Under the pieces are notes generated by a model, which made no database searches, was not told the origin of the DNA, and saw nothing but the letters and a program-made list of their open reading frames with translations. The position numbers were made by a program, and so were the translations under genes. From positions 1 through 64,000 of the forward strand of contig JAKAJO010000134.1 of NCBI GenBank assembly GCA_021813745.1: a stretch of 64,000 nucleotides of DNA, given 5' to 3'. This stretch comes from Acidobacteriota bacterium (GTDB lineage Bacteria; Acidobacteriota; Terriglobia; Terriglobales; Acidobacteriaceae). Below, in pieces: positions 1 through 64,000 of this stretch (within the stretch, counting starts at the first letter, position 1; each line of letters opens with the position of its first letter).

Positions 1-599
1 AGCACAGCTTTCCCCTCTTCCTCAGAGAATGCGAATGGCGCTTCAATACTCCAAACCCTAAACTGCAACAAACACAACTAAAACAATGGGTTACACGATT
101 CATGGCATGATTATCTGGTACAGCCCCTTCTTTTCAAAGTGATGGGTTACTAAACGCAGAAAGCGCCCGTGCAAGAATTATGCCCGGAATGCGCTCGCGT
201 GTCGCTTGACCGGAATCGCACTTCCGTAAACAGCGCCGTCCTTATCCTTCCTCACGCCGGTCCGAGATTCACGAAGCCGTTGAGAAATGCTGTTGCCCGG
301 CATTTCAATCTTGCTGTCGTCTTGTCCCGTCCGCAAAGGAGACAGCTCAGAACATCCGTCTCTTTATTATTCGGCAGGCATGTTATCTATGAAGCGAATT
401 TGTGTTGAAAAGATCGACGCAAAATTCTGCCTCTGAATCATCGTTCTACCTCTCTCATTCGCAGCTTTCCGACTTTCGATGGAGAATGCTCCCAGCCTTC
501 CAGTGGAGAGATGGCTATTGCGTGCAAGATTTGTGACTTTAGTCGCTTTCGATGCATTTGCGGCGCCCTTATGTTGACTGAGTTTCCCTGAGGGGCCCG
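1..599. other. Intergenic region with no convincing gene
   Basis: I see no believable gene in this stretch. The short ORFs listed here have no signal peptide, domain or ribosome site and look like chance. A 9-base string (atgggttac) occurs twice, near 85 and 142. The right end carries a candidate operator and a -10 element for the cytochrome gene that starts at 600, annotated separately. Confidence 0.6.
534..545 (+). promoter_or_regulatory. Candidate CRP/FNR-type operator upstream of the pentaheme cytochrome
   Basis: The bases TGACTTTAGTCG form an imperfect inverted repeat of the type TGAC-N4-GTCA. The same pattern appears upstream of ric (TGACAAAAGTCC) and between the NarK-type gene and fmdE (TGACTTAAGTCA). 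A plausible -10 hexamer, TATGTT, lies at 570-575. The motif centre is therefore about 42 bases from the expected transcription start, the spacing of class II activation by CRP/FNR-family regulators. That a regulator of this family binds here is inference. Confidence 0.5.
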
Positions 600-2681
600 A
601 TGCAATCCAACATTGACAGAGATCAATCCCATACCGGTTGGTCAACGATTCTTTCACGCGGAATTGGCGCTGCCCTTTTCTTCGAACTTGTTTCCGGACT
701 CGCAGTCACCTTCGGGCCATTCCATCCAGCCATTGAGTGGGGCCTGATCTTCCACACGGTGCTGGGAATCGTGGCAGTTGGACCCATCTGCTGGTATTTC
801 CTTCAGCATTGGAGGTCGTATCGAAGCCAGGCAATGTCCGATGTGTTGCTGCTGGGGTACGCAGGCGCCTGCGTGCTTGCAGTCTGTCTGCTCTCTGGCC
901 TGCTTTTGACTGGGCAAGGTCTCTTTGGAGTCAGGACTTGGGCGTGGCTGCGCTACGTTCACCTGATATCAACGCTGCTTGGCGCCGCGGCCACAATGCC
1001 CCACCTGGTGCTAGCTTTCTGGCGTCGCCGAAATCAGGAGACTTACCGGGCTGCACTTGGCTGGATCTCTACGCTTGCCGGTAGCACCCTGGGGGCAGTG
1101 GTCGTTGTGGGACTGTGCACGTCGTCCTACTCCGGCACTCACTATCGGAACAACTTTCCCGCTGATTACAGCTTTGCCTACGGTGCGAATCGCCCCTTTG
1201 CGCCGAGCCTTGCGAGGACATCCACGAACGGAGCCTTCGATCCTCGCTCGCTGGCTGGCTCTGAAACCTGCGGCGAGAGCGGCTGCCATACCGAGATTTA
1301 CAACGAGTGGAAGGTCAGCGCACATCGGTACGCAGCCATGGACCCCATCTTTCAGGGAATCCAGAATGTGATGGCGAAGCAGAACGGCCCCGAGTCGACG
1401 CGCTATTGCGGTGGATGCCACGATCCGATCTCGCTGTTCTCGGGAACGAAAAACATCTTTGCTGCGAATCTCACCAGTCAGCTCGGATACAACGATGGAA
1501 TCTCCTGCCTCGCCTGTCATTCCATTCAGAAGACGGATATCCAGGGAAACGCAAATTACATCGTCGCGCAACCAAAAGACTATCTGTGGCAGTGGAGTGA
1601 CGATCATACCTTAGGTGCCGTTGCGCGCAACTTCCTGATCCGTACGTGGCCGGCGCAGCATAACCGGCTCAACAAGCGCGTCTACAAGACGCCCGAGTAC
1701 TGCGCCGCGTGCCACAAGCAGTTCATCGATGCGGAAATCAACCGTGTGGGCTGGGTGCAGTTGCAGAATCAGTACGACAACTGGGCTGCCAGCCATTGGA
1801 ATCACAAGGGAGATCCGAAGACGACCATTGAGTGCCGTGAATGCCACATGTCGCTGGTCGTCTCCACGGATCCCGCGGCGGGGGACGCAATGGACTACAA
1901 CCGCAGCTTGGACGACCACCGGCATCGCAGCCATCGCTTCCTTGCCGCGAATAACTTCGTTCCGGCGCTGCTTCAACTGGATGGCGCGGCAGACCAGGTA
2001 CGCATGACCGACGCCTGGCTCCAGGGTCGCGTCGATATTCCGGAGATTCGCAGCAAGTGGGCGCAGGGGCCTGTGGTGAAAGTTCGGATTGAAGTACCAC
2101 GCAGTGCCACACCGGGAGAATCGTTGCCGGTTCGCGTTGTGCTCACATCGAACAAGGTGGGGCATGACTACCCGACAGGTCCGCTCGACATGATTCAAAG
2201 CTGGGTGGAGTTACGCGTGACGGATGGAAGCGGTCAAGTCATTTACACCTCCGGCCAGCGCGATGAAAAGGGCTTCCTGCCACCGGGAACGTTCCTCTTC
2301 AAGGCAGAGCCAGTGGATCAATACGGAAATCTCATTGATCGCCACAACCTGTGGGAGATGGTCGGTGTGCGATACCGCCGGTCGCTCTTCCCTGGATATT
2401 CAGACACGGTGGAATACGACATTCTATGCCCAGCTGGCGCTCGGGCGCAGCGCCCCGCTGCTCTTCCGTCAGGATCGACTCGGGAATACGCAGTCCCGGT
2501 CAAATCTGTGCATGGGAACCTCCGCATCAACGCGGTTCTCCATTACCGGAAGATCGATCAGTTTCTTCTGAATTACGTGATGGGTGCGAAATCGAACCTG
2601 ACCGCACCCGTCGTCGATGTTTCCCAGGCAACAGCCACGGTGTGTGTAGAAGCGAAAGGGGATGCAGTCGCATGCCAGTAG
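600..2681 (+). CDS. Membrane-anchored pentaheme c-type cytochrome
   Basis: This 693-residue protein probably carries electrons between the quinone pool and periplasmic partners. The first ~175 residues hold about four hydrophobic helices with conserved-looking histidines (FHPAIEWGLIFHT), resembling a small b-type cytochrome. A periplasmic domain follows with five heme-attachment motifs: CGESGCH near residue 224, CGGCH near 270, CLACH near 303, CAACH near 368 and CRECH near 412. The first has four residues between the cysteines instead of two. The last ~200 residues look like a beta-sandwich. The ATG at 600 follows a GAGGGG ribosome site. The next gene overlaps its end by 10 bases, so the two are probably translated together. 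Substrate is unknown; the neighbouring ric and nitrate-type genes suggest nitrogen-oxide chemistry, but this is inference. Confidence 0.8.
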   Translation: MQSNIDRDQSHTGWSTILSRGIGAALFFELVSGLAVTFGPFHPAIEWGLIFHTVLGIVAVGPICWYFLQHWRSYRSQAMSDVLLLGYAGACVLAVCLLSGLLLTGQGLFGVRTWAWLRYVHLISTLLGAAATMPHLVLAFWRRRNQETYRAALGWISTLAGSTLGAVVVVGLCTSSYSGTHYRNNFPADYSFAYGANRPFAPSLARTSTNGAFDPRSLAGSETCGESGCHTEIYNEWKVSAHRYAAMDPIFQGIQNVMAKQNGPESTRYCGGCHDPISLFSGTKNIFAANLTSQLGYNDGISCLACHSIQKTDIQGNANYIVAQPKDYLWQWSDDHTLGAVARNFLIRTWPAQHNRLNKRVYKTPEYCAACHKQFIDAEINRVGWVQLQNQYDNWAASHWNHKGDPKTTIECRECHMSLVVSTDPAAGDAMDYNRSLDDHRHRSHRFLAANNFVPALLQLDGAADQVRMTDAWLQGRVDIPEIRSKWAQGPVVKVRIEVPRSATPGESLPVRVVLTSNKVGHDYPTGPLDMIQSWVELRVTDGSGQVIYTSGQRDEKGFLPPGTFLFKAEPVDQYGNLIDRHNLWEMVGVRYRRSLFPGYSDTVEYDILCPAGARAQRPAALPSGSTREYAVPVKSVHGNLRINAVLHYRKIDQFLLNYVMGAKSNLTAPVVDVSQATATVCVEAKGDAVACQ

Positions 2682-5347
2682 CTACATCGCCTGACCGGAC
2701 GCGCCGCGCATCGAAACGCCTTCGCCGTCTCACCTGGACAGTGACGTCACTTGTGGTGCTTTTGGTTATCACCGCCATTGTGACCTGGAAGATACGCAAG
2801 GACGCCCAACCCGACGAATATGTTCCGGGAGAAGCATCGAACGATATTACGAATATCGTTGCGGATCGCGGCGCGAAACGATCCACTGAAGCGGCTCCAG
2901 CAGCCAGCAAGGTTGTGAGTTCGCAAAGAGCCGATCCCCTGCTCAATCCAGGCAGAAAGTTGCCTGCCGGTGCGCCTGCGCCGTACTTCACTGATGTGAC
3001 AAAGGAGGCTGGGCTTGCATCCTTCAAACAATTTGCTGGAGGACGCACATCGCAGCTTCCGGAGGACATGGGCTCGGGCCTTGCATGGGGCGACTTCGAC
3101 AACGACGGGCTGGAAGATGTGTTTGTCGTGAGCGGCGGAGGGCCTCTGAACGCGCCGGCATCACAGCTTGCTCCTTCTGTTCTTTACAGGAATCTGGGCA
3201 ATGGACGCTTTGAAAAGGTGAAGGGCTTTCCTGACCTGCGCATCCACGGCATGGCGGCAGCGTGGGGCGACTATGACAACGACGGGCGGCTGGATCTTGT
3301 CGTCACGAGTTACGACCGCATCGATCTCTTCCACAACAATGGCGACGGAACGTTTACCGACATGACGCACAAGGCCGGCCTCGACCGCTTTCGGGGGTTC
3401 TGGGCCGGGGCCGCATGGGGTGACTACGACCGCGACGGCCATCTGGACCTCTACATCTGCGGCTATGTGAAATACAAGTCTGACGCGGCGAAGAATGACA
3501 CGACATCAGAGCAATTCGGAATGGATGTGCCGTATTCTTTGAATCCGGCATCGTTTGAGCCGGAGCGCAATCTGCTCCTTCATAACAACGGGAACGGCAC
3601 CTTTACGGAGGTCGGAAAGCAGCTTGGCGTCGCGAACCCTGACGGGCGCAGCCTCGTCGCGCTCTGGCACGACTTCAATGGCGATGGCTGGCCTGATTTA
3701 TATGTAGCCAACGACATTTCTGAAAATAAGCTCTACATCAACCATCATGGCAGGTTTGTGGACGCGGGCAAGGATGCGTGGGTCGAGGAATATCGCGGCT
3801 CAATGGGCCTGGCGGCGGGAGACTTCGATCGCGACGGCGATGATGACCTGTTCATCTCGCACTGGATTGCTCAGGGCTTTGCCCTTTATCAGAATCTGCT
3901 GGAAGATCAGAAAGGCAAGAACGGGAAATCAGAGCTGCACTTCACCGACGTGGCCGCCACAAACGGCGTGGGCGAGCCCACGATGCAGCGCATTGGCTGG
4001 GGCACGAGCTTCGTCGATTTCGATTCTGATGGCTGGCTCGATCTCATGGTGGCCGATGGTAGCACCTTTGAGCTGAAAGGAAATGCGCCGCTTCGCCTGA
4101 CTCCCATGCCGTCGTTTCTCTTCTGGAATGCGAAGGGGGATTTCTTTCAGGACCTGGCGCCGTGGAACCGCAACTTTGCGCAGCCGCATGTCAGCCGTGG
4201 ACTGGCAGTTGCCGATTACAACAACGATGGCGCGATGGACGTAGCGATTGTGGATCAGGGCGAAGGAGTGCGGCTGCTGCGAAATGACATTCCGCAGGGG
4301 CACTGGGCCGAATTCCGCCTGCACAGCCGCGTGCCGCCCTCGAATGCTCCGCTGGGCTTTGGCGACGGCGCGACGATGATTGCATGGGTAAAGGGCGTGC
4401 AGCTGCGGCGAACCGTGGGAAGCTCGTCCTACCTGTCCCAGGACAGCCATCGCATCCACATCGGACTGGGCTCTGCCACTCGCATCGATCGCCTGGAGGT
4501 GCACTGGCTTCGAGGCGCGCCAGAGGTTTGGAACAACGTCGCCGCCGACCGAATCTATGACGTCACGCAGGGTGAGGCCGAAGTGAAGCCCGCTGTGCTG
4601 GCTGGCACGAAATCCAATCAGCCTGCGCCGCGCACCGGCCCGCTGGATAAGGCTGCCACCGAGCAGTTCTGGACGAAGCAGCACGCGGCCATGGATGCAA
4701 TGAAGCGCGAGGGTAACTTTGCCAAGGCGGCCCAACTCTTTCAGCAGGCGCTGGCCATCAATCCCAATCAGGAAGACTCGCTCTATTACCTGGCTAGTTG
4801 CCTGGCTGAGATGGGAGAGATTCCTTCGGCCATCGCCGAGCTCGATACGCTGATCCGCGTCAATCCCCAGAACCATCGCGCCTTTCAGCGGAAGGGTGAA
4901 TTGCTTGCCGCATCCGCAAACTCAAGGAGCGAGCTCACCCCGCCACGTCAGGCGTTGGACGCGGCGTTGAAGTTGAATCCTGAGGAGACGGGAACCCTTG
5001 TGCTTCTTGGAGAGGTCAAACTTGGCGAGGGAGACCTTGCGAGAGCAGATCGCGACTTTGCGCACGTCCTTCAAGCGAACCCTCGTGCGGCCAATGCGTG
5101 GTATTTCCGGGGATACATCGCGTGGAAGCGAGGCGACTCTCGCCAGGTTGCCAACATGCTGGAGGCGGCGCACACCGCTCTTGGCCCCGACTGGAAGCCG
5201 GCCGGCTCTGTGCTGGAAGGGGATGTGCGCCGTCGCATGTATTCGGAATCAGAATTTCTGGGTGTCTTCGCCCAGCAGTGGGATGGGAGTATGAACCCGG
5301 CATCGGCCTACTCGCAAATGGACGCATACCTTCGCAGGATCCATTGA
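2672..5347 (+). CDS. CRTAC1-like FG-GAP/ASPIC-UnbV protein with TPR tail
   Basis: The track ORF begins at 2351, but its first 107 codons lie inside the cytochrome gene. The ATG at 2672 overlaps the cytochrome stop and gives an 891-residue protein. It starts with a basic stretch and one membrane helix (near residues 20-45), so it is probably a periplasm-facing anchored protein. About seven calcium-type DxDxDG repeats follow (GDFDNDG, GDYDNDG, GDYDRDG, DFNGDG, GDFDRDG, DFDSDG, DYNNDG), consistent with a beta-propeller. An ASPIC/UnbV-type domain and several TPR repeats complete it. The function of such proteins is unclear. Tight coupling to the pentaheme cytochrome suggests a shared complex. Confidence 0.8.
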   Translation: MPVATSPDRTRRASKRLRRLTWTVTSLVVLLVITAIVTWKIRKDAQPDEYVPGEASNDITNIVADRGAKRSTEAAPAASKVVSSQRADPLLNPGRKLPAGAPAPYFTDVTKEAGLASFKQFAGGRTSQLPEDMGSGLAWGDFDNDGLEDVFVVSGGGPLNAPASQLAPSVLYRNLGNGRFEKVKGFPDLRIHGMAAAWGDYDNDGRLDLVVTSYDRIDLFHNNGDGTFTDMTHKAGLDRFRGFWAGAAWGDYDRDGHLDLYICGYVKYKSDAAKNDTTSEQFGMDVPYSLNPASFEPERNLLLHNNGNGTFTEVGKQLGVANPDGRSLVALWHDFNGDGWPDLYVANDISENKLYINHHGRFVDAGKDAWVEEYRGSMGLAAGDFDRDGDDDLFISHWIAQGFALYQNLLEDQKGKNGKSELHFTDVAATNGVGEPTMQRIGWGTSFVDFDSDGWLDLMVADGSTFELKGNAPLRLTPMPSFLFWNAKGDFFQDLAPWNRNFAQPHVSRGLAVADYNNDGAMDVAIVDQGEGVRLLRNDIPQGHWAEFRLHSRVPPSNAPLGFGDGATMIAWVKGVQLRRTVGSSSYLSQDSHRIHIGLGSATRIDRLEVHWLRGAPEVWNNVAADRIYDVTQGEAEVKPAVLAGTKSNQPAPRTGPLDKAATEQFWTKQHAAMDAMKREGNFAKAAQLFQQALAINPNQEDSLYYLASCLAEMGEIPSAIAELDTLIRVNPQNHRAFQRKGELLAASANSRSELTPPRQALDAALKLNPEETGTLVLLGEVKLGEGDLARADRDFAHVLQANPRAANAWYFRGYIAWKRGDSRQVANMLEAAHTALGPDWKPAGSVLEGDVRRRMYSESEFLGVFAQQWDGSMNPASAYSQMDAYLRRIH

Positions 5348-5362
5348 AAAGACGCAACGGAG

Positions 5363-5374
5363 TGACAAAAGTCC
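5363..5374 (+). promoter_or_regulatory. Candidate CRP/FNR-type operator upstream of ric
   Basis: TGACAAAAGTCC lies 16 bases after the CRTAC1 stop codon and about 50 bases before the ric start. It matches the TGAC-N4-GTC pattern seen at 534 and 12818. A weak -10-like hexamer (TACCTT) sits at 5398-5403, almost the same distance away as in the cytochrome promoter. This suggests ric has its own regulated promoter. Confidence 0.45.
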
Positions 5375-5424
5375 CTGCGACAGAATTTGCCTCTGGCTAC
5401 CTTCAATAGTGAAGGAGGTCTTCC

Positions 5425-6144
5425 ATGGCCACACCAACACAGACTGTTCGCGACATTGCCACCGAGAATCCCGCCTCGGTTCGCGTATTCGAAAGACTTG
5501 GAATCGACTACTGCTGCGGAGGCCGAGTGCCACTGGCCGAAGCATGTGCAACCAAGGGCCTTGATCTGGATGAGGTGGTTGCGTCCCTCGCAGAAGCCAC
5601 TCCGCAATCCGTACCCGGAGCGCCGGATTGGATGAAAGAGTCACTCAGCCGTCTCGCAGCACACATTGTGAAGACGCACCACGCGTACGTGACGCAGGAA
5701 GTGCCGCGCCTGAATGGGCTTGCCATCAAGGTCGTGAGCCGTCATGGCGATACACGGACGGAGCTGGCCGTTATTCAGTCGAAGCTGGAAGATCTCAGCG
5801 AGGAGCTGATCACGCATCAGGGAAAGGAAGAGGTTGTGCTCTTTCCCTACATCGGCAAGCTGGAGCAGTTCGTCTCCGGAAACGGAGCCATGCCGCGCAA
5901 CTGCTTCGGGACAATTGAAAATCCGATCCGGATGATGACCCAGGATCACGATGTGGCGGGCCATTTGATGGCAGAGATTCGCAACCTGAGTGAGGACTAC
6001 ACGCCTCCTGCCGGAGCCTGCCCTACCTTCCGTGCGTTCTATGCTGGCCTGCATGAGTTCGAACAGGATCTGCACCAGCATATTCACTTGGAGAACAACA
6101 TCCTGTTTCCACGCGCGATCGCCATGGAAGCGTCAATTGCTTAA
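5425..6144 (+). CDS. ric: Iron-sulfur cluster repair di-iron protein (Ric/YtfE/ScdA family)
   Basis: This 239-residue cytoplasmic protein belongs to the family that repairs iron-sulfur clusters damaged by nitric oxide or oxidative stress, using a hemerythrin-like di-iron site. The N-terminal ScdA-type domain (about residues 5-60) has the characteristic double cysteine in DYCCGG. The rest is a helical hemerythrin-like domain rich in His and Glu (KTHHAY, HQGKEEVVLFP, QDHD, HIHLENNILFP). Length is normal for the family. A clear ribosome site (GAAGGAGG) precedes the ATG. It is flanked upstream by a candidate FNR-type operator and downstream by a strong terminator, so it is probably monocistronic. 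Its position beside an apparent nitrate reductase system fits nitrosative-stress defence. Confidence 0.93.
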   Translation: MATPTQTVRDIATENPASVRVFERLGIDYCCGGRVPLAEACATKGLDLDEVVASLAEATPQSVPGAPDWMKESLSRLAAHIVKTHHAYVTQEVPRLNGLAIKVVSRHGDTRTELAVIQSKLEDLSEELITHQGKEEVVLFPYIGKLEQFVSGNGAMPRNCFGTIENPIRMMTQDHDVAGHLMAEIRNLSEDYTPPAGACPTFRAFYAGLHEFEQDLHQHIHLENNILFPRAIAMEASIA

Positions 6145-6193
6145 GGCGATCCTAAGCACTCGGACTCATTGCTGCTCGACGTGACACCCAGGA

Positions 6194-6229
6194 GAGAGTG
6201 GGCCTAGAAATAGGCCACTCTCCATTTTT
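6194..6229 (+). terminator. Rho-independent terminator after ric
   Basis: A 12-base-pair stem with one bulged G and a GAAA loop (GCCTA-GAAA-TAGGC at its tip) is followed by ATTTTTC. It ends the ric transcript in the convergent gap before the minus-strand operon. Confidence 0.85.
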
Positions 6230-6272
6230 CTTGCAGATAGACCTTCATGCGGGCGCAGCAGATCGAACCTGA

Positions 6273-6509
6273 TCAGCTCTTTAGCTCTTTTTTCGCTTCA
6301 CGGTCGAAGCGGAAGACGTAGCGCAGAAGGCCTGTGTTCAGGGCGAAGAGGCACGTCGATGCGATGGCTGCCGGAACGAGCGTTGTGAAGTGCCCGCGCA
6401 GCAGAGCTTCCATGGAGAAGGTGAGCAGCCACAACTGCAGTACGACCGTGGTTGCCACCAGCACGAGGACGGCACTGAAAAGAGTTGTACCCTGAGTGCG
6501 CAGGCTCAT
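6273..6509 (-). CDS. Small two-helix membrane protein (DUF6755-like), last gene of the molybdoenzyme operon
   Basis: This 78-residue protein has two hydrophobic helices (about residues 9-33 and 42-63) and a charged C-terminus (RFDREAKKELKS). It has no cofactor motif. Its start codon directly follows the Rieske stop, so it is probably coexpressed and may help anchor or assemble the complex. The match to DUF6755, a family found beside Rieske/molybdopterin operons, is from memory and should be treated as likely rather than certain. Confidence 0.7.
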   Translation of the reverse strand: MSLRTQGTTLFSAVLVLVATTVVLQLWLLTFSMEALLRGHFTTLVPAAIASTCLFALNTGLLRYVFRFDREAKKELKS

Positions 6510-7043
6510 CTAGGCCTCCCATCCGGTCGCAAAGATCTGGTCGCCGCGCTGCTCCAGCGTGACGCGAGGAAGCGCGCGCGTGGGTGGTCCGGCAACCGGT
6601 GTTCCCTCTTTCACCTCAAATGCGCCGCGGTGGCATGGGCAAAGGAGCTGGTTCTCGCTCTTGTCATACACCACAGCACACGAGAGATGTGTACACACCT
6701 GCGAGTAGGCGACCAGTTGCCCTTCCGGTGTACGGATGGCGATGCAGGGCGACTCCGGCGTTGGATAGCGAAAGAGCAAATGGCTATGCTCTTCGAGTTC
6801 CTCAATCGGCCCGATCAGCTTGACGACCTTGGATTCCCTGCGCACGAGCCTCCTGCTGAAGGCCATGGCCCAGTTAGCAATGGCCAGAAGAAGCGATCCG
6901 AGCGTCAGGAATTTCACCATTTCGCGGCGGGTGACATAGTGATCGCCTTCCCACTCGATGGGAAAGTCCTGCTGATGACGGCTCATCCCATTGGCCGCGG
7001 CGCTTTGCTTCGATGTCGCTGCTGATTCAATCTGCTGCATCAC
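6510..7043 (-). CDS. Rieske [2Fe-2S] protein with N-terminal membrane anchor
   Basis: This 177-residue electron carrier has the two Rieske motifs CTHLSC and CPCHRG, which bind one [2Fe-2S] cluster through two Cys and two His. Near residue 40 a twin-arginine-like stretch (TRREMVKFL) precedes a hydrophobic helix, suggesting Tat export with the helix retained as an anchor, as in cytochrome bc Rieske proteins. The start overlaps the preceding ferredoxin stop by four bases. In this operon it may pass electrons between the b-type cytochrome and a periplasmic partner. Its exact partner cannot be told from sequence. Confidence 0.9.
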
Positions 7044-7669
7044 GCTTCAACTCCTTCCAGCATGAGGGCAATGTCGTATGGGTCGCTGGGCAGCGGCTTG
7101 GGAGTGGTTTCGATCTGCACCAGATTCACTTCGACCCGCTCCACCTCCCGCGGCACCATCACATAGACCTTGGTCCGGACTTCTTCTCCGCCGAACTTCC
7201 ACGAGTTGACTGGAATCCCGCGGCGGGTGCGCTGAATCTCTTCCATCGTGGTGTAGGTCAGTGCGCCCGAAGGGCAGACCGTGGCGCACATCGGCTTCTT
7301 GCCGATGCTGCTGCGGTCGTAACACATGTCGCACTTCATCATCTGCTCAAACTCGGCCATGTACTTGGGAACTCCGAAGGGACAGGAGACGACGCAATTC
7401 GAGCAGGCGATGCAGCGCGGCTTGAGTGAGCTCTGCACCACGCCATCCGGAGTCTTCTTGATGGCATCGGCAGGGCAGACACGGGCACAGACAGGGTCTT
7501 CGCAGTGCATGCACACCTGTGGCGCTGTCTGCACACTGTCGATGCGCTCGATGGTTTCGAGATGAATCATGCTCGTACCGCGATGGGTGTCGCACTCCGC
7601 GCATGCCTGCACGCAGGACTGGCATCCGATGCAGCGCGAGTAGTCAATAAAGAACTGCATTTCGGTCAT
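7040..7669 (-). CDS. 4Fe-4S ferredoxin-type electron-transfer subunit (four clusters), copy 2
   Basis: This 209-residue protein resembles the iron-sulfur subunits of DMSO reductase-family enzymes. Four cysteine groups are visible: [35 protein letters not shown] and CDMC...CATVC, consistent with four [4Fe-4S] clusters. There is no signal peptide, so it should act in the cytoplasm with the molybdopterin subunit. It overlaps both neighbours by four bases. It is a tandem paralogue of the next gene upstream, sharing cluster layout and the CDMCYDR string. Confidence 0.93.
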
Positions 7670-8280
7670 CGCGCACCATCCGCGTTGCTGAAAGATGGGT
7701 CTGTTCCCTGCACCGCATCGGCAATATCAAACAGCAGATTGCCAAAGAGATCACCGTCGTCATGGGAAATCAATCCGGCGCTTGTATGGATCTTCTCGCC
7801 GGCAGAGGTCCAGTCGCGAAGAATCATGCCTTTTCGCTTCTCCTCTGCCTCTGCGAGGGACGTGAACGCAAGCGCGCCAGTAGGGCACGCTGTGACGCAA
7901 AGCGGCCTCTCACCACCCAAGCAGCGGTCGTAGCACATGTCGCACTTCATCACCGTGTTCAGACTCTCCACGTACAAGGGCACTTCGAAAGGGCAGGCCT
8001 CGACGCAGAGTTTGCATCCCGTGCAACGGTCCCTGTCAATGCCCAGCACGGTTCCGTCAGCAGCAACAGGAATGGCGTTGACTGGACAGACACGGACGCA
8101 TCGAGGGTCTGTGCAGTGCATGCAGGCCTGTGCAAAGCGGTTCGACGTTCCGCCGGGATAGGTTGTCGTGAAGTGAATCATGGTGATGCCGTGATGGTCA
8201 TCGCGCGATGCACACGAGGCCTCGCAGGTTCTGCAGTGGATACATCGGGTTGGATCGATGAAGAAAATCCGCTCGCTCAT
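7666..8280 (-). CDS. 4Fe-4S ferredoxin-type electron-transfer subunit (four clusters), copy 1
   Basis: This 204-residue iron-sulfur subunit has cysteine groups [35 protein letters not shown] and CDMC...CVTAC, for four [4Fe-4S] clusters. It lacks an export signal. It overlaps the molybdopterin gene upstream and the second ferredoxin downstream by four bases each, indicating translational coupling. Two consecutive four-cluster subunits are unusual for one molybdoenzyme. They may form an eight-cluster wire or serve different redox partners. Confidence 0.93.
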
Positions 8281-10499
8281 CGGACTCCTCCCGCCTGCAC
8301 CTCGAGCATCGCGATGGGGTCGGTTGGCTGGTCAACCTTGCTGATCCGAACTGCAGCCACTTTGAATTCCGGGATATTCGATACGGGATCGATGGCCCGA
8401 ATGGTGCAGTTGTTTGCGGAGCGGTCGAGCGGCCAGTGATAGGGCACAAAGACCGTGTCGGGACGAATCGTCTTGACCAGCTTTGCGCGGACGACCACGT
8501 TGCCGCGGCGGCTCTCCACCTTCACGAAGTCCTCATCGGCAATTCCCAGCTTCTCGGCCAGGCGCGGATGTATTTCGCACACAGGCTGAGAATATTGCTC
8601 GATCAGGCTTCCAATCCTGCGCGTCTGTGTTCCGGAAAGAAATTGCGAGACGACTCGCCCGGTGGTGAGAAAGATCGGATACTCGGCATCAGGCATCTCC
8701 GCAGAAGGCCGCCATTCCACGGGCATGAAGTGCGCTTTGCCATCAGGATGCCCGAACTTGCCGCCTTCATAGAGGCGTGGCGTGCCGGGATGCGCTTCGT
8801 CGGGGCACGGCCAGAAGATGCCGTTATTGTCATCGATGCGCTGCCATGTCATGCCGGAGTAATCGGATGTACTGCCCTTGGAAGCACGGCGCAGTTCTTC
8901 GAAGATATCCTTCGGCGATGCGTAGTTGAATTTATCCGGCTGGCCCAGGCGCGCTGCTAGATCGCAAATGATCTTCCAGTCTTCGCGCGCTTCGCCCGGA
9001 GGCGAGACCACCTTGCGATGGAGAATGACGCGGCCTTCCACGTTGGTGGTGGTCCCTTCATCCTCTTCCATCAGGGAGCCGGGAAGAACGATATCCGCAT
9101 AGCGCGCGGTTTCCGACAGGAAGAAATCGATGTTGACGTAGAACTCAAGCTTCGAGAGCGCTTCGCGTACGAAGTTGGCGTCGGGCAGCGAAACGGTGGG
9201 ATTGAAGCAGATGGAAATCAGCCCCTTGATGCGGCCATCGTGAATCGCCTCAACAAGCGGAACGGCTGAGAGCCCTTTGCCGGGAATGCTCTCCTCCGGA
9301 ACTCCCCAGATGTCGGCGATGAACTTGCGATGCTCCGGATTGGAGATGTCGCGGCTGCCAGGAAGCTGGTCGCACTTCTGCCCCTGCTCACGCGCGCCCT
9401 GTCCGTTGCCCTGGCCGGTAATCATTGCATAGCCGCAGCCCTCCCGGCCGATACGGCCGCTTGCCACCACAAGATTGATGGCGGCCAAGCAGTTGTCCAC
9501 ACCCTTGGAGTGGTGTTCGATGCCGCGCGCGTGAAGAAGAAAGCTCGTCGGCGCCGGCCCCCACATTGCAGCGGCTTTCACGATCATCTCGGCTGGAACG
9601 CCGGCGATCTTCGCGGCGTAGTCTGGCGTGTACTTGCGAACAGCTTCCTCGACAGCGTCGAAGCCGGTTGTATGCTCGGCGATGAACTGCCGGTCAATCC
9701 AGCCGCGCTCGATCATCACGTGCAACATGCCATTGAAGATGCCGATGTCGCCGCCCGGTCGAACAGGAATGAACAAATCCGCATTTCGTGCGATGGGCGT
9801 CATGCGCGGGTCAATGACGATGAGTTTTGCGCCGTTCTCTCGCGCCTGCCACAAGTAATCCGTCGTGATCGGCGCGCACTCGGCAACATTGGCTCCGGCA
9901 ATCAGGATGACCTTTGCCTTGGGAATATCGCTCCAGGGATTCGCACTGCGATCAACGCCGAAGACCTTTTTGGATGCCGCTCCGGCTGAGACCATGCACA
10001 AGCGTCCGTTGTAGTCGATGTTCGCGGTTTGCATGGCAACGCGGGCGAACTTGCCCATCAGGTACGCTTTCTCATTGGTGAGCGAGGCGCCGGTAAGAAT
10101 GGCAAAGGCATCTTTGCCGTTGGCCGCCTGGATGCGGCGAATCTCTGCGACGATGCGCTCCATTGCGGGTTCCCAGCCGATGGGTTCGAAGCCGCGGCCT
10201 TCGACGCGCTGCAGCGGCGTTTTCAGCCGGTCGGGATGCTCATCCTGCATGTAACGCTTCACGCCCTTGGGGCAAAGCTTGCCGCGATTGAAGGGAAAGT
10301 CTTCCCATGGTTCGAAGCCGACGACTTTGTTGTCGCTGACGCGGAGCTGAATGCCGCATTGCTGGCCGCAAAAGCAGCAGTGCGTCTTGACCATCTTCTC
10401 TTCGTGAGAATTGCGAATCCAGCCGCCCGACGGAACCGTATGAAGATGAGGCCCGAACTCTGCGACGATCTCCGGAATGCTTTCAGGTAGCTTTGCCAT
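8277..10499 (-). CDS. Molybdopterin oxidoreductase, nitrate reductase-like catalytic subunit
   Basis: The ORF is longer, but the ATG at 10499 (MAKLPES) follows a GAGGTC ribosome site and gives 740 residues, two bases after the upstream stop. The N-terminus has the [4Fe-4S] motif CCFCGQQCG...LCPKG. The probable molybdenum-ligand cysteine lies in [11 protein letters not shown], and [20 protein letters not shown] resembles the cofactor-binding region of NasA/NarB-type nitrate reductases. A molybdopterin dinucleotide-binding domain forms the C-terminus. There is no Tat signal, so the active site should be cytoplasmic. A NarK-type transporter heads the same operon, which favours nitrate as substrate. 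Formate dehydrogenase is the main alternative, since the families are similar and an FmdE-like gene lies nearby. Confidence 0.88.
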
Positions 10500-10501
10500 T
10501 T

Positions 10502-11584
10502 CTATTGACCTCGTGAGTTCAGTGCCTGGGCCTTCCAAAGGCCGTCCTGGGTGAGCGCAACATTCTTGCGCCGGCACGTTGGGCAAATGTCTTGATAGTG
10601 CGTACCGTCGGCTAACTGATAACGAATGCCAAGCGCGGCCTGCACCTGCTTCAGATCCTCCACATGCATGCGGCTTGTGAAGGGCAGGCCGCATCGTTTG
10701 CAGAGAGCCTGCTCGCCCGCAGCGCCCGCTCGCTTGTAAAAGTTGACACCGAGCTGAGCTGGACGCTGGAAGATGTGGAAGAACTTGCCAAACGGCAGGA
10801 AGAGCAGCGTCAGGATGACCGTAATCGCATGCAGCTGCGAGAGGAATCCATAGTAGATTCCGCCCATCAAGTGTGTGGAGATGGTGAGGAAGAGCCCCGT
10901 GATGGAGATCGCAAACAAGAGGATCAGCGGCAGCATGTCATCTGCGAACTGCTGGACCGACCATGCGCCATGATCACGCCCGCGCCGCCAGAAGGCGAAG
11001 AAGACGCCAATCAGAACCATGACGGCCGCGATGTCGAGGATGTTGAAGGTCAGCTCGGCTACCGGCGTGCCCAGATGAAAGCTTCCCAACGGAATCCCGA
11101 AGACAAACGCGCGATAGATGTTCTGGTTATGGATTGCGCTCTCAAAGCGGACCCAGCCGAAAGAGAGCGGGAAGGTGACAGCCGCTGCCAGGATGCATCC
11201 CCATGCGAGGAACCAGTGAGCCGTCCAGCGCAATTTGGAGCGACGCTCGATGAAGCTCTGCAGTACAACGGCGTTCCAGAAGATGTGTGCCAGGTGAGCG
11301 AGATTGCGCGGCAGGTCTCGCGGCTCGAGGAAGATTTTCCATCCGCGGTACCAGTAGAGTCGTGTTGGTGCACGGCGCAGCCACATCGCGTACCGGTAGC
11401 CCAGGCCGAATCCAGCAAGCACGGACGCGCCCGCATAGGAAACGAGCGCGGGATCAAAATCGCGCAAACCACGGCTGCCGAGCAAAATGCCGGCGATGAG
11501 GACTCCGGCAACAGCGAGACCGCATAGCATTGCATGCGTCGCATCTGAAATCCGAGGGAAATTGTATGTGTCCCTCATTGTCAT
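10502..11584 (-). CDS. NarI-like b-type cytochrome membrane subunit with C-terminal double-CxxC tail
   Basis: The start chosen is the ATG at 11584, which overlaps the transporter stop (ATGA). The product is 360 residues. About six hydrophobic helices span residues ~12-300 with histidines in suitable places for heme b ([25 protein letters not shown]). The last ~65 residues form a soluble tail with two CxxC pairs, CKRC and CPTC, probably a zinc ribbon or rubredoxin-like site. I infer it oxidises quinol and feeds the molybdopterin/ferredoxin subunits. NarI proteins are shorter and lack such a tail, so this is a divergent relative. Confidence 0.75.
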
Positions 11585-12753
11585 TGGGTCACCGGATTCT
11601 GTACAGGTGAAGCTTTGCACCCGGCAAGGAGTACAGCCAGGCAGATCCAACAGAACACAGAGAGCATGATAAACCCGATCAGAAAACTCCCAGTCCGCTC
11701 CTGTACGAATCCAAGGATCAGTGGCGGGAAAAATCCACCCAGTCCGCCCGCTGCACCTACGAGACCCGTAACACTGCCAACCGACTGCGGAAAATACGCC
11801 GGAACCATCTTGAAGACTGCGCCGTTGCCAAGCCCGATGGCTGCAGCAGCTCCCAGGGCGCCAATGGTAAAGGTGATCATGAGTGGACAGGCCATGAAGA
11901 TGGCCATAATGGCGGTGAATGGGAAGACCCACTTCAAAATCCTGGGTCCACCGACTCTGTCGGCGAGAATTCCGCCGATGGGACGTAGCGCAGTTGCGAT
12001 AATGACAAAGCCCGCGGTCCTGAAGCCAGCATTCTGTGGTGATAGGTTGAACATATCGGTGAGGAAGATGGGCAAATAGATCGCCATTGCGACGAAGCCA
12101 CCAAATGTTAGGAAGTAGTAGAGACTAAGAATCCAACTGCGACGGTCCTTGAGTGGCCGGATGGTTTCCTTCATCGACTTCGCGGGGCGACGGCTGGGGG
12201 CATCCTTCGCAATCATTGCGAAAATGGCGAGCCAAACAGCCAGAATGATGCCGAACATCCAAAAGCCCCAGCGGAAGCCAAGAGCTGCGGCAATCAATGG
12301 AGCACCGAATGCGGCCAGAGATTGGCCAACATTTCCGGCTCCGTAGACACCGAGAGCGAAGCCCTGCTTGTCCGGTGGATACCATCCACTGACGAAGCCG
12401 ACGCCGACCGAAAAGCTCGCTAGGCCGATTCCAATTAAAAATCCGTAGGCAAGCAAATGAACATAATCCTGCACGTCGCCCATGAGGAATGAAGGAAGAA
12501 GCAGAAGCGTCATCAAAGCCATGAACACCCTGCGTCCCCCCAAGCGATCTGTTAGCACTCCGAGAGGGATTCGACCAATGCTGCCGAGCAAGACTGGAAC
12601 GGCTACCGCGAAACTCTTTTGGGCAGGGGAGAGATGCATCTGCGAGCTCAGGATCGGCATCATGGCCGACAATGACCCAAACACTGCAAAGCACAGAGAA
12701 AATGCACCAGTGCCGAGCGTAAGTTGCATTCTGGCGGACGAGGATGAAGTCAT
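11581..12753 (-). CDS. NarK-type nitrate/nitrite transporter (major facilitator superfamily)
   Basis: This 390-residue protein has about twelve membrane helices. It carries motifs close to the nitrate/nitrite porter signatures: [15 protein letters not shown] in the first half and [14 protein letters not shown] in the second. It heads the seven-gene operon and is coupled to the cytochrome gene by an ATGA overlap. It most likely imports nitrate and/or exports nitrite. The upstream region contains two inverted repeats that may be operators. Confidence 0.87.
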
Positions 12754-12780
12754 TCGGTGATTCCCTCTTCGATTCTGACT

Positions 12781-12797
12781 GCAAATCTAGGATTTGC
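12781..12797 (-). promoter_or_regulatory. Perfect 7-3-7 inverted repeat in the NarK-type promoter
   Basis: GCAAATC-TAG-GATTTGC is a perfect inverted repeat, 28 bases upstream of the transporter start codon. It overlaps where a -10 element would be expected, which suits a repressor site. The cognate regulator is not in this window. Confidence 0.4.
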
Positions 12798-12817
12798 GAT
12801 CGATCTCGATCCCGCAG

Positions 12818-12829
12818 TGACTTAAGTCA
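12818..12829. promoter_or_regulatory. Perfect TGAC-TTAA-GTCA palindrome in the divergent NarK/FmdE promoter region
   Basis: TGACTTAAGTCA is a perfect 12-base palindrome, a plausible CRP/FNR-family site. It lies between the transporter operon (minus) and the FmdE-family gene (plus), so it could control both. Related sites occur at 534 and 5363. Confidence 0.5.
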
Positions 12830-12927
12830 TTCTAGTGGATATGCTTCTGAAACACTGAAAGAATGTGGCGCGCGCTCGTTTGGTACGGCATGCATCCCGT
12901 ACCATGTGGAGAGAGGCTTCCGTCCCA

Positions 12928-13521
12928 ATGTCAGATCCAGCGCCATTCCCAAATCATATCGCGACGATGCATAAGCATCTGTGCCCGCGTCAGGTTTTGG
13001 GAGTGCGCATGGGCCAGTACGCCGGCAACTTGCTGTGTCTGGAGTTACCGCAGCAGGATAAGCGGCTCTACACGTTCGTCGAAACAGATGGCTGCTTTGT
13101 CGACGGCGTTACCGTAGCGACCGGCTGTTCTGTTGGACATCGCACGTTGCGAGTGATGGATCTCGGCAAGGTAGCCGCCACATTTGTTGATACGCAAACT
13201 GGGAAGGCAGTTCGTATCTGGCCCCATGCGCAATGCCGGGCACGTGCAGAACGCTACGCGCCGGCTGCACCAAATCGCTGGCGTGCGCAGCTGGAAGCCT
13301 ATCAGGTCATGCCGGCAGAGGAGCTCCTTTCAACATGCCATGTTGAATTGCTGATTGACTTGAAGGCACTCATTGCCATGCCGGGAGGACGGGTCAACTG
13401 CAGCAAGTGCGGAGAAGAAGTCCTCAATCAGCGCGAGGTGATTCGCGATGGTCATCTGCTTTGTCTAGATTGCGCAGGGAGTGGCTATGTGCGACGTACT
13501 GATGCAGGTCAGGCAATGTGA
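12928..13521 (+). CDS. FmdE-family protein with C-terminal zinc finger
   Basis: This protein is related to formylmethanofuran dehydrogenase subunit E, a family often linked to molybdenum or tungsten enzymes and probably involved in metal or cofactor handling. The FmdE-type core is recognisable from HLCPRQVLGVRMGQYA onward, including the conserved cysteine (TVATGCSVGHRTL). The C-terminus holds a zinc finger, CSKC...CLDC. The ATG at 12928 follows GGAGAGAGG at ~11 bases; earlier in-frame ATGs (12865, 12904) are possible. It is transcribed divergently from the nitrate-type operon, suggesting a maturation or regulatory role for that molybdoenzyme. Confidence 0.82.
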   Translation: MSDPAPFPNHIATMHKHLCPRQVLGVRMGQYAGNLLCLELPQQDKRLYTFVETDGCFVDGVTVATGCSVGHRTLRVMDLGKVAATFVDTQTGKAVRIWPHAQCRARAERYAPAAPNRWRAQLEAYQVMPAEELLSTCHVELLIDLKALIAMPGGRVNCSKCGEEVLNQREVIRDGHLLCLDCAGSGYVRRTDAGQAM

Positions 13522-14138
13522 CGACACGAACCGTACGGGCATCCTATTGATACGGCCCACCATGGGCAGCCTGAAGCGTCGTGGTCATGCAGTCGAAGAT
13601 ACCGCCAATTCTGCTGGCCCACTTTGATGAGACGGCCGGCATTGCGCCATTTGAAAAGAACGTGCGCAACTGCCCGTCGCGCCAGAAATGGTCATGGCGC
13701 GGCGGAGGAAGAGCAAAAGTACGAAGACGCCGCTGCCGCCAACATTGATCAACATGGCAAACGACTTGGTCAGATGATCCAAAGGTTGGCTTCGCAAGGG
13801 GCGTAGTGGACCTGTCTGAGTTCGGCAATGTCACCAGACAGGAAAAGCGAATGCCAAGAGCTCTTCCAAAGCGCCGATCGTGTGCCGATGAACTGGACTC
13901 AACAAGCCAAGACTCATCACTTACCGCCTTTCAGAGCTTCCTTCGTCCGCAAGGCATCAGTCAAAAACATGGCGCGAAGGGACTGTTCCAGCGGTTCGCC
14001 TCTTCGCGCTCGACCACCCCGAGCAGTGCGGAAGGATCGGAATCAGCCAACGTGCTGGTCGCTATGAAGCGTCTTGAAGATGTCGCTGCGTCAAGCGCCA
14101 TGAAGTGGAAGCAGGTTCAACTGCGCCGAAGATCTTGC
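13522..14138. other. 617-bp gap with only fragmentary ORFs
   Basis: No confident gene is seen. On the minus strand two overlapping frames between ~13544 and 13834 give peptide-like stretches (one with the hydrophobic run VFVLLLFLRRA). They could be a frameshifted gene remnant, but I recognise no family. The plus-strand ORF 13806-14366 overlaps the esterase gene and looks like a shadow. Confidence 0.4.
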
Positions 14139-15212
14139 CTACTTCTCAAGATGGCGATCAAAGAACCGGCTCATGATTGCGAACGCGTCCTTCGATTCCG
14201 GCACATCAGGGTTGTAGAAGAAGCCGTGAAAGAGACCGTCCCACATGTGCAACTCGGTTTCAACTCCCACGCCAGAAAGCTGAATGTCAGTATTGATCGC
14301 TCCGCTAAAGGCAAAGTCTCGATCCCCAGTGATCAGAAGTGTCGGAGGAAACTTGGCAAGGATTGATTTGGACGTTACCGGAGACACCATAGGATCGTTG
14401 GGATCCGCATCGCTGAGGTATCCGAGTTGCACGCCACGATGCCCGGAGTGTCCCGCAATCCGGGCTTCGCCAAGCGGAAGCGCGACAAACGATGCGTCGC
14501 CTCCAAATCGTCCGGCAGATGCGCAGTAGATGCCAATTGCGCCCGGGCGAGGCAGGCCATGCGTCTGAAACCACGCCACGGACATCGCCGTTAGCATTCC
14601 TCCTGCAGAGCATCCGTAGATGCCAATCGCGCCGGGCTTGTAGGTCTTCAGCAACTCGCGATAGACCGAAGCAACATCTTCGCTTGCTGCTGGAAATTTG
14701 TACGCAGGCCCTTCGCGGTAATCGATGCTTACCACTCGAATGTCCATCGTCGCGGCCACAGGAATCGACTCTAGTTCTGCGCAGCCGGGCCAGCAGCCGG
14801 AGAAACCTCCACCGTGCAGGTTGATGAGAATGCGCGTCTGATTCTGCTTTTGGATACCACTCTTAGGCCGATAGTCATAGACATGCACCCCACCAATCGC
14901 TTCATCCTTACGATCGACCGCAAAGAGCTCGTAATCGCGATGGAGCATCGGCTTCATGAATCGCGGTACGCCATTGTCCTGCTTCAGGATTTCCGGATCC
15001 TGCATCTCTCGCAGATGTTGAGCAACATAGGCCTTCGCTTCAGGACTCAAAAACTCGGATGGTGGCACGGCCTGAGCGGGCATCTGCACTGTACCGTCGT
15101 TATCAATCAATACCCGTGAGCTGGCAGAACCTTGTACCGCCTGACCGCAGAGCGACAGTGTTCCAAGCAGGAACGTGCTCAACACAAGATATCGGGATCC
15201 GCTGTGAGTCAT
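14139..15212 (-). CDS. Secreted alpha/beta hydrolase, hormone-sensitive-lipase-type esterase
   Basis: This 357-residue exported esterase begins with a hydrophobic signal peptide (YLVLSTFLLGTLSLCG). The oxyanion-hole motif HGGGF lies near residue 150. The nucleophile serine is in GCSAGG, the acid in TGDRDF and the catalytic histidine in GLFHGFF, a complete HSL/family IV arrangement. Length fits after allowing for the signal peptide. Natural substrates are probably small acyl or acetyl esters, possibly on plant polysaccharides given the nearby glycosidases. Confidence 0.88.
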   Translation of the reverse strand: MTHSGSRYLVLSTFLLGTLSLCGQAVQGSASSRVLIDNDGTVQMPAQAVPPSEFLSPEAKAYVAQHLREMQDPEILKQDNGVPRFMKPMLHRDYELFAVDRKDEAIGGVHVYDYRPKSGIQKQNQTRILINLHGGGFSGCWPGCAELESIPVAATMDIRVVSIDYREGPAYKFPAASEDVASVYRELLKTYKPGAIGIYGCSAGGMLTAMSVAWFQTHGLPRPGAIGIYCASAGRFGGDASFVALPLGEARIAGHSGHRGVQLGYLSDADPNDPMVSPVTSKSILAKFPPTLLITGDRDFAFSGAINTDIQLSGVGVETELHMWDGLFHGFFYNPDVPESKDAFAIMSRFFDRHLEK

Positions 15213-15303
15213 CTACATCTCCTGAACAAGAGCCTTGCCTTCAGCCTTTCCCTAATCCTGCCGGACGCGCAGGATCAACATCATGACAACCCGGCTGTCA
15301 CGC

Positions 15304-18300
15304 TCAATGCCGTTCTCTAAAGTAGCGATTTGTGGATCCAGGCGTAGAGATGTTTCCCGTTACTGCCGCATCACCTGCATGTGCACGGCTCAAAGGTGAC
15401 ACCAGCGTGATGCCTGTACCAGATACCTGAGCGCCCGCCGCATGCGCATAAGTAAGTGGCGCGGCAACGGTGATTGTGCTGTCCCACGGCGTGACAAAGG
15501 CGACCTTGGCGTCTTCAGCGTCCTTACCACTGCCAATGCGAATGCTCTGACCATCACTGAAGCCCACCGTGCTGCCGAGATGCACAACCGTTGAGCCGGC
15601 CCCAACAGACGAAGTGACCGTCGTGGCGCCCGCCGTGCCAACCATTTCAATCACGGCATTTTCGAGATTGCTGCCTGCGTCAATACGAATCGTCTGACCG
15701 GGCCCAAATCCTTCCACGCTGGCGACCTTGATGTTGGTGGTACCTGCATCGGATGCGGCAGCAAGTGTGGTTGCGGGGGATGTAACGAAATCATCACAGT
15801 TGCTATCTGTGTCAAGACCATCAGGGAAACGCCCCGCGCTGGTATTGACCGAACTGGCATCGTGCCCGGATCTGAATCGGCTTTGCAGCCCAGGCGTCGT
15901 CACAAAACAGCCGCCCTTGCCCATGCCAGATGCTGCCTGGTAGCCCTCAGCAGCCCAGGGATCCACGAGTCCGCCGTAGTTCAGGCTGTCGACCACGAGT
16001 CCGGAAGCATCCCGCAGAATCATGCTGCCTTCCCGTACCGTGATGATGTGCCCAAAGAGCGGCGAATGGGTTACGAACTCAGGCCCCCCAAACCATTGAT
16101 CTGGCTCAGGCGTGCCTTGGTATCCCGCCTGTGTGTCGCTTGCATCCCGCACGACCGCGTTGATTGCATGATCCCGGGTCAGAGCACTTTCCAGCGTGAT
16201 GCCGGTTCCCAGCGCCTGAATCGGTTCGTTGCTCAAATGCGTGAATGCAGTTGCGGGCTCGAAGCTGATGCCGGTACCGCGATCACTGAAAGGAAGATTT
16301 GCCGCGTGGTTGAACTTGAGCGGCGCGGTCAATTCGAGCCCCGTACCAGGTTCCACAATCCCCTCGTCGCGGATGTGTGCGTTGCTGAGCGCAGGCGTGA
16401 ACTCGATCATCGCATTGCGTGAGCCTTCGCTGTGAATCGACGTAATCGTAACTGTCTGCCGGTTTGCGGGTGTGCCCAGAATGATTTTGTTTCCAGCCGA
16501 GAATCCGCGGGCGCTCCGTACCTTGATCTGAGTTGCTCCGGCCGGCACATCCGCAGCCAGGTTGGTTCGCTGTGCCTCCGTTCCAACGTGTGACACCTTC
16601 ACCGTCTCAATGCCGTGTCCAACACTATCGATGTCCAGCCGAATCATATCTCCGACGGAAATATCGGCAACGGAAGTCACGTTGATGTTCGTTGCGCCGG
16701 CCGCTGCGTCGGTCGCCAGATAGGCTTGGGTTCCTGGCTTTCCCACCGCGGTTACGGTCGCCACTTCGTACTTCTCCATGCTGTCCGGCACGGTCGGATA
16801 GGTTGCGCCGTAACCCAGGGCGATCTTCTCGCCAATCCTAAACCCGTCGGTGCTCATGACGGGCACGTTCGTCGCGCCTGAGGGAATCGTGATGACGGGT
16901 CCGTCGGGCAGTGGTTGCCACAGTGTTGTGTGATTGCTGGCGGCCGTCCCCACGGTCACGATCTTGCGGCTTTCTTCATGCGCACCGGAACCAACACGAA
17001 TCGTGTCGCCCGCATGCATTCCTGTCGTCTCTCGGACGTAAATTGTGCGACTGCCCGCATGGGCCGCCACCGCAAGTCCGGAGTTGGCGAGGCCAAACAG
17101 ATAAAAGCCATGCGCCTTCAGCTTGGTTTCTGAAGGGACCTGGATCGTTGAGAACGTGGCCTGCTGTGTCGGATGCACCGTCAGTGTCCAGTGCGATATG
17201 TCTACGGGTGACTCGCCGGCATTGTAGATCTCGATGAACGAGTCGGTCGCGTTGGTTGGAGGTCCCGAACTGATCCGAAACTCATTCAATTTGACCGGTT
17301 GTGCATTCCGTACCTTTTCAGCAAGGGTCTCAGTCTGTCTTTTGCCGCTTGCCTGGCTCGTCCACGAGGCCTTCCCGATGAGATCGCCATTCCAATTGAG
17401 CGATCCAGATGTGACTTTGAAGGTTGCGCTCACGCTCGCCCCAGATGCAATTGACCCGCTGAAGCTCTTTTCCTTCTCCGTAGTTCCCGCAACCTCGGCG
17501 GACCATCCATCCGGTACTTGCAGACTCAGCGTCACATCGGCCACCGCGACGCCGGTTGTATTCGTGAAAGTCACCGTCGTATCTTCAGACGTTCGAGGCT
17601 CAAAAGTTTGCAGGCCAGTCGAGTTCGTCGTCCCTGAAGACGCTGCCACGCTCACAGGAAGCACACCATAGCCTGCCGCCACGATATTCGCCTGAACCTT
17701 CTGGTCTGTGGCGTCAGTTGGGAACGTCCCAGCCGCCGTCATCGCGCCCTCATAGAAGGTCCCTTGAGATCCGTTGCTATTATCCCCGCCATTACCGAGG
17801 AGGATCGCTCCCTGTTTGCGCATCGGGTCATACGTCGCATTCACCCGCTGCCCGCTGAACATCACCTGTAAAGGCCCGTGTTGCGCGTCCCCTCCCATCG
17901 ATGTCCAGTGGTGCGGTTCCCCTTTGGCGATCGCGGTCACGAAGCGCCAGTCAATCTTCGGAAGGTCCGTGCAATGATTGGATCCATCGGGATTCACGCA
18001 TCCGACGAGGTTATTCTCCTGGTCGGTCATGATCCATGGCCCGGGAAGCGTGCCATGGTACCAATAAGGAGCGTCGCCATAATAGGTCGCTTCCATCGTT
18101 CCGTTATCGTCATCACGGCTGTCGATCTCCGCATTGCCGTAGTCGAAACAACAGCCGGAGTTGAAGTGCAGTCCGTTGATCACCCAGTACTGGCCCTCCG
18201 CCTGGTCATCCACGGCCGTACCCTTTGGGTCGTCATTGCGCAACCCCATCCCAGGCTCAATAAAGACTCCGTAAACCTTGTGGCCCATCACCGTCACCGG

Positions 18301-18771
18301 AGCCATATCTGCGACGGGTACGTTGTTGAATCCTCCGAGCGCGGGACCGCTAAAGCCTCCGCGAGGCGCCTGCGTCAAATCGTTGTGCCGATTCGATTGA
18401 TCGTAGATCTTCGTAATCCAGCAGACCGTGTTCGCACAAAAGGCGTCTTGCGCTGCGGCGTCTGCGTACCCGCCCGCATCCGGGGCCGGCGACGCCGTCG
18501 GTTGCACAACGCCAATCTTCAGGCTCTTCCCATCCGATTGCCGCACGATCTCGTACAGTGGGCCGTTATAAGAGGCGTATAGCGCGCGCGTCGTGCTGTG
18601 AGCTGCGACGCATGGGGCACCGGCTGCGGCATAAATATCGCATGGACCCTGCGGCCGAACCGGAGGGTGATCCTCGGCAGCACCAACGGGTCGCGCCATC
18701 AACAGCGTTGCACCTATCATCACCGCATAGGTAGAAGGCAATACCCATCCAGCCAGAAGTCTTTGTCTCAT
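15304..18771 (-). CDS. Secreted GH54-like alpha-L-arabinofuranosidase with NEW3 and lamin-tail-like domains
   Basis: This 1155-residue exported protein starts with a signal peptide (MRQRLLAGWVLPSTY...ARPVGA). Residues ~35-370 match the AbfB/GH54 catalytic domain: CDIYAAAGAPCVAAHSTTRA, a GCCFDYGNAE segment with the presumed nucleophile Glu, and GGDNSNGSQGTFYEG with the presumed acid Asp. A NEW3-type beta-sandwich (~380-470) follows, then a lamin-tail-like domain (LNEFRISSG...FIEIYNAG, ~495-570). The remainder has repeated segments of the form PAGATxIxVxSxxGFxxGxxIxxG. The usual CBM42 is not evident. It should release arabinose from plant arabinoxylan or pectin outside the cell. Confidence 0.8.
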   Translation of the reverse strand: MRQRLLAGWVLPSTYAVMIGATLLMARPVGAAEDHPPVRPQGPCDIYAAAGAPCVAAHSTTRALYASYNGPLYEIVRQSDGKSLKIGVVQPTASPAPDAGGYADAAAQDAFCANTVCWITKIYDQSNRHNDLTQAPRGGFSGPALGGFNNVPVADMAPVTVMGHKVYGVFIEPGMGLRNDDPKGTAVDDQAEGQYWVINGLHFNSGCCFDYGNAEIDSRDDDNGTMEATYYGDAPYWYHGTLPGPWIMTDQENNLVGCVNPDGSNHCTDLPKIDWRFVTAIAKGEPHHWTSMGGDAQHGPLQVMFSGQRVNATYDPMRKQGAILLGNGGDNSNGSQGTFYEGAMTAAGTFPTDATDQKVQANIVAAGYGVLPVSVAASSGTTNSTGLQTFEPRTSEDTTVTFTNTTGVAVADVTLSLQVPDGWSAEVAGTTEKEKSFSGSIASGASVSATFKVTSGSLNWNGDLIGKASWTSQASGKRQTETLAEKVRNAQPVKLNEFRISSGPPTNATDSFIEIYNAGESPVDISHWTLTVHPTQQATFSTIQVPSETKLKAHGFYLFGLANSGLAVAAHAGSRTIYVRETTGMHAGDTIRVGSGAHEESRKIVTVGTAASNHTTLWQPLPDGPVITIPSGATNVPVMSTDGFRIGEKIALGYGATYPTVPDSMEKYEVATVTAVGKPGTQAYLATDAAAGATNINVTSVADISVGDMIRLDIDSVGHGIETVKVSHVGTEAQRTNLAADVPAGATQIKVRSARGFSAGNKIILGTPANRQTVTITSIHSEGSRNAMIEFTPALSNAHIRDEGIVEPGTGLELTAPLKFNHAANLPFSDRGTGISFEPATAFTHLSNEPIQALGTGITLESALTRDHAINAVVRDASDTQAGYQGTPEPDQWFGGPEFVTHSPLFGHIITVREGSMILRDASGLVVDSLNYGGLVDPWAAEGYQAASGMGKGGCFVTTPGLQSRFRSGHDASSVNTSAGRFPDGLDTDSNCDDFVTSPATTLAAASDAGTTNIKVASVEGFGPGQTIRIDAGSNLENAVIEMVGTAGATTVTSSVGAGSTVVHLGSTVGFSDGQSIRIGSGKDAEDAKVAFVTPWDSTITVAAPLTYAHAAGAQVSGTGITLVSPLSRAHAGDAAVTGNISTPGSTNRYFRERH

Positions 18772-19529
18772 CTTGATCTTGTCCGCCTCGCCGTTTCGTT
18801 AACGGCCTCTTCAGGTCCCACCACTACGGAGCCTCTTCTCAACTTGCTTGCGCGGAAGCGATTGAAGCCCCTTCCGCCTTCATTCTTCGTGCCGTCAGAA
18901 GCCGCAGCCGGTGCATGCAGACCGCCCTCGCCGGTGGTTCACATGCCGTCCTAACTGGCGGCATCACAACGCCATTGCATCTCAAATCGAGCTTGCGCCG
19001 CGAAGGTCTTCAGAACGCTGCGATGCAGCTTGTACGCTCAGGACAAGAGGGTAAACGGTTTCGCGCAGGAAAGCTAGTCCTCTTGCGCCGCGGCCGGGAA
19101 GCAGACGAGCGGGATCGTGTCTGGCCTCAATGCAGTGCCCGCCTCCGCTCGGCTTGAGCCTCCATTCAAGCCTGACAGATGCAGCAAAAGTCCCAGCCTC
19201 ATCGCCTTAGAATCTGCAATCTTAGCCACGTGGCTCCCAGAAACTCTGCCGCCCTCTTTCCATCACCGCATTGCAACATCCCTTTGCAATGCGCCAGACG
19301 GCGCGACGAACTCAATGTAGAGGTAACACGAGCCGTCATCGGTAAGCGTATTCTGAAACGCCTTCATCTGAATCCGGCCATTCATGACCCGCCTCATTGG
19401 GTTGGCTTTTACCTGTCTTTCTTTGCGTAAAGCTTTGGCTGAATTGCCCGGAAAAGCACCAAACCGCAGGATTGCCTGAAACGCGCACAATACCCCTGCC
19501 AGGAATAGTTCATCTCCGCGCTGCCTTCC
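18772..19529. other. 758-bp gap without a recognised gene
   Basis: The left part must contain the promoter of the GH54-like gene. The only slightly protein-like ORF is on the minus strand (19263-19490, ending in a string with GSCYLYIEFVAPSG). It is short and not recognised, so I do not call it a gene. Confidence 0.5.
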
Positions 19530-21614
19530 TCACTGCGTCGCGTATTCCCACTCGCGCGCGCCCAGTTCGAGCAAAGCCTCTCGGTCCTCTGCCAAAATCC
19601 ACCGCTCTGCGACGAGTCTGTCCACAGCCTCTGCATATCGGCCCATGTAGTCTTCACGGCCCGCATACCGCTCGGCAATCGACCTGCGCGGATCGCCTCT
19701 CGCAATGCGCTCTGCTGCTGTGCGTGCGAATGGAATGTACGAGAGCTCAAAGCTCACCCGCTGGTCCGGCGCGCCGATCGACGGATCGCGCAGGTTCCAG
19801 CTCGCATAGGTCGCCAGAGGAACCGTAATCTCCGGCAGCCGCACGCCGTCTCGCTCGTTGCCGTCTCCATCCACCTGTGGCACCAGGACCGGATAGGGCT
19901 TGCCCACTCTCGGCGGCTGAATGGTCAGAATGCCGCGCGTCCACTCTGACCCAAAGTCAAGTCGGTAAGCCTGATTCGCCTCTTGCGGCAGGTTCACGCC
20001 GGGAATCCTCGGAAACGCATAAGCGCTCAATGGGACTAGCGTGCCATCGGCAATCTTTGGATAGCTGCTGGGCGGCGGCGGCGTATTCTTGCGCACCCAT
20101 GCATCCATATTGGTGATCATCGCCCGCCAGAAAAAGCGCACTGGCAGAGGCGACTGTGGCTCCTGGCCCATCAATTCGCCCACACCCTTACGCGGCGGAA
20201 ACGGTCCCGAAAAGTGTTGCAACCCCGTGAAGTGGTAGATACGCACCGTGTCACTGATGCGCACGTCGCGCTTGCCGTCCGCACTGGTGTGAATTAGCGA
20301 CGCCACTCGACCCCAATACTCAAAGGAGGTGTTGGAGAAAAAGATCTTTGGTACCACGTGTTCGGCCATTGCCTGATCGAGCAGCCCGCCGATCTCGCCC
20401 GTTACCGGGTCGTGCTCCGGCAGGTCGGTGAAGGGAAAGATGTCCGTGGGATAAAAGACCGAAGAGGTCGGCTCCGCATCGCGCGAAGGCTGCGCAAACC
20501 GGTAGTTAAAGCTGCCGCGCCCCGCACCGGCCACATGCGCCAGTACGCCGTCCAGCGCCATCCTGCCCTGCTCGTCCGCGTTGAATCCCTCATAGAGAAA
20601 GTCGCGGAGAAAGCGCCCGTCCTGCGAGATACCCTCTCCGTAGACGCGCGCTGCAGGAGCCACTGCATTTGGCGCATGTTTCGCATAAGAGGCAAAGTCG
20701 CGCACTGCGGCAAAGCCCAGACCCGCGACCACCGGATCCGCCGCGACATACACATACTCATACAGCTTGCCCGGCCTGAATCCGCCTTCCAAATGAATGA
20801 AGCGATCGCTCGGCACAAGCTTCCCGTCCACGCTATGGGCAAACTGCCATTGCGCGCGCGGAATCACCGTGCGCTCGCCCTCGCGTGAGTCGCGCACCGT
20901 GAGCACATTGCGCGGGTCGTCCGCCGCGGCTACCGGATACTCCGTGCCGCCGATATGCCCGACGATCAAATGTCCCAGCGGAATCTCCGCCATCACCTGC
21001 GACGGCATCAGGTCGCCACGCACCAGACCGGTGATCGTCCTGCCGTGATCCTTCGCAATGGGTGCGGTAAGCGCCATCGCATTGGCTCCCGGCGCATCCC
21101 ACTGCCATCCGATCGACGCAATCGTGTACCCATTGCGCAGCAGCCATCCATCGCCCGCATCGTCCGCGAGGTTCCAGTCGCCGCCGTCCACCAGAGAGAT
21201 CAAACCGCTGTGGCCTCGGTTGGGGATCTCCAGCATCATGGTGCCGTTGCCCTTCTTCACATCTTTCGGCCGCACCACAATGACATTGGCAGAGAACGCA
21301 ACCTCGCCTTTCTGCAAATTGACCGCATGGTCCAGATCCACAATTCCCCGATTGTGCTCGTTGGCGATCGGAACGGAAAAATAGACGCGTCCCGTGATGC
21401 GCTCGTAGGCGCCCGCCGATCCAAACGTCTTGCCGTCAAGCACGTCTGTTCGGCTCTGCACCTCAACACGGACCACCCGCGCGGCAAGCGGAGCCGCGCA
21501 CAGCACCAGCACCAGAAGCACGCCCAACACCGCTCTCAACCCACGCAAGCGCCCGCCTCGATCCCCGAGCCCACCGCATCTCGTCTTGGATCTGCCCGCC
21601 CTTTTCATTTCCAT
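19530..21614 (-). CDS. Secreted Abhydrolase_10-type alpha/beta hydrolase
   Basis: This 694-residue protein has a basic N-terminus and a hydrophobic signal segment (LRAVLGVLLVLVLCAAPLAA). The body resembles the large alpha/beta-hydrolase-like proteins common in Acidobacteria and Sphingomonads (openings VQSRTDVLDGKTFGSAGAYE and GRVYFSVP, ending FELSYIPFARTAAER). The substrate is not known. It abuts the next gene upstream, whose stop overlaps its start, so the two are coexpressed. The link to a GH79-like glycosidase suggests ester removal from sugars, which is inference. Confidence 0.75.
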   Translation of the reverse strand: MEMKRAGRSKTRCGGLGDRGGRLRGLRAVLGVLLVLVLCAAPLAARVVRVEVQSRTDVLDGKTFGSAGAYERITGRVYFSVPIANEHNRGIVDLDHAVNLQKGEVAFSANVIVVRPKDVKKGNGTMMLEIPNRGHSGLISLVDGGDWNLADDAGDGWLLRNGYTIASIGWQWDAPGANAMALTAPIAKDHGRTITGLVRGDLMPSQVMAEIPLGHLIVGHIGGTEYPVAAADDPRNVLTVRDSREGERTVIPRAQWQFAHSVDGKLVPSDRFIHLEGGFRPGKLYEYVYVAADPVVAGLGFAAVRDFASYAKHAPNAVAPAARVYGEGISQDGRFLRDFLYEGFNADEQGRMALDGVLAHVAGAGRGSFNYRFAQPSRDAEPTSSVFYPTDIFPFTDLPEHDPVTGEIGGLLDQAMAEHVVPKIFFSNTSFEYWGRVASLIHTSADGKRDVRISDTVRIYHFTGLQHFSGPFPPRKGVGELMGQEPQSPLPVRFFWRAMITNMDAWVRKNTPPPPSSYPKIADGTLVPLSAYAFPRIPGVNLPQEANQAYRLDFGSEWTRGILTIQPPRVGKPYPVLVPQVDGDGNERDGVRLPEITVPLATYASWNLRDPSIGAPDQRVSFELSYIPFARTAAERIARGDPRRSIAERYAGREDYMGRYAEAVDRLVAERWILAEDREALLELGAREWEYATQ

Positions 21615-23149
21615 TACGCCAGCGAGATCCGCATTCCAGTCGCTCGCGACACCGTCAGTGTCACTTTGCCCCCGCTCACCGCACGTCCCTTTTCCGGTTC
21701 AATCCGCGCTTCGCGGCTTTCCAGAGCAGGCGCATGCAACGTCTCCACATTCACTCGGCCTGCCCTGCCACTTCCAAAGTCCAGAGTTAACTCCAGGTCG
21801 CGCGACGCATCTTTATTCAGCACAACGACAGCAGTTTCGCCACTTGTCTGCTTTGCTGCGTACGCCGTTGCATCCACGCCGGTCGCCTGCAAGGCCCGCG
21901 TCAGGTCCGCCTTTATGAGCCTTGCTCCGCTCAGCGACCCCGCAAACTTCAGCCCGTAACCCACCGGCATCAGGCGGTACTCCGACCCGAACGTTGCAAT
22001 CGGCGTGTAGAACGGATGCGGATGGCTCGCAATCTGTTCGGGCGTTTCGCCTTCGTCCTTCAGCATCACGTCACCCGGCAAAAATCCTCCCACTGAGTTC
22101 GCCACGGACTTGCCCGTTCCACCGTGCAGATTCACGCCGGAGTAGTTGTTGCTCGCCAGCAGCAGCGCGTAATCCGCCGCCCACAGCGCAGCCGCAAATA
22201 CATCGGACACGCCCGGCTTGCCGCCACGATAGCAGGTGTTTCCTTCCGTCATGCGCACCCGTGCCCCCATCTTGTCCGCCGCGGCTGTGGCAATGTCTGC
22301 CGTGCGTTGCACCTTTGCCATCGTCTCCGGCTTCAGCAGGTTGGGGATGTTCACCTCTGGATTTGTTGCCGGCCCGCCGAAGTAGTAATGATGCGTCAGG
22401 GTCGTCACATGAGGAGGGTTCTGAATCGACGGCCACAGTGCAGCAATCTCTGTCAGCCACTCCACCTTTCCCGCGACATCCGGCATACCGAACTTCGCCT
22501 GCGGTACGCGCGCCACAATCGCTCGCGCCAACGTCAGCCATTCGTCCAGATACGTCTTTGCAGACCAAGTCTTGGGATCGCGCAGGTGCCGGTCAAAGAG
22601 ATCGACCTCATTTCCAATCTGAAAATACTGCAGGCTTGATCCCAGCGTCTTCGCCACAAATTCGGCCTCAGCTGCCGCGCGCTCCGGAGTATTCGTGCCC
22701 ATGCCAATGCCGTAGAGACACGTCCAGCCTGTTGCCTTCAGAAACTCCGCCAGGTTGCGCACTGCTTCCGCCGTCACCGCGTAATACTGCGGCTTCGGCT
22801 CACCCACCACTTCTCGCGTCTGCGGATGCTCGGGTTCGGGTGACTCCGGCGTCGGCTTCCAGTAGCCAAACTCGCTCGTGTTGCCGCCCAGCCGCAGCAC
22901 TCCATGCGGCGAAAGCGCCTTGCACTCGCGAATCAGCCCCGCATTCTGTGCGGAGAAGAAGCTTGGGTCGGTCAGCTGCTGCACCTCATACGACAGCCCC
23001 ACAAAGTCCACTGGCATCTGCGGCCCTGTTGCTTCCGCGGGAATGGTCAGTGTCACCTGGGTTGGGTTCGACGCCTGGGCGCGCAGGCGCGTGGCGGCAA
23101 CGGTAAGAGCAGTAGTGGCAAGAAATGTGCGTCGGCTGATGGTCGTCAT
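21614..23149 (-). CDS. Secreted GH79-like glycoside hydrolase (Tat signal)
   Basis: The ATG at 23149 puts a twin-arginine signal at the start (MTTISRRTFLATTAL), so I prefer it to the upstream ORF start; the product is 511 residues. The fold resembles clan A glycosidases of family 79 (beta-glucuronidase/heparanase type): the acid/base Glu would be in FQIGNEVDLF and the nucleophile Glu in RMTEGNTCY. HGVLRLGGNTSEFGYW is typical of the first strands. A C-terminal beta-domain follows. Substrate could be glucuronic-acid-containing polysaccharide. It is followed by the coupled Abhydrolase_10 gene. Confidence 0.8.
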   Translation of the reverse strand: MTTISRRTFLATTALTVAATRLRAQASNPTQVTLTIPAEATGPQMPVDFVGLSYEVQQLTDPSFFSAQNAGLIRECKALSPHGVLRLGGNTSEFGYWKPTPESPEPEHPQTREVVGEPKPQYYAVTAEAVRNLAEFLKATGWTCLYGIGMGTNTPERAAAEAEFVAKTLGSSLQYFQIGNEVDLFDRHLRDPKTWSAKTYLDEWLTLARAIVARVPQAKFGMPDVAGKVEWLTEIAALWPSIQNPPHVTTLTHHYYFGGPATNPEVNIPNLLKPETMAKVQRTADIATAAADKMGARVRMTEGNTCYRGGKPGVSDVFAAALWAADYALLLASNNYSGVNLHGGTGKSVANSVGGFLPGDVMLKDEGETPEQIASHPHPFYTPIATFGSEYRLMPVGYGLKFAGSLSGARLIKADLTRALQATGVDATAYAAKQTSGETAVVVLNKDASRDLELTLDFGSGRAGRVNVETLHAPALESREARIEPEKGRAVSGGKVTLTVSRATGMRISLA

Positions 23150-23298
23150 TGGATTCGTTAGAACACCCGTTGGATTTGCTTCCGCGATGCACGCCAAGTA
23201 TAGCGGCTGAACGCGCATCACCTCACCGCGCCTTGCGCCCCGGTCCCTGAGACCGATAACGTGGGAAGAGCACTCGAACTACCTTGGGAAAGGTGCGA

Positions 23299-24726
23299 AT
23301 GGACGTTCTGGCAGCGCTTTTCGAGCGGCACTTTCATGCGGCTCCACAATCCATCGCGCCCGTGCAGGGCCAGCTTGGCGGCTCCGGGCGTGCCATCCTG
23401 CGACTCACTGGCGCAGGACATACCGCCATCGGCATCGTCAATCCAGTGCGCGGAGAAAACATCGCCTTCCTCGAGTTCTCCCGCCACTTCCGCCGCCATG
23501 GCTTGCCCGTCCCACAGATATACGCAGAAGACCTGAACAACAGCGCGTATCTGGAAGAAGATCTTGGCAGCACCACTCTCTATGAATTCCTCGGCCGGCA
23601 TCGCGCCGCCGATGCCATCGCGCCAGAGGTGATCGAGGCTTACAGAAAGGTCGTCACTGCATTGCCCCGCTTCCAGGTCGAAGCGGGCCGCGATCTCAAC
23701 TACAAAGTCTGCTATCCGCGTGCCAGCTTTGATCGCCAATCGATCGCCTGGGACCTGAACTACTTCAAGTACTACTTCCTCCGCCTGGCCGGAATTCCCT
23801 TCAACGAGCAAGCCCTCGAAGATGACTTCGGAAGGCTCACGCGTTTTCTCCTGACCGCCGACCACGACTATTTCCTCTACCGCGATTTTCAATCGCGTAA
23901 CATCATGCTGCGTGGCGGTGATCCATGGTTCCTCGACTACCAGGGCGGCCGCCGCGGAGCGCTGCAGTACGACATCGCATCGCTGCTCTTCGACGGCAAG
24001 GCCGACCTGCCACCCGACCTGCGCCAGCAGTTACTCGACGACTACCTCGACGCGCTCCGGCACCACATCCCCATCGAGCGCGCCGCTTTTCTGCATCACT
24101 ACTACGCCTACGTCTACGTACGCATCTTCCAGGCACTCGGAGCGTACGGCTTCCGCGGCTTCTACGAGCGCAAGGCCCACTTCCTTCAGAGTGTTCCCTA
24201 TGCTCTCAAAAACCTGCGCTGGCTTGCGCATCACGTTGAGTTGCCCGTTGCCCTGCCCACACTCATGGATGCCCTGCAGGGCATGCTTGCATCTGAGAGG
24301 CTGCAAAGCCTTGCCGCGCCGGCGTCCGAGCTCACCGTGCGCATCTTCAGTTTTTCCTTCCACCGGGAACTGCCCACTGACCCTTCCGGAAACGGCGGCG
24401 GTTTCATCTTCGATGCGCGCAGCCTCCCCAACCCGGGCCGCGAAGAACGCTTTCGTTCGCTCACCGGCAAAGACGATCCGGTCATCGAATATCTTGTGCA
24501 GCAGGAGAGCGTGCACCGCTTCCTCGCCAACGCTGAGGCGCTGGTCGACGCCAGCGTCAGCGCCTATCAGCAGCGCGGCTTCCAGCACCTAATGGTCTCC
24601 TTCGGCTGCACGGGCGGTCAGCACCGCTCTGTCTTCCTCGCCGAGCAATTGGCAAAGCATCTGCGCAACCGCAGTGGCGTGCGGGTGGAGCTGCATCACA
24701 TCGAGCTGGAGAAGATGGGCCGATGA
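23299..24726 (+). CDS. amgK: AmgK-like amino-sugar kinase fused to a RapZ C-terminal domain
   Basis: The ATG at 23299 follows GGGAAAGG at a suitable distance; the TTG at 23284 is not needed. The 475-residue product has two parts. Residues ~1-320 are an aminoglycoside phosphotransferase-like kinase (LYRDFQSRNIMLR as catalytic loop, FLDYQGGRRG as metal-binding motif), as in AmgK, which phosphorylates N-acetylmuramate/N-acetylglucosamine at the anomeric position. Residues ~345-475 match the C-terminal half of RapZ (GCTGGQHRSVFLAEQLA), which in E. coli senses glucosamine-6-phosphate and binds RNA. The murU-like gene overlaps its stop by four bases. The pair fits peptidoglycan recycling feeding UDP-MurNAc. 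Confidence 0.85.
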   Translation: MDVLAALFERHFHAAPQSIAPVQGQLGGSGRAILRLTGAGHTAIGIVNPVRGENIAFLEFSRHFRRHGLPVPQIYAEDLNNSAYLEEDLGSTTLYEFLGRHRAADAIAPEVIEAYRKVVTALPRFQVEAGRDLNYKVCYPRASFDRQSIAWDLNYFKYYFLRLAGIPFNEQALEDDFGRLTRFLLTADHDYFLYRDFQSRNIMLRGGDPWFLDYQGGRRGALQYDIASLLFDGKADLPPDLRQQLLDDYLDALRHHIPIERAAFLHHYYAYVYVRIFQALGAYGFRGFYERKAHFLQSVPYALKNLRWLAHHVELPVALPTLMDALQGMLASERLQSLAAPASELTVRIFSFSFHRELPTDPSGNGGGFIFDARSLPNPGREERFRSLTGKDDPVIEYLVQQESVHRFLANAEALVDASVSAYQQRGFQHLMVSFGCTGGQHRSVFLAEQLAKHLRNRSGVRVELHHIELEKMGR

Positions 24727-25499
24727 AGGCCATGATTCTTGCCGCCGGACTGGGCACACGCCTGCGGCCACTCACGAACGACCGCCCCAAGGCGCTCGTC
24801 GAGGTCGCCGGTCACACGTTGCTTGAGCTCACCCTGCAACGCCTTCGCTCGTTCGGTGTTCAGGAAGCCATCATCAATACGCATCACTTCGCTGATCAGG
24901 TCACGGCGTTCCTCCGCACGCACCGCAACTTCGGCATGAGAATCGAGATCTCCCACGAAGAAGAACTGCTCGACACCGGCGGCGGCCTGAAGAAGGCGGC
25001 CTCTTTCTTTCTCGACAGCGTCGACCACGACGAGCCCTTCGTACTGCACAACGTCGATGTTCTCAGTTCCGTCGATCTCGCCGACATGATCCGTTTCCAC
25101 CGCGAGCACTCCGCACTCGCCACGCTCGCCGTGCAGGATCGCAGCACTTCGCGCTATCTGCTTTTTGATTCCAGAGGCCTGCTCTGCGGCCGCCGCGCCG
25201 GTCAAGATGGCGCGCCCGAATGCTCTCACCCCGTGCGCGACGCGCAGGCTCGTGCCTTCTGTGGCATTCACATCCTTTCGCCGCGCATCTTCTCGCTCAT
25301 GCAGGAAGAAGGCGCATTCTCAATCATTGACGTGTACCTTCGCCTGGCGGCCCTCGGTGAGCGCATTCTCGCCTTTTCGGCACAGGATGCTTACTGGCGC
25401 GACCTCGGCCGCCCGGAAAGCATCAAGCTGGCAACGCGCGAATTCGAAGATGGTCTCGATTTCCAACGCGATGCAAAGGCTCCCCGACATCCATATTGA
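24723..25499 (+). CDS. murU: MurU-like N-acetylmuramate-1-phosphate uridylyltransferase
   Basis: This 258-residue sugar-nucleotide transferase begins with the signature MKAMILAAGLGTRLRPLT and has KALVEV, the usual nucleotide-binding start of the family. An internal segment NVDVLSSVDLADM holds the metal-binding Asp. It starts with an ATGA overlap on the AmgK-like gene. In the known recycling pathway the kinase makes MurNAc-1-phosphate and MurU turns it into UDP-MurNAc, bypassing de novo synthesis. Other sugar-1-phosphate nucleotidyltransferases are similar, so the assignment rests largely on context. Confidence 0.82.
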   Translation: MKAMILAAGLGTRLRPLTNDRPKALVEVAGHTLLELTLQRLRSFGVQEAIINTHHFADQVTAFLRTHRNFGMRIEISHEEELLDTGGGLKKAASFFLDSVDHDEPFVLHNVDVLSSVDLADMIRFHREHSALATLAVQDRSTSRYLLFDSRGLLCGRRAGQDGAPECSHPVRDAQARAFCGIHILSPRIFSLMQEEGAFSIIDVYLRLAALGERILAFSAQDAYWRDLGRPESIKLATREFEDGLDFQRDAKAPRHPY

Positions 25500-25517
25500 G
25501 ATGGCAAGATAGAAGTT

Positions 25518-27452
25518 ATGCGGAGAACCGCCACTCTTTTTCACGCCATATTTTTTGCCTCAGCTTGTTCGGGGCTGGTGATTGCGTCCCCTGCGCAGTC
25601 GATGAAGGTAACCCCCGAGATGGTGCAGACCGGCAGCGATATTCCGGCCAAATGGGAAGAGCCACATCCAGGGTATGACTACGAGAAGCGTGAAGTCATG
25701 ATTCCCATGCGCGACGGCGTGAAGCTCCACACCGTCCTTATCGTGCCGAAAGGAGCCCAGAACCTGCCCATGTTGCTGGAGAGGACCCCGTACAACGCGG
25801 AGTTCTTCACCTCGGACAAGCCCCACATGCGCGATGCGGTCTGGTCGGCGCAGCGCGCTTGGGCCGATGACGGCTACATCATTGTGGATCAGGATATTCG
25901 TGGCAAGTATGGCTCGGAAGGCGACTACATCATGACCCGGCCCCCCATGGGACCCCTGAATCCGACAAAGACCGATGACACCACGGATGCGTACGACACC
26001 ATCGACTGGCTGGTGAAGCATGTGCCGGAATCTAATGGGCGCGTCGGCATGATCGGCTCATCCTACGACGGGTGGACCGTCACCATGGCGCTGCTGGGAC
26101 CCCATCCGGCGCTGAAAGTCGCCGCGCCTGAGAGCCCGATGATCGACGGCTGGATGGGAGATGACTGGTTTCACTACGGCGCCTTCCGCCAGGTAAACCT
26201 CGATTACTTCACCGAACAGACCAGCAAGCGCGGCGAAGGCAGCACCGTGCCGCGGCCAGGAGATGACGACTACCAGAACTTCCTGGATGCCGGCACCGCC
26301 GGCCATTGGGCAGAGGAGCATGGCTTCGGGCAACTGCCTTGGTGGCACCGTCTCTCCGCGCATCCCGCCTACGACGTCTTCTGGCAGTTGCAGGCCCTCG
26401 ACAAACTCGTCTCTGAAAAGCCCTCGAATGTCCCCACAATCTGGCTACAGGGGCTATGGGATCAAGAGGACATGTACGGCGCCGTTCACACTTGGGAGGC
26501 GCTGAAGGCCGCAGGGCACGAAGAGAATAATCACCTCGTCATGGGACCCTGGTATCACAGTCAGGTCAATCGCTCGGCAGAGACTCTGGGTCCGCTCAAG
26601 TGGAAAGGTGACACCGCGGCCGACTTCCGGCGCGATGTGTTAATTCCATTCTTTGATACCTACTTGAAGGATCGCAAGCCAGCTGAACCCATGGCACAGG
26701 TGATGATCTACAACCCGTCCGAAAACCATTGGGACCGGTTTTCTGACTGGCCCGGAGTCGATGAAAAGCACCTAACGCCCATGTATCTGCAAGCCAACTT
26801 CGCGCTTGCGCGCCAGAAGCCCAACGGCGGCGAGGATCGCTACGTCTCCGATCCTGCCAGGCCCGTGCCTTTTCTGACGCCACCGGTGGAGAAGGATGGA
26901 GGCAAACGATGGTCCACCTGGCTGGTGCAGGATCAGCGGCCGGTCGGAACGCGCACCGATGTGCTGAGCTACGAAACTCCAGTGCTGGACCGCGCTGTGC
27001 GTCTTCAAGGGGCCCCATTTGCCGATCTCTTCGCAAAAACAACTGGCACCGATGCAGATTTTGTCGTCAAGATCATCGACGTCTACCCGCCGACGTATGC
27101 GCAGCAACCTGATCTCGCCGGCTACGAATTGCCAATCAGCATGGACATCTTTCGCGGTCGCTATCGGAAGAGCTTCGAAGCACCGACACCGATTCCATCT
27201 GGCACGATACAGGAATACAAGTTCCGGTTGCCTACAGTGAACTACGTCTTCAAGCCTGGGCATCGAATCATGGTGCAGGTGCAGTCATCGCTCTTTCCGC
27301 TCTACGACCGCAACCCGCAAACCTTCGTGCCAAATATCTTCTTCGCCCGGCCTGAGGACTTCAAACCAGCGACAATTTCGCTCGAACACGGGCCTCAGGG
27401 GGCAAGTGCTGTCCTGTTGCCGATTGTCGCAGCCAGCACCGCCATTCAATAG
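25518..27452 (+). CDS. CocE/NonD family secreted hydrolase (S15-like)
   Basis: This 644-residue protein has a signal peptide (LFHAIFFASACSGLVIASPAQS). It shows the X-Pro dipeptidyl-peptidase/CocE fold: the nucleophile serine in GMIGSSYDGW, QDIRGKYGSEGDY upstream, and a C-terminal jelly-roll domain (HRIMVQVQSSLFP). Members hydrolyse esters, beta-lactam acyl groups or N-terminal peptide bonds; substrate cannot be told here. It starts 18 bases after murU, so it may be cotranscribed. Confidence 0.85.
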   Translation: MRRTATLFHAIFFASACSGLVIASPAQSMKVTPEMVQTGSDIPAKWEEPHPGYDYEKREVMIPMRDGVKLHTVLIVPKGAQNLPMLLERTPYNAEFFTSDKPHMRDAVWSAQRAWADDGYIIVDQDIRGKYGSEGDYIMTRPPMGPLNPTKTDDTTDAYDTIDWLVKHVPESNGRVGMIGSSYDGWTVTMALLGPHPALKVAAPESPMIDGWMGDDWFHYGAFRQVNLDYFTEQTSKRGEGSTVPRPGDDDYQNFLDAGTAGHWAEEHGFGQLPWWHRLSAHPAYDVFWQLQALDKLVSEKPSNVPTIWLQGLWDQEDMYGAVHTWEALKAAGHEENNHLVMGPWYHSQVNRSAETLGPLKWKGDTAADFRRDVLIPFFDTYLKDRKPAEPMAQVMIYNPSENHWDRFSDWPGVDEKHLTPMYLQANFALARQKPNGGEDRYVSDPARPVPFLTPPVEKDGGKRWSTWLVQDQRPVGTRTDVLSYETPVLDRAVRLQGAPFADLFAKTTGTDADFVVKIIDVYPPTYAQQPDLAGYELPISMDIFRGRYRKSFEAPTPIPSGTIQEYKFRLPTVNYVFKPGHRIMVQVQSSLFPLYDRNPQTFVPNIFFARPEDFKPATISLEHGPQGASAVLLPIVAASTAIQ

Positions 27453-27544
27453 ATTCTCGCTTGTGCGTGCGACTCCGGAAGGGAAGAGCAGCTTCGTTCT
27501 GAAGTTGTCTCTTCCTCGCCGCTGCCCGGCATCTCTTGCCCGGC

Positions 27545-28123
27545 TCAACCCGCTTGCGGGCGCGTCTTCAGCCGTGTGTAGAGCCAAGCGCGCGCCATCG
27601 ACCACTCACGTTCCACGGTGCGCACGGAAACCCCCAGCACTTCGGCCGTCTCTTCCACCGTCAGCCCGCCAAAGAAGCGCATCTCGACAATCCTCTCCTG
27701 CCGTGCATCCAAAGTAGACAGTTCATTCAGCGCGTCGTTGACGGCGAGCACGCCGGCAGGTTGATCGGTTCGAATCGCGTGGATATCCATTAGCGTGTCA
27801 ATTTCCTGTGCGCCGCCGCGCTTGGCCGCCAGCCGCGCACGCGCGTGGTCTGTCAGGATGCGCCGCATCAGTTGTGCGGCGATCGCATAGAAATGAGCGC
27901 GATTCTTGAAGTTGGGCTCTCGCTGCTGCACCAGCTTGAGATAGACCTCGTGCACCAGCGCCGTTGGTTGCAGCGTGTGATTTGCCCGCTCCTGCCGCAT
28001 CGACTGGTTCGCCCGGCGATGCAGCTCCTCGTAGACCAGCGGCATCAGGCGGCCAATTACGCTCTTGTCCCCGCTCGAAAGGCGGGTCAGCAAAGCAGTG
28101 ACTTCGTTCGGCGAGGCCTCCAT
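27545..28123 (-). CDS. ECF-like RNA polymerase sigma factor
   Basis: The track ORF runs into the kinase gene; I choose the ATG at 28123 (MEASPNEV), preceded by GGAG, giving 192 residues. Region 2 (MPLVYEELHRRANQSMRQER, LQPTALVHEVYLKL) and region 4 (RIVEMRFFGGLTVEETAEVLGVSVRTVEREW) are clear. It belongs to the ECF-like group common in Acidobacteria and Planctomycetes, usually paired with a Ser/Thr kinase. The kinase gene lies directly upstream on the same strand, so the kinase may control it by phosphorylation. Confidence 0.88.
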   Translation of the reverse strand: MEASPNEVTALLTRLSSGDKSVIGRLMPLVYEELHRRANQSMRQERANHTLQPTALVHEVYLKLVQQREPNFKNRAHFYAIAAQLMRRILTDHARARLAAKRGGAQEIDTLMDIHAIRTDQPAGVLAVNDALNELSTLDARQERIVEMRFFGGLTVEETAEVLGVSVRTVEREWSMARAWLYTRLKTRPQAG

Positions 28124-28217
28124 GGGCGCTGGGCTCCACTCAAAATGAAAGGGACTGCCAATCATTTTATCGCGGTCGCGGCTGTCAGATCCTGCCGCTC
28201 GCGCCAGCGGTAGCGGC

Positions 28218-31200
28218 TCAGTGCAGGCCGCGATACTCCGCCTCCGCTTCTTGCCGCAGCCGGAATCCCGGTTGGGCATCCTTCCACAGCGCGAACAGAT
28301 CCTGATACGCCGTCTTGCTCGCCGCGATGTCATGGGACTGTGCCAACGCGCGCGCAAGTCCCAATTGCGCCAGCGCCGACGTCGGACAGTTCAGCACCAG
28401 TCCCCGGTGGCTTAGAATCTGCCGAAAAGCATCCGCTGCCGGCTGCGGCTGGCGCTCGGCAAGCAGCGCTTCGCCGCGCACATACGCCGCGTCCATGCAC
28501 TGTCCAGGCGTAAAAATGCCCAGATCGTACGGATCGGTGCCCTGCAGGTCTTCGACGGCCTGCGCAAAATTTCCCTGCGCATACGCAATGTGTGCTCGCA
28601 GAATCGGCGCCCAATAGGACTGGATCAGCGTATCAACTGGCCGCTCCGCGCTCACCGCGCGCAACAGCGTCTGTGCCAGTCCCGTCTCGCTCGCTTGCGC
28701 CGCAGCCAGCGCAGTCAGTACTTGCACGTCACTTCCCCTCGCGGCCTTGGGATTCGCGGTCGCCTGGGCAATGAGCCGCCTCGCCACCGCAGGCCGGCCC
28801 AATTCCGCCTGCCGCACCGCCTCTTCGGCCAGCCACGTTGCACTCGTCTCCGGTGCGCCGCTGCGCAGCGCCACAGCGCCAGCCTTCGACGCATACTCCA
28901 TGCCCGCGTCGGGCCTCCCGGCTCGATCTTCGGTCGCCGCCTGTTGCGCCAGCAGCGTATCTTCCACACCGGGAAACTGTGCCGCTCCTGCCAGCAACTT
29001 GCTGATCGTGGCAGTGTCTTCCAGATAGAAAGCCAGCTCGTATTCATCCAGTTGGATATTGACATCGTGCAGATTCAGTTGCGTTGCCTGGTCCAGGACC
29101 GCGCGCGCCTCATCCGGCTTTTCCACGGCCAGAAAGTACTGCGCCAGGTTGCCGTAACTTGGCGAAAGCCCCGGAATCTCACGAATCGCGCGACGTTGCA
29201 GGTCGATCGCTTTGTCGTACTGGCCGGTGAATGCGTAGTCCACGCTCAGGTTGATCGTCCACGCCATGTCGTGCGGGTACGCCTTGGCCCACTCTTCGTA
29301 GGTCTCCATCTCCTTGTCGATCTGGCCCGTTACAAAGCCGTAATAGTGCGAAACAATGTAATAACGCTCCCACTCCGTCACCCGATCGCGCCGGTCAAAT
29401 GCCTGCCGCATTGCTTCATTGGCGCGCTGCGTCTCGCCCATGTTGCCGTATACCGTGCCCAGCCGTGCATAGGCCATTGCAAAGTTGGGATCAATCTCCG
29501 TGGCCCGCTGGAAGTAGGGAAGTGCCGCTGCTTCGCCACGCTCGTTCCATACCTCGGTCCCCTGCGCAAACGCGGTCACTGCCTCAAACGACGGCGTTGT
29601 CGCTTCTACCAGAGGCACATCATACTTGCGGATTGACTCGTGCGGCTCGCCCAGCATCGGACGCATCTCTTCCGTCGTCCGATCCAGGGCCTCCAGTACG
29701 GAGTCGCGAAATTCTACCGGTGTCTGGCGCGAGGCCATCTGCTTGCCTGTGGCGCACTGGATCGCGCGCAGTCCCACCGTGTAACCCTTGGCATTATTCG
29801 CAATGAATCCCTGGAGCACCACCTGGCCCGCTTCCCGTTGGCACACTTCCAGTGCCACCTGTTCGGTCAGATGCTGGCGCGCAGGCATGCCCATATACTG
29901 AAGGGCGCTCCGAATTTTCTGCTCCGGCATCAGCGTCAGATAAGGTGTCTGCTGCAGCTTTGCCGCCAGCGCAACATTCAACGATTGGTCAAAGGCCGGT
30001 TCCCCGGTCGTGTTCACAAAGTCCGCCAGCACCACGGTCAGCTCTCCTGCGTCTGCTGCTTTCCGATGTAATCGACGGATCCCGATTACTCCGCCCACAG
30101 TCAGCAGCGCGGCCACCACGCCCAGAGCGGAGGCTAATCGCCTGTGCCGCACAATGCGCGCAGGCATCTCCGTTCTCCAGCGCGACATCCTGCTTTCCCT
30201 CGGATGTACGTGCTCAATTGCCTGCAATGCCGCATCAAACTCGGCCGCAGAGGCCAACCGCTTTGCAGGATTTCGCTCCAGGCTTCGCGTGATCAATGCA
30301 TCCCAACCCGCGTTCAGCTCCGGCCTGCTCCTGCGCGGTGTTGGTGCCGATTCTGTCAGCCGGCGCAGGGCCGCGTACAGGGGCGTCTCCGCGTCAAATG
30401 CCCGCACCCCCGTCAACATCTGGTACGCCACCAGGCCCAGCGCATACACATCCGATGCCGCGGAAAGATCCTTGCCCTCAATCTGCTCCGGCGACATGTA
30501 CTCTGGCGTCCCAAACGCAACTTGCCCGCTCGCTGTCCACGTCATCGACGACCGCGTATCGCCGCGCAGGGCCATCCCAAAGTCGGTGATCACCGCGCGA
30601 ACCGTGCCCTGCCGTCCCGGTTCCAGAATGATGTTGCCCGGCTTCAAATCCCGGTGCAGAATCCCCGCTGCGTGCGCCGCTTCAAGGGCGGATGCCAATT
30701 GATGCAAAATGACAATCGCGTCAGATTCAGGCAGCTTGCCCACTCGCTGCAGCCGCTCGGAAAGCGTCTCGCCTTGCAGCAGCTCCATCGTCAAAAACAG
30801 AACATCGACTCCTTCCTTGTTGTGGTGGAAGATGTCGAAGATGCGGCAGACATTCGGATGGGTCACCTGCTTGGCCAGGTGGACCTCGCGCCGGAAACGG
30901 TTCAGCACGCCGGGTAGATCCGCAATCTCCGGACGAATTACCTTGATCGCCACCGGCATGTGCAGTTCAAGATCTTCCGCCTCATAGACCTCGCCCATGC
31001 CGCCCCTGGCGCGAAACAACAGGACTTTGAAGCGGCTCGCCAGCACCGTCCCCACGGCAATACGCCCCGCGGACGAGCCATTCACGAGTGCGGAAGCGTG
31101 CAGCGCCTGTGGATCCAGAAAGCTGCCTGCCTCGTCATGCGCGTGCAGAAGCTCCTTCAGCGCGCCAGTCAATTCCGGCGAAAGCGCCTGCTCGTCGAGG

Positions 31201-31286
31201 AATCTCAGACGAGATGCGGCATCCATCTCGATCATGGATTGAAACAGCGACTTGACCCTGGACCAATCCTGGGACCCTAGCTCCAT
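28218..31286 (-). CDS. Membrane Ser/Thr protein kinase with TPR repeats
   Basis: I place the start at the ATG at 31286 (MELGSQDW), the typical opening of this family; the ORF extends to 31394 and ATG 31340 is possible. The cytoplasmic kinase domain (~residues 75-340) has a Gly-rich loop (RARGGMGEVYEAED), the VAIKVI lysine, the catalytic HRDLKPGN and DFGMAL, so it should be active. One membrane helix follows (LASALGVVAALLTVGGVIGI). The C-terminal ~550 residues hold TPR repeats outside the membrane. It lies just upstream of the ECF-like sigma gene, a recurrent pairing in Acidobacteria, and likely signals to it. Confidence 0.87.
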   Translation of the reverse strand: MELGSQDWSRVKSLFQSMIEMDAASRLRFLDEQALSPELTGALKELLHAHDEAGSFLDPQALHASALVNGSSAGRIAVGTVLASRFKVLLFRARGGMGEVYEAEDLELHMPVAIKVIRPEIADLPGVLNRFRREVHLAKQVTHPNVCRIFDIFHHNKEGVDVLFLTMELLQGETLSERLQRVGKLPESDAIVILHQLASALEAAHAAGILHRDLKPGNIILEPGRQGTVRAVITDFGMALRGDTRSSMTWTASGQVAFGTPEYMSPEQIEGKDLSAASDVYALGLVAYQMLTGVRAFDAETPLYAALRRLTESAPTPRRSRPELNAGWDALITRSLERNPAKRLASAAEFDAALQAIEHVHPRESRMSRWRTEMPARIVRHRRLASALGVVAALLTVGGVIGIRRLHRKAADAGELTVVLADFVNTTGEPAFDQSLNVALAAKLQQTPYLTLMPEQKIRSALQYMGMPARQHLTEQVALEVCQREAGQVVLQGFIANNAKGYTVGLRAIQCATGKQMASRQTPVEFRDSVLEALDRTTEEMRPMLGEPHESIRKYDVPLVEATTPSFEAVTAFAQGTEVWNERGEAAALPYFQRATEIDPNFAMAYARLGTVYGNMGETQRANEAMRQAFDRRDRVTEWERYYIVSHYYGFVTGQIDKEMETYEEWAKAYPHDMAWTINLSVDYAFTGQYDKAIDLQRRAIREIPGLSPSYGNLAQYFLAVEKPDEARAVLDQATQLNLHDVNIQLDEYELAFYLEDTATISKLLAGAAQFPGVEDTLLAQQAATEDRAGRPDAGMEYASKAGAVALRSGAPETSATWLAEEAVRQAELGRPAVARRLIAQATANPKAARGSDVQVLTALAAAQASETGLAQTLLRAVSAERPVDTLIQSYWAPILRAHIAYAQGNFAQAVEDLQGTDPYDLGIFTPGQCMDAAYVRGEALLAERQPQPAADAFRQILSHRGLVLNCPTSALAQLGLARALAQSHDIAASKTAYQDLFALWKDAQPGFRLRQEAEAEYRGLH

Positions 31287-31565
31287 CGCAACGTTCCGGC
31301 GCGCCTGCTTCTGGGGTGAATTAGGAACACTAAACTGCATCTCACCTGCTTTGTCAAGAATTGCCACCGCGCCACGTGCGAACCCACCCAGCAACGCGCA
31401 GTCTTGCCGTCCGTTACTTTTGTGCTTCCTCCCCGCAATTCAACCCCCTTTTCCACTGGCGGACTTTACTTCACTTTTCCGCGTACCACCTCAGAGATGC
31501 ACAGGACCAGACGCAATCGATGCGTTGGCAAAGTGCAGCTTTTCGATCTCCTGGAGGATGGTTTG

Positions 31566-34500
31566 ATGCAAAGGCTGGCGAACGGGCAAAAGACCTTGGG
31601 CATGGTCGCAGTTCTGGCGACCCTTGTGTGGTTCGGAATCACTTGTGGACTCGTGGGCTGCGGCGGAGGTTCTGCTCCCATCGGAGTGGCCATCACGCCA
31701 TCCAGCGCAACCGTTGACGGCACAGACTCGGTGAAGCTGTCGGCTTCCGTCACCAACGACTCCAAATCTGCCGGCGTGACTTGGGCTGTCACCGGAGGTT
31801 CGCTCTCCAGTCAAACCACGACATCCGCCGTCTTCACCGCGCCTGCGGCCACCAGCACCGCACAAACCGCAACCGTCACTGCCACGTCCGTTTCGGATAC
31901 CACCAAAACCCAGTCGGTGACCATCACCATTCCCGCAGCGCCCAGTGTCACAAATACCGGCCTTGCGGTGGCCACCGTCGGCACCGCATACTCCGCCTCG
32001 CTGACGGAGTCCGGCGGAATCAGCCCCTACACATGGACCCTCAGCAGCGGGACTTTGCCTGCCAGCATGACCCTGTCCTCCGCTGGCGTCCTTAGCGGAA
32101 CTCCCATGGCCACCGATGCGGGCACATATAATCTGACCTTCAAGGTCACTGACTCCGGCACACCCACGCCCCTCACTGCCACCAAGGCTCTCTCGCTCAC
32201 CATCAATCCAGCCCCCGCCATTACCTTCTCCACAACCTCTTTGGCCAATGCCACCTATAAGACGGCTTATTCGGCCACAGTCAGCGCCTCAGGCGGCGCA
32301 GGTGCGCTCACTTACAACCTCTCGACCGGGCCGCTGCCCGCAGGCCTTGCCTTGTCCACCGCCGGTGTCATCTCCGGAACGCCCACCGCAGCAGGCACCT
32401 TCCCCATCGCCATCACCGCGAGCGATGCCTTTGGCGACTCGCAGACACAGGCTCTCTCGCTCAAAGTGGTTTATCCGCCTATCGCCATTGCGCCCACCGC
32501 GCTGCCAACCGCCTACGTCAATTCCAATTACTCCCAGACCTTCACGGCGACCGGCGGCTCGGGCACGGGCTATTCCTTTGCCGTAGCCAGCGGTACCACA
32601 CTGCCGGCAGGGCTCACGCTGTCTCCTGCCGGACTTCTTTCCGGCAAGCCCACTACGTCCGGCACGCCGAGCTTCGGGGTGACCGTCACCGACTCAGCCT
32701 CCAACACCTTCACCGCAACCTATACTCTCACCATCAATCCGGCGGTGAGCATCACCACAAATACCACGCTACCCACCGCCTACGTTGGTTCGAACTACAC
32801 GCAGACCCTCGCGGCAACCGGTGGCTCCGGCTCCGGCTACACCTTTGCGGTCGCCAGCGGCTCTTCGCTGCCTGCCGGACTTGCGTTGTCGTCCGCAGGC
32901 GTTCTCTCCGGCAAGCCCACCACCGCCGGACCGGCCACCTTTGGCATCACCGTGACGGACTCGGCCTCCAACACCGCCACCGCGACCTTCAGCCTGACTA
33001 TTGCTCCCGGTGTCAGCATCAATCCCATCACGCTGCCCGCGGGCTACCAGGGTACTGCGTATCCCGGCGCCACCTTCACCGCCACCGGCGGCACTGGCAC
33101 GGGATACTCCTGGTCCTGGGCTCCAGCCAGCGGCAGCACGTTGCCCGCCGGGCTTAGCTTGTCGACTGCCGGCGCCGTTTCCGGCACGCCAACCGCAGCC
33201 GGCACTTTCAACCTTGTCGTGACCGTCACAGACTCCGCTTCCAATACGGCGTCTACCACGGTCACGCTCACTGTGCAGGCCACGCTCAGCGTCTCCAGCA
33301 CCACACTCGCTTCCGGTACGGTCAACGTCGCCTACAGCCAGACCCTCACCGCCGCCGGCGGCAGCGGCACCGGCTACACCTGGTCCACGAACTCCGCGGG
33401 CACAGCAAGCCTTGCCGCTGTGAACCTTACACTGGCGAGCACGGGCGTGATCTCCGGTACGCCGACGACGACGGGCACAGCCACCTTCACCGCGACCGTG
33501 ACTGACTCTGCGAGCCATACCGCAACCGCCACGCTTTCCATTACGGTCTACTCGGCACTGACCGTGACGACGACATCACTGCCTTCCACAGATGCCGGAG
33601 TCGCTTATGCGCAGACACTCGGCGCCGGGGGCGGCAGCGGCACCGGTTACACCTGGACCGTAACCGCAGGAGCCGCCAGCCTTACCGCAGAAAACCTTGC
33701 GATCTCTTCAACCGGTGCCATCAGCGGCACTCCATCCGCGGCCGGTACCGCCAGCTTCACCGTACAGGTCAAAGATTCCCTCGGGAACACGGCAAGCGCG
33801 AATCTCACCATCCAGGTCTACGCAGCTCTTACGCTCTCCCCGCCCAATTCGGGTGTGCCAGGACCCGGCACAGTGGGCGGCGTGTACAACTCCTCCATCG
33901 CGGCTTCGGGCGGCAGCGGAACCTACAAGTGGACCATCACCGGGCTGCCTTCCGACGGCCTCAGCGCGACCGTCTCAGGCGGAGTGGTCACCATCACCGG
34001 CACTCCCACCACGGCAACGACAGTGACCTTCACCGCGTCCGTCACCGACTCGACCACCAATCAAACAGTCGGCCCCGATACCTACAGCATCGTGGTCAGC
34101 AATCCATCTCCGCTCACGCTGCCGGCGCCCAATCCAGCCACGCTGCCTTCGGCCACGGTCAACCAGACCTACAGTGGGGTGATTCAGGCCTCTGGCGGCG
34201 CTGGCCCCTACTCCTGGACCGTGAACGGTGTTGCGGTCACCGGTGCAGGCATTGCCTTGTCGAACGGCCTCACCGCATCCAACACAGGCAATAACACGCT
34301 GCAGATTAACGGCACACCCACCACCACCACCACAGTTCCGTTGACCAATGTTGCCGTCAAGGACAACACCGGTGCTACGGCTGGTCCCACCTCCTACAGC
34401 ATTACGGTCAACACCGCAGGTTCGCAGGTCAGTGGCCAGGTCTCCCTCACGCAGAGCTGCGGCAGTTCCTCGACCGTGCCGCCCATCACGCTAAGCATCA

Positions 34501-36308
34501 ACACTTCACCGGTGCAGACCACCACCACCAACAACGGCAGCTACTCCTTCGCAAGCATTCCGAATGGCACCTACACCATCACGCCGTCCATCGCGGGAGC
34601 CAGCTCCGTCTTCTATCCGGCCACGCAATCGGTGACGGTCAACAACGGCGCCGTGACCGCCAACTTCACGGCAACCCTTGGCTACACGGTTTCCGGCAAC
34701 GTGAGTTACAGCGGAACCAGCAAGGGCCAGGTCTATCTCTTCCTCTACGGCAGTTCATCCTGCACAGGAACCGAAGAGGGAACCAGCATCACCGAGTCAA
34801 CGCTCGGCTCTGGTGGCGCGTTCACCATCCGCGGTGTGCCACCGGGTAACTTCACACTGCTTGCTGGCATGGACACCATTGGCGAGGGGCATCGCAACAC
34901 AATGGATCCGTCCGGAACCACGACCGTCTCGGTGACCAACGCGAATGTAACCGGCGCTAGCGTCACCATGACGGATCCCACGGTGACCACGCCCACTACC
35001 GGTCCCACGCTCAAGGCCATCTCCCCCACCGATCAGGGCGTCATCATCTCGTACAAGCCCATCATGAGTACCAGCGGCATCGAGACTGTCAGCTCCTACA
35101 CCGTGCAGTGGAGTACCAGTTCGTCCTTTACCAGCCCGTCTTCCGCCACCTTTACGGCCAACGGCGATAACACCAATGTCTGGATCCTGAACAACGCCAC
35201 CACCGGCATCACCGGCAGCTTCACGAACGGTACGGCTTACTACTTCCGCGCCTGCGGCAACGCGGCCGGCAGTTGCGGTTCGTGGACGGTCTGGGGCGGC
35301 AGTTCGCCTGCTGCGGTGACTGCGGGCGCGCCCTCCGGCTCCGGATACTTCACGGTAACTGGAACGGTCACGTTGCCTTCGAACATCACTCCTACGGGAC
35401 CGCTCTACGTCGGCTTCTATGACCAGAGCTCCGGCAATGCGTATGCAACAGCCATCGCAAGCCCATCCAACAGCTCAGCCAATGCCTACACGGTCCAGGT
35501 GCCGAGCGGAACGACCTATTACTTCTTCGGCGTCCTCGATCAAAACAAAAATGGCATCATGGACGCAGGAGACGTCTCCAACACAGATAGCGGCAGTACC
35601 ACCACCACCTCAGTCACAGGCAATATGACCGGCCTCAACCTCACACTATCGGGCGCCAACAGCGTCGCGACGGTCACCACCTACAACATGCAATCCACGA
35701 ACAGCGGAGGCAGCAGCACCTCGTATGCGCTGAACTTCAATGTGCGTGAGCACGCCAAGCTTCCGGTCTCGGTCACGCTCACGGCTGGTCCGAATGTGCT
35801 CTCTCCGCTCGACATTGCTCATTGCAGCGGTTGCAACAACGCCGGCTATGACTACTTCATCAACATCGCCAATGCACAGCCAACGGTGGGCGACACCTAC
35901 AGCTTCCTCGTCACCTACAGCGACGGCACCTCGGAAACCATCACCGCATCGGTCACCGGTCTGCTTACGAACTTCGCTACTGCGCTCTCGCCCTCCGGCA
36001 GCGTGCCGGGCGACACGACACCTACCTTCACCTGGACCGACCCGGCGAACGCCAGCAACTACACCTACCAGTTCTACATGAGCGATAACAACGGCAACAC
36101 GATCTGGCAGATTCCCGGCAACAATTCGAATCTGCTTGGATTCCCAAGCACAATCACCTCCATCACCTGGGGCACCGATCCTACAGGCGACAGCAGCAAC
36201 ACGCCTTCGGTTCCGAACCTCACAACCGGCACAACCTACAATTGGCAGATCAACGTCCAGGACAGCAATGGTAATGTAGCCCAGCAGCTGGTCTCGATGA
36301 CCCCCTGA
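31566..36308 (+). CDS. Giant lipoprotein with about nine putative-Ig (He_PIG) repeats
   Basis: The ATG at 31566 has a GGAGG ribosome site and opens a lipoprotein signal (LGMVAVLATLVWFG...LVGCGGG), so it replaces the track start at 31404. The 1580-residue product begins with a BIG-like domain (ITPSSATVDGTDSVKLSASV). About nine repeats follow, each with an opening like VGxxYSQTLxATGGSGxGY and an ending like SSAGVLSGTPTTAGT. Two carboxypeptidase-regulatory-like domains (VSGQVSLT, VSGNVSYSG) and fibronectin-like segments follow. It is probably a cell-surface adhesin or scaffold. Very high Thr/Ser content and tandem DNA repeats make it prone to length change. Confidence 0.83.
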   Translation: MQRLANGQKTLGMVAVLATLVWFGITCGLVGCGGGSAPIGVAITPSSATVDGTDSVKLSASVTNDSKSAGVTWAVTGGSLSSQTTTSAVFTAPAATSTAQTATVTATSVSDTTKTQSVTITIPAAPSVTNTGLAVATVGTAYSASLTESGGISPYTWTLSSGTLPASMTLSSAGVLSGTPMATDAGTYNLTFKVTDSGTPTPLTATKALSLTINPAPAITFSTTSLANATYKTAYSATVSASGGAGALTYNLSTGPLPAGLALSTAGVISGTPTAAGTFPIAITASDAFGDSQTQALSLKVVYPPIAIAPTALPTAYVNSNYSQTFTATGGSGTGYSFAVASGTTLPAGLTLSPAGLLSGKPTTSGTPSFGVTVTDSASNTFTATYTLTINPAVSITTNTTLPTAYVGSNYTQTLAATGGSGSGYTFAVASGSSLPAGLALSSAGVLSGKPTTAGPATFGITVTDSASNTATATFSLTIAPGVSINPITLPAGYQGTAYPGATFTATGGTGTGYSWSWAPASGSTLPAGLSLSTAGAVSGTPTAAGTFNLVVTVTDSASNTASTTVTLTVQATLSVSSTTLASGTVNVAYSQTLTAAGGSGTGYTWSTNSAGTASLAAVNLTLASTGVISGTPTTTGTATFTATVTDSASHTATATLSITVYSALTVTTTSLPSTDAGVAYAQTLGAGGGSGTGYTWTVTAGAASLTAENLAISSTGAISGTPSAAGTASFTVQVKDSLGNTASANLTIQVYAALTLSPPNSGVPGPGTVGGVYNSSIAASGGSGTYKWTITGLPSDGLSATVSGGVVTITGTPTTATTVTFTASVTDSTTNQTVGPDTYSIVVSNPSPLTLPAPNPATLPSATVNQTYSGVIQASGGAGPYSWTVNGVAVTGAGIALSNGLTASNTGNNTLQINGTPTTTTTVPLTNVAVKDNTGATAGPTSYSITVNTAGSQVSGQVSLTQSCGSSSTVPPITLSINTSPVQTTTTNNGSYSFASIPNGTYTITPSIAGASSVFYPATQSVTVNNGAVTANFTATLGYTVSGNVSYSGTSKGQVYLFLYGSSSCTGTEEGTSITESTLGSGGAFTIRGVPPGNFTLLAGMDTIGEGHRNTMDPSGTTTVSVTNANVTGASVTMTDPTVTTPTTGPTLKAISPTDQGVIISYKPIMSTSGIETVSSYTVQWSTSSSFTSPSSATFTANGDNTNVWILNNATTGITGSFTNGTAYYFRACGNAAGSCGSWTVWGGSSPAAVTAGAPSGSGYFTVTGTVTLPSNITPTGPLYVGFYDQSSGNAYATAIASPSNSSANAYTVQVPSGTTYYFFGVLDQNKNGIMDAGDVSNTDSGSTTTTSVTGNMTGLNLTLSGANSVATVTTYNMQSTNSGGSSTSYALNFNVREHAKLPVSVTLTAGPNVLSPLDIAHCSGCNNAGYDYFINIANAQPTVGDTYSFLVTYSDGTSETITASVTGLLTNFATALSPSGSVPGDTTPTFTWTDPANASNYTYQFYMSDNNGNTIWQIPGNNSNLLGFPSTITSITWGTDPTGDSSNTPSVPNLTTGTTYNWQINVQDSNGNVAQQLVSMTP

Positions 36309-36348
36309 GGGTTCGCACGACGGAAAGAAAACCTGCCGCAGTAAAGTT

Positions 36349-36385
36349 CCGGCGCAGCAGTGACAGGCTGCGCCGGGCTTTGTTT
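36349..36385 (+). terminator. Rho-independent terminator after the Ig-repeat lipoprotein
   Basis: A perfect 10-bp stem (CCGGCGCAGC/GCTGCGCCGG) with an 8-base loop is followed by GCTTTGTTTG. It lies 40 bases after the stop codon. Confidence 0.75.
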
Positions 36386-36512
36386 GCATCAATCCATTCG
36401 CCACAGCCGCAGGTGTACACCGTATCTTCCAGCTCGTTTGACGCGGCCCGTCAAGGTGCAAGAATGTCCCCATCAATAAGTCAATAACGATGCGAGCGGC
36501 TCTCGCGCTGTT

Positions 36513-37133
36513 TCATTCGGTGCCACGCAACGGGAAGAGTGCGTCAAAGATTCTCCCAAGAATTCGCTGCAGTCCCCGCTCCGAAAGGAGACCCGGCTCA
36601 AAGTGGCTTTCGAGGATTAGCCCAGAAAGAATCGGCCCCAACGCCACAATCGCCAGTTCATTGTCCATCTTTTCCTCCCCGCTTAGCGGTCCAAAGATTC
36701 CTTCCTCGTCCGCTTCCCATCGCGGCCCCTTCGCAAGCTCAAACGCCTTGCGAAACCGCTTCTTCCACTCCGGGTGACGTAGCGCAAAAAGCTTGAACTC
36801 CATCGTCAGAATCGGCCAGGCCTTGTCCTCCAGAAGCTCCATGAAAAAATCGCGAAAGGCGTCCATGCTTTCCTTCTGCGTCCTGCATTGCTTCAGTCTC
36901 GCCACCAGCCGCTCAACATACGCCCGCGTCCGGTTCTCAAAGAGCGCCAGAAACAGATCCTCTTTGCTCTTGAAGTGCGTATAGACCGCGCCCTTGCTGC
37001 GCCCCGCCGCAGCCGCAATCGCATCCAGCTGAGCGGCCTCATATCCGTCCCGCACAAAAACCTTCTCCGCGGCATCCAGCAGTCGCGCCTGCGTCTCTCG
37101 GGTTCGAAGCTGTTGTTTCCCCAGCGTTTCCAT
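36513..37133 (-). CDS. TetR-family transcriptional repressor of the efflux module
   Basis: The ATG at 37133 (METLGKQQ) has GAGG upstream at 8 bases, so it is preferred to the GTG at 37139; the product is 206 residues. The N-terminal helix-turn-helix is typical: RLLDAAEKVFVRDGYEAAQLDAIAAAAGRSKGAVYTHFKSKEDLF. The C-terminus is the variable ligand-binding part. It is divergent from the HlyD/DHA2 genes and separated by ~86 bases that carry a likely TetR operator inside the efflux promoter. It probably represses that pump until an inducer binds. Confidence 0.9.
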   Translation of the reverse strand: METLGKQQLRTRETQARLLDAAEKVFVRDGYEAAQLDAIAAAAGRSKGAVYTHFKSKEDLFLALFENRTRAYVERLVARLKQCRTQKESMDAFRDFFMELLEDKAWPILTMEFKLFALRHPEWKKRFRKAFELAKGPRWEADEEGIFGPLSGEEKMDNELAIVALGPILSGLILESHFEPGLLSERGLQRILGRIFDALFPLRGTE

Positions 37134-37184
37134 CCGCACGTCCTCGCTTGCAGCACCATTCTACCGGGCCGCCATTTTCTCATG

Positions 37185-37213
37185 TTGACAGCAAACTGAC
37201 TGGTCGGTATGTT
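37185..37213 (+). promoter_or_regulatory. Strong sigma70-type promoter of the efflux operon, apparently leaderless
   Basis: TTGACA (37185-37190) and TATGTT (37208-37213) are spaced 17 bases apart. The expected transcription start, about seven bases after the -10, falls on the A of the ATG at 37220. No ribosome site lies before this ATG. The mRNA may therefore begin at the start codon. Confidence 0.65.
37195..37208. promoter_or_regulatory. Candidate TetR operator between -35 and -10
   Basis: ACTGACTGGTCGGT is an imperfect palindrome of the AC-GAC-N2-GTC-GT type, common for TetR-family sites. It fills the spacer between -35 and -10, so a bound repressor would block polymerase. Confidence 0.6.
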
Positions 37214-37219
37214 TTGAGT

Positions 37220-38431
37220 ATGTCACAGACCGCTACCCTGGATCTCCCCCTCGAAAGGAAATCCGGAATTCGGCCCCGGCGCATCGCGCTCGCCGCCCTC
37301 GCTGGCTTTCTTCTCTGCGCAGGAGCCACCGGCTGGGCCGTCTATACACATCGTTTCGAGTCCACCGACGACGCGCAGATCGATGGCCACATCAACACCG
37401 TCAGCCCGCGCATCAGCGGCAGCATCGCCCACGTCTACGTATCGGACAACCAGCGCGTCGAAGCCGGTCAGCCACTCGTCGATCTCGACGACAGCGAGCA
37501 GAAGGTTGCCTATGACCAGGCCAAGGCGCAATATGATCAGGCCCTAGCGCAGTTGCAATCCCAGCGCCCCAATATCGCCATCACCCAGGCCGACAACTCT
37601 GAGGCTGCTGCAACCGGCGACGCGCAACTCGCGCAGGCCCACGCCGCACTCGCCGCCGCTTCTCAAGATCTGGCCGGCGCCTCAGCACGCCTTGCCCAGG
37701 CTTTTGCAGCCCGCACGCGCGATGACGACGACTTCGAGCGATATAAACAGCTCTTCCAGGCCGGCACCGTCTCCCGCCAGGACTACGAACGCGTCCTCGC
37801 AACTGCAAAGGCCTCCGACGCCAACGCCACCGCCTCGCAGGCCGCCGTCGCATCCGCGGAAAAGGTGGTCGAAGAGCGCAACGCCGACGTGCAAGCCCAG
37901 GCTGCCAGGCGCACTCAGGTGGCCCGCACCGCTCCGCGCCAGCTTGCCATTCGCCAGGCCGATCTGGCCACGGCTGAAGCCAACGTCGAAGTCGCCGCAG
38001 CCCAGTTACAGCGTGCCGCACTGAATCTCAGCTTCTGCCACATCCTCTCGCCTGTACGCGGCATCGTGACACAGCGCAGTGCGGAGATCGGCAACCGCGT
38101 CAGCGAAGCGCAGCCCCTCATGATGGTCGTCGAGACCGGCGACACATGGGTCAACGCCGACTTCAAAGAAACCCAGCTCGCCCGCATGCACGCCGGCCAG
38201 CAGGCCCGCGTCCATGTCGACGCACTCAACCGGGACTTCACCGGCTCGGTGGTTGGATCTCCCGCCATCACCGGCTCCCGCTCAAGCGTATTGCCGCCGG
38301 AGAATGCCACCGGAAACTTTGTCAAAGTCGTCCAGCGCCTCCCGTTGCGCATTCACCTCGACGCCGGCCAGCAGGATCTTGACCGCCTCCACCCCGGCAT
38401 GTCCGTTGAGGCCACGGTATGGCTCAGGTAG
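37220..38431 (+). CDS. HlyD/EmrA-type membrane fusion protein of an efflux pump
   Basis: The ATG at 37220 gives 403 residues. One N-terminal helix (IALAALAGFLLCAGATGWAVYTH) anchors it in the inner membrane. A lipoyl/HlyD domain (VSPRISGSIAHVYVSDNQRVEAGQPLVDLDD), a long helical coiled-coil hairpin rich in Ala and Gln, and a beta-barrel region (ILSPVRGIVTQRSAEIGNRV) follow, as in EmrA. It overlaps the DHA2 transporter by 13 bases. Together they should export hydrophobic drugs or toxic compounds across the envelope. The outer-membrane channel is not in the cluster. Confidence 0.9.
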   Translation: MSQTATLDLPLERKSGIRPRRIALAALAGFLLCAGATGWAVYTHRFESTDDAQIDGHINTVSPRISGSIAHVYVSDNQRVEAGQPLVDLDDSEQKVAYDQAKAQYDQALAQLQSQRPNIAITQADNSEAAATGDAQLAQAHAALAAASQDLAGASARLAQAFAARTRDDDDFERYKQLFQAGTVSRQDYERVLATAKASDANATASQAAVASAEKVVEERNADVQAQAARRTQVARTAPRQLAIRQADLATAEANVEVAAAQLQRAALNLSFCHILSPVRGIVTQRSAEIGNRVSEAQPLMMVVETGDTWVNADFKETQLARMHAGQQARVHVDALNRDFTGSVVGSPAITGSRSSVLPPENATGNFVKVVQRLPLRIHLDAGQQDLDRLHPGMSVEATVWLR

Positions 38432-39993
38432 CCGCGCCCAGATTCAATCCGTGGGTCGTGGCCATGACGGTCACGCTGGCCACGTTCATGGAGGTGCTCG
38501 ACACCTCCATCGCCAACGTCGCCTTGCCCCACATTGCCGGCAATCTCGCCGCCACCGCCGACGAAAGCACCTGGGTCCTCACCAGCTACCTCGTCTCCAA
38601 CGCCATCATCCTTCCCATGAGCGGCTGGCTCTCCACTCAACTCGGCCGCAAGCGCTTCTACATGACCTGCGTGGTCCTCTTTACGGTCAGTTCCATGCTC
38701 TGCGGTCTCTCCACATCCTTGCCCATGCTCATCTTCTTCCGCGTCATGCAGGGCCTCGGCGGCGGAGGCCTCGGCCCCAGTGAGCAGGCCATCCTCGCAG
38801 ACACCTTTACGCCCGAGCAGCGCAACATGGGCTTCGCCATCTACGGCATGGCCATCGTTGTCGCTCCCGCCATCGGCCCCACGCTCGGCGGCTGGATTAC
38901 CGACAACTACAGTTGGCACTGGATCTTCTTTATCAATGTCCCCATCGGCATCCTCTCGCTCCTCCTCACGCAGCGCGTCGTGCAGGACCCGCCATACCTC
39001 AAGGCCGCGCGCGGCAGCAACCGCGCAAACGTCGATTACCTCGGTATCAGTACCATCGCCATCGGAGTCGGTGTTCTCCAGTACGTCCTCGATAAGGGCC
39101 AGCAGCTTGACTGGTTTGACTCCCGCATCATCACCTTCGGTGCCGTCATCGCCATCACCGCGCTCGTCGTCATGGTCTGGCGCGAGTGGACCCATTCCAA
39201 TCCCATCATTCATCTTCGCCTGCTCAAGCAGAGAAACTTCGCCTCCGCAACCATCTCCAACTTCACCCTCGGCATGGTCCTCAACGGGTCCACCATTCTC
39301 ATCCCGCAGTTTCTCCAGCTTCAGCTCGGATACACAGCGGAGCGCGCGGGATGGGCTCTCTCGCCGGCAGGCGTCGTCCTCGCTCTGCTCATGCCCGTCG
39401 CAGGTATCCTCGGCACCAAATTCGATCCCCGCAAAGTCATCGCCCTCGGCTTTCTCCTCACCTCCGCCAGCATGTTCTGGATGATGCGCATCACGCCCGA
39501 CATCGACTTCGCCCACATCGTTTGGTTCCGTATCTTCCAGGTCGTTGGCCTGCCGCTCATCTTCATCCCCATCAGCACCCTCTCCTACGTCGGCATGCGT
39601 CTTGAAGACAACAATCAGATATCGGGCATCAGTAACTTCGTCCGCAATCTCGGCGGTGCCATTGGCACATCGTTTCTTGTCACCTACCTCGCCCGCCATC
39701 GCCAAATCAGCCGCGTCGCGCTCGTCGCCCACCTCAACCACGGCAACATCTTCTTCGATCGCTACTTCGCCGCACTCCAGCAATCGGCTGTCCTCACCGG
39801 CACCAGCGTCTCCGATGCCGGCCGTCACGCTCTTGCTGAATTGCAGCTCATGGTCGACGCTCAGGCAAACATGCTTGCGTTCATCAGCACCTTTTTCGTC
39901 CTGGGCGTCCTCGTCGCGCTGCTCATTCCACTGCCCTTTCTCATGAAGCGGCCAGCCAAGGAACAAGTGACCGCTTCCCACGCAATGCACTAA
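38419..39993 (+). CDS. DHA2-family (EmrB-type) drug efflux transporter
   Basis: This 524-residue transporter has about fourteen membrane helices. Motifs of the DHA2 branch are visible: DTSIANVALPHIAGNL in helix 1 and WLSTQLGRKRFY after helix 2. It starts inside the end of the HlyD gene, so the two are coupled. As the proton-driven partner of the HlyD-type protein it would pump toxic compounds from the cytoplasm. Expression is probably under the divergent TetR regulator. Confidence 0.92.
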   Translation: MAQVAAPRFNPWVVAMTVTLATFMEVLDTSIANVALPHIAGNLAATADESTWVLTSYLVSNAIILPMSGWLSTQLGRKRFYMTCVVLFTVSSMLCGLSTSLPMLIFFRVMQGLGGGGLGPSEQAILADTFTPEQRNMGFAIYGMAIVVAPAIGPTLGGWITDNYSWHWIFFINVPIGILSLLLTQRVVQDPPYLKAARGSNRANVDYLGISTIAIGVGVLQYVLDKGQQLDWFDSRIITFGAVIAITALVVMVWREWTHSNPIIHLRLLKQRNFASATISNFTLGMVLNGSTILIPQFLQLQLGYTAERAGWALSPAGVVLALLMPVAGILGTKFDPRKVIALGFLLTSASMFWMMRITPDIDFAHIVWFRIFQVVGLPLIFIPISTLSYVGMRLEDNNQISGISNFVRNLGGAIGTSFLVTYLARHRQISRVALVAHLNHGNIFFDRYFAALQQSAVLTGTSVSDAGRHALAELQLMVDAQANMLAFISTFFVLGVLVALLIPLPFLMKRPAKEQVTASHAMH

Positions 39994-40059
39994 GATTGCA
40001 AATCGCAAGTGAAATTTCAGGAAACTCATTCGGTACACGCCAGAAAGGCATCCCCCTTT

Positions 40060-42300
40060 ATGAAACGACGCATCGCACAAACGCTTGCTCTTGGACTCGC
40101 AGTCCTCACGGGAACCTGCGCAGTCGCTCAGCTGCCTTGGATGAATAAGCCCAAACACTACGCGTGGTCAGACTCCACCCTTTCCCCTGATCAGCGTGCC
40201 GACCTCGTCATCAAAGAGATGACTCTTGATGAGAAGATCTCGCTGCTGCATGGCCAGGGCATGCCCTTCTTTTCCAACGCGCCTTCAGCGTCCAACGGCG
40301 GCGCAGGTTATACCAATGCGATTCCGCGACTCGGCATTCCCGCCATTCAAATGGCTGATTCTGCCTACGGCGTCACCCGTGGCCAGGCTGCAGGACGCTA
40401 CTCCACCGCGCTGCCCAACAACCTCGGCGCTGCCTCAGCCTGGGATACAAAATCTGCCTACGAGTACGGCGCGCTCATCGGCCGCGAACTGCGCGATGAA
40501 GGTTACAGCATGACCCTCGGCGGTGGCGTCAATCTGACCCGCGAGCCACGCAACGGCCGCACCTTTGAGTACCAGGGCGAAGATCCGCTCCTCGCCGGAA
40601 CTCTCGACGGCTGGGTCGAGAAGGGCGTGCAATCAAACAACATCATCGGCGACCTCAAGCACTACGCTGTCAACGACCAGGAGAGCGGCCGCAACTCCGT
40701 CAACGCCAACATCAGCAAGCGCGCCATGCGCGAGACCGACCTGCGCGCCTTCGAGATTGCCCTCGGCATCTCCAACGCCGGCGGTGTCATGTGCTCCTAC
40801 AACCGCGTCAACGGCGACTTTGCATGCGAAAACAGCTACCTGCTCACCGATGTCCTGAAGAAGGACTTCAACTTCAAAGGCTTCGTGCTCTCCGACTGGG
40901 GCGGCACCCACTCGACTGTAAAAGCGTCGCATGCCGGTCTTGACATGGAGCAGCCCGACAAAATCTTCTTCGGCGACCCCCTCAAAAAGGCCGTCGAGAG
41001 CGGTGAAGTCTCGCAGGACGAGATCAATGAGCACGTTCACCGCATCCTGCGCACCATCTTCGCCAGCGGCCTCTTCGATCACCCGGTCGTCAAGCAGGTT
41101 CCCGATGTCGAAGGCGGCTATCGCGTCGCCCAGCAGATTGCCGAGAAGAGTATCGTCCTGCTGAAGAATCAGCGCAACGTGCTTCCGCTCTCCTCCTCGG
41201 TCCACTCCGTCGTCCTCATCGGCGGCCACGCCGACGTCGGTGTCATCACCGGCGGCGGCTCCGCGCAGGTCGACGCTCCTGGTGGATCTGCTGTGCCGCC
41301 ACCCGCGCCCAAAAGCATAATGGAGTCGTTCATGCGCGCTCAATGGCTGCCCAGTTCGCCACTGCGTGCTTTGCAGGCGCAGATGCCCGCGGCAAAGGTC
41401 ACCTACGTCTCCGGCGATGATCCGCAGGCCGCGGCCTCTGCCGCAAAGTCCGCCGACGTGGCCATCGTCTTCGCCTATCAGTGGGAGTCAGAAGGCATGG
41501 ATCTCCCCACGCTCGATCTCTCTGCCGCGCAGAACCAGCTCATCGAAACCGTCGCGGCCGCCAATCCCAAAACCGTCGTCGTGCTGGAAACCGGCAGCCC
41601 CGCCACCATGCCCTGGATTGATAAGGTCGCTGGCGTCGTCGAAGCCTGGTACCCCGGCATCCGCGGCGCAGAGGCTCTGGCTGAGATCCTCACCGGCACG
41701 GTCAATCCCACCGGCAAGCTCGCCATCACCTTCCCGAAATCCGATGCTGACCTGCCCCATCCCAAACTTGTCCTGCCGCCGCCCGAGTCTGAAATCAACT
41801 TCAGCGCTCCCGGCGCAGACATCTCCAACATCATGAGCCGCATGGCCAAGGGCCTGCCCGCGTTCCAGACCTACTACGACGAAGGCCTCAAGGTCGGCTA
41901 CAAGTGGTACGACGCAGAGAAGAAGACCGTCCTCTTCCCCTTCGGCTTCGGCCTTTCCTACACCACCTATGCCTACTCCGGTCTCTCGGTCACGCCCGGT
42001 GACACCACCAGCGTCTCCTTCACCGTCAAAAACACCGGCAAGCGCGCGGGCACTGAGATTGCGCAGGTCTATGCCTCGTTCCCTGACGCCGCAGGTGAGC
42101 CGCCCAAGCGCCTCATCGGCTGGGCGCGCGTCGAGCTCGCCCCAGGCGAGTCGAAGCAGGTCTCCGTTCCCGTCAGCCAGGATCGCCTCACCGTCTACGA
42201 CGAAGCATCCGACTCGTGGAAGCTTGTCCCCGGCAAGTACGCGATCCGTGTCGGCGGCTCCTCGCAGGATTTGCCCTTGCAAAAGACCGTCTCGTTCTAA
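40060..42300 (+). CDS. Secreted GH3 beta-glucosidase-type hydrolase
   Basis: I use the ATG at 40060 (MKRRIAQTLALGLAVLTG), which gives a proper signal peptide and 746 residues; the track start at 40009 is a GTG. The GH3 N-terminal barrel has the nucleophile Asp in GFVLSDWGGTHS and the substrate-binding KHYAVNDQE. The C-terminal alpha/beta domain (VAIVFAYQWESEGMDLPTL) and the fibronectin-like end (VSFTVKNTGKRAGTEIAQVY) are complete. It should remove terminal beta-glucosyl or xylosyl residues from plant oligosaccharides in the periplasm or outside. Confidence 0.92.
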   Translation: MKRRIAQTLALGLAVLTGTCAVAQLPWMNKPKHYAWSDSTLSPDQRADLVIKEMTLDEKISLLHGQGMPFFSNAPSASNGGAGYTNAIPRLGIPAIQMADSAYGVTRGQAAGRYSTALPNNLGAASAWDTKSAYEYGALIGRELRDEGYSMTLGGGVNLTREPRNGRTFEYQGEDPLLAGTLDGWVEKGVQSNNIIGDLKHYAVNDQESGRNSVNANISKRAMRETDLRAFEIALGISNAGGVMCSYNRVNGDFACENSYLLTDVLKKDFNFKGFVLSDWGGTHSTVKASHAGLDMEQPDKIFFGDPLKKAVESGEVSQDEINEHVHRILRTIFASGLFDHPVVKQVPDVEGGYRVAQQIAEKSIVLLKNQRNVLPLSSSVHSVVLIGGHADVGVITGGGSAQVDAPGGSAVPPPAPKSIMESFMRAQWLPSSPLRALQAQMPAAKVTYVSGDDPQAAASAAKSADVAIVFAYQWESEGMDLPTLDLSAAQNQLIETVAAANPKTVVVLETGSPATMPWIDKVAGVVEAWYPGIRGAEALAEILTGTVNPTGKLAITFPKSDADLPHPKLVLPPPESEINFSAPGADISNIMSRMAKGLPAFQTYYDEGLKVGYKWYDAEKKTVLFPFGFGLSYTTYAYSGLSVTPGDTTSVSFTVKNTGKRAGTEIAQVYASFPDAAGEPPKRLIGWARVELAPGESKQVSVPVSQDRLTVYDEASDSWKLVPGKYAIRVGGSSQDLPLQKTVSF

Positions 42301-42396
42301 CCACAGCCTGCGCGCTTCGTCAGCCTCAATGCTGTCGAGGCGCGCCAATACAATGCGCTCCGTCGCAGGAATCTGTTTGAAAGGTGACAAACTCCC

Positions 42397-42804
42397 ATGA
42401 AAGCCCTTGCAGCTCTCTCCACCCTGCTCTTTGCCGCTTCTGCCGTTGCGGCAACTCCCAGCCTCACCGGACAGTGGTCCGTGCACAACAGCATCGCCGG
42501 AAATGAAAGCGATCAGACTTGCAAATTTGTCGAGACCGACAACAAGATTACCGGCACATGCAGAGCGGAAGACGCTGATAAGGATGTCCAGGTAACGGGC
42601 AGCGTCGATGGAAACAAGGCGACGTGGAAGTACGACATGGACTACAACGGCAGCCCGCTCACACTCACCTACACCGCCACGCTTGATGATTCCGGCAAGG
42701 TTGCAGGCAATGTCGAAGTCGATCCTTTCGGCGTCACCGGCGACTTCACCGCGACCCCGGCACCGGCGACACCCGCTGCTGCTCCGAGCGATACCGGCAA
42801 GTGA
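42397..42804 (+). CDS. Small secreted beta-rich protein of unknown function
   Basis: This 135-residue protein starts with a clear signal peptide (MKALAALSTLLFAASAVAA). The body has alternating strands (SLTGQWSVHN, NKITGTCRAE, VQVTGSVDGNKATWKYDMDY), like small lipocalin-like or beta-barrel domains. The end is a Pro/Ala-rich tail. It begins 97 bases after the GH3 gene and may be cotranscribed. I cannot assign a function. Confidence 0.75.
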   Translation: MKALAALSTLLFAASAVAATPSLTGQWSVHNSIAGNESDQTCKFVETDNKITGTCRAEDADKDVQVTGSVDGNKATWKYDMDYNGSPLTLTYTATLDDSGKVAGNVEVDPFGVTGDFTATPAPATPAAAPSDTGK

Positions 42805-42948
42805 TCATTCCCTGCGGAGCGTACAGAGCCCGCCACTCCGGGAATAAACCTCGCCGCACGCGTCCCGACCCTCGGCAACCAGCGCGTACTCGTCCCCATT
42901 TGTTCCCCAGCGCATCGACCCCTCTGGGCCAGATCACCGCGTCCCGAG

Positions 42949-42985
42949 GCGCCTGGGCTTTCTTTGTGGGAGAAAGCCCAGGCGC
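42949..42985. repeat. Perfect 15-bp palindromic hairpin in a convergent gap
   Basis: GCGCCTGGGCTTTCT and AGAAAGCCCAGGCGC form a perfect 15-bp stem with a 7-base loop. It lies between convergent genes. There is no T-run after it, so it could be either a bidirectional terminator or a REP-like repeat. Confidence 0.7.
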
Positions 42986-43010
42986 ACCCTGGTGACGTAT
43001 CGCCTGGCAG

Positions 43011-44723
43011 CTATGCCTGATTGGTCGCGTCCTGCAACGCCTGATCGTAGCGGTTGCGCAGCTCGCACTCCGTGTCGAAAATCATCGTCGCATTCGTCTC
43101 TGCGGTCAGTGGCGCCCAGTGCGGTAGTCCCGGATGATTTGGATCCCCCGTGCGCGCAAAGTGAATCCATGCTTCGCTCATCTTCGCTGCCAGCGCTCGC
43201 GCCGCGGGACCACCGCCCGTCATGTTCTCGCACCGGTCTGTGTTGTCAAACACAAAGGCCAGCTCGGAGCAGTGGAAGGCCATCGGCCTCCCGTTCAACA
43301 CAGGTGCCTGCCATGTGAACTGGTAGCAGTACGCCGGCGCTCCACCCTGCGCCGCTTTCACCCGGGCCTGCGTCAGAGCCGAAGCACGCACCCCGCTCAC
43401 CGCAATCACGGACCACAGCTCGAACGGATTTGCATTCGGATACACCGACTTCGCAGCTGCAATGATGTGGTCCGCGTTCTGCCCAAACCCCTCCACCACT
43501 CGGCCATGCAACTGCGTCTCTGTCATCTCCATGAACTCCGGATGATTGATCGCCGTCACAAACTCATTCAGGGTCGTCCCCACCAGCAGCGGTACATTGG
43601 CAGAAATTGCCGGCGCATCCGGTGTAAAGGGCTGCCGCGGAAGCACGCGGCCGTCTACCACCGGCGCCCAGCCCAGCATCGCGCCAATGCGTCGGAAGTC
43701 GATAATTCCAGTCCGGGGCATCGGATGCTCCGTCACTGCCACCGCTGCTGCCTCCAGCTGCTCCACGGGAATCTGTTGCAGCTTGTCCACGGAAGCACCG
43801 TCCAGACCCAGCTTCGCAAGCAGCGCTGCCGCCAGCTTGGATGACGCCTCTTCCGTCTGGCCGAACGCCAGCGAACCGCTCTCCACAATCGCGCGATGAA
43901 ACAGACCCTTGGCTGAGGGCATCGCCATCAGCGCCGTCACCTTGCCGCCCCCGCCCGACTGCCCAAAGATCGTCACCACGTTGGGATCGCCGCCAAACCC
44001 GCCAATGTTGTCGCGCACCCACTCCAGCGCCGCCACAATGTCCAGCATCCCCACGTTGGCCGAGTCCTGGTACCGGCTTCCATATTGCGCAAGATTCAGA
44101 TAGCCGAAGACATTCAGCCGATGATTCAGCGTCACCACCACCACATCGCCGCGCCGCGCCAGGTTCTCGCCGTCATACGAAAGCAACTCCTGTCCGGACC
44201 CTGCCGTGTAGCCCCCTCCGTGCAGCCACACCATCACCGGTCGCTTCTTCCCATCGTTGATGCCCGGCGTCCACACATTCACGCGCAGGCAGTCCTCGCC
44301 CGGCACACCGTCATTCCAGCTAAAGAGCCACGCCTCCTCGTCGTTCTTCCATCCCGTGCGTGCCGGCTGCGGACACACATCGCCAAATTGCATCGAGCTC
44401 CGCACTCCGCTCCATGGCTTCGCCTTCTGCGGCGGCATAAAGCGATTCGCGCCTCCCGTGTCATCCGCGTAAGGAATGCCCTTGAACGTGTAAATTCCAC
44501 GCCGTGTGTAACCCCGCACCCTGCCCGATGTCGTCTCCACCACCGGGTCTCCGCTGGTGGCAAAAATCACGTCCCCTGCTGCGGATGGTGCCGCCGGATA
44601 TCCTGCATTGGCCTTCTCCGCCGCATGCGCCTGCGACGGCATCGCAGCGTACAACACCCCGCCGCTCACTCCCGTGGCCAGCCCCTTCAACACATCACGC
44701 CTGTCCAGTCCCTTTGTCGCCAT
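43011..44723 (-). CDS. Secreted type-B carboxylesterase (Tat signal)
   Basis: The ATG at 44723 follows a strong AGGAGGGAG site, so it replaces the track start; the product is 570 residues. A Tat-like signal ([13 protein letters not shown]) directs export. The type-B carboxylesterase body is clear: [13 protein letters not shown] forms the oxyanion hole, [10 protein letters not shown] holds the nucleophile Ser and [10 protein letters not shown] the catalytic His. It would cleave carboxylic esters outside the cytoplasm, possibly acyl groups on plant polymers given the neighbouring GH3 enzyme. Confidence 0.92.
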
Positions 44724-44918
44724 CGAATCGTCTCCCTCCTGAGAACCCGGCAGGACGCTGCCCGGTTGGATCAAAAATTCAGCGCGCGTGCAGACTCCTC
44801 TCCACACGCGCGCTCAGTTGTAATTCATTCACTTGATTTCACCAAATCGATTTTGGTCGCCCGCGTAGCGGGCGCCGCCATCATCGCACCGCAAGACCTC
44901 CAGCCGCCCCTGTCCGAG

Positions 44919-46127
44919 CTACTTCCGATCAAGCCGTGACAGCACCAGCACAATCCCCAAAGAGGCCAGCACACACATCCACGCAAAGAAGAATGCGCTC
45001 CGATAGCCATACAGTCCGATCAGTGTGCCAGCCGTCGGCCCCACTAGGAAAAACGACACATCGGAAAAGCCGGTGTACACACCCAGAGCGGTGCCGCGAT
45101 TAAACTCCGGTACACGTTTCACTGCCTCAACGCCCAGCGCCGGAAACACCAGCGCAAAGCCAAAGCCCGTGATTCCCGCCGCAGCAAACGCCGCCCACGG
45201 AGACCATGCCTGCCACATCAGCATCACGCCCAGAGACTCGATCGCGAGGCACGTAATCCCTACCGGAAATCCGCCAAAGCGATTGATTGTCTGGATAAAT
45301 GCCAGCCGCGCCAGAATAAATGCCACGCCAAACGACGTCAGGCACAAAGCCGCGCCATCCCAGTTGCGATGGGCATAGAAGAGCGTCACAAACGTCGCCA
45401 GAACGCTGTAGCCTACGCCGCCCAGTGCCAGGCCCATGCCATGCGGGGTCACTCGCAGCGCCACGTCACGAAAGGGAAGATGCTTGCCTGGCACCACCGG
45501 CACCGGCGCCTTTGCGCTCGCCGCCAGCACGCTTGCCCCGCAAATCACCATGGTCAACAGACCAATCGAGTTCAGCCCCCACCACTGCATCAGGACCACG
45601 CCCAGCGGTGCGCCCAGCGCCAGCGCCCCATAGGTGCTGATTCCGTTGTATGAAATCACTTTGGCCATGTGCTCTTGGCCCGTCGCCGTAATTCCCCATA
45701 ACGTCGCGCCCGTCGAACCCAGGCTCTCGCCCGTCCCCAGTGCCAGCCGGCTCAGCAGCAGGATCGCCAGGCTCAGCCAGGCTGGCCCGCTGTGTGCAAT
45801 TCCTGCCACCAGCAGCATTACGCCGCTCACCGAGCAGGCGCCCATGCCCCACAGAACAGATACCTTGGCGCCATGATGGTCTGAGATGCGCCCTGCCAGC
45901 GGTCGGCTGATGAAGGTCGCAATGTACTGCACGCTGATTACCAACCCCGCCAGTGCCGCGCTGTAGCCCAGCCCCAGGTGAACATACGGCGGCAGAATCG
46001 CCAGAGGCAGCCCAATCGACAGGTAGCAGATGAACGTGAACGAGGTGAAGCTCAGAATCAGCCATGTGTTGCCGCTCGACGCATCTTGCGCCGCTGCGGA
46101 AGAAGTCTCGGTGGCTGAATTCTCCAT
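44919..46127 (-). CDS. MFS transporter (YhhS/YfcJ-like)
   Basis: The ATG at 46127 (MENSATETS) is preferred because the track start is a TTG. The 402-residue protein has about twelve membrane helices. The motif after helix 2 (RPLAGRISDHHGAKVS) is the usual major-facilitator loop. It most resembles the YhhS/YfcJ group, a weakly characterised set of exporters. Substrate is unknown. It is on the same strand as the AI-2E gene upstream, about 70 bases away. Confidence 0.8.
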   Translation of the reverse strand: MENSATETSSAAAQDASSGNTWLILSFTSFTFICYLSIGLPLAILPPYVHLGLGYSAALAGLVISVQYIATFISRPLAGRISDHHGAKVSVLWGMGACSVSGVMLLVAGIAHSGPAWLSLAILLLSRLALGTGESLGSTGATLWGITATGQEHMAKVISYNGISTYGALALGAPLGVVLMQWWGLNSIGLLTMVICGASVLAASAKAPVPVVPGKHLPFRDVALRVTPHGMGLALGGVGYSVLATFVTLFYAHRNWDGAALCLTSFGVAFILARLAFIQTINRFGGFPVGITCLAIESLGVMLMWQAWSPWAAFAAAGITGFGFALVFPALGVEAVKRVPEFNRGTALGVYTGFSDVSFFLVGPTAGTLIGLYGYRSAFFFAWMCVLASLGIVLVLSRLDRK

Positions 46128-46196
46128 GAGTAAAGGCAAGCCGTCAGGCGTTGCGCACTGACCGTTTCAGTATAACGGAGCGTGAATTCTCGCGCT

Positions 46197-47261
46197 TCAG
46201 GCCGCGCTTTCCGCTTCCATCTGGCCCCGTTTCCGCCAGATCAACAGAAGCGTCTCCGCCGCGCTGAAGATGATCGGCCCCAGAATCAATCCGCTCACGC
46301 CAAACAGCACCACGCCACCCAGCATCGACAGAAAAATTGGTGCCGAGTGCAGTTGCAGCCGCGTTCCCACCAGGATTGGGTACAGCACGTTGTCCAGCGT
46401 GCTGATAATCAGGGCCCCAAATCCAAGCAGGATCAACGCCTGCACCCAGTGATGAATCGCAAATAGGTAGGCCACGACAGGCAGCCACACTACAAAGGCG
46501 CCCACGGCAGGAATCAGCGCAAACAGCATGGTCAGTGCGCCCAGCAGCGTCGCGGCGCCCACGCCCAGAAGCCCAAACCCGATGCCCGCCAGCAACCCCT
46601 GTAATGCCGCCACAAAGAACCGACCCAGCACCAGCGCCCGCACCGCCGATTCCACCCGCGTCATCAGATAACGGGTCTCGTCGGCGCGCAGCGGAATCAG
46701 CCGCCGCGTCATTTCCAGCGCCGCCTCTTTGTCACGATACAGAAAGAACAGCAGGAATAGCATCACCACCAGCTGAGTGACCGCATCAATGGACTTGCTC
46801 AGCAGCGAGCCCACATGACCCGCCACCGCGCCAGCCGCCTTCTCCGTCGCCGCATCGACATCCACGTTGTTCATCACATACTTCAGCGCATCATTCAGTC
46901 GCGGATGGCTCGCCACAAACTCTCGCAGATTCTGCTCCTCGGGTGCGCTTTGCACGCTGTGCAGTAACAGCAGCAGATGATTCCCCGCACTCAGCATCAC
47001 CATCAGCGACGGCACCACCAAAATCAGCGACACCACAATCAGCGTGACTGTCGATGCCAGAGACGGGTTCTTTAGTCCCGTCGCAAACCACCGTCGTACC
47101 GGCTCCGTCACAATCGCCAGGACCACCGCCCAGGTCACGCCCGCCAGGAACGGCCGCACAATCCAGAAGCACAGCACAATCACGCCAATCGTGATGAGGT
47201 ACAGCGTTATTGAAGCCCAGTTCAACTCGCTATGCGCTGCCTCCGGTCTTTCCCCGTCCAT
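46197..47261 (-). CDS. AI-2E (PerM-type) family transporter
   Basis: This 354-residue inner-membrane protein has about eight helices in the pattern of the AI-2 exporter family: LYLITIGVIVLCFWIVRPFLAGVTWAVVLA at the start and a long soluble segment near residues 100-160. PAVGAFVVWLPVVAYLF and PILVGTRLQLHSAPIFLSMLGG are typical of the C-terminal half. Family members export signalling molecules or act as sodium/proton carriers; no specific substrate can be given. Its 5' end overlaps the annotated mtaB ORF on the other strand by about 30 bases. Confidence 0.9.
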   Translation of the reverse strand: MDGERPEAAHSELNWASITLYLITIGVIVLCFWIVRPFLAGVTWAVVLAIVTEPVRRWFATGLKNPSLASTVTLIVVSLILVVPSLMVMLSAGNHLLLLLHSVQSAPEEQNLREFVASHPRLNDALKYVMNNVDVDAATEKAAGAVAGHVGSLLSKSIDAVTQLVVMLFLLFFLYRDKEAALEMTRRLIPLRADETRYLMTRVESAVRALVLGRFFVAALQGLLAGIGFGLLGVGAATLLGALTMLFALIPAVGAFVVWLPVVAYLFAIHHWVQALILLGFGALIISTLDNVLYPILVGTRLQLHSAPIFLSMLGGVVLFGVSGLILGPIIFSAAETLLLIWRKRGQMEAESAA

Positions 47262-48926
47262 GCTCTTGCTCTCCCCAGAGCCTGCGCGGCCCTGGCATCG
47301 AGTCTAGCGCCTGTCTGCCTCGCCTTTACACCCACTCCGCGCAACTTTACCCTTGAAGAGGCAGATTCTTTCCCGCAACCAAACACCCAACGGAGCAGCG
47401 CCCTGTCCTTCCACATCGAAAATTTCGGTTGCAGAGCCGCCCGCGCCGATGCCGAGGCCATCCGCACCGCGCTCGCCGCGGCCGGTCAGGCCGATGCGCT
47501 GCCCGCTCGCGCTGACCTGGTCCTCGTCAATACCTGCTCCGTCACCGCAGAGGCCGACCGCGCCGCTCGCGCCTACATCCGCCGCACCCACCGCCGCAAC
47601 CCAGACGCGCGCATCGTCGTCACTGGCTGCTACGCCCAGCGCGCGCCTGGAGAACTCGCCGCCCTGCCCGGCGTCGTCGCCGTCCTCGGCAACAGCCACA
47701 AGGCATTCGCTCCCACCGTCGCACTCAACCTGCTCGGGCATCCTCCCGCGCAACAATTTGTTCAGATCACTCCGTCGGAAGCCGTGTCTGCCGCACCGCA
47801 AGGAGGATCGCATCAGTACCTGCCTCCGGCGTCGCAAGCCGCGTCTGCCGCACCGCAGGTGCTGGTCTTGGCCGACGAACGCTTCGCCCACTCCTTCCTG
47901 GAGGAAGCGCCCATCCATCCCGGCGCGCAGACCCGCCCCAACATCAAAATCCAGGAGGGCTGCGGCAATCGCTGCTCCTTCTGCGTCATTCCGGAAACGC
48001 GAGGCCCCTCGCGCAGCCTTCCCGCCGGGCGTATCCTAGCGCAGGTTCGCAGCTTCGTCGCCGCCGGGGGCAGGGAACTCGTCTTCTCCGGCATCAACCT
48101 CGGCCGTTGGGGCCGCGATCTCACACCCGAGCCCGGCCAGCAGCAGCCCACGTTGCCGCGCCTCATCCGCCAGATCCTCAACGAAACCAATCTCCCGCTC
48201 CTCCGCCTCAGCTCCATTGAGCCCATGGATTGGGACCACGACCTCATCGCGCTGCTCGCCGAGTATGGCGGCCAACAACCGGGGTCCCCAGCGACGGGTC
48301 CTGGTCGCTGGGGTGGTCGTCTCGCCCACCACGCGCATCTCCCGCTCCAGTCCGGGTCCGACGCCGTCCTCCGCCGCATGCACCGCCGCTATCGCCCCTG
48401 GCACTACGCGCAAAAGGTCGAAGCGCTCTTCCGCGCCGCCGGTCCCGCGCTCACCCTCGGAGCCGACGTCATGGCCGGCTTCCCCGGCGAGACCGATCGC
48501 GAGTTCGCCGAGACCCTCAGCTTCCTCCGCGCCCTGCCTTGCGGCTATCTCCATCTCTTCCCTTTTTCCCCGCGCCCCAACACCCGCGCCTGGGCCCTGC
48601 ACGCAGCCGACCCCGTGCCAACCCCCATCGTTGAAGAGCGCATGGCCGCTCTCCGCCAGCTCGCCCAGGAGAAGCAGCGTGCCCACCGCGAGCAGTTCCT
48701 CGGCACCGCGCTCCCCGCCCTCACCCTGCACACACCGCCTGAGCTCGCCGCTCGCGGACGGACGGCCGCCCTCACAGAAAACTTCCTCCCCGTTGAACTT
48801 GACACACAGCTCCCCTCCAACCAGCCCGTCGTCATCCGCGCTCACGCGCTCACTCCGGAAGGCGCCCTGTTCGCCCACGCACCCGCACCCCACCGCGCTC
48901 CTGAACCGAAGCTCGCCGCCGTCTGA
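47232..48926 (+). CDS. mtaB: MtaB-type tRNA methylthiotransferase with inserted repeats
   Basis: This radical-SAM enzyme adds a methylthio group to t6A37 of tRNA. The N-terminal MTTase domain has three cluster cysteines (ENFGCRAARADAE, VNTCSVTAEADRAA, VTGCYAQRAP). The radical-SAM motif is CGNRCSFCVIPETRGPSRS, and a TRAM-like end follows. The true start is uncertain: homologues begin close to the FHIENFGC segment, where no ATG exists; a CTG at 47403 has GGAG nine bases upstream. I keep the ORF start. Two low-complexity insertions are present: one between the MTTase and radical-SAM parts and one before LPLQSGSD. Confidence 0.87.
   Translation: MRCLRSFPVHALALPRACAALASSLAPVCLAFTPTPRNFTLEEADSFPQPNTQRSSALSFHIENFGCRAARADAEAIRTALAAAGQADALPARADLVLVNTCSVTAEADRAARAYIRRTHRRNPDARIVVTGCYAQRAPGELAALPGVVAVLGNSHKAFAPTVALNLLGHPPAQQFVQITPSEAVSAAPQGGSHQYLPPASQAASAAPQVLVLADERFAHSFLEEAPIHPGAQTRPNIKIQEGCGNRCSFCVIPETRGPSRSLPAGRILAQVRSFVAAGGRELVFSGINLGRWGRDLTPEPGQQQPTLPRLIRQILNETNLPLLRLSSIEPMDWDHDLIALLAEYGGQQPGSPATGPGRWGGRLAHHAHLPLQSGSDAVLRRMHRRYRPWHYAQKVEALFRAAGPALTLGADVMAGFPGETDREFAETLSFLRALPCGYLHLFPFSPRPNTRAWALHAADPVPTPIVEERMAALRQLAQEKQRAHREQFLGTALPALTLHTPPELAARGRTAALTENFLPVELDTQLPSNQPVVIRAHALTPEGALFAHAPAPHRAPEPKLAAV
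47774..47859 (+). repeat. 29-nt direct repeat inside mtaB
   Basis: Copies at 47774-47802 and 47831-47859 differ at three positions (core GTCTGCCGCACCGCA) and are 57 bases apart, so the frame is kept. They encode the low-complexity VSAAPQ...ASAAPQ segment between the two catalytic parts of MtaB. Confidence 0.8.
48286..48313. repeat. REP-like palindrome inside mtaB
   Basis: CCCCAGCGAC and GTCGCTGGGG form a perfect 10-bp inverted repeat with an 8-base loop. It encodes part of the segment GGQQPGSPATGPGRWGG, which lies just before the conserved LPLQSGSD motif. Confidence 0.75.
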
Positions 48927-48975
48927 ACGCCCCGCTCCGCAGTACCCGCGTACCGCCCATCCCAAACCGCACCAA

Positions 48976-48984
48976 TGCTATACT
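48976..48984 (+). promoter_or_regulatory. Extended -10 promoter for infC
   Basis: TGCTATACT is a good extended -10 element (TGn plus TATACT); no clear -35 is seen. The predicted transcript start is near 48991, leaving a leader of ~70 bases before infC. The GTG at 48989 used by the ORF track would lie at or before the mRNA start. Confidence 0.5.
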
Positions 48985-49063
48985 CAGGGTGCATCCGCGT
49001 AACTGGCACGCCTGCCAGCTCCAACCGCAGGCAAGGCCCGCGCGGCACTTTGGGAGGAGCACC

Positions 49064-49678
49064 ATCGCACTCGACAAACGTTCGGCCAAGTCCTTTATCC
49101 GCATCAACGACCGCATTCGCGCACGCGAGATTCGCGTCATCGACGAAAACGGCGAACAGCTCGGCATCCTGCCACCCTTTGAAGCCCTGAAAATTGCCCG
49201 CGAGCGGGGCTTGGATTTGGTCGAGGTTTCTCCCAACGCCGTCCCGCCCGTCTGCCGCATCCAGGACTACGGCCGCTACCTCTACGAGAAGGATAAGAGC
49301 GAGCGCGCCGCCCGCAAGAAGCAGAAGGTCATCGTCATCAAAGAAGTCAAGTTCTCCGTCACCGTTGACGAGCACGACTACCAGACCAAGAAGAACCAGG
49401 CCATCCGCTTCCTCCATGACGGTGATAAGGTCAAGGCCAGCCTCCGCTTCCGCGGTCGCCAGATGGCCCACCGCGAGCTTGGCTACAACATCATCAATCG
49501 CCTCATCCAGGACATCGGCGACGCCGGCATGGTCGAGTTCATGCCCCGCATGGAAGGCACCATCCTCCACGCCATCCTCGCCCCCACGAAAAAGGACGCG
49601 CCCAAGCCCAAGCCCGCCGCCCCTGCCCCGCAACCGCAGCAGGCCGCCGCGCCAAAGGCTCCGGTGCCGCAGGCCTGA
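49064..49678 (+). CDS. infC: Translation initiation factor IF-3, with apparent ATC start codon
   Basis: IF-3 binds the 30S subunit and checks start codons. All typical parts are present: RINDRIRAREIRVIDENGEQLG at the N-terminus, the linker RKKQKVIVIKEVKF, and the C-domain DGDKVKASLRFRGRQMAHRELG. A Pro/Ala/Lys tail follows. No ATG is available near the expected start. A near-perfect ribosome site GGGAGGAG (49052-49059) lies four bases before ATC, giving 204 residues starting IALDKRSAKS. Rare AUU-type starts in infC are the known basis of autoregulation, so I favour ATC over the track GTG at 48989. The downstream rpmI and rplT genes fit the normal operon order. Confidence 0.92.
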   Translation: MALDKRSAKSFIRINDRIRAREIRVIDENGEQLGILPPFEALKIARERGLDLVEVSPNAVPPVCRIQDYGRYLYEKDKSERAARKKQKVIVIKEVKFSVTVDEHDYQTKKNQAIRFLHDGDKVKASLRFRGRQMAHRELGYNIINRLIQDIGDAGMVEFMPRMEGTILHAILAPTKKDAPKPKPAAPAPQPQQAAAPKAPVPQA

Positions 49679-49907
49679 TCGACTCAACAGCCCGGGTCCC
49701 TTCTTCGGTGGGGGTCCGATGAAAATGGGCAACTTCGTCTGTCCATCCCCCATTCTGGCAACCGGGCGGGGGCTAGATGATTTGCCACCGGCGAGAGACT
49801 GCGCCCTACATCACAGCCAGTCTGCCCCAAATCGCGGATAATCATGGCTCCCGCTGTGCCGCGAGCAGGGTTTCACTATGCGCGAGCCTGCGGAATAGCA
49901 GGTTCGC

Positions 49908-50696
49908 ATGAACCTACGAGGGTTTTCTTGCTGGCTTTGCTTCTCCTTTCTTGTCTCTTCTTCCCTCTGCGGATGCTTTTCGGTCTCAGTCAAGGCCAAG
50001 CCCGTCGTAATGGCCCCCGATTTGAAAGAGATCCAGCCCCCGCCAGCGCCCGTCGTCGGCACCACCACCAGACAGCAGGTGGAAGCGCTCTATCGAGACT
50101 TCCGCGTGGACTCCGGCGTTCCAGAACTCTACTGGGCTCGTATGTCCAGGTCGGATAGCAAGGAGTTTTGCCCCGGCTGCAGCCAGCGCAAGTGGCAAAC
50201 AGTCAACATGGTGGCGACCTTTGACTCCAATCAAGTGGTGCAGTGGGTCCGTATCTTCTCCGACGTGACCCTGCCCGCCGCAGTTGCGTCCATGGTCCAG
50301 CAGGGACAGATGCCTTCCCTTAAATTCTCGTCACCTGTCACAATCAACGCAGTACGTTACCCTTGGACATCGGACGAGCGCTATCTGCGGGATGACCAGA
50401 TGCCCGTCACGGTGGTGCTGGAGCCTTTGACCCTCACGGTCTCGGCCACCCGCCCCGGAAGATGGGTGCCGCCCAGGTCTGCCCGCCTCGTAACAGTCGT
50501 CGCTCCAAGGGCGAATGCCGGCACAATATCGGTGGAGTACCTAGGGTTCGAACGGCCCCACTCAGGAAAAGTCTACCGGATAGATCTCTGGTTCAAGTCA
50601 AAGAACGACCTCGCACCCAGCATTCACTTCGAAACCACTTTTGCCGAGGCACTCATCCTGGCCCGCTGGATGGCGCCGCCGCCCACCGCCCAGTAG
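49908..50696 (+). CDS. Putative lipoprotein of unknown function between infC and rpmI
   Basis: This 262-residue protein begins with a short signal sequence and a probable lipobox (FLVSSSLCGC). No family is recognised. Visible features are a CPGC pair near residue 85 and mostly beta-strand-like segments (VTVVLEPLTLTVSATRPG). It interrupts the usual infC-rpmI neighbourhood. A TATACT element at 50717-50722 after it may restart transcription for rpmI. Confidence 0.65.
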   Translation: MNLRGFSCWLCFSFLVSSSLCGCFSVSVKAKPVVMAPDLKEIQPPPAPVVGTTTRQQVEALYRDFRVDSGVPELYWARMSRSDSKEFCPGCSQRKWQTVNMVATFDSNQVVQWVRIFSDVTLPAAVASMVQQGQMPSLKFSSPVTINAVRYPWTSDERYLRDDQMPVTVVLEPLTLTVSATRPGRWVPPRSARLVTVVAPRANAGTISVEYLGFERPHSGKVYRIDLWFKSKNDLAPSIHFETTFAEALILARWMAPPPTAQ

Positions 50697-50842
50697 CCCA
50701 GAAATCTCACCTGCTGTATACTGGATGAGTTCGTCTCCCGGCGCAGTTTCTGTTTCGGGAAAGGCGCAGGGAAGTCCCTGCCCTCCAACGCGAACCCGGC
50801 CCGAGGACTCCCCTCTGCCGCCGGCAATGCAAAGAGAAGACA

Positions 50843-51040
50843 ATGCCCAAGTTGAAGACCCATTCGGGCGCGGCCAAGCGCTTCAAGAAAACTGGCACCG
50901 GCAAAATCAAGCGGGGCCAGACCAAGACGCGCCACATCCTTTCGTCCAAATCGCCCAAGGTCAAGCGCAAGCTCGGCAAAATCGTGCTTGTCTCCGACGG
51001 CGACTACGCAAAGGTCGCGCGCATGATTCCCTACGCCTGA
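50843..51040 (+). CDS. rpmI: Ribosomal protein bL35
   Basis: This 65-residue basic protein matches bL35 over its full length ([25 protein letters not shown]; ending VARMIPYA). It is part of the 50S subunit. It lies upstream of rplT in the standard infC-rpmI-rplT order, though an unrelated lipoprotein gene separates it from infC. Confidence 0.98.
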
Positions 51041-51201
51041 TGGTTGTCGGGCCTCAGTGGAGAGGCCCCCGGCGGCGCGCAACACCCCCGCCGAGAGATC
51101 AGGCATTGAACGAGCGAGTGAAGAGGCCCGGACCGCCATCATGGCCGTCTCTCCTGCCTCCAGCCGCGTAACCGCCACCACCACCCAAACGGAGAAACAC
51201 C

Positions 51202-51570
51202 ATGCCTCGCGTTAAACGCAGCACCAAGCGCCATGACCGGCGCAAAAAGATTCTTGAGCGCGCAAGCGGCTACTTCCTCACCAAATCCAAGCTCTACCAG
51301 GCAGCCCAGGAAGCCGTCGAGCGCGGCCTCAAGTTCGCCTACACCGGCCGCCGCCAGAAGAAGCGCCAGTTCCGCTCCCTCTGGATTGTCCGCATCTCCG
51401 CCGCCGCCAAGCTCAACGGCACCAGCTACTCCCAGTTCATCAGCGGACTCAAGAAGGCCGGCATCGAGCTCGACCGCAAGGTCCTCTCCGACATCGCCAT
51501 CAAGGACCCCGCAGGCTTCACCGACCTCGCCAACAAGGCCAAAGCCGCCCTCGCCGCCAAAGCCGCATAA
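51202..51570 (+). CDS. rplT: Ribosomal protein bL20
   Basis: This 122-residue protein matches bL20 ([48 protein letters not shown]). It is an early 50S assembly protein and in other bacteria represses its own operon by binding leader RNA. GGAG lies upstream at the usual distance. A strong terminator at 51611 ends the transcript, so pheS needs its own promoter. Confidence 0.98.
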
Positions 51571-51610
51571 CCACGGCCCACCAGCGAGACCGCAAGCCAA
51601 CGATCCAGCA

Positions 51611-51638
51611 AAAAGCCCCGGAACCCTCCGGGGCTTTT
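51611..51638 (+). terminator. Rho-independent terminator after rplT
   Basis: AAAAGCCCCGGA and TCCGGGGCTTTT form a perfect 12-bp stem with a 4-base loop, ending in the T-rich strand. It lies 40 bases after the rplT stop. Confidence 0.9.
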
Positions 51639-52166
51639 GCATTGCCACTTCACGCCCCTACCACACCGCCTGACATCTTGAGCGGCCAGAGCGCACAGCG
51701 CAGCGAGTCGAAAGATGTGCCGGGCGCCCCATCCAAGGCGTCTGCGCAGTAGGCGCCATGGGTGGGAAAGCACCAACCCCACCCAGCCAGACGGAATCTG
51801 CTGTCAAGCCCCAACCGCCACCCATTCCCGCCAAGCTCTTCATTTCATTGCGCAAAGACTCCGCCCCGTTTTGCATCTTCATTCCATTGAAACGCGCATA
51901 CTAAGAACATCAACCTGAGAACCGCGCCCACCGGCCCACGTCTCAGGCATGTTCATTTTCAGGAGACTTGCGCCATGCCATCGGTTCATACCCCAAGAAG
52001 AAATAACCCACCCCCCCTGCGAAATTTTTCTTTCCACAATTCCCTTGCATGTTTTCTCCCGCTCGTATTTGCCCAGTCTTCGCTTTTCACTCCAGGCCGC
52101 ACATCCTCCGCAAACGCAAATGCCGCCAACCCGCAACCCACGCGTGGTTTATCCTGCTAGTACCGC
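51639..52166. other. Gap upstream of pheS with a REP-like imperfect palindrome
   Basis: No gene is convincing. Near 51722-51768 an imperfect inverted repeat (CCCCATCCAAGGCG with GGCGCCATGGGTGGG) resembles an intergenic repeat. Short plus-strand ORFs just before pheS contain some phenylalanine codons but have neither a Phe run nor an attenuator hairpin, so I do not call a leader peptide. Confidence 0.5.
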
Positions 52167-53273
52167 ATGACGACTGAAGCAATCCCTACGTTGATGGCAT
52201 TTGACGATGCCTCGCTGAATCAGGCATTTGCCGCGCTCGAGCAGCAGGCGCGCGCCGACGCGGCCGCGCTCGCCACACCCGACGCTGTCGAAGCCTTTCG
52301 CCTCCACTGGCTCGGGCGCAAGCAGGGCCGCCTCAATGAGGTCTCTTCGCGCTGGCTCAAGGCCGCGCCGCCTGAGGCCAAAAAGGCCCTCGGCCAGCGG
52401 TTCAACGCCCTCAAGGCCATCGTGGAAGGCCTGCTCGACGCTGCCTCCGGCGCCGGCCCGACCGACGCCACCCTTGCTGCCGAGGCCATCGACATCACCC
52501 TGCCCGGCTCCCGCCGCCTGACCGGCGCAGAACACCCCATTACGAAGACGCTCAACGAAATCGTCAGCGTTTTTGCCGCGCTTGGGTACTCGGTCGGCGT
52601 CGGCCCCGAGGTCGAAACCGACTTCTACAACTTCGAGTGCATGAACTTTCCGCCCGGCCACCCCGCGCGCGACACGCAGGACACGCTCGTCGTCGCCAAT
52701 CAGGAGCGCCGCGCCCAGCGTGATCGTCTCCTGCTGCGCACCCACACCTCGCCCGTGCAGATGCGCACCATGGAGCAGCAGCCGCCGCCCGTCCGCATCG
52801 TCATCCCCGGCAAGGTCCACCGCAATGACGCGCAGGACGCCACGCATTCGCCCATCTTTCATCAAGTGGAAGGCCTCTGCGTCGACACCAACATCACCTT
52901 CAGCGACCTGAAGGGCACGCTCGATCACGCCATGAAAGCGCTCTTCGGCTCGTCTGTCAAGACGCGTTTCTTCCCGTCGTTCTTCCCGTTCACAGAGCCC
53001 AGTGCCGACGTGCAAATCAGCTGCATCTTTTGTGGAGGCAAGGGCTGCCGCAAGTGCAAGCACTCCGGCTGGATTGAGTTGCTCGGCTGCGGCATGGTCG
53101 ACCCCGCCGTCTTCGCCTTCGCGCAGGAAAAGCAGCCCGCCTACGACCCGAAGAAAATCTCCGGCTTCGCCTTCGGCATGGGCGTGGAGCGTATCGCCAT
53201 GATGAAGTACGGCATCAGCGAAATCGACCAATTCTACGCGGGCGATATGAGGTTTTTAGGTCAGTTTGCTTAG
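52167..53273 (+). CDS. pheS: Phenylalanine-tRNA ligase alpha subunit
   Basis: This 368-residue catalytic subunit is full length. The N-terminal helical arm is followed by the class II core: motif 2 with LRTHTSPVQMRTME and HRNDAQDATHSPIFHQVEG, and motif 3 with GFAFGMGVERIAMMKYGI. It joins phenylalanine to its tRNA together with PheT. The stop codon lies at the edge of the left inverted repeat that borders the inserted four-helix-bundle gene. Confidence 0.97.
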   Translation: MTTEAIPTLMAFDDASLNQAFAALEQQARADAAALATPDAVEAFRLHWLGRKQGRLNEVSSRWLKAAPPEAKKALGQRFNALKAIVEGLLDAASGAGPTDATLAAEAIDITLPGSRRLTGAEHPITKTLNEIVSVFAALGYSVGVGPEVETDFYNFECMNFPPGHPARDTQDTLVVANQERRAQRDRLLLRTHTSPVQMRTMEQQPPPVRIVIPGKVHRNDAQDATHSPIFHQVEGLCVDTNITFSDLKGTLDHAMKALFGSSVKTRFFPSFFPFTEPSADVQISCIFCGGKGCRKCKHSGWIELLGCGMVDPAVFAFAQEKQPAYDPKKISGFAFGMGVERIAMMKYGISEIDQFYAGDMRFLGQFA

Positions 53274-53279
53274 CAAGTC

Positions 53280-53306
53280 AGCAGGCCAGCAAGTTAGCAA
53301 GTCAGC
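53280..53306 (+). repeat. Left inverted repeat flanking the four-helix-bundle gene
   Basis: A 27-base sequence (core CAGCAAGTTAGC) is repeated in inverted orientation at 53714-53740, with 24 of 27 positions matching. The short unit AGCAAGT recurs within and just before it, including over the pheS stop. Confidence 0.8.
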
Positions 53307-53324
53307 ACAAAATGTGAATCGACA

Positions 53325-53690
53325 ATGACACGAACACGGTACTATCGGGACTTGGCAGCATGGCAAAAGTCGATGGCGCTGGCGAAGGAAATATACCGGG
53401 AGACTGAGGCGATGCCTAAGTCAGAAATCTATGGGCTCCAATCGCAGATACGGCGCTCAGCGGTTTCGGTCCCAAGCAATATTGCCGAGGGACATGGAAG
53501 ATTGAATGATGGGCATTTTCGACAGTTTCTCGCCAATGCTCGAGGTTCGCTTTTTGAACTGCAGACGCAACTTGAACTTGCCTCCGATTTGCACTTCATA
53601 GCAGGTGACAAATTTGAGGACTTAATGAAGAAAAGCGATGAAGTCGCGCGAATCATCAACGGGCTGCTTGCCACTCTGAGGGGCAACTGA
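53325..53690 (+). CDS. Four-helix-bundle (S23/IVP-type) protein inserted between pheS and pheT
   Basis: This 121-residue protein matches the small four-helix-bundle family first known from intervening sequences in 23S rRNA genes: YRDLAAWQKSMALAKEIYRET, YGLQSQIRRSAVSVPSNIAEGHGR and FLANARGSLFELQTQLELA. It probably forms oligomers; its role is unknown. It is codon-poorer in G+C than its neighbours and is bordered by inverted repeats, which points to insertion as a unit into an otherwise conserved operon. Family relatives occur with diversity-generating retroelements, but no reverse transcriptase is present here. Confidence 0.9.
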   Translation: MTRTRYYRDLAAWQKSMALAKEIYRETEAMPKSEIYGLQSQIRRSAVSVPSNIAEGHGRLNDGHFRQFLANARGSLFELQTQLELASDLHFIAGDKFEDLMKKSDEVARIINGLLATLRGN

Positions 53691-53713
53691 ACTTGAAGGG
53701 AGCCTACAGGCTC

Positions 53714-53740
53714 GCTAACTCGCTAACTTGCTGACCTGCT
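53714..53740 (-). repeat. Right inverted repeat flanking the four-helix-bundle gene
   Basis: This is the inverted partner of 53280-53306 (24 of 27 matches; core GCTAACTTGCTG). It ends 18 bases before the pheT start, so it may also replace the normal pheT leader. Confidence 0.8.
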
Positions 53741-53758
53741 CACACGGATTGAAAAGCA

Positions 53759-55864
53759 ATGAAGATTCTTACCAAGTGGCTCCGCGCCTATCTCCCTGAA
53801 CTCCCCGTCGACGACGCCCAGCTCGCCGAAGACCTCACCTTGCGCGGCATCGCCGTTGAAGGCATCTTCGACCTCGGCCCCGGCAACGGCTCGCTCTACG
53901 AGATGGACATCACCACCAACCGCGTCGACGCCATGAACCACTACGGCATCGCGCGCGAGGCCGCCGCCATCTACGGCGTCCCGCTACTCCCGCTCGACCT
54001 CACACTGCCCGCGCCCCAGCCCGCCGCCGCAGTCTTTCCTGTGCGCATTGAAGCCGAGGACGCCTGCGGCCGCTTCACCGCGCGCGTCCTGCGCAGCATC
54101 ACCGTCACCGACTCGCGCGACTGGTTCGCGCAGGCCGAAGTCGACACCTACTTCCGCTTGCTGGAGCAGAAGAAAATCTCCAGCGCCGTGGACGCCACCA
54201 ACTTCGTCTGGCTCGCCATGGGCCAGCCCACGCACGCTTTCGACCTGGACAAAATTGAAGGCGGCATCATCGTGCGCCGTGCCCGCAAAGGCGAAAAGCT
54301 CAAAACCCTCGACGGCATCGAGCGCACCCTCGACCCCGAAGATCTCGTCGTTGCCGACCACGCCAAGCCGCTCGCCCTCGCCGGCGTCATGGGCGGCTGG
54401 GACTCGATGATTACGCCCGCGACGAAGAACGTCCTCGTTGAAGCCGCATGGTTCGAGCCCATGGCCGTTCGCCGCACCGCGCGTCGCCATGGCTTGCACA
54501 CCGACGCCAGCCATCGCTTCGAACGCGGCGCCGACTTCGACGCCGCGCCCGCCGCGTCTGCACTCGTCAGCCGCATCCTGCTGGCAGCAGGCGGTTCCAT
54601 CGAGGGCGATCTCGTCGATGTCCGCGTGCCCGCTCTCGAAGCCCGCACCGCCGCGCGCAAGCCCATCGCGCTCGCACTCAGCGAAGTCCAGCGCATCCTC
54701 GGAAAGACTGTTGACGCCGAGGGCATCACCGCCGCCACCGTCGAAGGCGTCCTCGCCGCGCTGGGCTGCACGCTCGCGCCCGCAGCCACCGACGCATGGA
54801 GCGTCACGCTTCCGTCGTGGCGACTCGACGTCGAGCGCGAGATCGATCTTATTGAAGAGGTCGCGCGCGTCTACGGCTACAACCGCTTCGCCAACACACT
54901 GCCCGCCTTCGGCGGCGGCGTGACCGCGCTGCCGTGGGTACAGGCCGAGGCCGCCGTGCGCGACACGCTGCGCGCCGCCGGCTTCCACGAAGCCATCGCC
55001 AGCACCTTCTGCTCCGCGGCAGACGCTGCGCTCACCGCACCGCAGCCTGGCCTCGTCGTGCCGCTCGGCAACCCGCTCAGTGAAGAAGCCGGCGTGCTGC
55101 GTCCGTCCCTTGTGCCGGGCATGCTGGCCATGGTCGCCGGTAACCTGCATCGCGACGTGAGCGATGTGCGCCTCTTCGAAGTGGGCACGGTTTTCAGCGG
55201 CACCACGGACAAAGTCGACGAGCGGCCCGCGCTGGCCTTCGTCGCCGCCGGTCAGCTGCCCGAGCAGAGCCCGCTCCACCCCGCGCGCCTCATCGACTTC
55301 CACGATGTCAAGGGAGCCGTCGAGCAGATTCTCGCGCGCTTCCAGACGCGCACGGTCTACTTCGATCGCTTCCCGCCCGAGGCTGGCCTCACGCCCGCGT
55401 GGCTGCACCCGTACCGCTCCGCGCGTGTCGTAGCCGAGGGCACGACGGTCGGCTGGTTCGGCCAGTTGCATCCGCACGAAGCCGCGGCCCGCAAGCTCAA
55501 AGACGCGGTTCTCCTCGGCGAGCTCTATCTCGACCGCCTCTACAAGCTGCCGCTGCGCAAGCCCGCCGCGCGCGAACTCTCGCGCTTCCAGCCCGTCCGC
55601 CGCGATTTTTCCCTCGTTCTCGACCAGAGCATCGCGTGGGAGGAGATCGACGCCGCACTCGCCGCGCTCAACGTGCCCGAGATTGTCGACTGGCGCGTGC
55701 GCGAGGTCTTCCGCGATGCAAAGCTCGGTGCGCGCGACTACTCGCTGCTGCTTGGCGTCACCTTCCAGGCGGCTGATCGCACCCTGCGTGACGAGGAACT
55801 GCAAAGCTACCAGGCGCAGGTCATCGCCGCTGTGAACAAAGCTGGTGCGCGCCTGCGCAGTTAG
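53759..55864 (+). CDS. pheT: Phenylalanine-tRNA ligase beta subunit, short form
   Basis: This 701-residue subunit carries the B3/B4 editing domain, the B5 domain (RRGDSTSSA is a shadow frame; the real frame has LPSWRLDVEREIDLIEEVARVYGYNRF) and a C-terminal anticodon-binding FDX-ACB domain (LSRFQPVRRDFSLVLDQSI). Typical bacterial PheT is near 800 residues. After MKILTKWLRAYLPEL and LRGIAVEGI the sequence goes straight to EMDITTNRVDAMNHYGIARE, so the ~100-residue EMAP-like tRNA-binding domain that normally lies between is missing. No good ribosome site precedes the ATG. Confidence 0.95.
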   Translation: MKILTKWLRAYLPELPVDDAQLAEDLTLRGIAVEGIFDLGPGNGSLYEMDITTNRVDAMNHYGIAREAAAIYGVPLLPLDLTLPAPQPAAAVFPVRIEAEDACGRFTARVLRSITVTDSRDWFAQAEVDTYFRLLEQKKISSAVDATNFVWLAMGQPTHAFDLDKIEGGIIVRRARKGEKLKTLDGIERTLDPEDLVVADHAKPLALAGVMGGWDSMITPATKNVLVEAAWFEPMAVRRTARRHGLHTDASHRFERGADFDAAPAASALVSRILLAAGGSIEGDLVDVRVPALEARTAARKPIALALSEVQRILGKTVDAEGITAATVEGVLAALGCTLAPAATDAWSVTLPSWRLDVEREIDLIEEVARVYGYNRFANTLPAFGGGVTALPWVQAEAAVRDTLRAAGFHEAIASTFCSAADAALTAPQPGLVVPLGNPLSEEAGVLRPSLVPGMLAMVAGNLHRDVSDVRLFEVGTVFSGTTDKVDERPALAFVAAGQLPEQSPLHPARLIDFHDVKGAVEQILARFQTRTVYFDRFPPEAGLTPAWLHPYRSARVVAEGTTVGWFGQLHPHEAAARKLKDAVLLGELYLDRLYKLPLRKPAARELSRFQPVRRDFSLVLDQSIAWEEIDAALAALNVPEIVDWRVREVFRDAKLGARDYSLLLGVTFQAADRTLRDEELQSYQAQVIAAVNKAGARLRS

Positions 55865-55929
55865 CTGCGGGAATGCACACAAATGGCGCTATACTTGCAC
55901 GGAAAGGATGCGCCGCGGAGGGTATGAAG

Positions 55930-56292
55930 ATGACGCAGACATTCTGGGAGAGTGAAGTCGCGGAGCAGGAGCAGCCGGAGATGAAACAAGCTGCCAAAGC
56001 TGCGGTATCGCAGACCGCGCCCGATGCGGATGAAGCCCCACTCGCCCTCAGCGCCGACGATTTCTCCGCGCTCGAAGAGCGCATCGTGCGCGCTGTTGAA
56101 CTCGTCAAGCGTGAGCGCCAGGCCCGCAGCGAAGCCGAAGAGCGCGCCGCCAAAGCGGAAGCGGCGCTCGAGTCCCAGACCCCTCTCGTTAACCAGCTTC
56201 AGCAGCAACTCCGTACGCTGCGCGCTGAACGCGACCGGGTTCGTCAGCGCGTTGAGCGCCTGCTCTCTCAATTGGATGCCTTGGAGCTATGA
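55930..56292 (+). CDS. Coiled-coil protein, probably ZapB-like division factor
   Basis: GGAGG at 55917-55921 is eight bases from the ATG at 55930, so I prefer that start over 55873 or 55924; the product is 120 residues. The C-terminal half is a long coiled coil (ERIVRAVELVKRERQARSEAEERAAKAEAAL, LRTLRAERDRVRQRVERLLSQLDALEL). It lies directly before zapA. A role in cell division is inferred from context and the coiled coil. TATACT at 55890-55895 could be its -10. Confidence 0.7.
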   Translation: MTQTFWESEVAEQEQPEMKQAAKAAVSQTAPDADEAPLALSADDFSALEERIVRAVELVKRERQARSEAEERAAKAEAALESQTPLVNQLQQQLRTLRAERDRVRQRVERLLSQLDALEL

Positions 56293-56299
56293 GGTTTTG

Positions 56300-56626
56300 A
56301 TGGCCAGGAAGAATTCCCCGCAGCAGCAGCAACCGCAAACCGCATACACCACCGTCTCCATCTACGACCAGACCTATCACCTCATCGGGCAGGATCCGGA
56401 TCACATCCGCAGCCTCGCCGCGCAGGTCGACGCCAAAATGCGTGCCGTTGCTGCGCAGGGCCGCACCGTCGACTCGCTGCGTGTCGCCGTCCTTGCCGCG
56501 CTCAACCTTGCCGATGAACTCTCGCAGACCGTCGGCGCCGATGCGCGCAAAGGCCACAACCGCGCCGCCAGCTTGCGCGGATTGCTCGATGAAGTCCTCG
56601 AAGCCGATCTCAAAACCGGCTCGTAG
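56300..56626 (+). CDS. zapA: Cell division protein ZapA
   Basis: The ATG at 56300, right after the coiled-coil gene, gives 108 residues. The fold is typical: TTVSIYDQTYHLIGQDPDHIRSLAAQVDAKM at the N-terminus, then VAVLAALNLADELSQTV and a helical tail. ZapA binds FtsZ and cross-links its filaments at midcell. A 6S RNA candidate follows immediately, the same neighbourhood seen in proteobacteria. Confidence 0.9.
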   Translation: MARKNSPQQQQPQTAYTTVSIYDQTYHLIGQDPDHIRSLAAQVDAKMRAVAAQGRTVDSLRVAVLAALNLADELSQTVGADARKGHNRAASLRGLLDEVLEADLKTGS

Positions 56627-56707
56627 AACGGATTCCCAATTCAGTTTGACGCAGTCCAATCCGGGGCGCTGAGGGTGTTACCACATCCGCGCACCAGCCC
56701 GCAAGAC

Positions 56708-56736
56708 TTGCAATTCGGCGCCGTTGCCCCTACTAT
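56708..56736 (+). promoter_or_regulatory. Promoter for the candidate 6S RNA
   Basis: TTGCAA (56708-56713) and TACTAT (56731-56736) are separated by 17 bases. The predicted start near 56743 coincides with the 5' strand of the RNA's closing stem. Confidence 0.55.
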
Positions 56737-56742
56737 CCGCTT

Positions 56743-56945
56743 AAGTAGACCGGCCTGCAAAGCAGGTGGGTCGATAACGCTGGTTGAACCAACATTCATG
56801 AACAGGAGCTCGACTCGACAATCGGTTCTGTGTGCCGTGTCCGCCAGTCCGGAATGCCTAAGGAACCGCGGAGAGCTCCACCGTCTTAGGACGGGTTCAC
56901 CAGCGCATCACTCACGGCCCAGTGGGTCGGCTTCTACTCCTTTCT
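56743..56945 (+). ncRNA. ssrS: Candidate 6S RNA (ssrS) downstream of zapA
   Basis: This ~200-base stretch folds by eye into one long hairpin. The ends pair (AGTAGA at 56744 with TCTACT at 56933, then CCGGCC-type pairs with GGTCGG across a 2-base bulge). An inner 12-bp stem follows (CGCTGGTTGAACC with GGTTCACCAGCG, one bulged base), then an open region, then GGAGCTC with GAGCTCC. A long rod with a central bubble, this length and a place just after zapA are the hallmarks of 6S RNA, which sequesters sigma70-RNA polymerase in stationary phase. There is no ORF. I could not run a covariance search. Confidence 0.6.
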
Positions 56946-56971
56946 CCACCTGAGCAGTTATTCTGGCTTCA

Positions 56972-57790
56972 GTGCATCCCGTCCTCTTCCACTTCGGTCC
57001 GGTTCTGATTCCTTCTTATGGCGTCATGACCGCACTCGGCCTGTTGTTTGCCCTCGGCCTGTGTCTGCGCACGGCCCGCATTGCGGGCCTCATGCCCGCA
57101 CAGCTATGGAATCTCAGCATCATGGCTCTTTTCGTCGCTCTCGCCGGATCGCGCCTCCTGCTCATCGCCATCAACTGGACCGTCCTGCGCAGTCATCCCG
57201 CCTGGTTTCTTGGCCTGGCGATGATTCATCATCCGCTCATCGCCGTCATCGCTGCGTCGCTTGCCCTGCTGACCGCCTTCATCTATGCGCTTCGCGTTCG
57301 CCTGCCGATCCTCGACGCCGCCGACGCCCTCGCAGCACCGGTCGCGCTCGGTCTGGCATTTGAACAGTTCGGCTCGCTCCTTGCAGGTTCCGGCTTCGGG
57401 ATTGAGACCAGCGAACGCTGGTCCGTCGTCTACACCAGTCCCATCGCCGCCCGTTGGAGCGGAGTGCCCCTCGGCGTGCCGCTGCATCCTGTCCAGCTCT
57501 ACGCGGCTCTCGGCTTCCTTACCCTCGCCCTCGCAATGCTCGTCTGGCTTCCCTCGCGCAGTCAGCGGGGCGATATCGCCGGACTCGCCCTCGTCGCAGC
57601 GAGCATCATCATCTTCTTCACTGAACTGTTACGCGACCCCGCCGGCCGAGGGTCCTTCCTGCAAGGTGCTTTCAACGGCCCTCAGATTGGAGCCATCCTC
57701 CTTTTGCTGGCCGGTGCACTCCTTCTGCGCGAACGCCCTGCGGCGCGACTCGCTGCCCGTGCCGCATCCGCAGGGGCCTCACATGAGTGA
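56972..57790 (+). CDS. Lgt-like prolipoprotein diacylglyceryl transferase family protein
   Basis: This 272-residue membrane protein (GTG start, MHPVLFHFGP) has about seven helices. It shows the Lgt opening (LFHFGPVLIPSYGVMTALG), AGSRLL, and a late PVQLYAALGF and TELLRDPAGRG. Lgt attaches diacylglycerol to lipobox cysteines. The normal signature GRxGNFxNGE is replaced by FEQFGSLLAGSGFG, so the usual Arg and Asn are absent. This could be a divergent lipoprotein transferase or a paralogue with another substrate. Its end overlaps the pseudouridine synthase gene by eight bases. Confidence 0.75.
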   Translation: MHPVLFHFGPVLIPSYGVMTALGLLFALGLCLRTARIAGLMPAQLWNLSIMALFVALAGSRLLLIAINWTVLRSHPAWFLGLAMIHHPLIAVIAASLALLTAFIYALRVRLPILDAADALAAPVALGLAFEQFGSLLAGSGFGIETSERWSVVYTSPIAARWSGVPLGVPLHPVQLYAALGFLTLALAMLVWLPSRSQRGDIAGLALVAASIIIFFTELLRDPAGRGSFLQGAFNGPQIGAILLLLAGALLLRERPAARLAARAASAGASHE

Positions 57791-58895
57791 CCTCCAAACC
57801 ATCTCGGCGCCCCCTGAAGCAGCCGGAGAGCGGCTCGACCAATTCCTCACCACGCAGCTTGAGGGCATCAGCCGCTCGCGCGTGCAACTGCTCGTCGACC
57901 AGGGCGATGTGCTCGTTGACGGAATGCAAGTCAAGCCCTCGCACAAGCTCCGCGGCGGCGAGAAGATCGTTGTCACCGGAGAACCTCATCCCGCCCCGCT
58001 CAAAGCCGAGCCGGAAGACATCCCCCTCCGCATCGTTTATGAGGACGACGATATCGCCGTCATCGACAAGCCGGCCGGCATGATGGTCCACGCCGGCGCC
58101 GCGCAGACCAGTGACGCCCGCAGCCGTGGTACCCTCGTCAACGCATTGCTCTTTCACTTCCACGCGCTTTCCTCCACTGGCGGGGAATTGCGTCCCGGCA
58201 TCGTCCACCGCCTCGACAAGGAGACCAGCGGCCTCATCATCGTCGCCAAGAATGACCGCGCCCACGCCGCTCTCGCCGGACAGTTCTCTGGGCGCGAAGT
58301 CCACAAGACCTACATCGCGCTCGTCCATGGCGCCCTCGCCCGCGACAAGGGCACCATCACTTCCGCCATCGCGCGCGATCCTGTTCGCCGCACCCGCATG
58401 ACTACGCGGCCAAGCGAAAATGCCCGCTCCGCCGTCTCTCACTATGAGGTGGTGCAGCGGCTCACAACGCGCTTCGGCAAGTTCACGCTGCTGCGCGTCC
58501 GCATTGAGACGGGCCGCACACACCAGATTCGTGTCCACATGGCCTCCATCGGCCACCCCGTCGTGGGCGACACTCTCTATGGCGCTGCCGGCCAACTCAC
58601 TGAGCAGCAACCCGCCGGCATGGCCGCCACGCGCCGCAGGCCCTCACCAGAGCGTCTCCGCCTCGACCGAAACTTTCTCCACGCCGCACGTCTCGAGTTC
58701 ACACATCCCGTGAGCGGTAAGCGGCTCCAGTTCGATTCGCCACTGCCTGCTCAACTCGAAGACTTTCTTGCCGGTCTTCAGCCGCCTACACAGCCCAGTT
58801 CCGCCGCGGCCGCAACCACAGGCCAGCCCCACCCGCCGAGCGAAACCAAAGTTGCGCCGACCAGGCCGGCAGGCAGGAAACGATTGATAAAATGA
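57783..58895 (+). CDS. RluA-family pseudouridine synthase
   Basis: The ATG at 57783 gives 370 residues. An S4 RNA-binding domain lies at ~15-75 (ERLDQFLTTQLEGISRSRVQLLVDQGDVLV). The catalytic domain has the active-site Asp in GIVHRLDKETSGL and the usual GRTHQIRVHMASIGHPVVGD. It converts uridines in 23S rRNA to pseudouridine; RluD is the most likely equivalent because of the S4 domain. The C-terminal ~50 residues are a low-complexity basic tail. It is coupled to the lgt-like gene. Confidence 0.92.
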   Translation: MSDLQTISAPPEAAGERLDQFLTTQLEGISRSRVQLLVDQGDVLVDGMQVKPSHKLRGGEKIVVTGEPHPAPLKAEPEDIPLRIVYEDDDIAVIDKPAGMMVHAGAAQTSDARSRGTLVNALLFHFHALSSTGGELRPGIVHRLDKETSGLIIVAKNDRAHAALAGQFSGREVHKTYIALVHGALARDKGTITSAIARDPVRRTRMTTRPSENARSAVSHYEVVQRLTTRFGKFTLLRVRIETGRTHQIRVHMASIGHPVVGDTLYGAAGQLTEQQPAGMAATRRRPSPERLRLDRNFLHAARLEFTHPVSGKRLQFDSPLPAQLEDFLAGLQPPTQPSSAAAATTGQPHPPSETKVAPTRPAGRKRLIK

Positions 58896-58902
58896 GGTCC
58901 AT

Positions 58903-59946
58903 ATGATTCGAAAGCAGTCCAGTCTTGCGCTGGCGGCGCTGTTGTGCACAGTTTCCCTGCAGGCGCAGCAACCCGCTGTGGCCTCCTCTACCCCTGCGCC
59001 TGCACCGCAGGCTTCCGCCTCTGCACAACGCCAGCCGCCTGCCGCTCAGGCCGGCAAGGCGCAGGCAAGCCAGCCTCCGGTTGGGCAGGATCAGTCAGGT
59101 GACACTGCCCCCGTCATCAAAGTCGGCGTCAACGAAGTGAATCTCATCTTCACCGTGACCGACAAGCACGGCCACTACATCCCCAATCTCCAGCAGAGCG
59201 ACTTTGCCCTCCTCGACAATCAGCGGGCCCCGGCGCGCGTCACTTCCTTCCGGCAACAGATCAACCTGCCCTTGCGCGTGGGCATCGTAATTGACACCAG
59301 TACCTCCATTCGCACGCGCTTCAAGTTTGAGCAGCAGTCCGCCATCGAGTTTCTGCTCGAAGTGCTCAAGTCCCGCAGTGATCGCGCCTTCGTGATGGGT
59401 TTCGACGTCACGCCCGACGTCACCCAGGACTGGACCAACAACCTCGACGGCCTCGAATCCGGCATCAACGACCTGCACCCCGGCGGCGGCACCGCGCTGT
59501 TTGATGCGGTCTACTCCGCTTGCCGCGATAAGCTCCTTGACGTCGCCCGTGGCCAGGAACCCGTGCGCAAAGCCATGATCCTGCTCTCCGACGGCGACGA
59601 CAACCAGAGCCACGTCTACCCCGACGAAGCCATCAAAATGTGCCAGCGCGCAGAGACCATCATCTACGCCATCAGCACCAACTGGACACCCAGCCGCGGC
59701 AAAGGCGACGACGTGCTTGCCCGCATGGCCGAAGAAACCGGTGGTCGCGTCTTCTTCCCTCCATCCGTTGAAGATGTCTACAACGCATTCAAGGGCATTG
59801 AAGAAGAATTGCGCAGCCAGTACGCGCTCACCTACGAGCCCGCCGACTTCAAATACGACGGCTCCTTCCGCACCATCTATCTCTACTGCAATGACCGCCG
59901 CTACATCGCACGCACCCGTAAAGGCTACTTCGCGCCGCGACAATGA
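58903..59946 (+). CDS. Secreted VWA-domain protein (Acidobacterial VWFA-related)
   Basis: This 347-residue protein starts with a signal peptide (SSLALAALLCTVSLQAQ) and a Pro/Ala/Gln-rich linker. A beta-sandwich (VNLIFTVTDKHGHYIPNLQQSDF) precedes the VWA domain, whose MIDAS metal site reads DTSTS, with LSDGDDNQS as a later conserved loop. Such proteins are expanded in Acidobacteria and may bind ligands at the cell surface; function is unknown. It is only seven bases after the rluA-type gene. A strong terminator follows. Confidence 0.87.
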   Translation: MIRKQSSLALAALLCTVSLQAQQPAVASSTPAPAPQASASAQRQPPAAQAGKAQASQPPVGQDQSGDTAPVIKVGVNEVNLIFTVTDKHGHYIPNLQQSDFALLDNQRAPARVTSFRQQINLPLRVGIVIDTSTSIRTRFKFEQQSAIEFLLEVLKSRSDRAFVMGFDVTPDVTQDWTNNLDGLESGINDLHPGGGTALFDAVYSACRDKLLDVARGQEPVRKAMILLSDGDDNQSHVYPDEAIKMCQRAETIIYAISTNWTPSRGKGDDVLARMAEETGGRVFFPPSVEDVYNAFKGIEEELRSQYALTYEPADFKYDGSFRTIYLYCNDRRYIARTRKGYFAPRQ

Positions 59947-59963
59947 AGTCGCTTCTCCGCATC

Positions 59964-59990
59964 AAGAGCCGGTCTCGCGACCGGCTCTTT
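59964..59990 (+). terminator. Rho-independent terminator after the VWA gene
   Basis: AAGAGCCGGTC and GACCGGCTCTT form a perfect 11-bp stem with a TCGC tetraloop. It lies 17 bases after the stop. The T-run is short (TTT), so efficiency is uncertain. Confidence 0.8.
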
Positions 59991-60154
59991 GATGGGCGCC
60001 TTTGCAATTGAAAGAATCCCATTTCGGGTCAGGCAAGGCTCCGTCTTCCCATTCCTGCGCGTATGCAGATCTCTTTTGCTGGGGCCGTGTTTGGTGCGCC
60101 AGCATCTGCGATGAAATAGGCAGAAGAGATTCCGAAACCAAGGGGACAACTCCG

Positions 60155-60622
60155 GTGATCCGGCAGGCCATCTCATGCGACGTCTGCGGCGCTGAAAAGC
60201 AGCACACCAACCACTGGTTCGTGGCCTACAGTCACGGTGCCGAGCTGCGCGTGAGCGGCTGGATTGCCGGCAAGCGGCTGCGCGCCGGCGCCAAGCACCT
60301 GTGTGGGCAAACCTGCCTGCACAAGCTGGTCGATGAGTTCCTGGCACGCACCGTCTCCGCGTCCGCCCAAACCGTGCCTAATGTGGATCGTGCTTCCGCT
60401 GCGCTCACCACCGCACCCCGCGGAAACTTCGAGTCAATGCCAGAGCCCCATCTTGATTTCGACGAGTTCGAGTCCTCGGCTCGCCTCATCCCCACGCCTG
60501 ACCTGCTCGCTTTCGCCACACGCTACTGGCACGCCGAAGCCTGGAAGCGCGAACGCGAGCGAACCCAGCGCAGCGATGCGCGCACCGCCGCGCGCGCGCC
60601 GCATCAACGCAACATCGCGTGA
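60155..60622 (+). CDS. Small cysteine-containing protein of unknown function
   Basis: The GTG at 60155 has AGGGGA eight bases upstream and gives 155 residues; the track start at 60002 lacks support. The N-terminus has a probable zinc-binding group: CDVCG, then HTNHW, and later HLCGQTC. The C-terminal part is charged with FDEFES and a Trp/Arg/Ala-rich end. I do not recognise the family. It stands convergent with ligA, ten bases between stops. Confidence 0.6.
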   Translation: MIRQAISCDVCGAEKQHTNHWFVAYSHGAELRVSGWIAGKRLRAGAKHLCGQTCLHKLVDEFLARTVSASAQTVPNVDRASAALTTAPRGNFESMPEPHLDFDEFESSARLIPTPDLLAFATRYWHAEAWKRERERTQRSDARTAARAPHQRNIA

Positions 60623-60632
60623 TGCAATCCGG

Positions 60633-63855
<3,223 letters not shown>

Positions 63856-63892
63856 CCGTGTCCGACCCGGACTCAAATCTTTACATTGCCCG

Positions 63893-63912
63893 GATGAACA
63901 TTTTTGTTCATC
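63893..63912. promoter_or_regulatory. Perfect 8-bp inverted repeat at the window end
   Basis: GATGAACA-TTTT-TGTTCATC is a perfect inverted repeat, 20 bases long. It is 18 bases before a possible promoter (TTGACC at 63930, CAGAAT at 63953, spacing 17). It may be an operator for a gene beyond the window edge. Confidence 0.5.
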
Positions 63913-64000
63913 GCGTATGCATCCTGTGGTTGACCCACCTGCAACTGACCCTCAGAATAAGGAGAAGCATCTCAGCCCCGGTTCCAATCCCAGGGACACC

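Follow-up and report, generated by a model that had tools for sequence, protein, structure and literature searches.

The window, the 64-kb stretch of DNA analysed here, belongs to an acidobacterial assembly of 4.62 Mb in 136 contigs. Three of its transcription units carry a related palindromic element upstream (Table 1). The first encodes a multihaem c-type cytochrome and an FG-GAP/UnbV_ASPIC/TPR protein, which are probably co-transcribed as judged from the overlap of the two genes. The second contains ric, coding for a di-iron protein of iron-sulfur cluster repair. The third is an operon on the opposite strand running from a NarK-like transporter to a Rieske protein, referred to below as the narK/nasC-type operon. 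NasC was the best-scoring model for its molybdoenzyme, yet the score stayed under the equivalog cut-off; nitrate is likely the substrate of this protein. A gene for an FmdE-domain protein with a DksA-type zinc finger (12865-13521) is located divergently from this operon, across operator 3. It was dismissed as a class II target of that operator, as no -10 element was found at the right distance. A second ric gene (contig C95, L059:1-1681), 78% identical to that of the window, follows an apparent partial copy of the ASPIC/TPR gene, an arrangement which suggests that the ASPIC-ric unit was duplicated.

Table 1. Genes, operators and promoter elements of the three window units, and copies of the operator pattern elsewhere in the genome.
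Feature	Position	Strand	Evidence or remark
Operator 1, GTGACTTTAGTCGC	533..546	+	upstream of multihaem cytochrome gene; matrix score 20.5 bits
-10 element TATGTT	570..575	+	starts 30.5 bp from centre of operator 1
Multihaem c-type cytochrome gene, 693 aa, membrane N-terminus	600..2681	+	Cytochrome_C7, Cytochrome_C554
FG-GAP/UnbV_ASPIC/TPR protein gene	2660..5347	+	domain matches; exact start uncertain
Operator 2, GTGACAAAAGTCCCTGC	5362..5378	+	upstream of ric; matrix score 26.2 bits
-10 element TACCTT	5398..5403	+	starts 29.5 bp from centre of operator 2
ric, iron-sulfur cluster repair di-iron protein	5425..6144	+	TIGR03652 230.6 bits, above cut-off of 204.7; ScdA_N and Hemerythrin
Rieske protein gene, last of the narK/nasC-type operon	6510..7043	-	domain match
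4Fe-4S ferredoxin-type subunit gene	7040..7669	-	domain match
4Fe-4S ferredoxin-type subunit gene	7666..8280	-	domain match
Molybdopterin oxidoreductase gene	8277..10694	-	NF047855 (NasC) 841.5 bits, below cut-off of 1100; GRLCM motif; start uncertain
Membrane protein gene, weakly NarI-like	10502..11551	-	PF02665 20.4 bits, below cut-off of 22.9; start uncertain
NarK-like MFS transporter gene, heading the narK/nasC-type operon	11581..12753	-	TIGR00886 224 bits, below cut-off of 311.7
Nearest -10-like element TAGATT	12784..12789	-	34.5 bp from centre of operator 3; does not fit class II spacing
Operator 3, ATGACTTAAGTCACTGC	12814..12830	-	faces narK/nasC-type operon; 26.9 bits, top matrix score in the window
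GTGACWWWWGTC copies, quinol NO reductase (qNOR) genes	contigs C7, C93		upstream
GTGACWWWWGTC copy, multihaem cytochrome gene (hydroxylamine/hydrazine oxidoreductase-type relative)			upstream
GTGACWWWWGTC copy, DUF438-hemerythrin (HHE)-PAS protein gene			upstream
GTGACWWWWGTC copy, second ric gene	contig C95		upstream
GTGACWWWWGTC copies, two crp/fnr genes	contigs C7, C79		each followed by a ric paralogue on the same strand
Eleventh GTGACWWWWGTC copy	contig C29		intragenic

The three sites and their promoters

The initial annotation had located related sites at positions 534, 5363 and 12818, and the sequence matches it exactly: TGACTTTAGTC, TGACAAAAGTC and TGACTTAAGTCA are the sole places in the window with TGAC-N4-GTC. 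It had also considered that three hits of this 7-base pattern stand out, which does not apply to the bare pattern (4 strand-matches versus 8.35 expected, thus no excess) but does to an extended 12-mer form, GTGACWWWWGTC. The latter fits all three sites (3 observed versus 0.10 expected) and none of 100 shuffled sequences reached this number. Since the extended pattern was formulated after inspection of the window sites, more weight is given to an independent weight matrix trained exclusively on sites from other genomes. With this matrix the three sites obtained the top scores of the window, the next unrelated position reaching 6.7 bits and the best one among 100 random windows 18.6 bits. Operator 3 scored clearly higher on the minus strand, i.e. 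toward narK, than on the plus strand (19.3 bits). The proposal that the cytochrome, ric and nitrate-type units share one operator is supported.

The -10 elements of the cytochrome and ric promoters were measured at the distances originally claimed (Table 1). Among 44 promoters of ric, qNOR and other activation targets, taken from this genome and its relatives, 35 display a TAnnnT element starting 29.5 or 30.5 bp from the site centre, with a background of about 0.3 per offset. The geometry of class II activators (site centre near -41.5) is read here from the -10 spacing. The class II spacing postulated for CRP/FNR activators holds for the cytochrome, for ric and for most homologous promoters, but is weak for the nitrate operon. 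The narK/nasC-type operon is likely to belong to the regulon. The promoters of two crp genes, described below, differ in that TAGAAT or TACAAT starts 12.5 bp from the site centre and a GTG start codon coincides with the expected transcription start; this suggests that the crp gene is leaderless and autorepressed.

Placement in the genome and conservation in relatives

Eleven copies of GTGACWWWWGTC were found in the genome, ten of which lie upstream of the three window units or of genes of the NO/nitrosative stress response (Table 1). The random genome-wide spread that the initial annotation had named as a refutation was therefore not observed. A variant site, GTGACCTAAGTCGC, precedes a third stand-alone ric on contig C85. 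Directly or via a crp-ric operon, the operator covers without exception the five ric genes, the two full-length qNOR genes and the two regulator genes. A composite search combining the operator with a -10 element at class II distance gave nine matches, seven of them at three ric genes, two qNOR genes and two cytochrome genes. The number of matches as such was rejected as evidence, because it equals that of the reversed-pattern control for GTGACWWWWGTC (11 versus 11) and for the composite search (9 versus 9); only placement and conservation carry the argument. The genome-wide sites originate from pattern searches; matrix scoring covered the window. In this genome hcp was discarded as a target: the lone Prismane-family match proved to be a CO dehydrogenase of the anaerobic type, and no site accompanies it. 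This catalytic subunit (L241:1453-3216, contig C56) was identified with TIGR01702 (720 bits, cut-off 478), and its contig also carries another CRP/FNR gene.

Footprints were searched in the 350 bp upstream of orthologous loci in relatives. The operator was detected upstream of 27 out of 30 ric, 15 out of 23 qNOR and 18 out of 30 regulator loci. For narK, the core matches in this genome and in the two closest orthologues, and a form with one mismatch is present in a third; conservation of the operator 3 site appears weak. No close orthologue exists for the multihaem cytochrome, and in front of its distant homologues the footprint search showed no conserved operator.

The matrix built from 35 sites of relatives has the consensus GTGACTWAAGTCNCTGC. 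Its left half consists of G (90%) and T (89%) followed by G, A and C (98% each), and its right half of GTC (98% each) followed by N, C (84%), T (73%), G (90%) and C (68%). With T in only 1% of the sites at the first position, the half-sites are not of the TTG type, and an FNR-type TTGA operator was rejected on the basis of the matrix. The earlier attribution to FNR/DNR/NnrR-type recognition had to be abandoned, the more so as the regulator discussed below lacks the FNR cysteine cluster. The operator is CRP-like, GTGAC-N4-GTCNCTGC.

The presence of sites is linked to that of the regulator. Among 60 relatives, the 26 genomes with a regulator orthologue contain 70 sites of GTGACYWAAGTCNC versus 14 of the control, and the 34 genomes without it 4 versus 20. 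The association is significant in tests uncorrected for shared ancestry (Fisher p=2e-10, and p=1.4e-6 within the same genus only). In a phylum-wide sample, regulator homologues were present in 23 out of 297 genomes. In most of the same-family genomes sampled, ric is located beside the regulator gene, with the operator and the same -10 element. Some distant regulator homologues in other families also have similar sites nearby. Where relatives with the regulator are named, they are Acidobacteriaceae and Granulicella MAGs, in many cases recovered from peat. Further targets in relatives include hcp, a NapH-like Fer4_5 membrane protein, a MobB-MobA fusion, a lactate dehydrogenase and a YwiC-like protein; the target content is largely that of nitrosative stress. 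Operators in front of hcp or of the NapH-like Fer4_5 gene (about 365 aa) were seen in many relatives (L201:4133, L208, L221, L222, L145; L200:3436, L216:4743, L150:1501).

The candidate regulator

A search for a CRP/FNR-family regulator, as recommended initially, yielded a candidate. The gene is located on contig C7 at 37.7-38.4 kb (L056:11677-12381) and a 77%-identical copy on contig C79; each one heads a crp-ric operon and has the operator on its own gene. Both copies score above the cut-offs of PF00027 and PF13545, which places them in the CRP/FNR superfamily, and no NCBIfam subfamily model was matched above cut-off by either copy. Scores were far below cut-off with the CRP equivalog model (79-81 of 266 bits) and with the Fnr model (60 of 228 bits). 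Alignment of 31 homologues revealed no N-terminal 4Fe-4S cysteine cluster of the FNR type, Cys51 and Cys120 being the only conserved cysteines; Cys120 is invariant, Cys51 and His123 are nearly so. These three residues lie in the sensor half and represent a possible NO- or metal-sensing site. The predicted structure (mean pLDDT of 89) matched the folds of GlxR, CRP, DNR (3dkw) and HcpR.

The recognition helix, TVREL[IV]SR, is common to all 31 homologues and contains the pair R180/E181, which has been tied to G3/A6, i.e. to GTGA half-sites (Rodionov et al., 2005; PMC1274295). The half-sites described here fit this expectation. As R/E is found at these positions in most of the remaining CRP paralogues as well, the helix does not discriminate among them, and the assignment rests on the crp-ric linkage, on the sites in front of the regulator genes and on co-occurrence.

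Several genes neighbour the crp-ric operons. A radical SAM/SPASM gene of the TIGR04053 family (479 bits, cut-off 395), related to the AhbD/NirJ types that modify haem, is oriented divergently to each of them (L057:7711-8841 on C79; L056 from 12448 on C7), the operator being situated in the common intergenic region. Directly downstream of crp-ric, both operons contain a gene for a multi-pass membrane protein (L057:4805-6148; L056:9545-10873) for which no Pfam or NCBIfam match was obtained at E<=0.001, and which also adjoins regulator homologues in other families.

Taken as a whole, these data make it very probable that the three sites are operators of the CRP/FNR-family activator encoded in crp-ric, and that they belong to an NO-stress regulon. 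Alternatively, the operator could be recognised by a regulator of the oxygen-sensing FNR type or of the cAMP-CRP type, the NO genes being included incidentally in a response to anaerobiosis or carbon. The CRP-like half-sites, the approximately eight other CRP/FNR proteins encoded in the genome, most of them with R/E helices, and the fit of the nitrate and cytochrome operons with an anaerobic switch all agree with this possibility. It is nevertheless unlikely: the crp-ric protein has neither the cysteine cluster nor the scores of Fnr or CRP, the targets (ric, qNOR, hcp) are NO-specific, and genomes devoid of the crp-ric regulator retain several CRP/FNR paralogues yet almost no sites. Even less probable is that an overlooked regulator of another kind, repressor or activator, reads the sites, with the crp-ric protein as merely another target. 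The binding by the crp-ric protein is a prediction and the crp genes themselves bear sites; but CRP/FNR dimers typically use two-fold symmetric half-sites with a 4-bp spacer and class II spacing, as seen here, regulator and sites co-occur, and the crp-ric linkage is kept across genera of the same family. Chance matches, for which only the missing enrichment of TGAC-N4-GTC in the window speaks, can be neglected given the rarity of the 12-mer form, the choice of the same three places by the matrix from other genomes and the agreement of -10 geometry and conservation. For operators 1 and 2 this reading is contradicted by both the matrix and the -10 distance, for operator 3 by the score in the matrix.

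A putative NO-stress switch and its relation to known systems

Regulation by the crp-ric protein would proceed as follows. The regulator dimer is predicted to bind GTGAC-N4-GTCNC(TGC) just upstream of the promoter, and to give class II help to RNA polymerase from a site centred about 41-42 bp before the transcription start. On the regulator gene the operator overlies the promoter, at 12.5 bp from a -10 element close to the consensus, so that the regulator probably holds its own production in check. As indicated by the target content, nitric oxide or nitrosative stress is the most likely trigger. The output would comprise NO reduction (qNOR), iron-sulfur repair (Ric), cytochromes and the nitrate-reductase-type operon of the window, as well as Hcp in relatives. 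The sites with their geometry and conservation, their joint occurrence with the regulator and the target content were observed; direct binding, activation, autorepression and the NO signal are proposed. The initial idea of one shared operator is right and extends to what appears as a whole NO-stress regulon, the signal being deduced from its targets. The three sites are part of a conserved switch of Acidobacteriaceae in which a CRP/FNR-type protein most likely turns on jointly the genes for NO detoxification, iron-sulfur repair and nitrate-related functions. For Acidobacteriaceae, and probably for other Acidobacteriota too, the best reading is an NO-stress regulon that is governed by a CRP/FNR-family protein and has an operator of its own. 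A rather doubtful extension is that the crp-ric regulator represents a distinct, Acidobacteriota-wide class of NO sensors, with the operator GTGACTWAAGTCNCTGC and a leaderless, self-limiting gene. Such a sensor would perceive NO by a new site (Cys51, Cys120, His123) instead of the haem proposed for DNR or the 4Fe-4S cluster of FNR.

The closest solved sequences and folds are those of CRP, GlxR and Mycobacterium tuberculosis CRP, with which the logic of the GTGA half-site is shared. In contrast to CRP, the crp-ric protein scores below the equivalog cut-off and would control a local set of NO genes, not carbon metabolism globally. Where the cAMP pocket of CRP has an Arg-Ser pair, the crp-ric protein presumably has PA/PF-PAS, as judged from its sequence. 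HcpR is likewise a CRP/FNR-family regulator of NO stress acting on hcp and norB, with a gene that often adjoins a target. Its operators are wTGTGAnnnnnnTCACAw in Desulfovibrio and TTGACnnnnGTCAA in other delta-proteobacteria and in cyanobacteria (PMC1274295), the former being CRP-like (GTGA) as the one described here. The present system differs by its core targets, ric and qNOR, with hcp in relatives only, and by an operator in which an additional C/G flanking the spacer is conserved and CTGC extends one side only. The distinction from HcpR made here is one of targets and operator.

DNR and NnrR, with the sites TTGATnnnnATCAA and TTGcgnnnncgCAA, respectively (PMC1274295), are NO-responsive CRP/FNR-family activators of nor genes, and ric of P. 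stutzeri is under the control of DnrD (PMC9268430). The fold of DNR is similar and a response to NO is also presumed here; however, the half-sites of DNR and NnrR begin with TTG instead of GTGAC, and the crp-ric protein is nearer in sequence to GlxR and Mycobacterium CRP than to DNR. The regulons of NsrR and NorR contain the same kind of targets (ric/ytfE, hcp, nor), but NsrR, a repressor, and NorR, which is sigma54-dependent, belong to other protein families and recognise other operators (PMC1274295).

In the literature searched, in which subscription journals were thinly covered, no work on an acidobacterial NO regulator was found, and no account of the control of the norZ-type NO reductases of Acidobacteriota. 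These enzymes, which would make N2O, have been interpreted as detoxification enzymes (PMC5900883). Acidobacteriota abound in soils, and peat commonly harbours Acidobacteriaceae. The present result supplies a concrete operator, a candidate regulator and a list of targets open to direct testing, and the matrix can be used to annotate NO-responsive genes in genomes of uncultured soil bacteria. In one relative, the operator also precedes an L-lactate/malate dehydrogenase gene beside crp-ric (L198:6459-7494). It recalls the NO-inducible lactate dehydrogenase of Staphylococcus aureus, a likeness taken here as a lead only.
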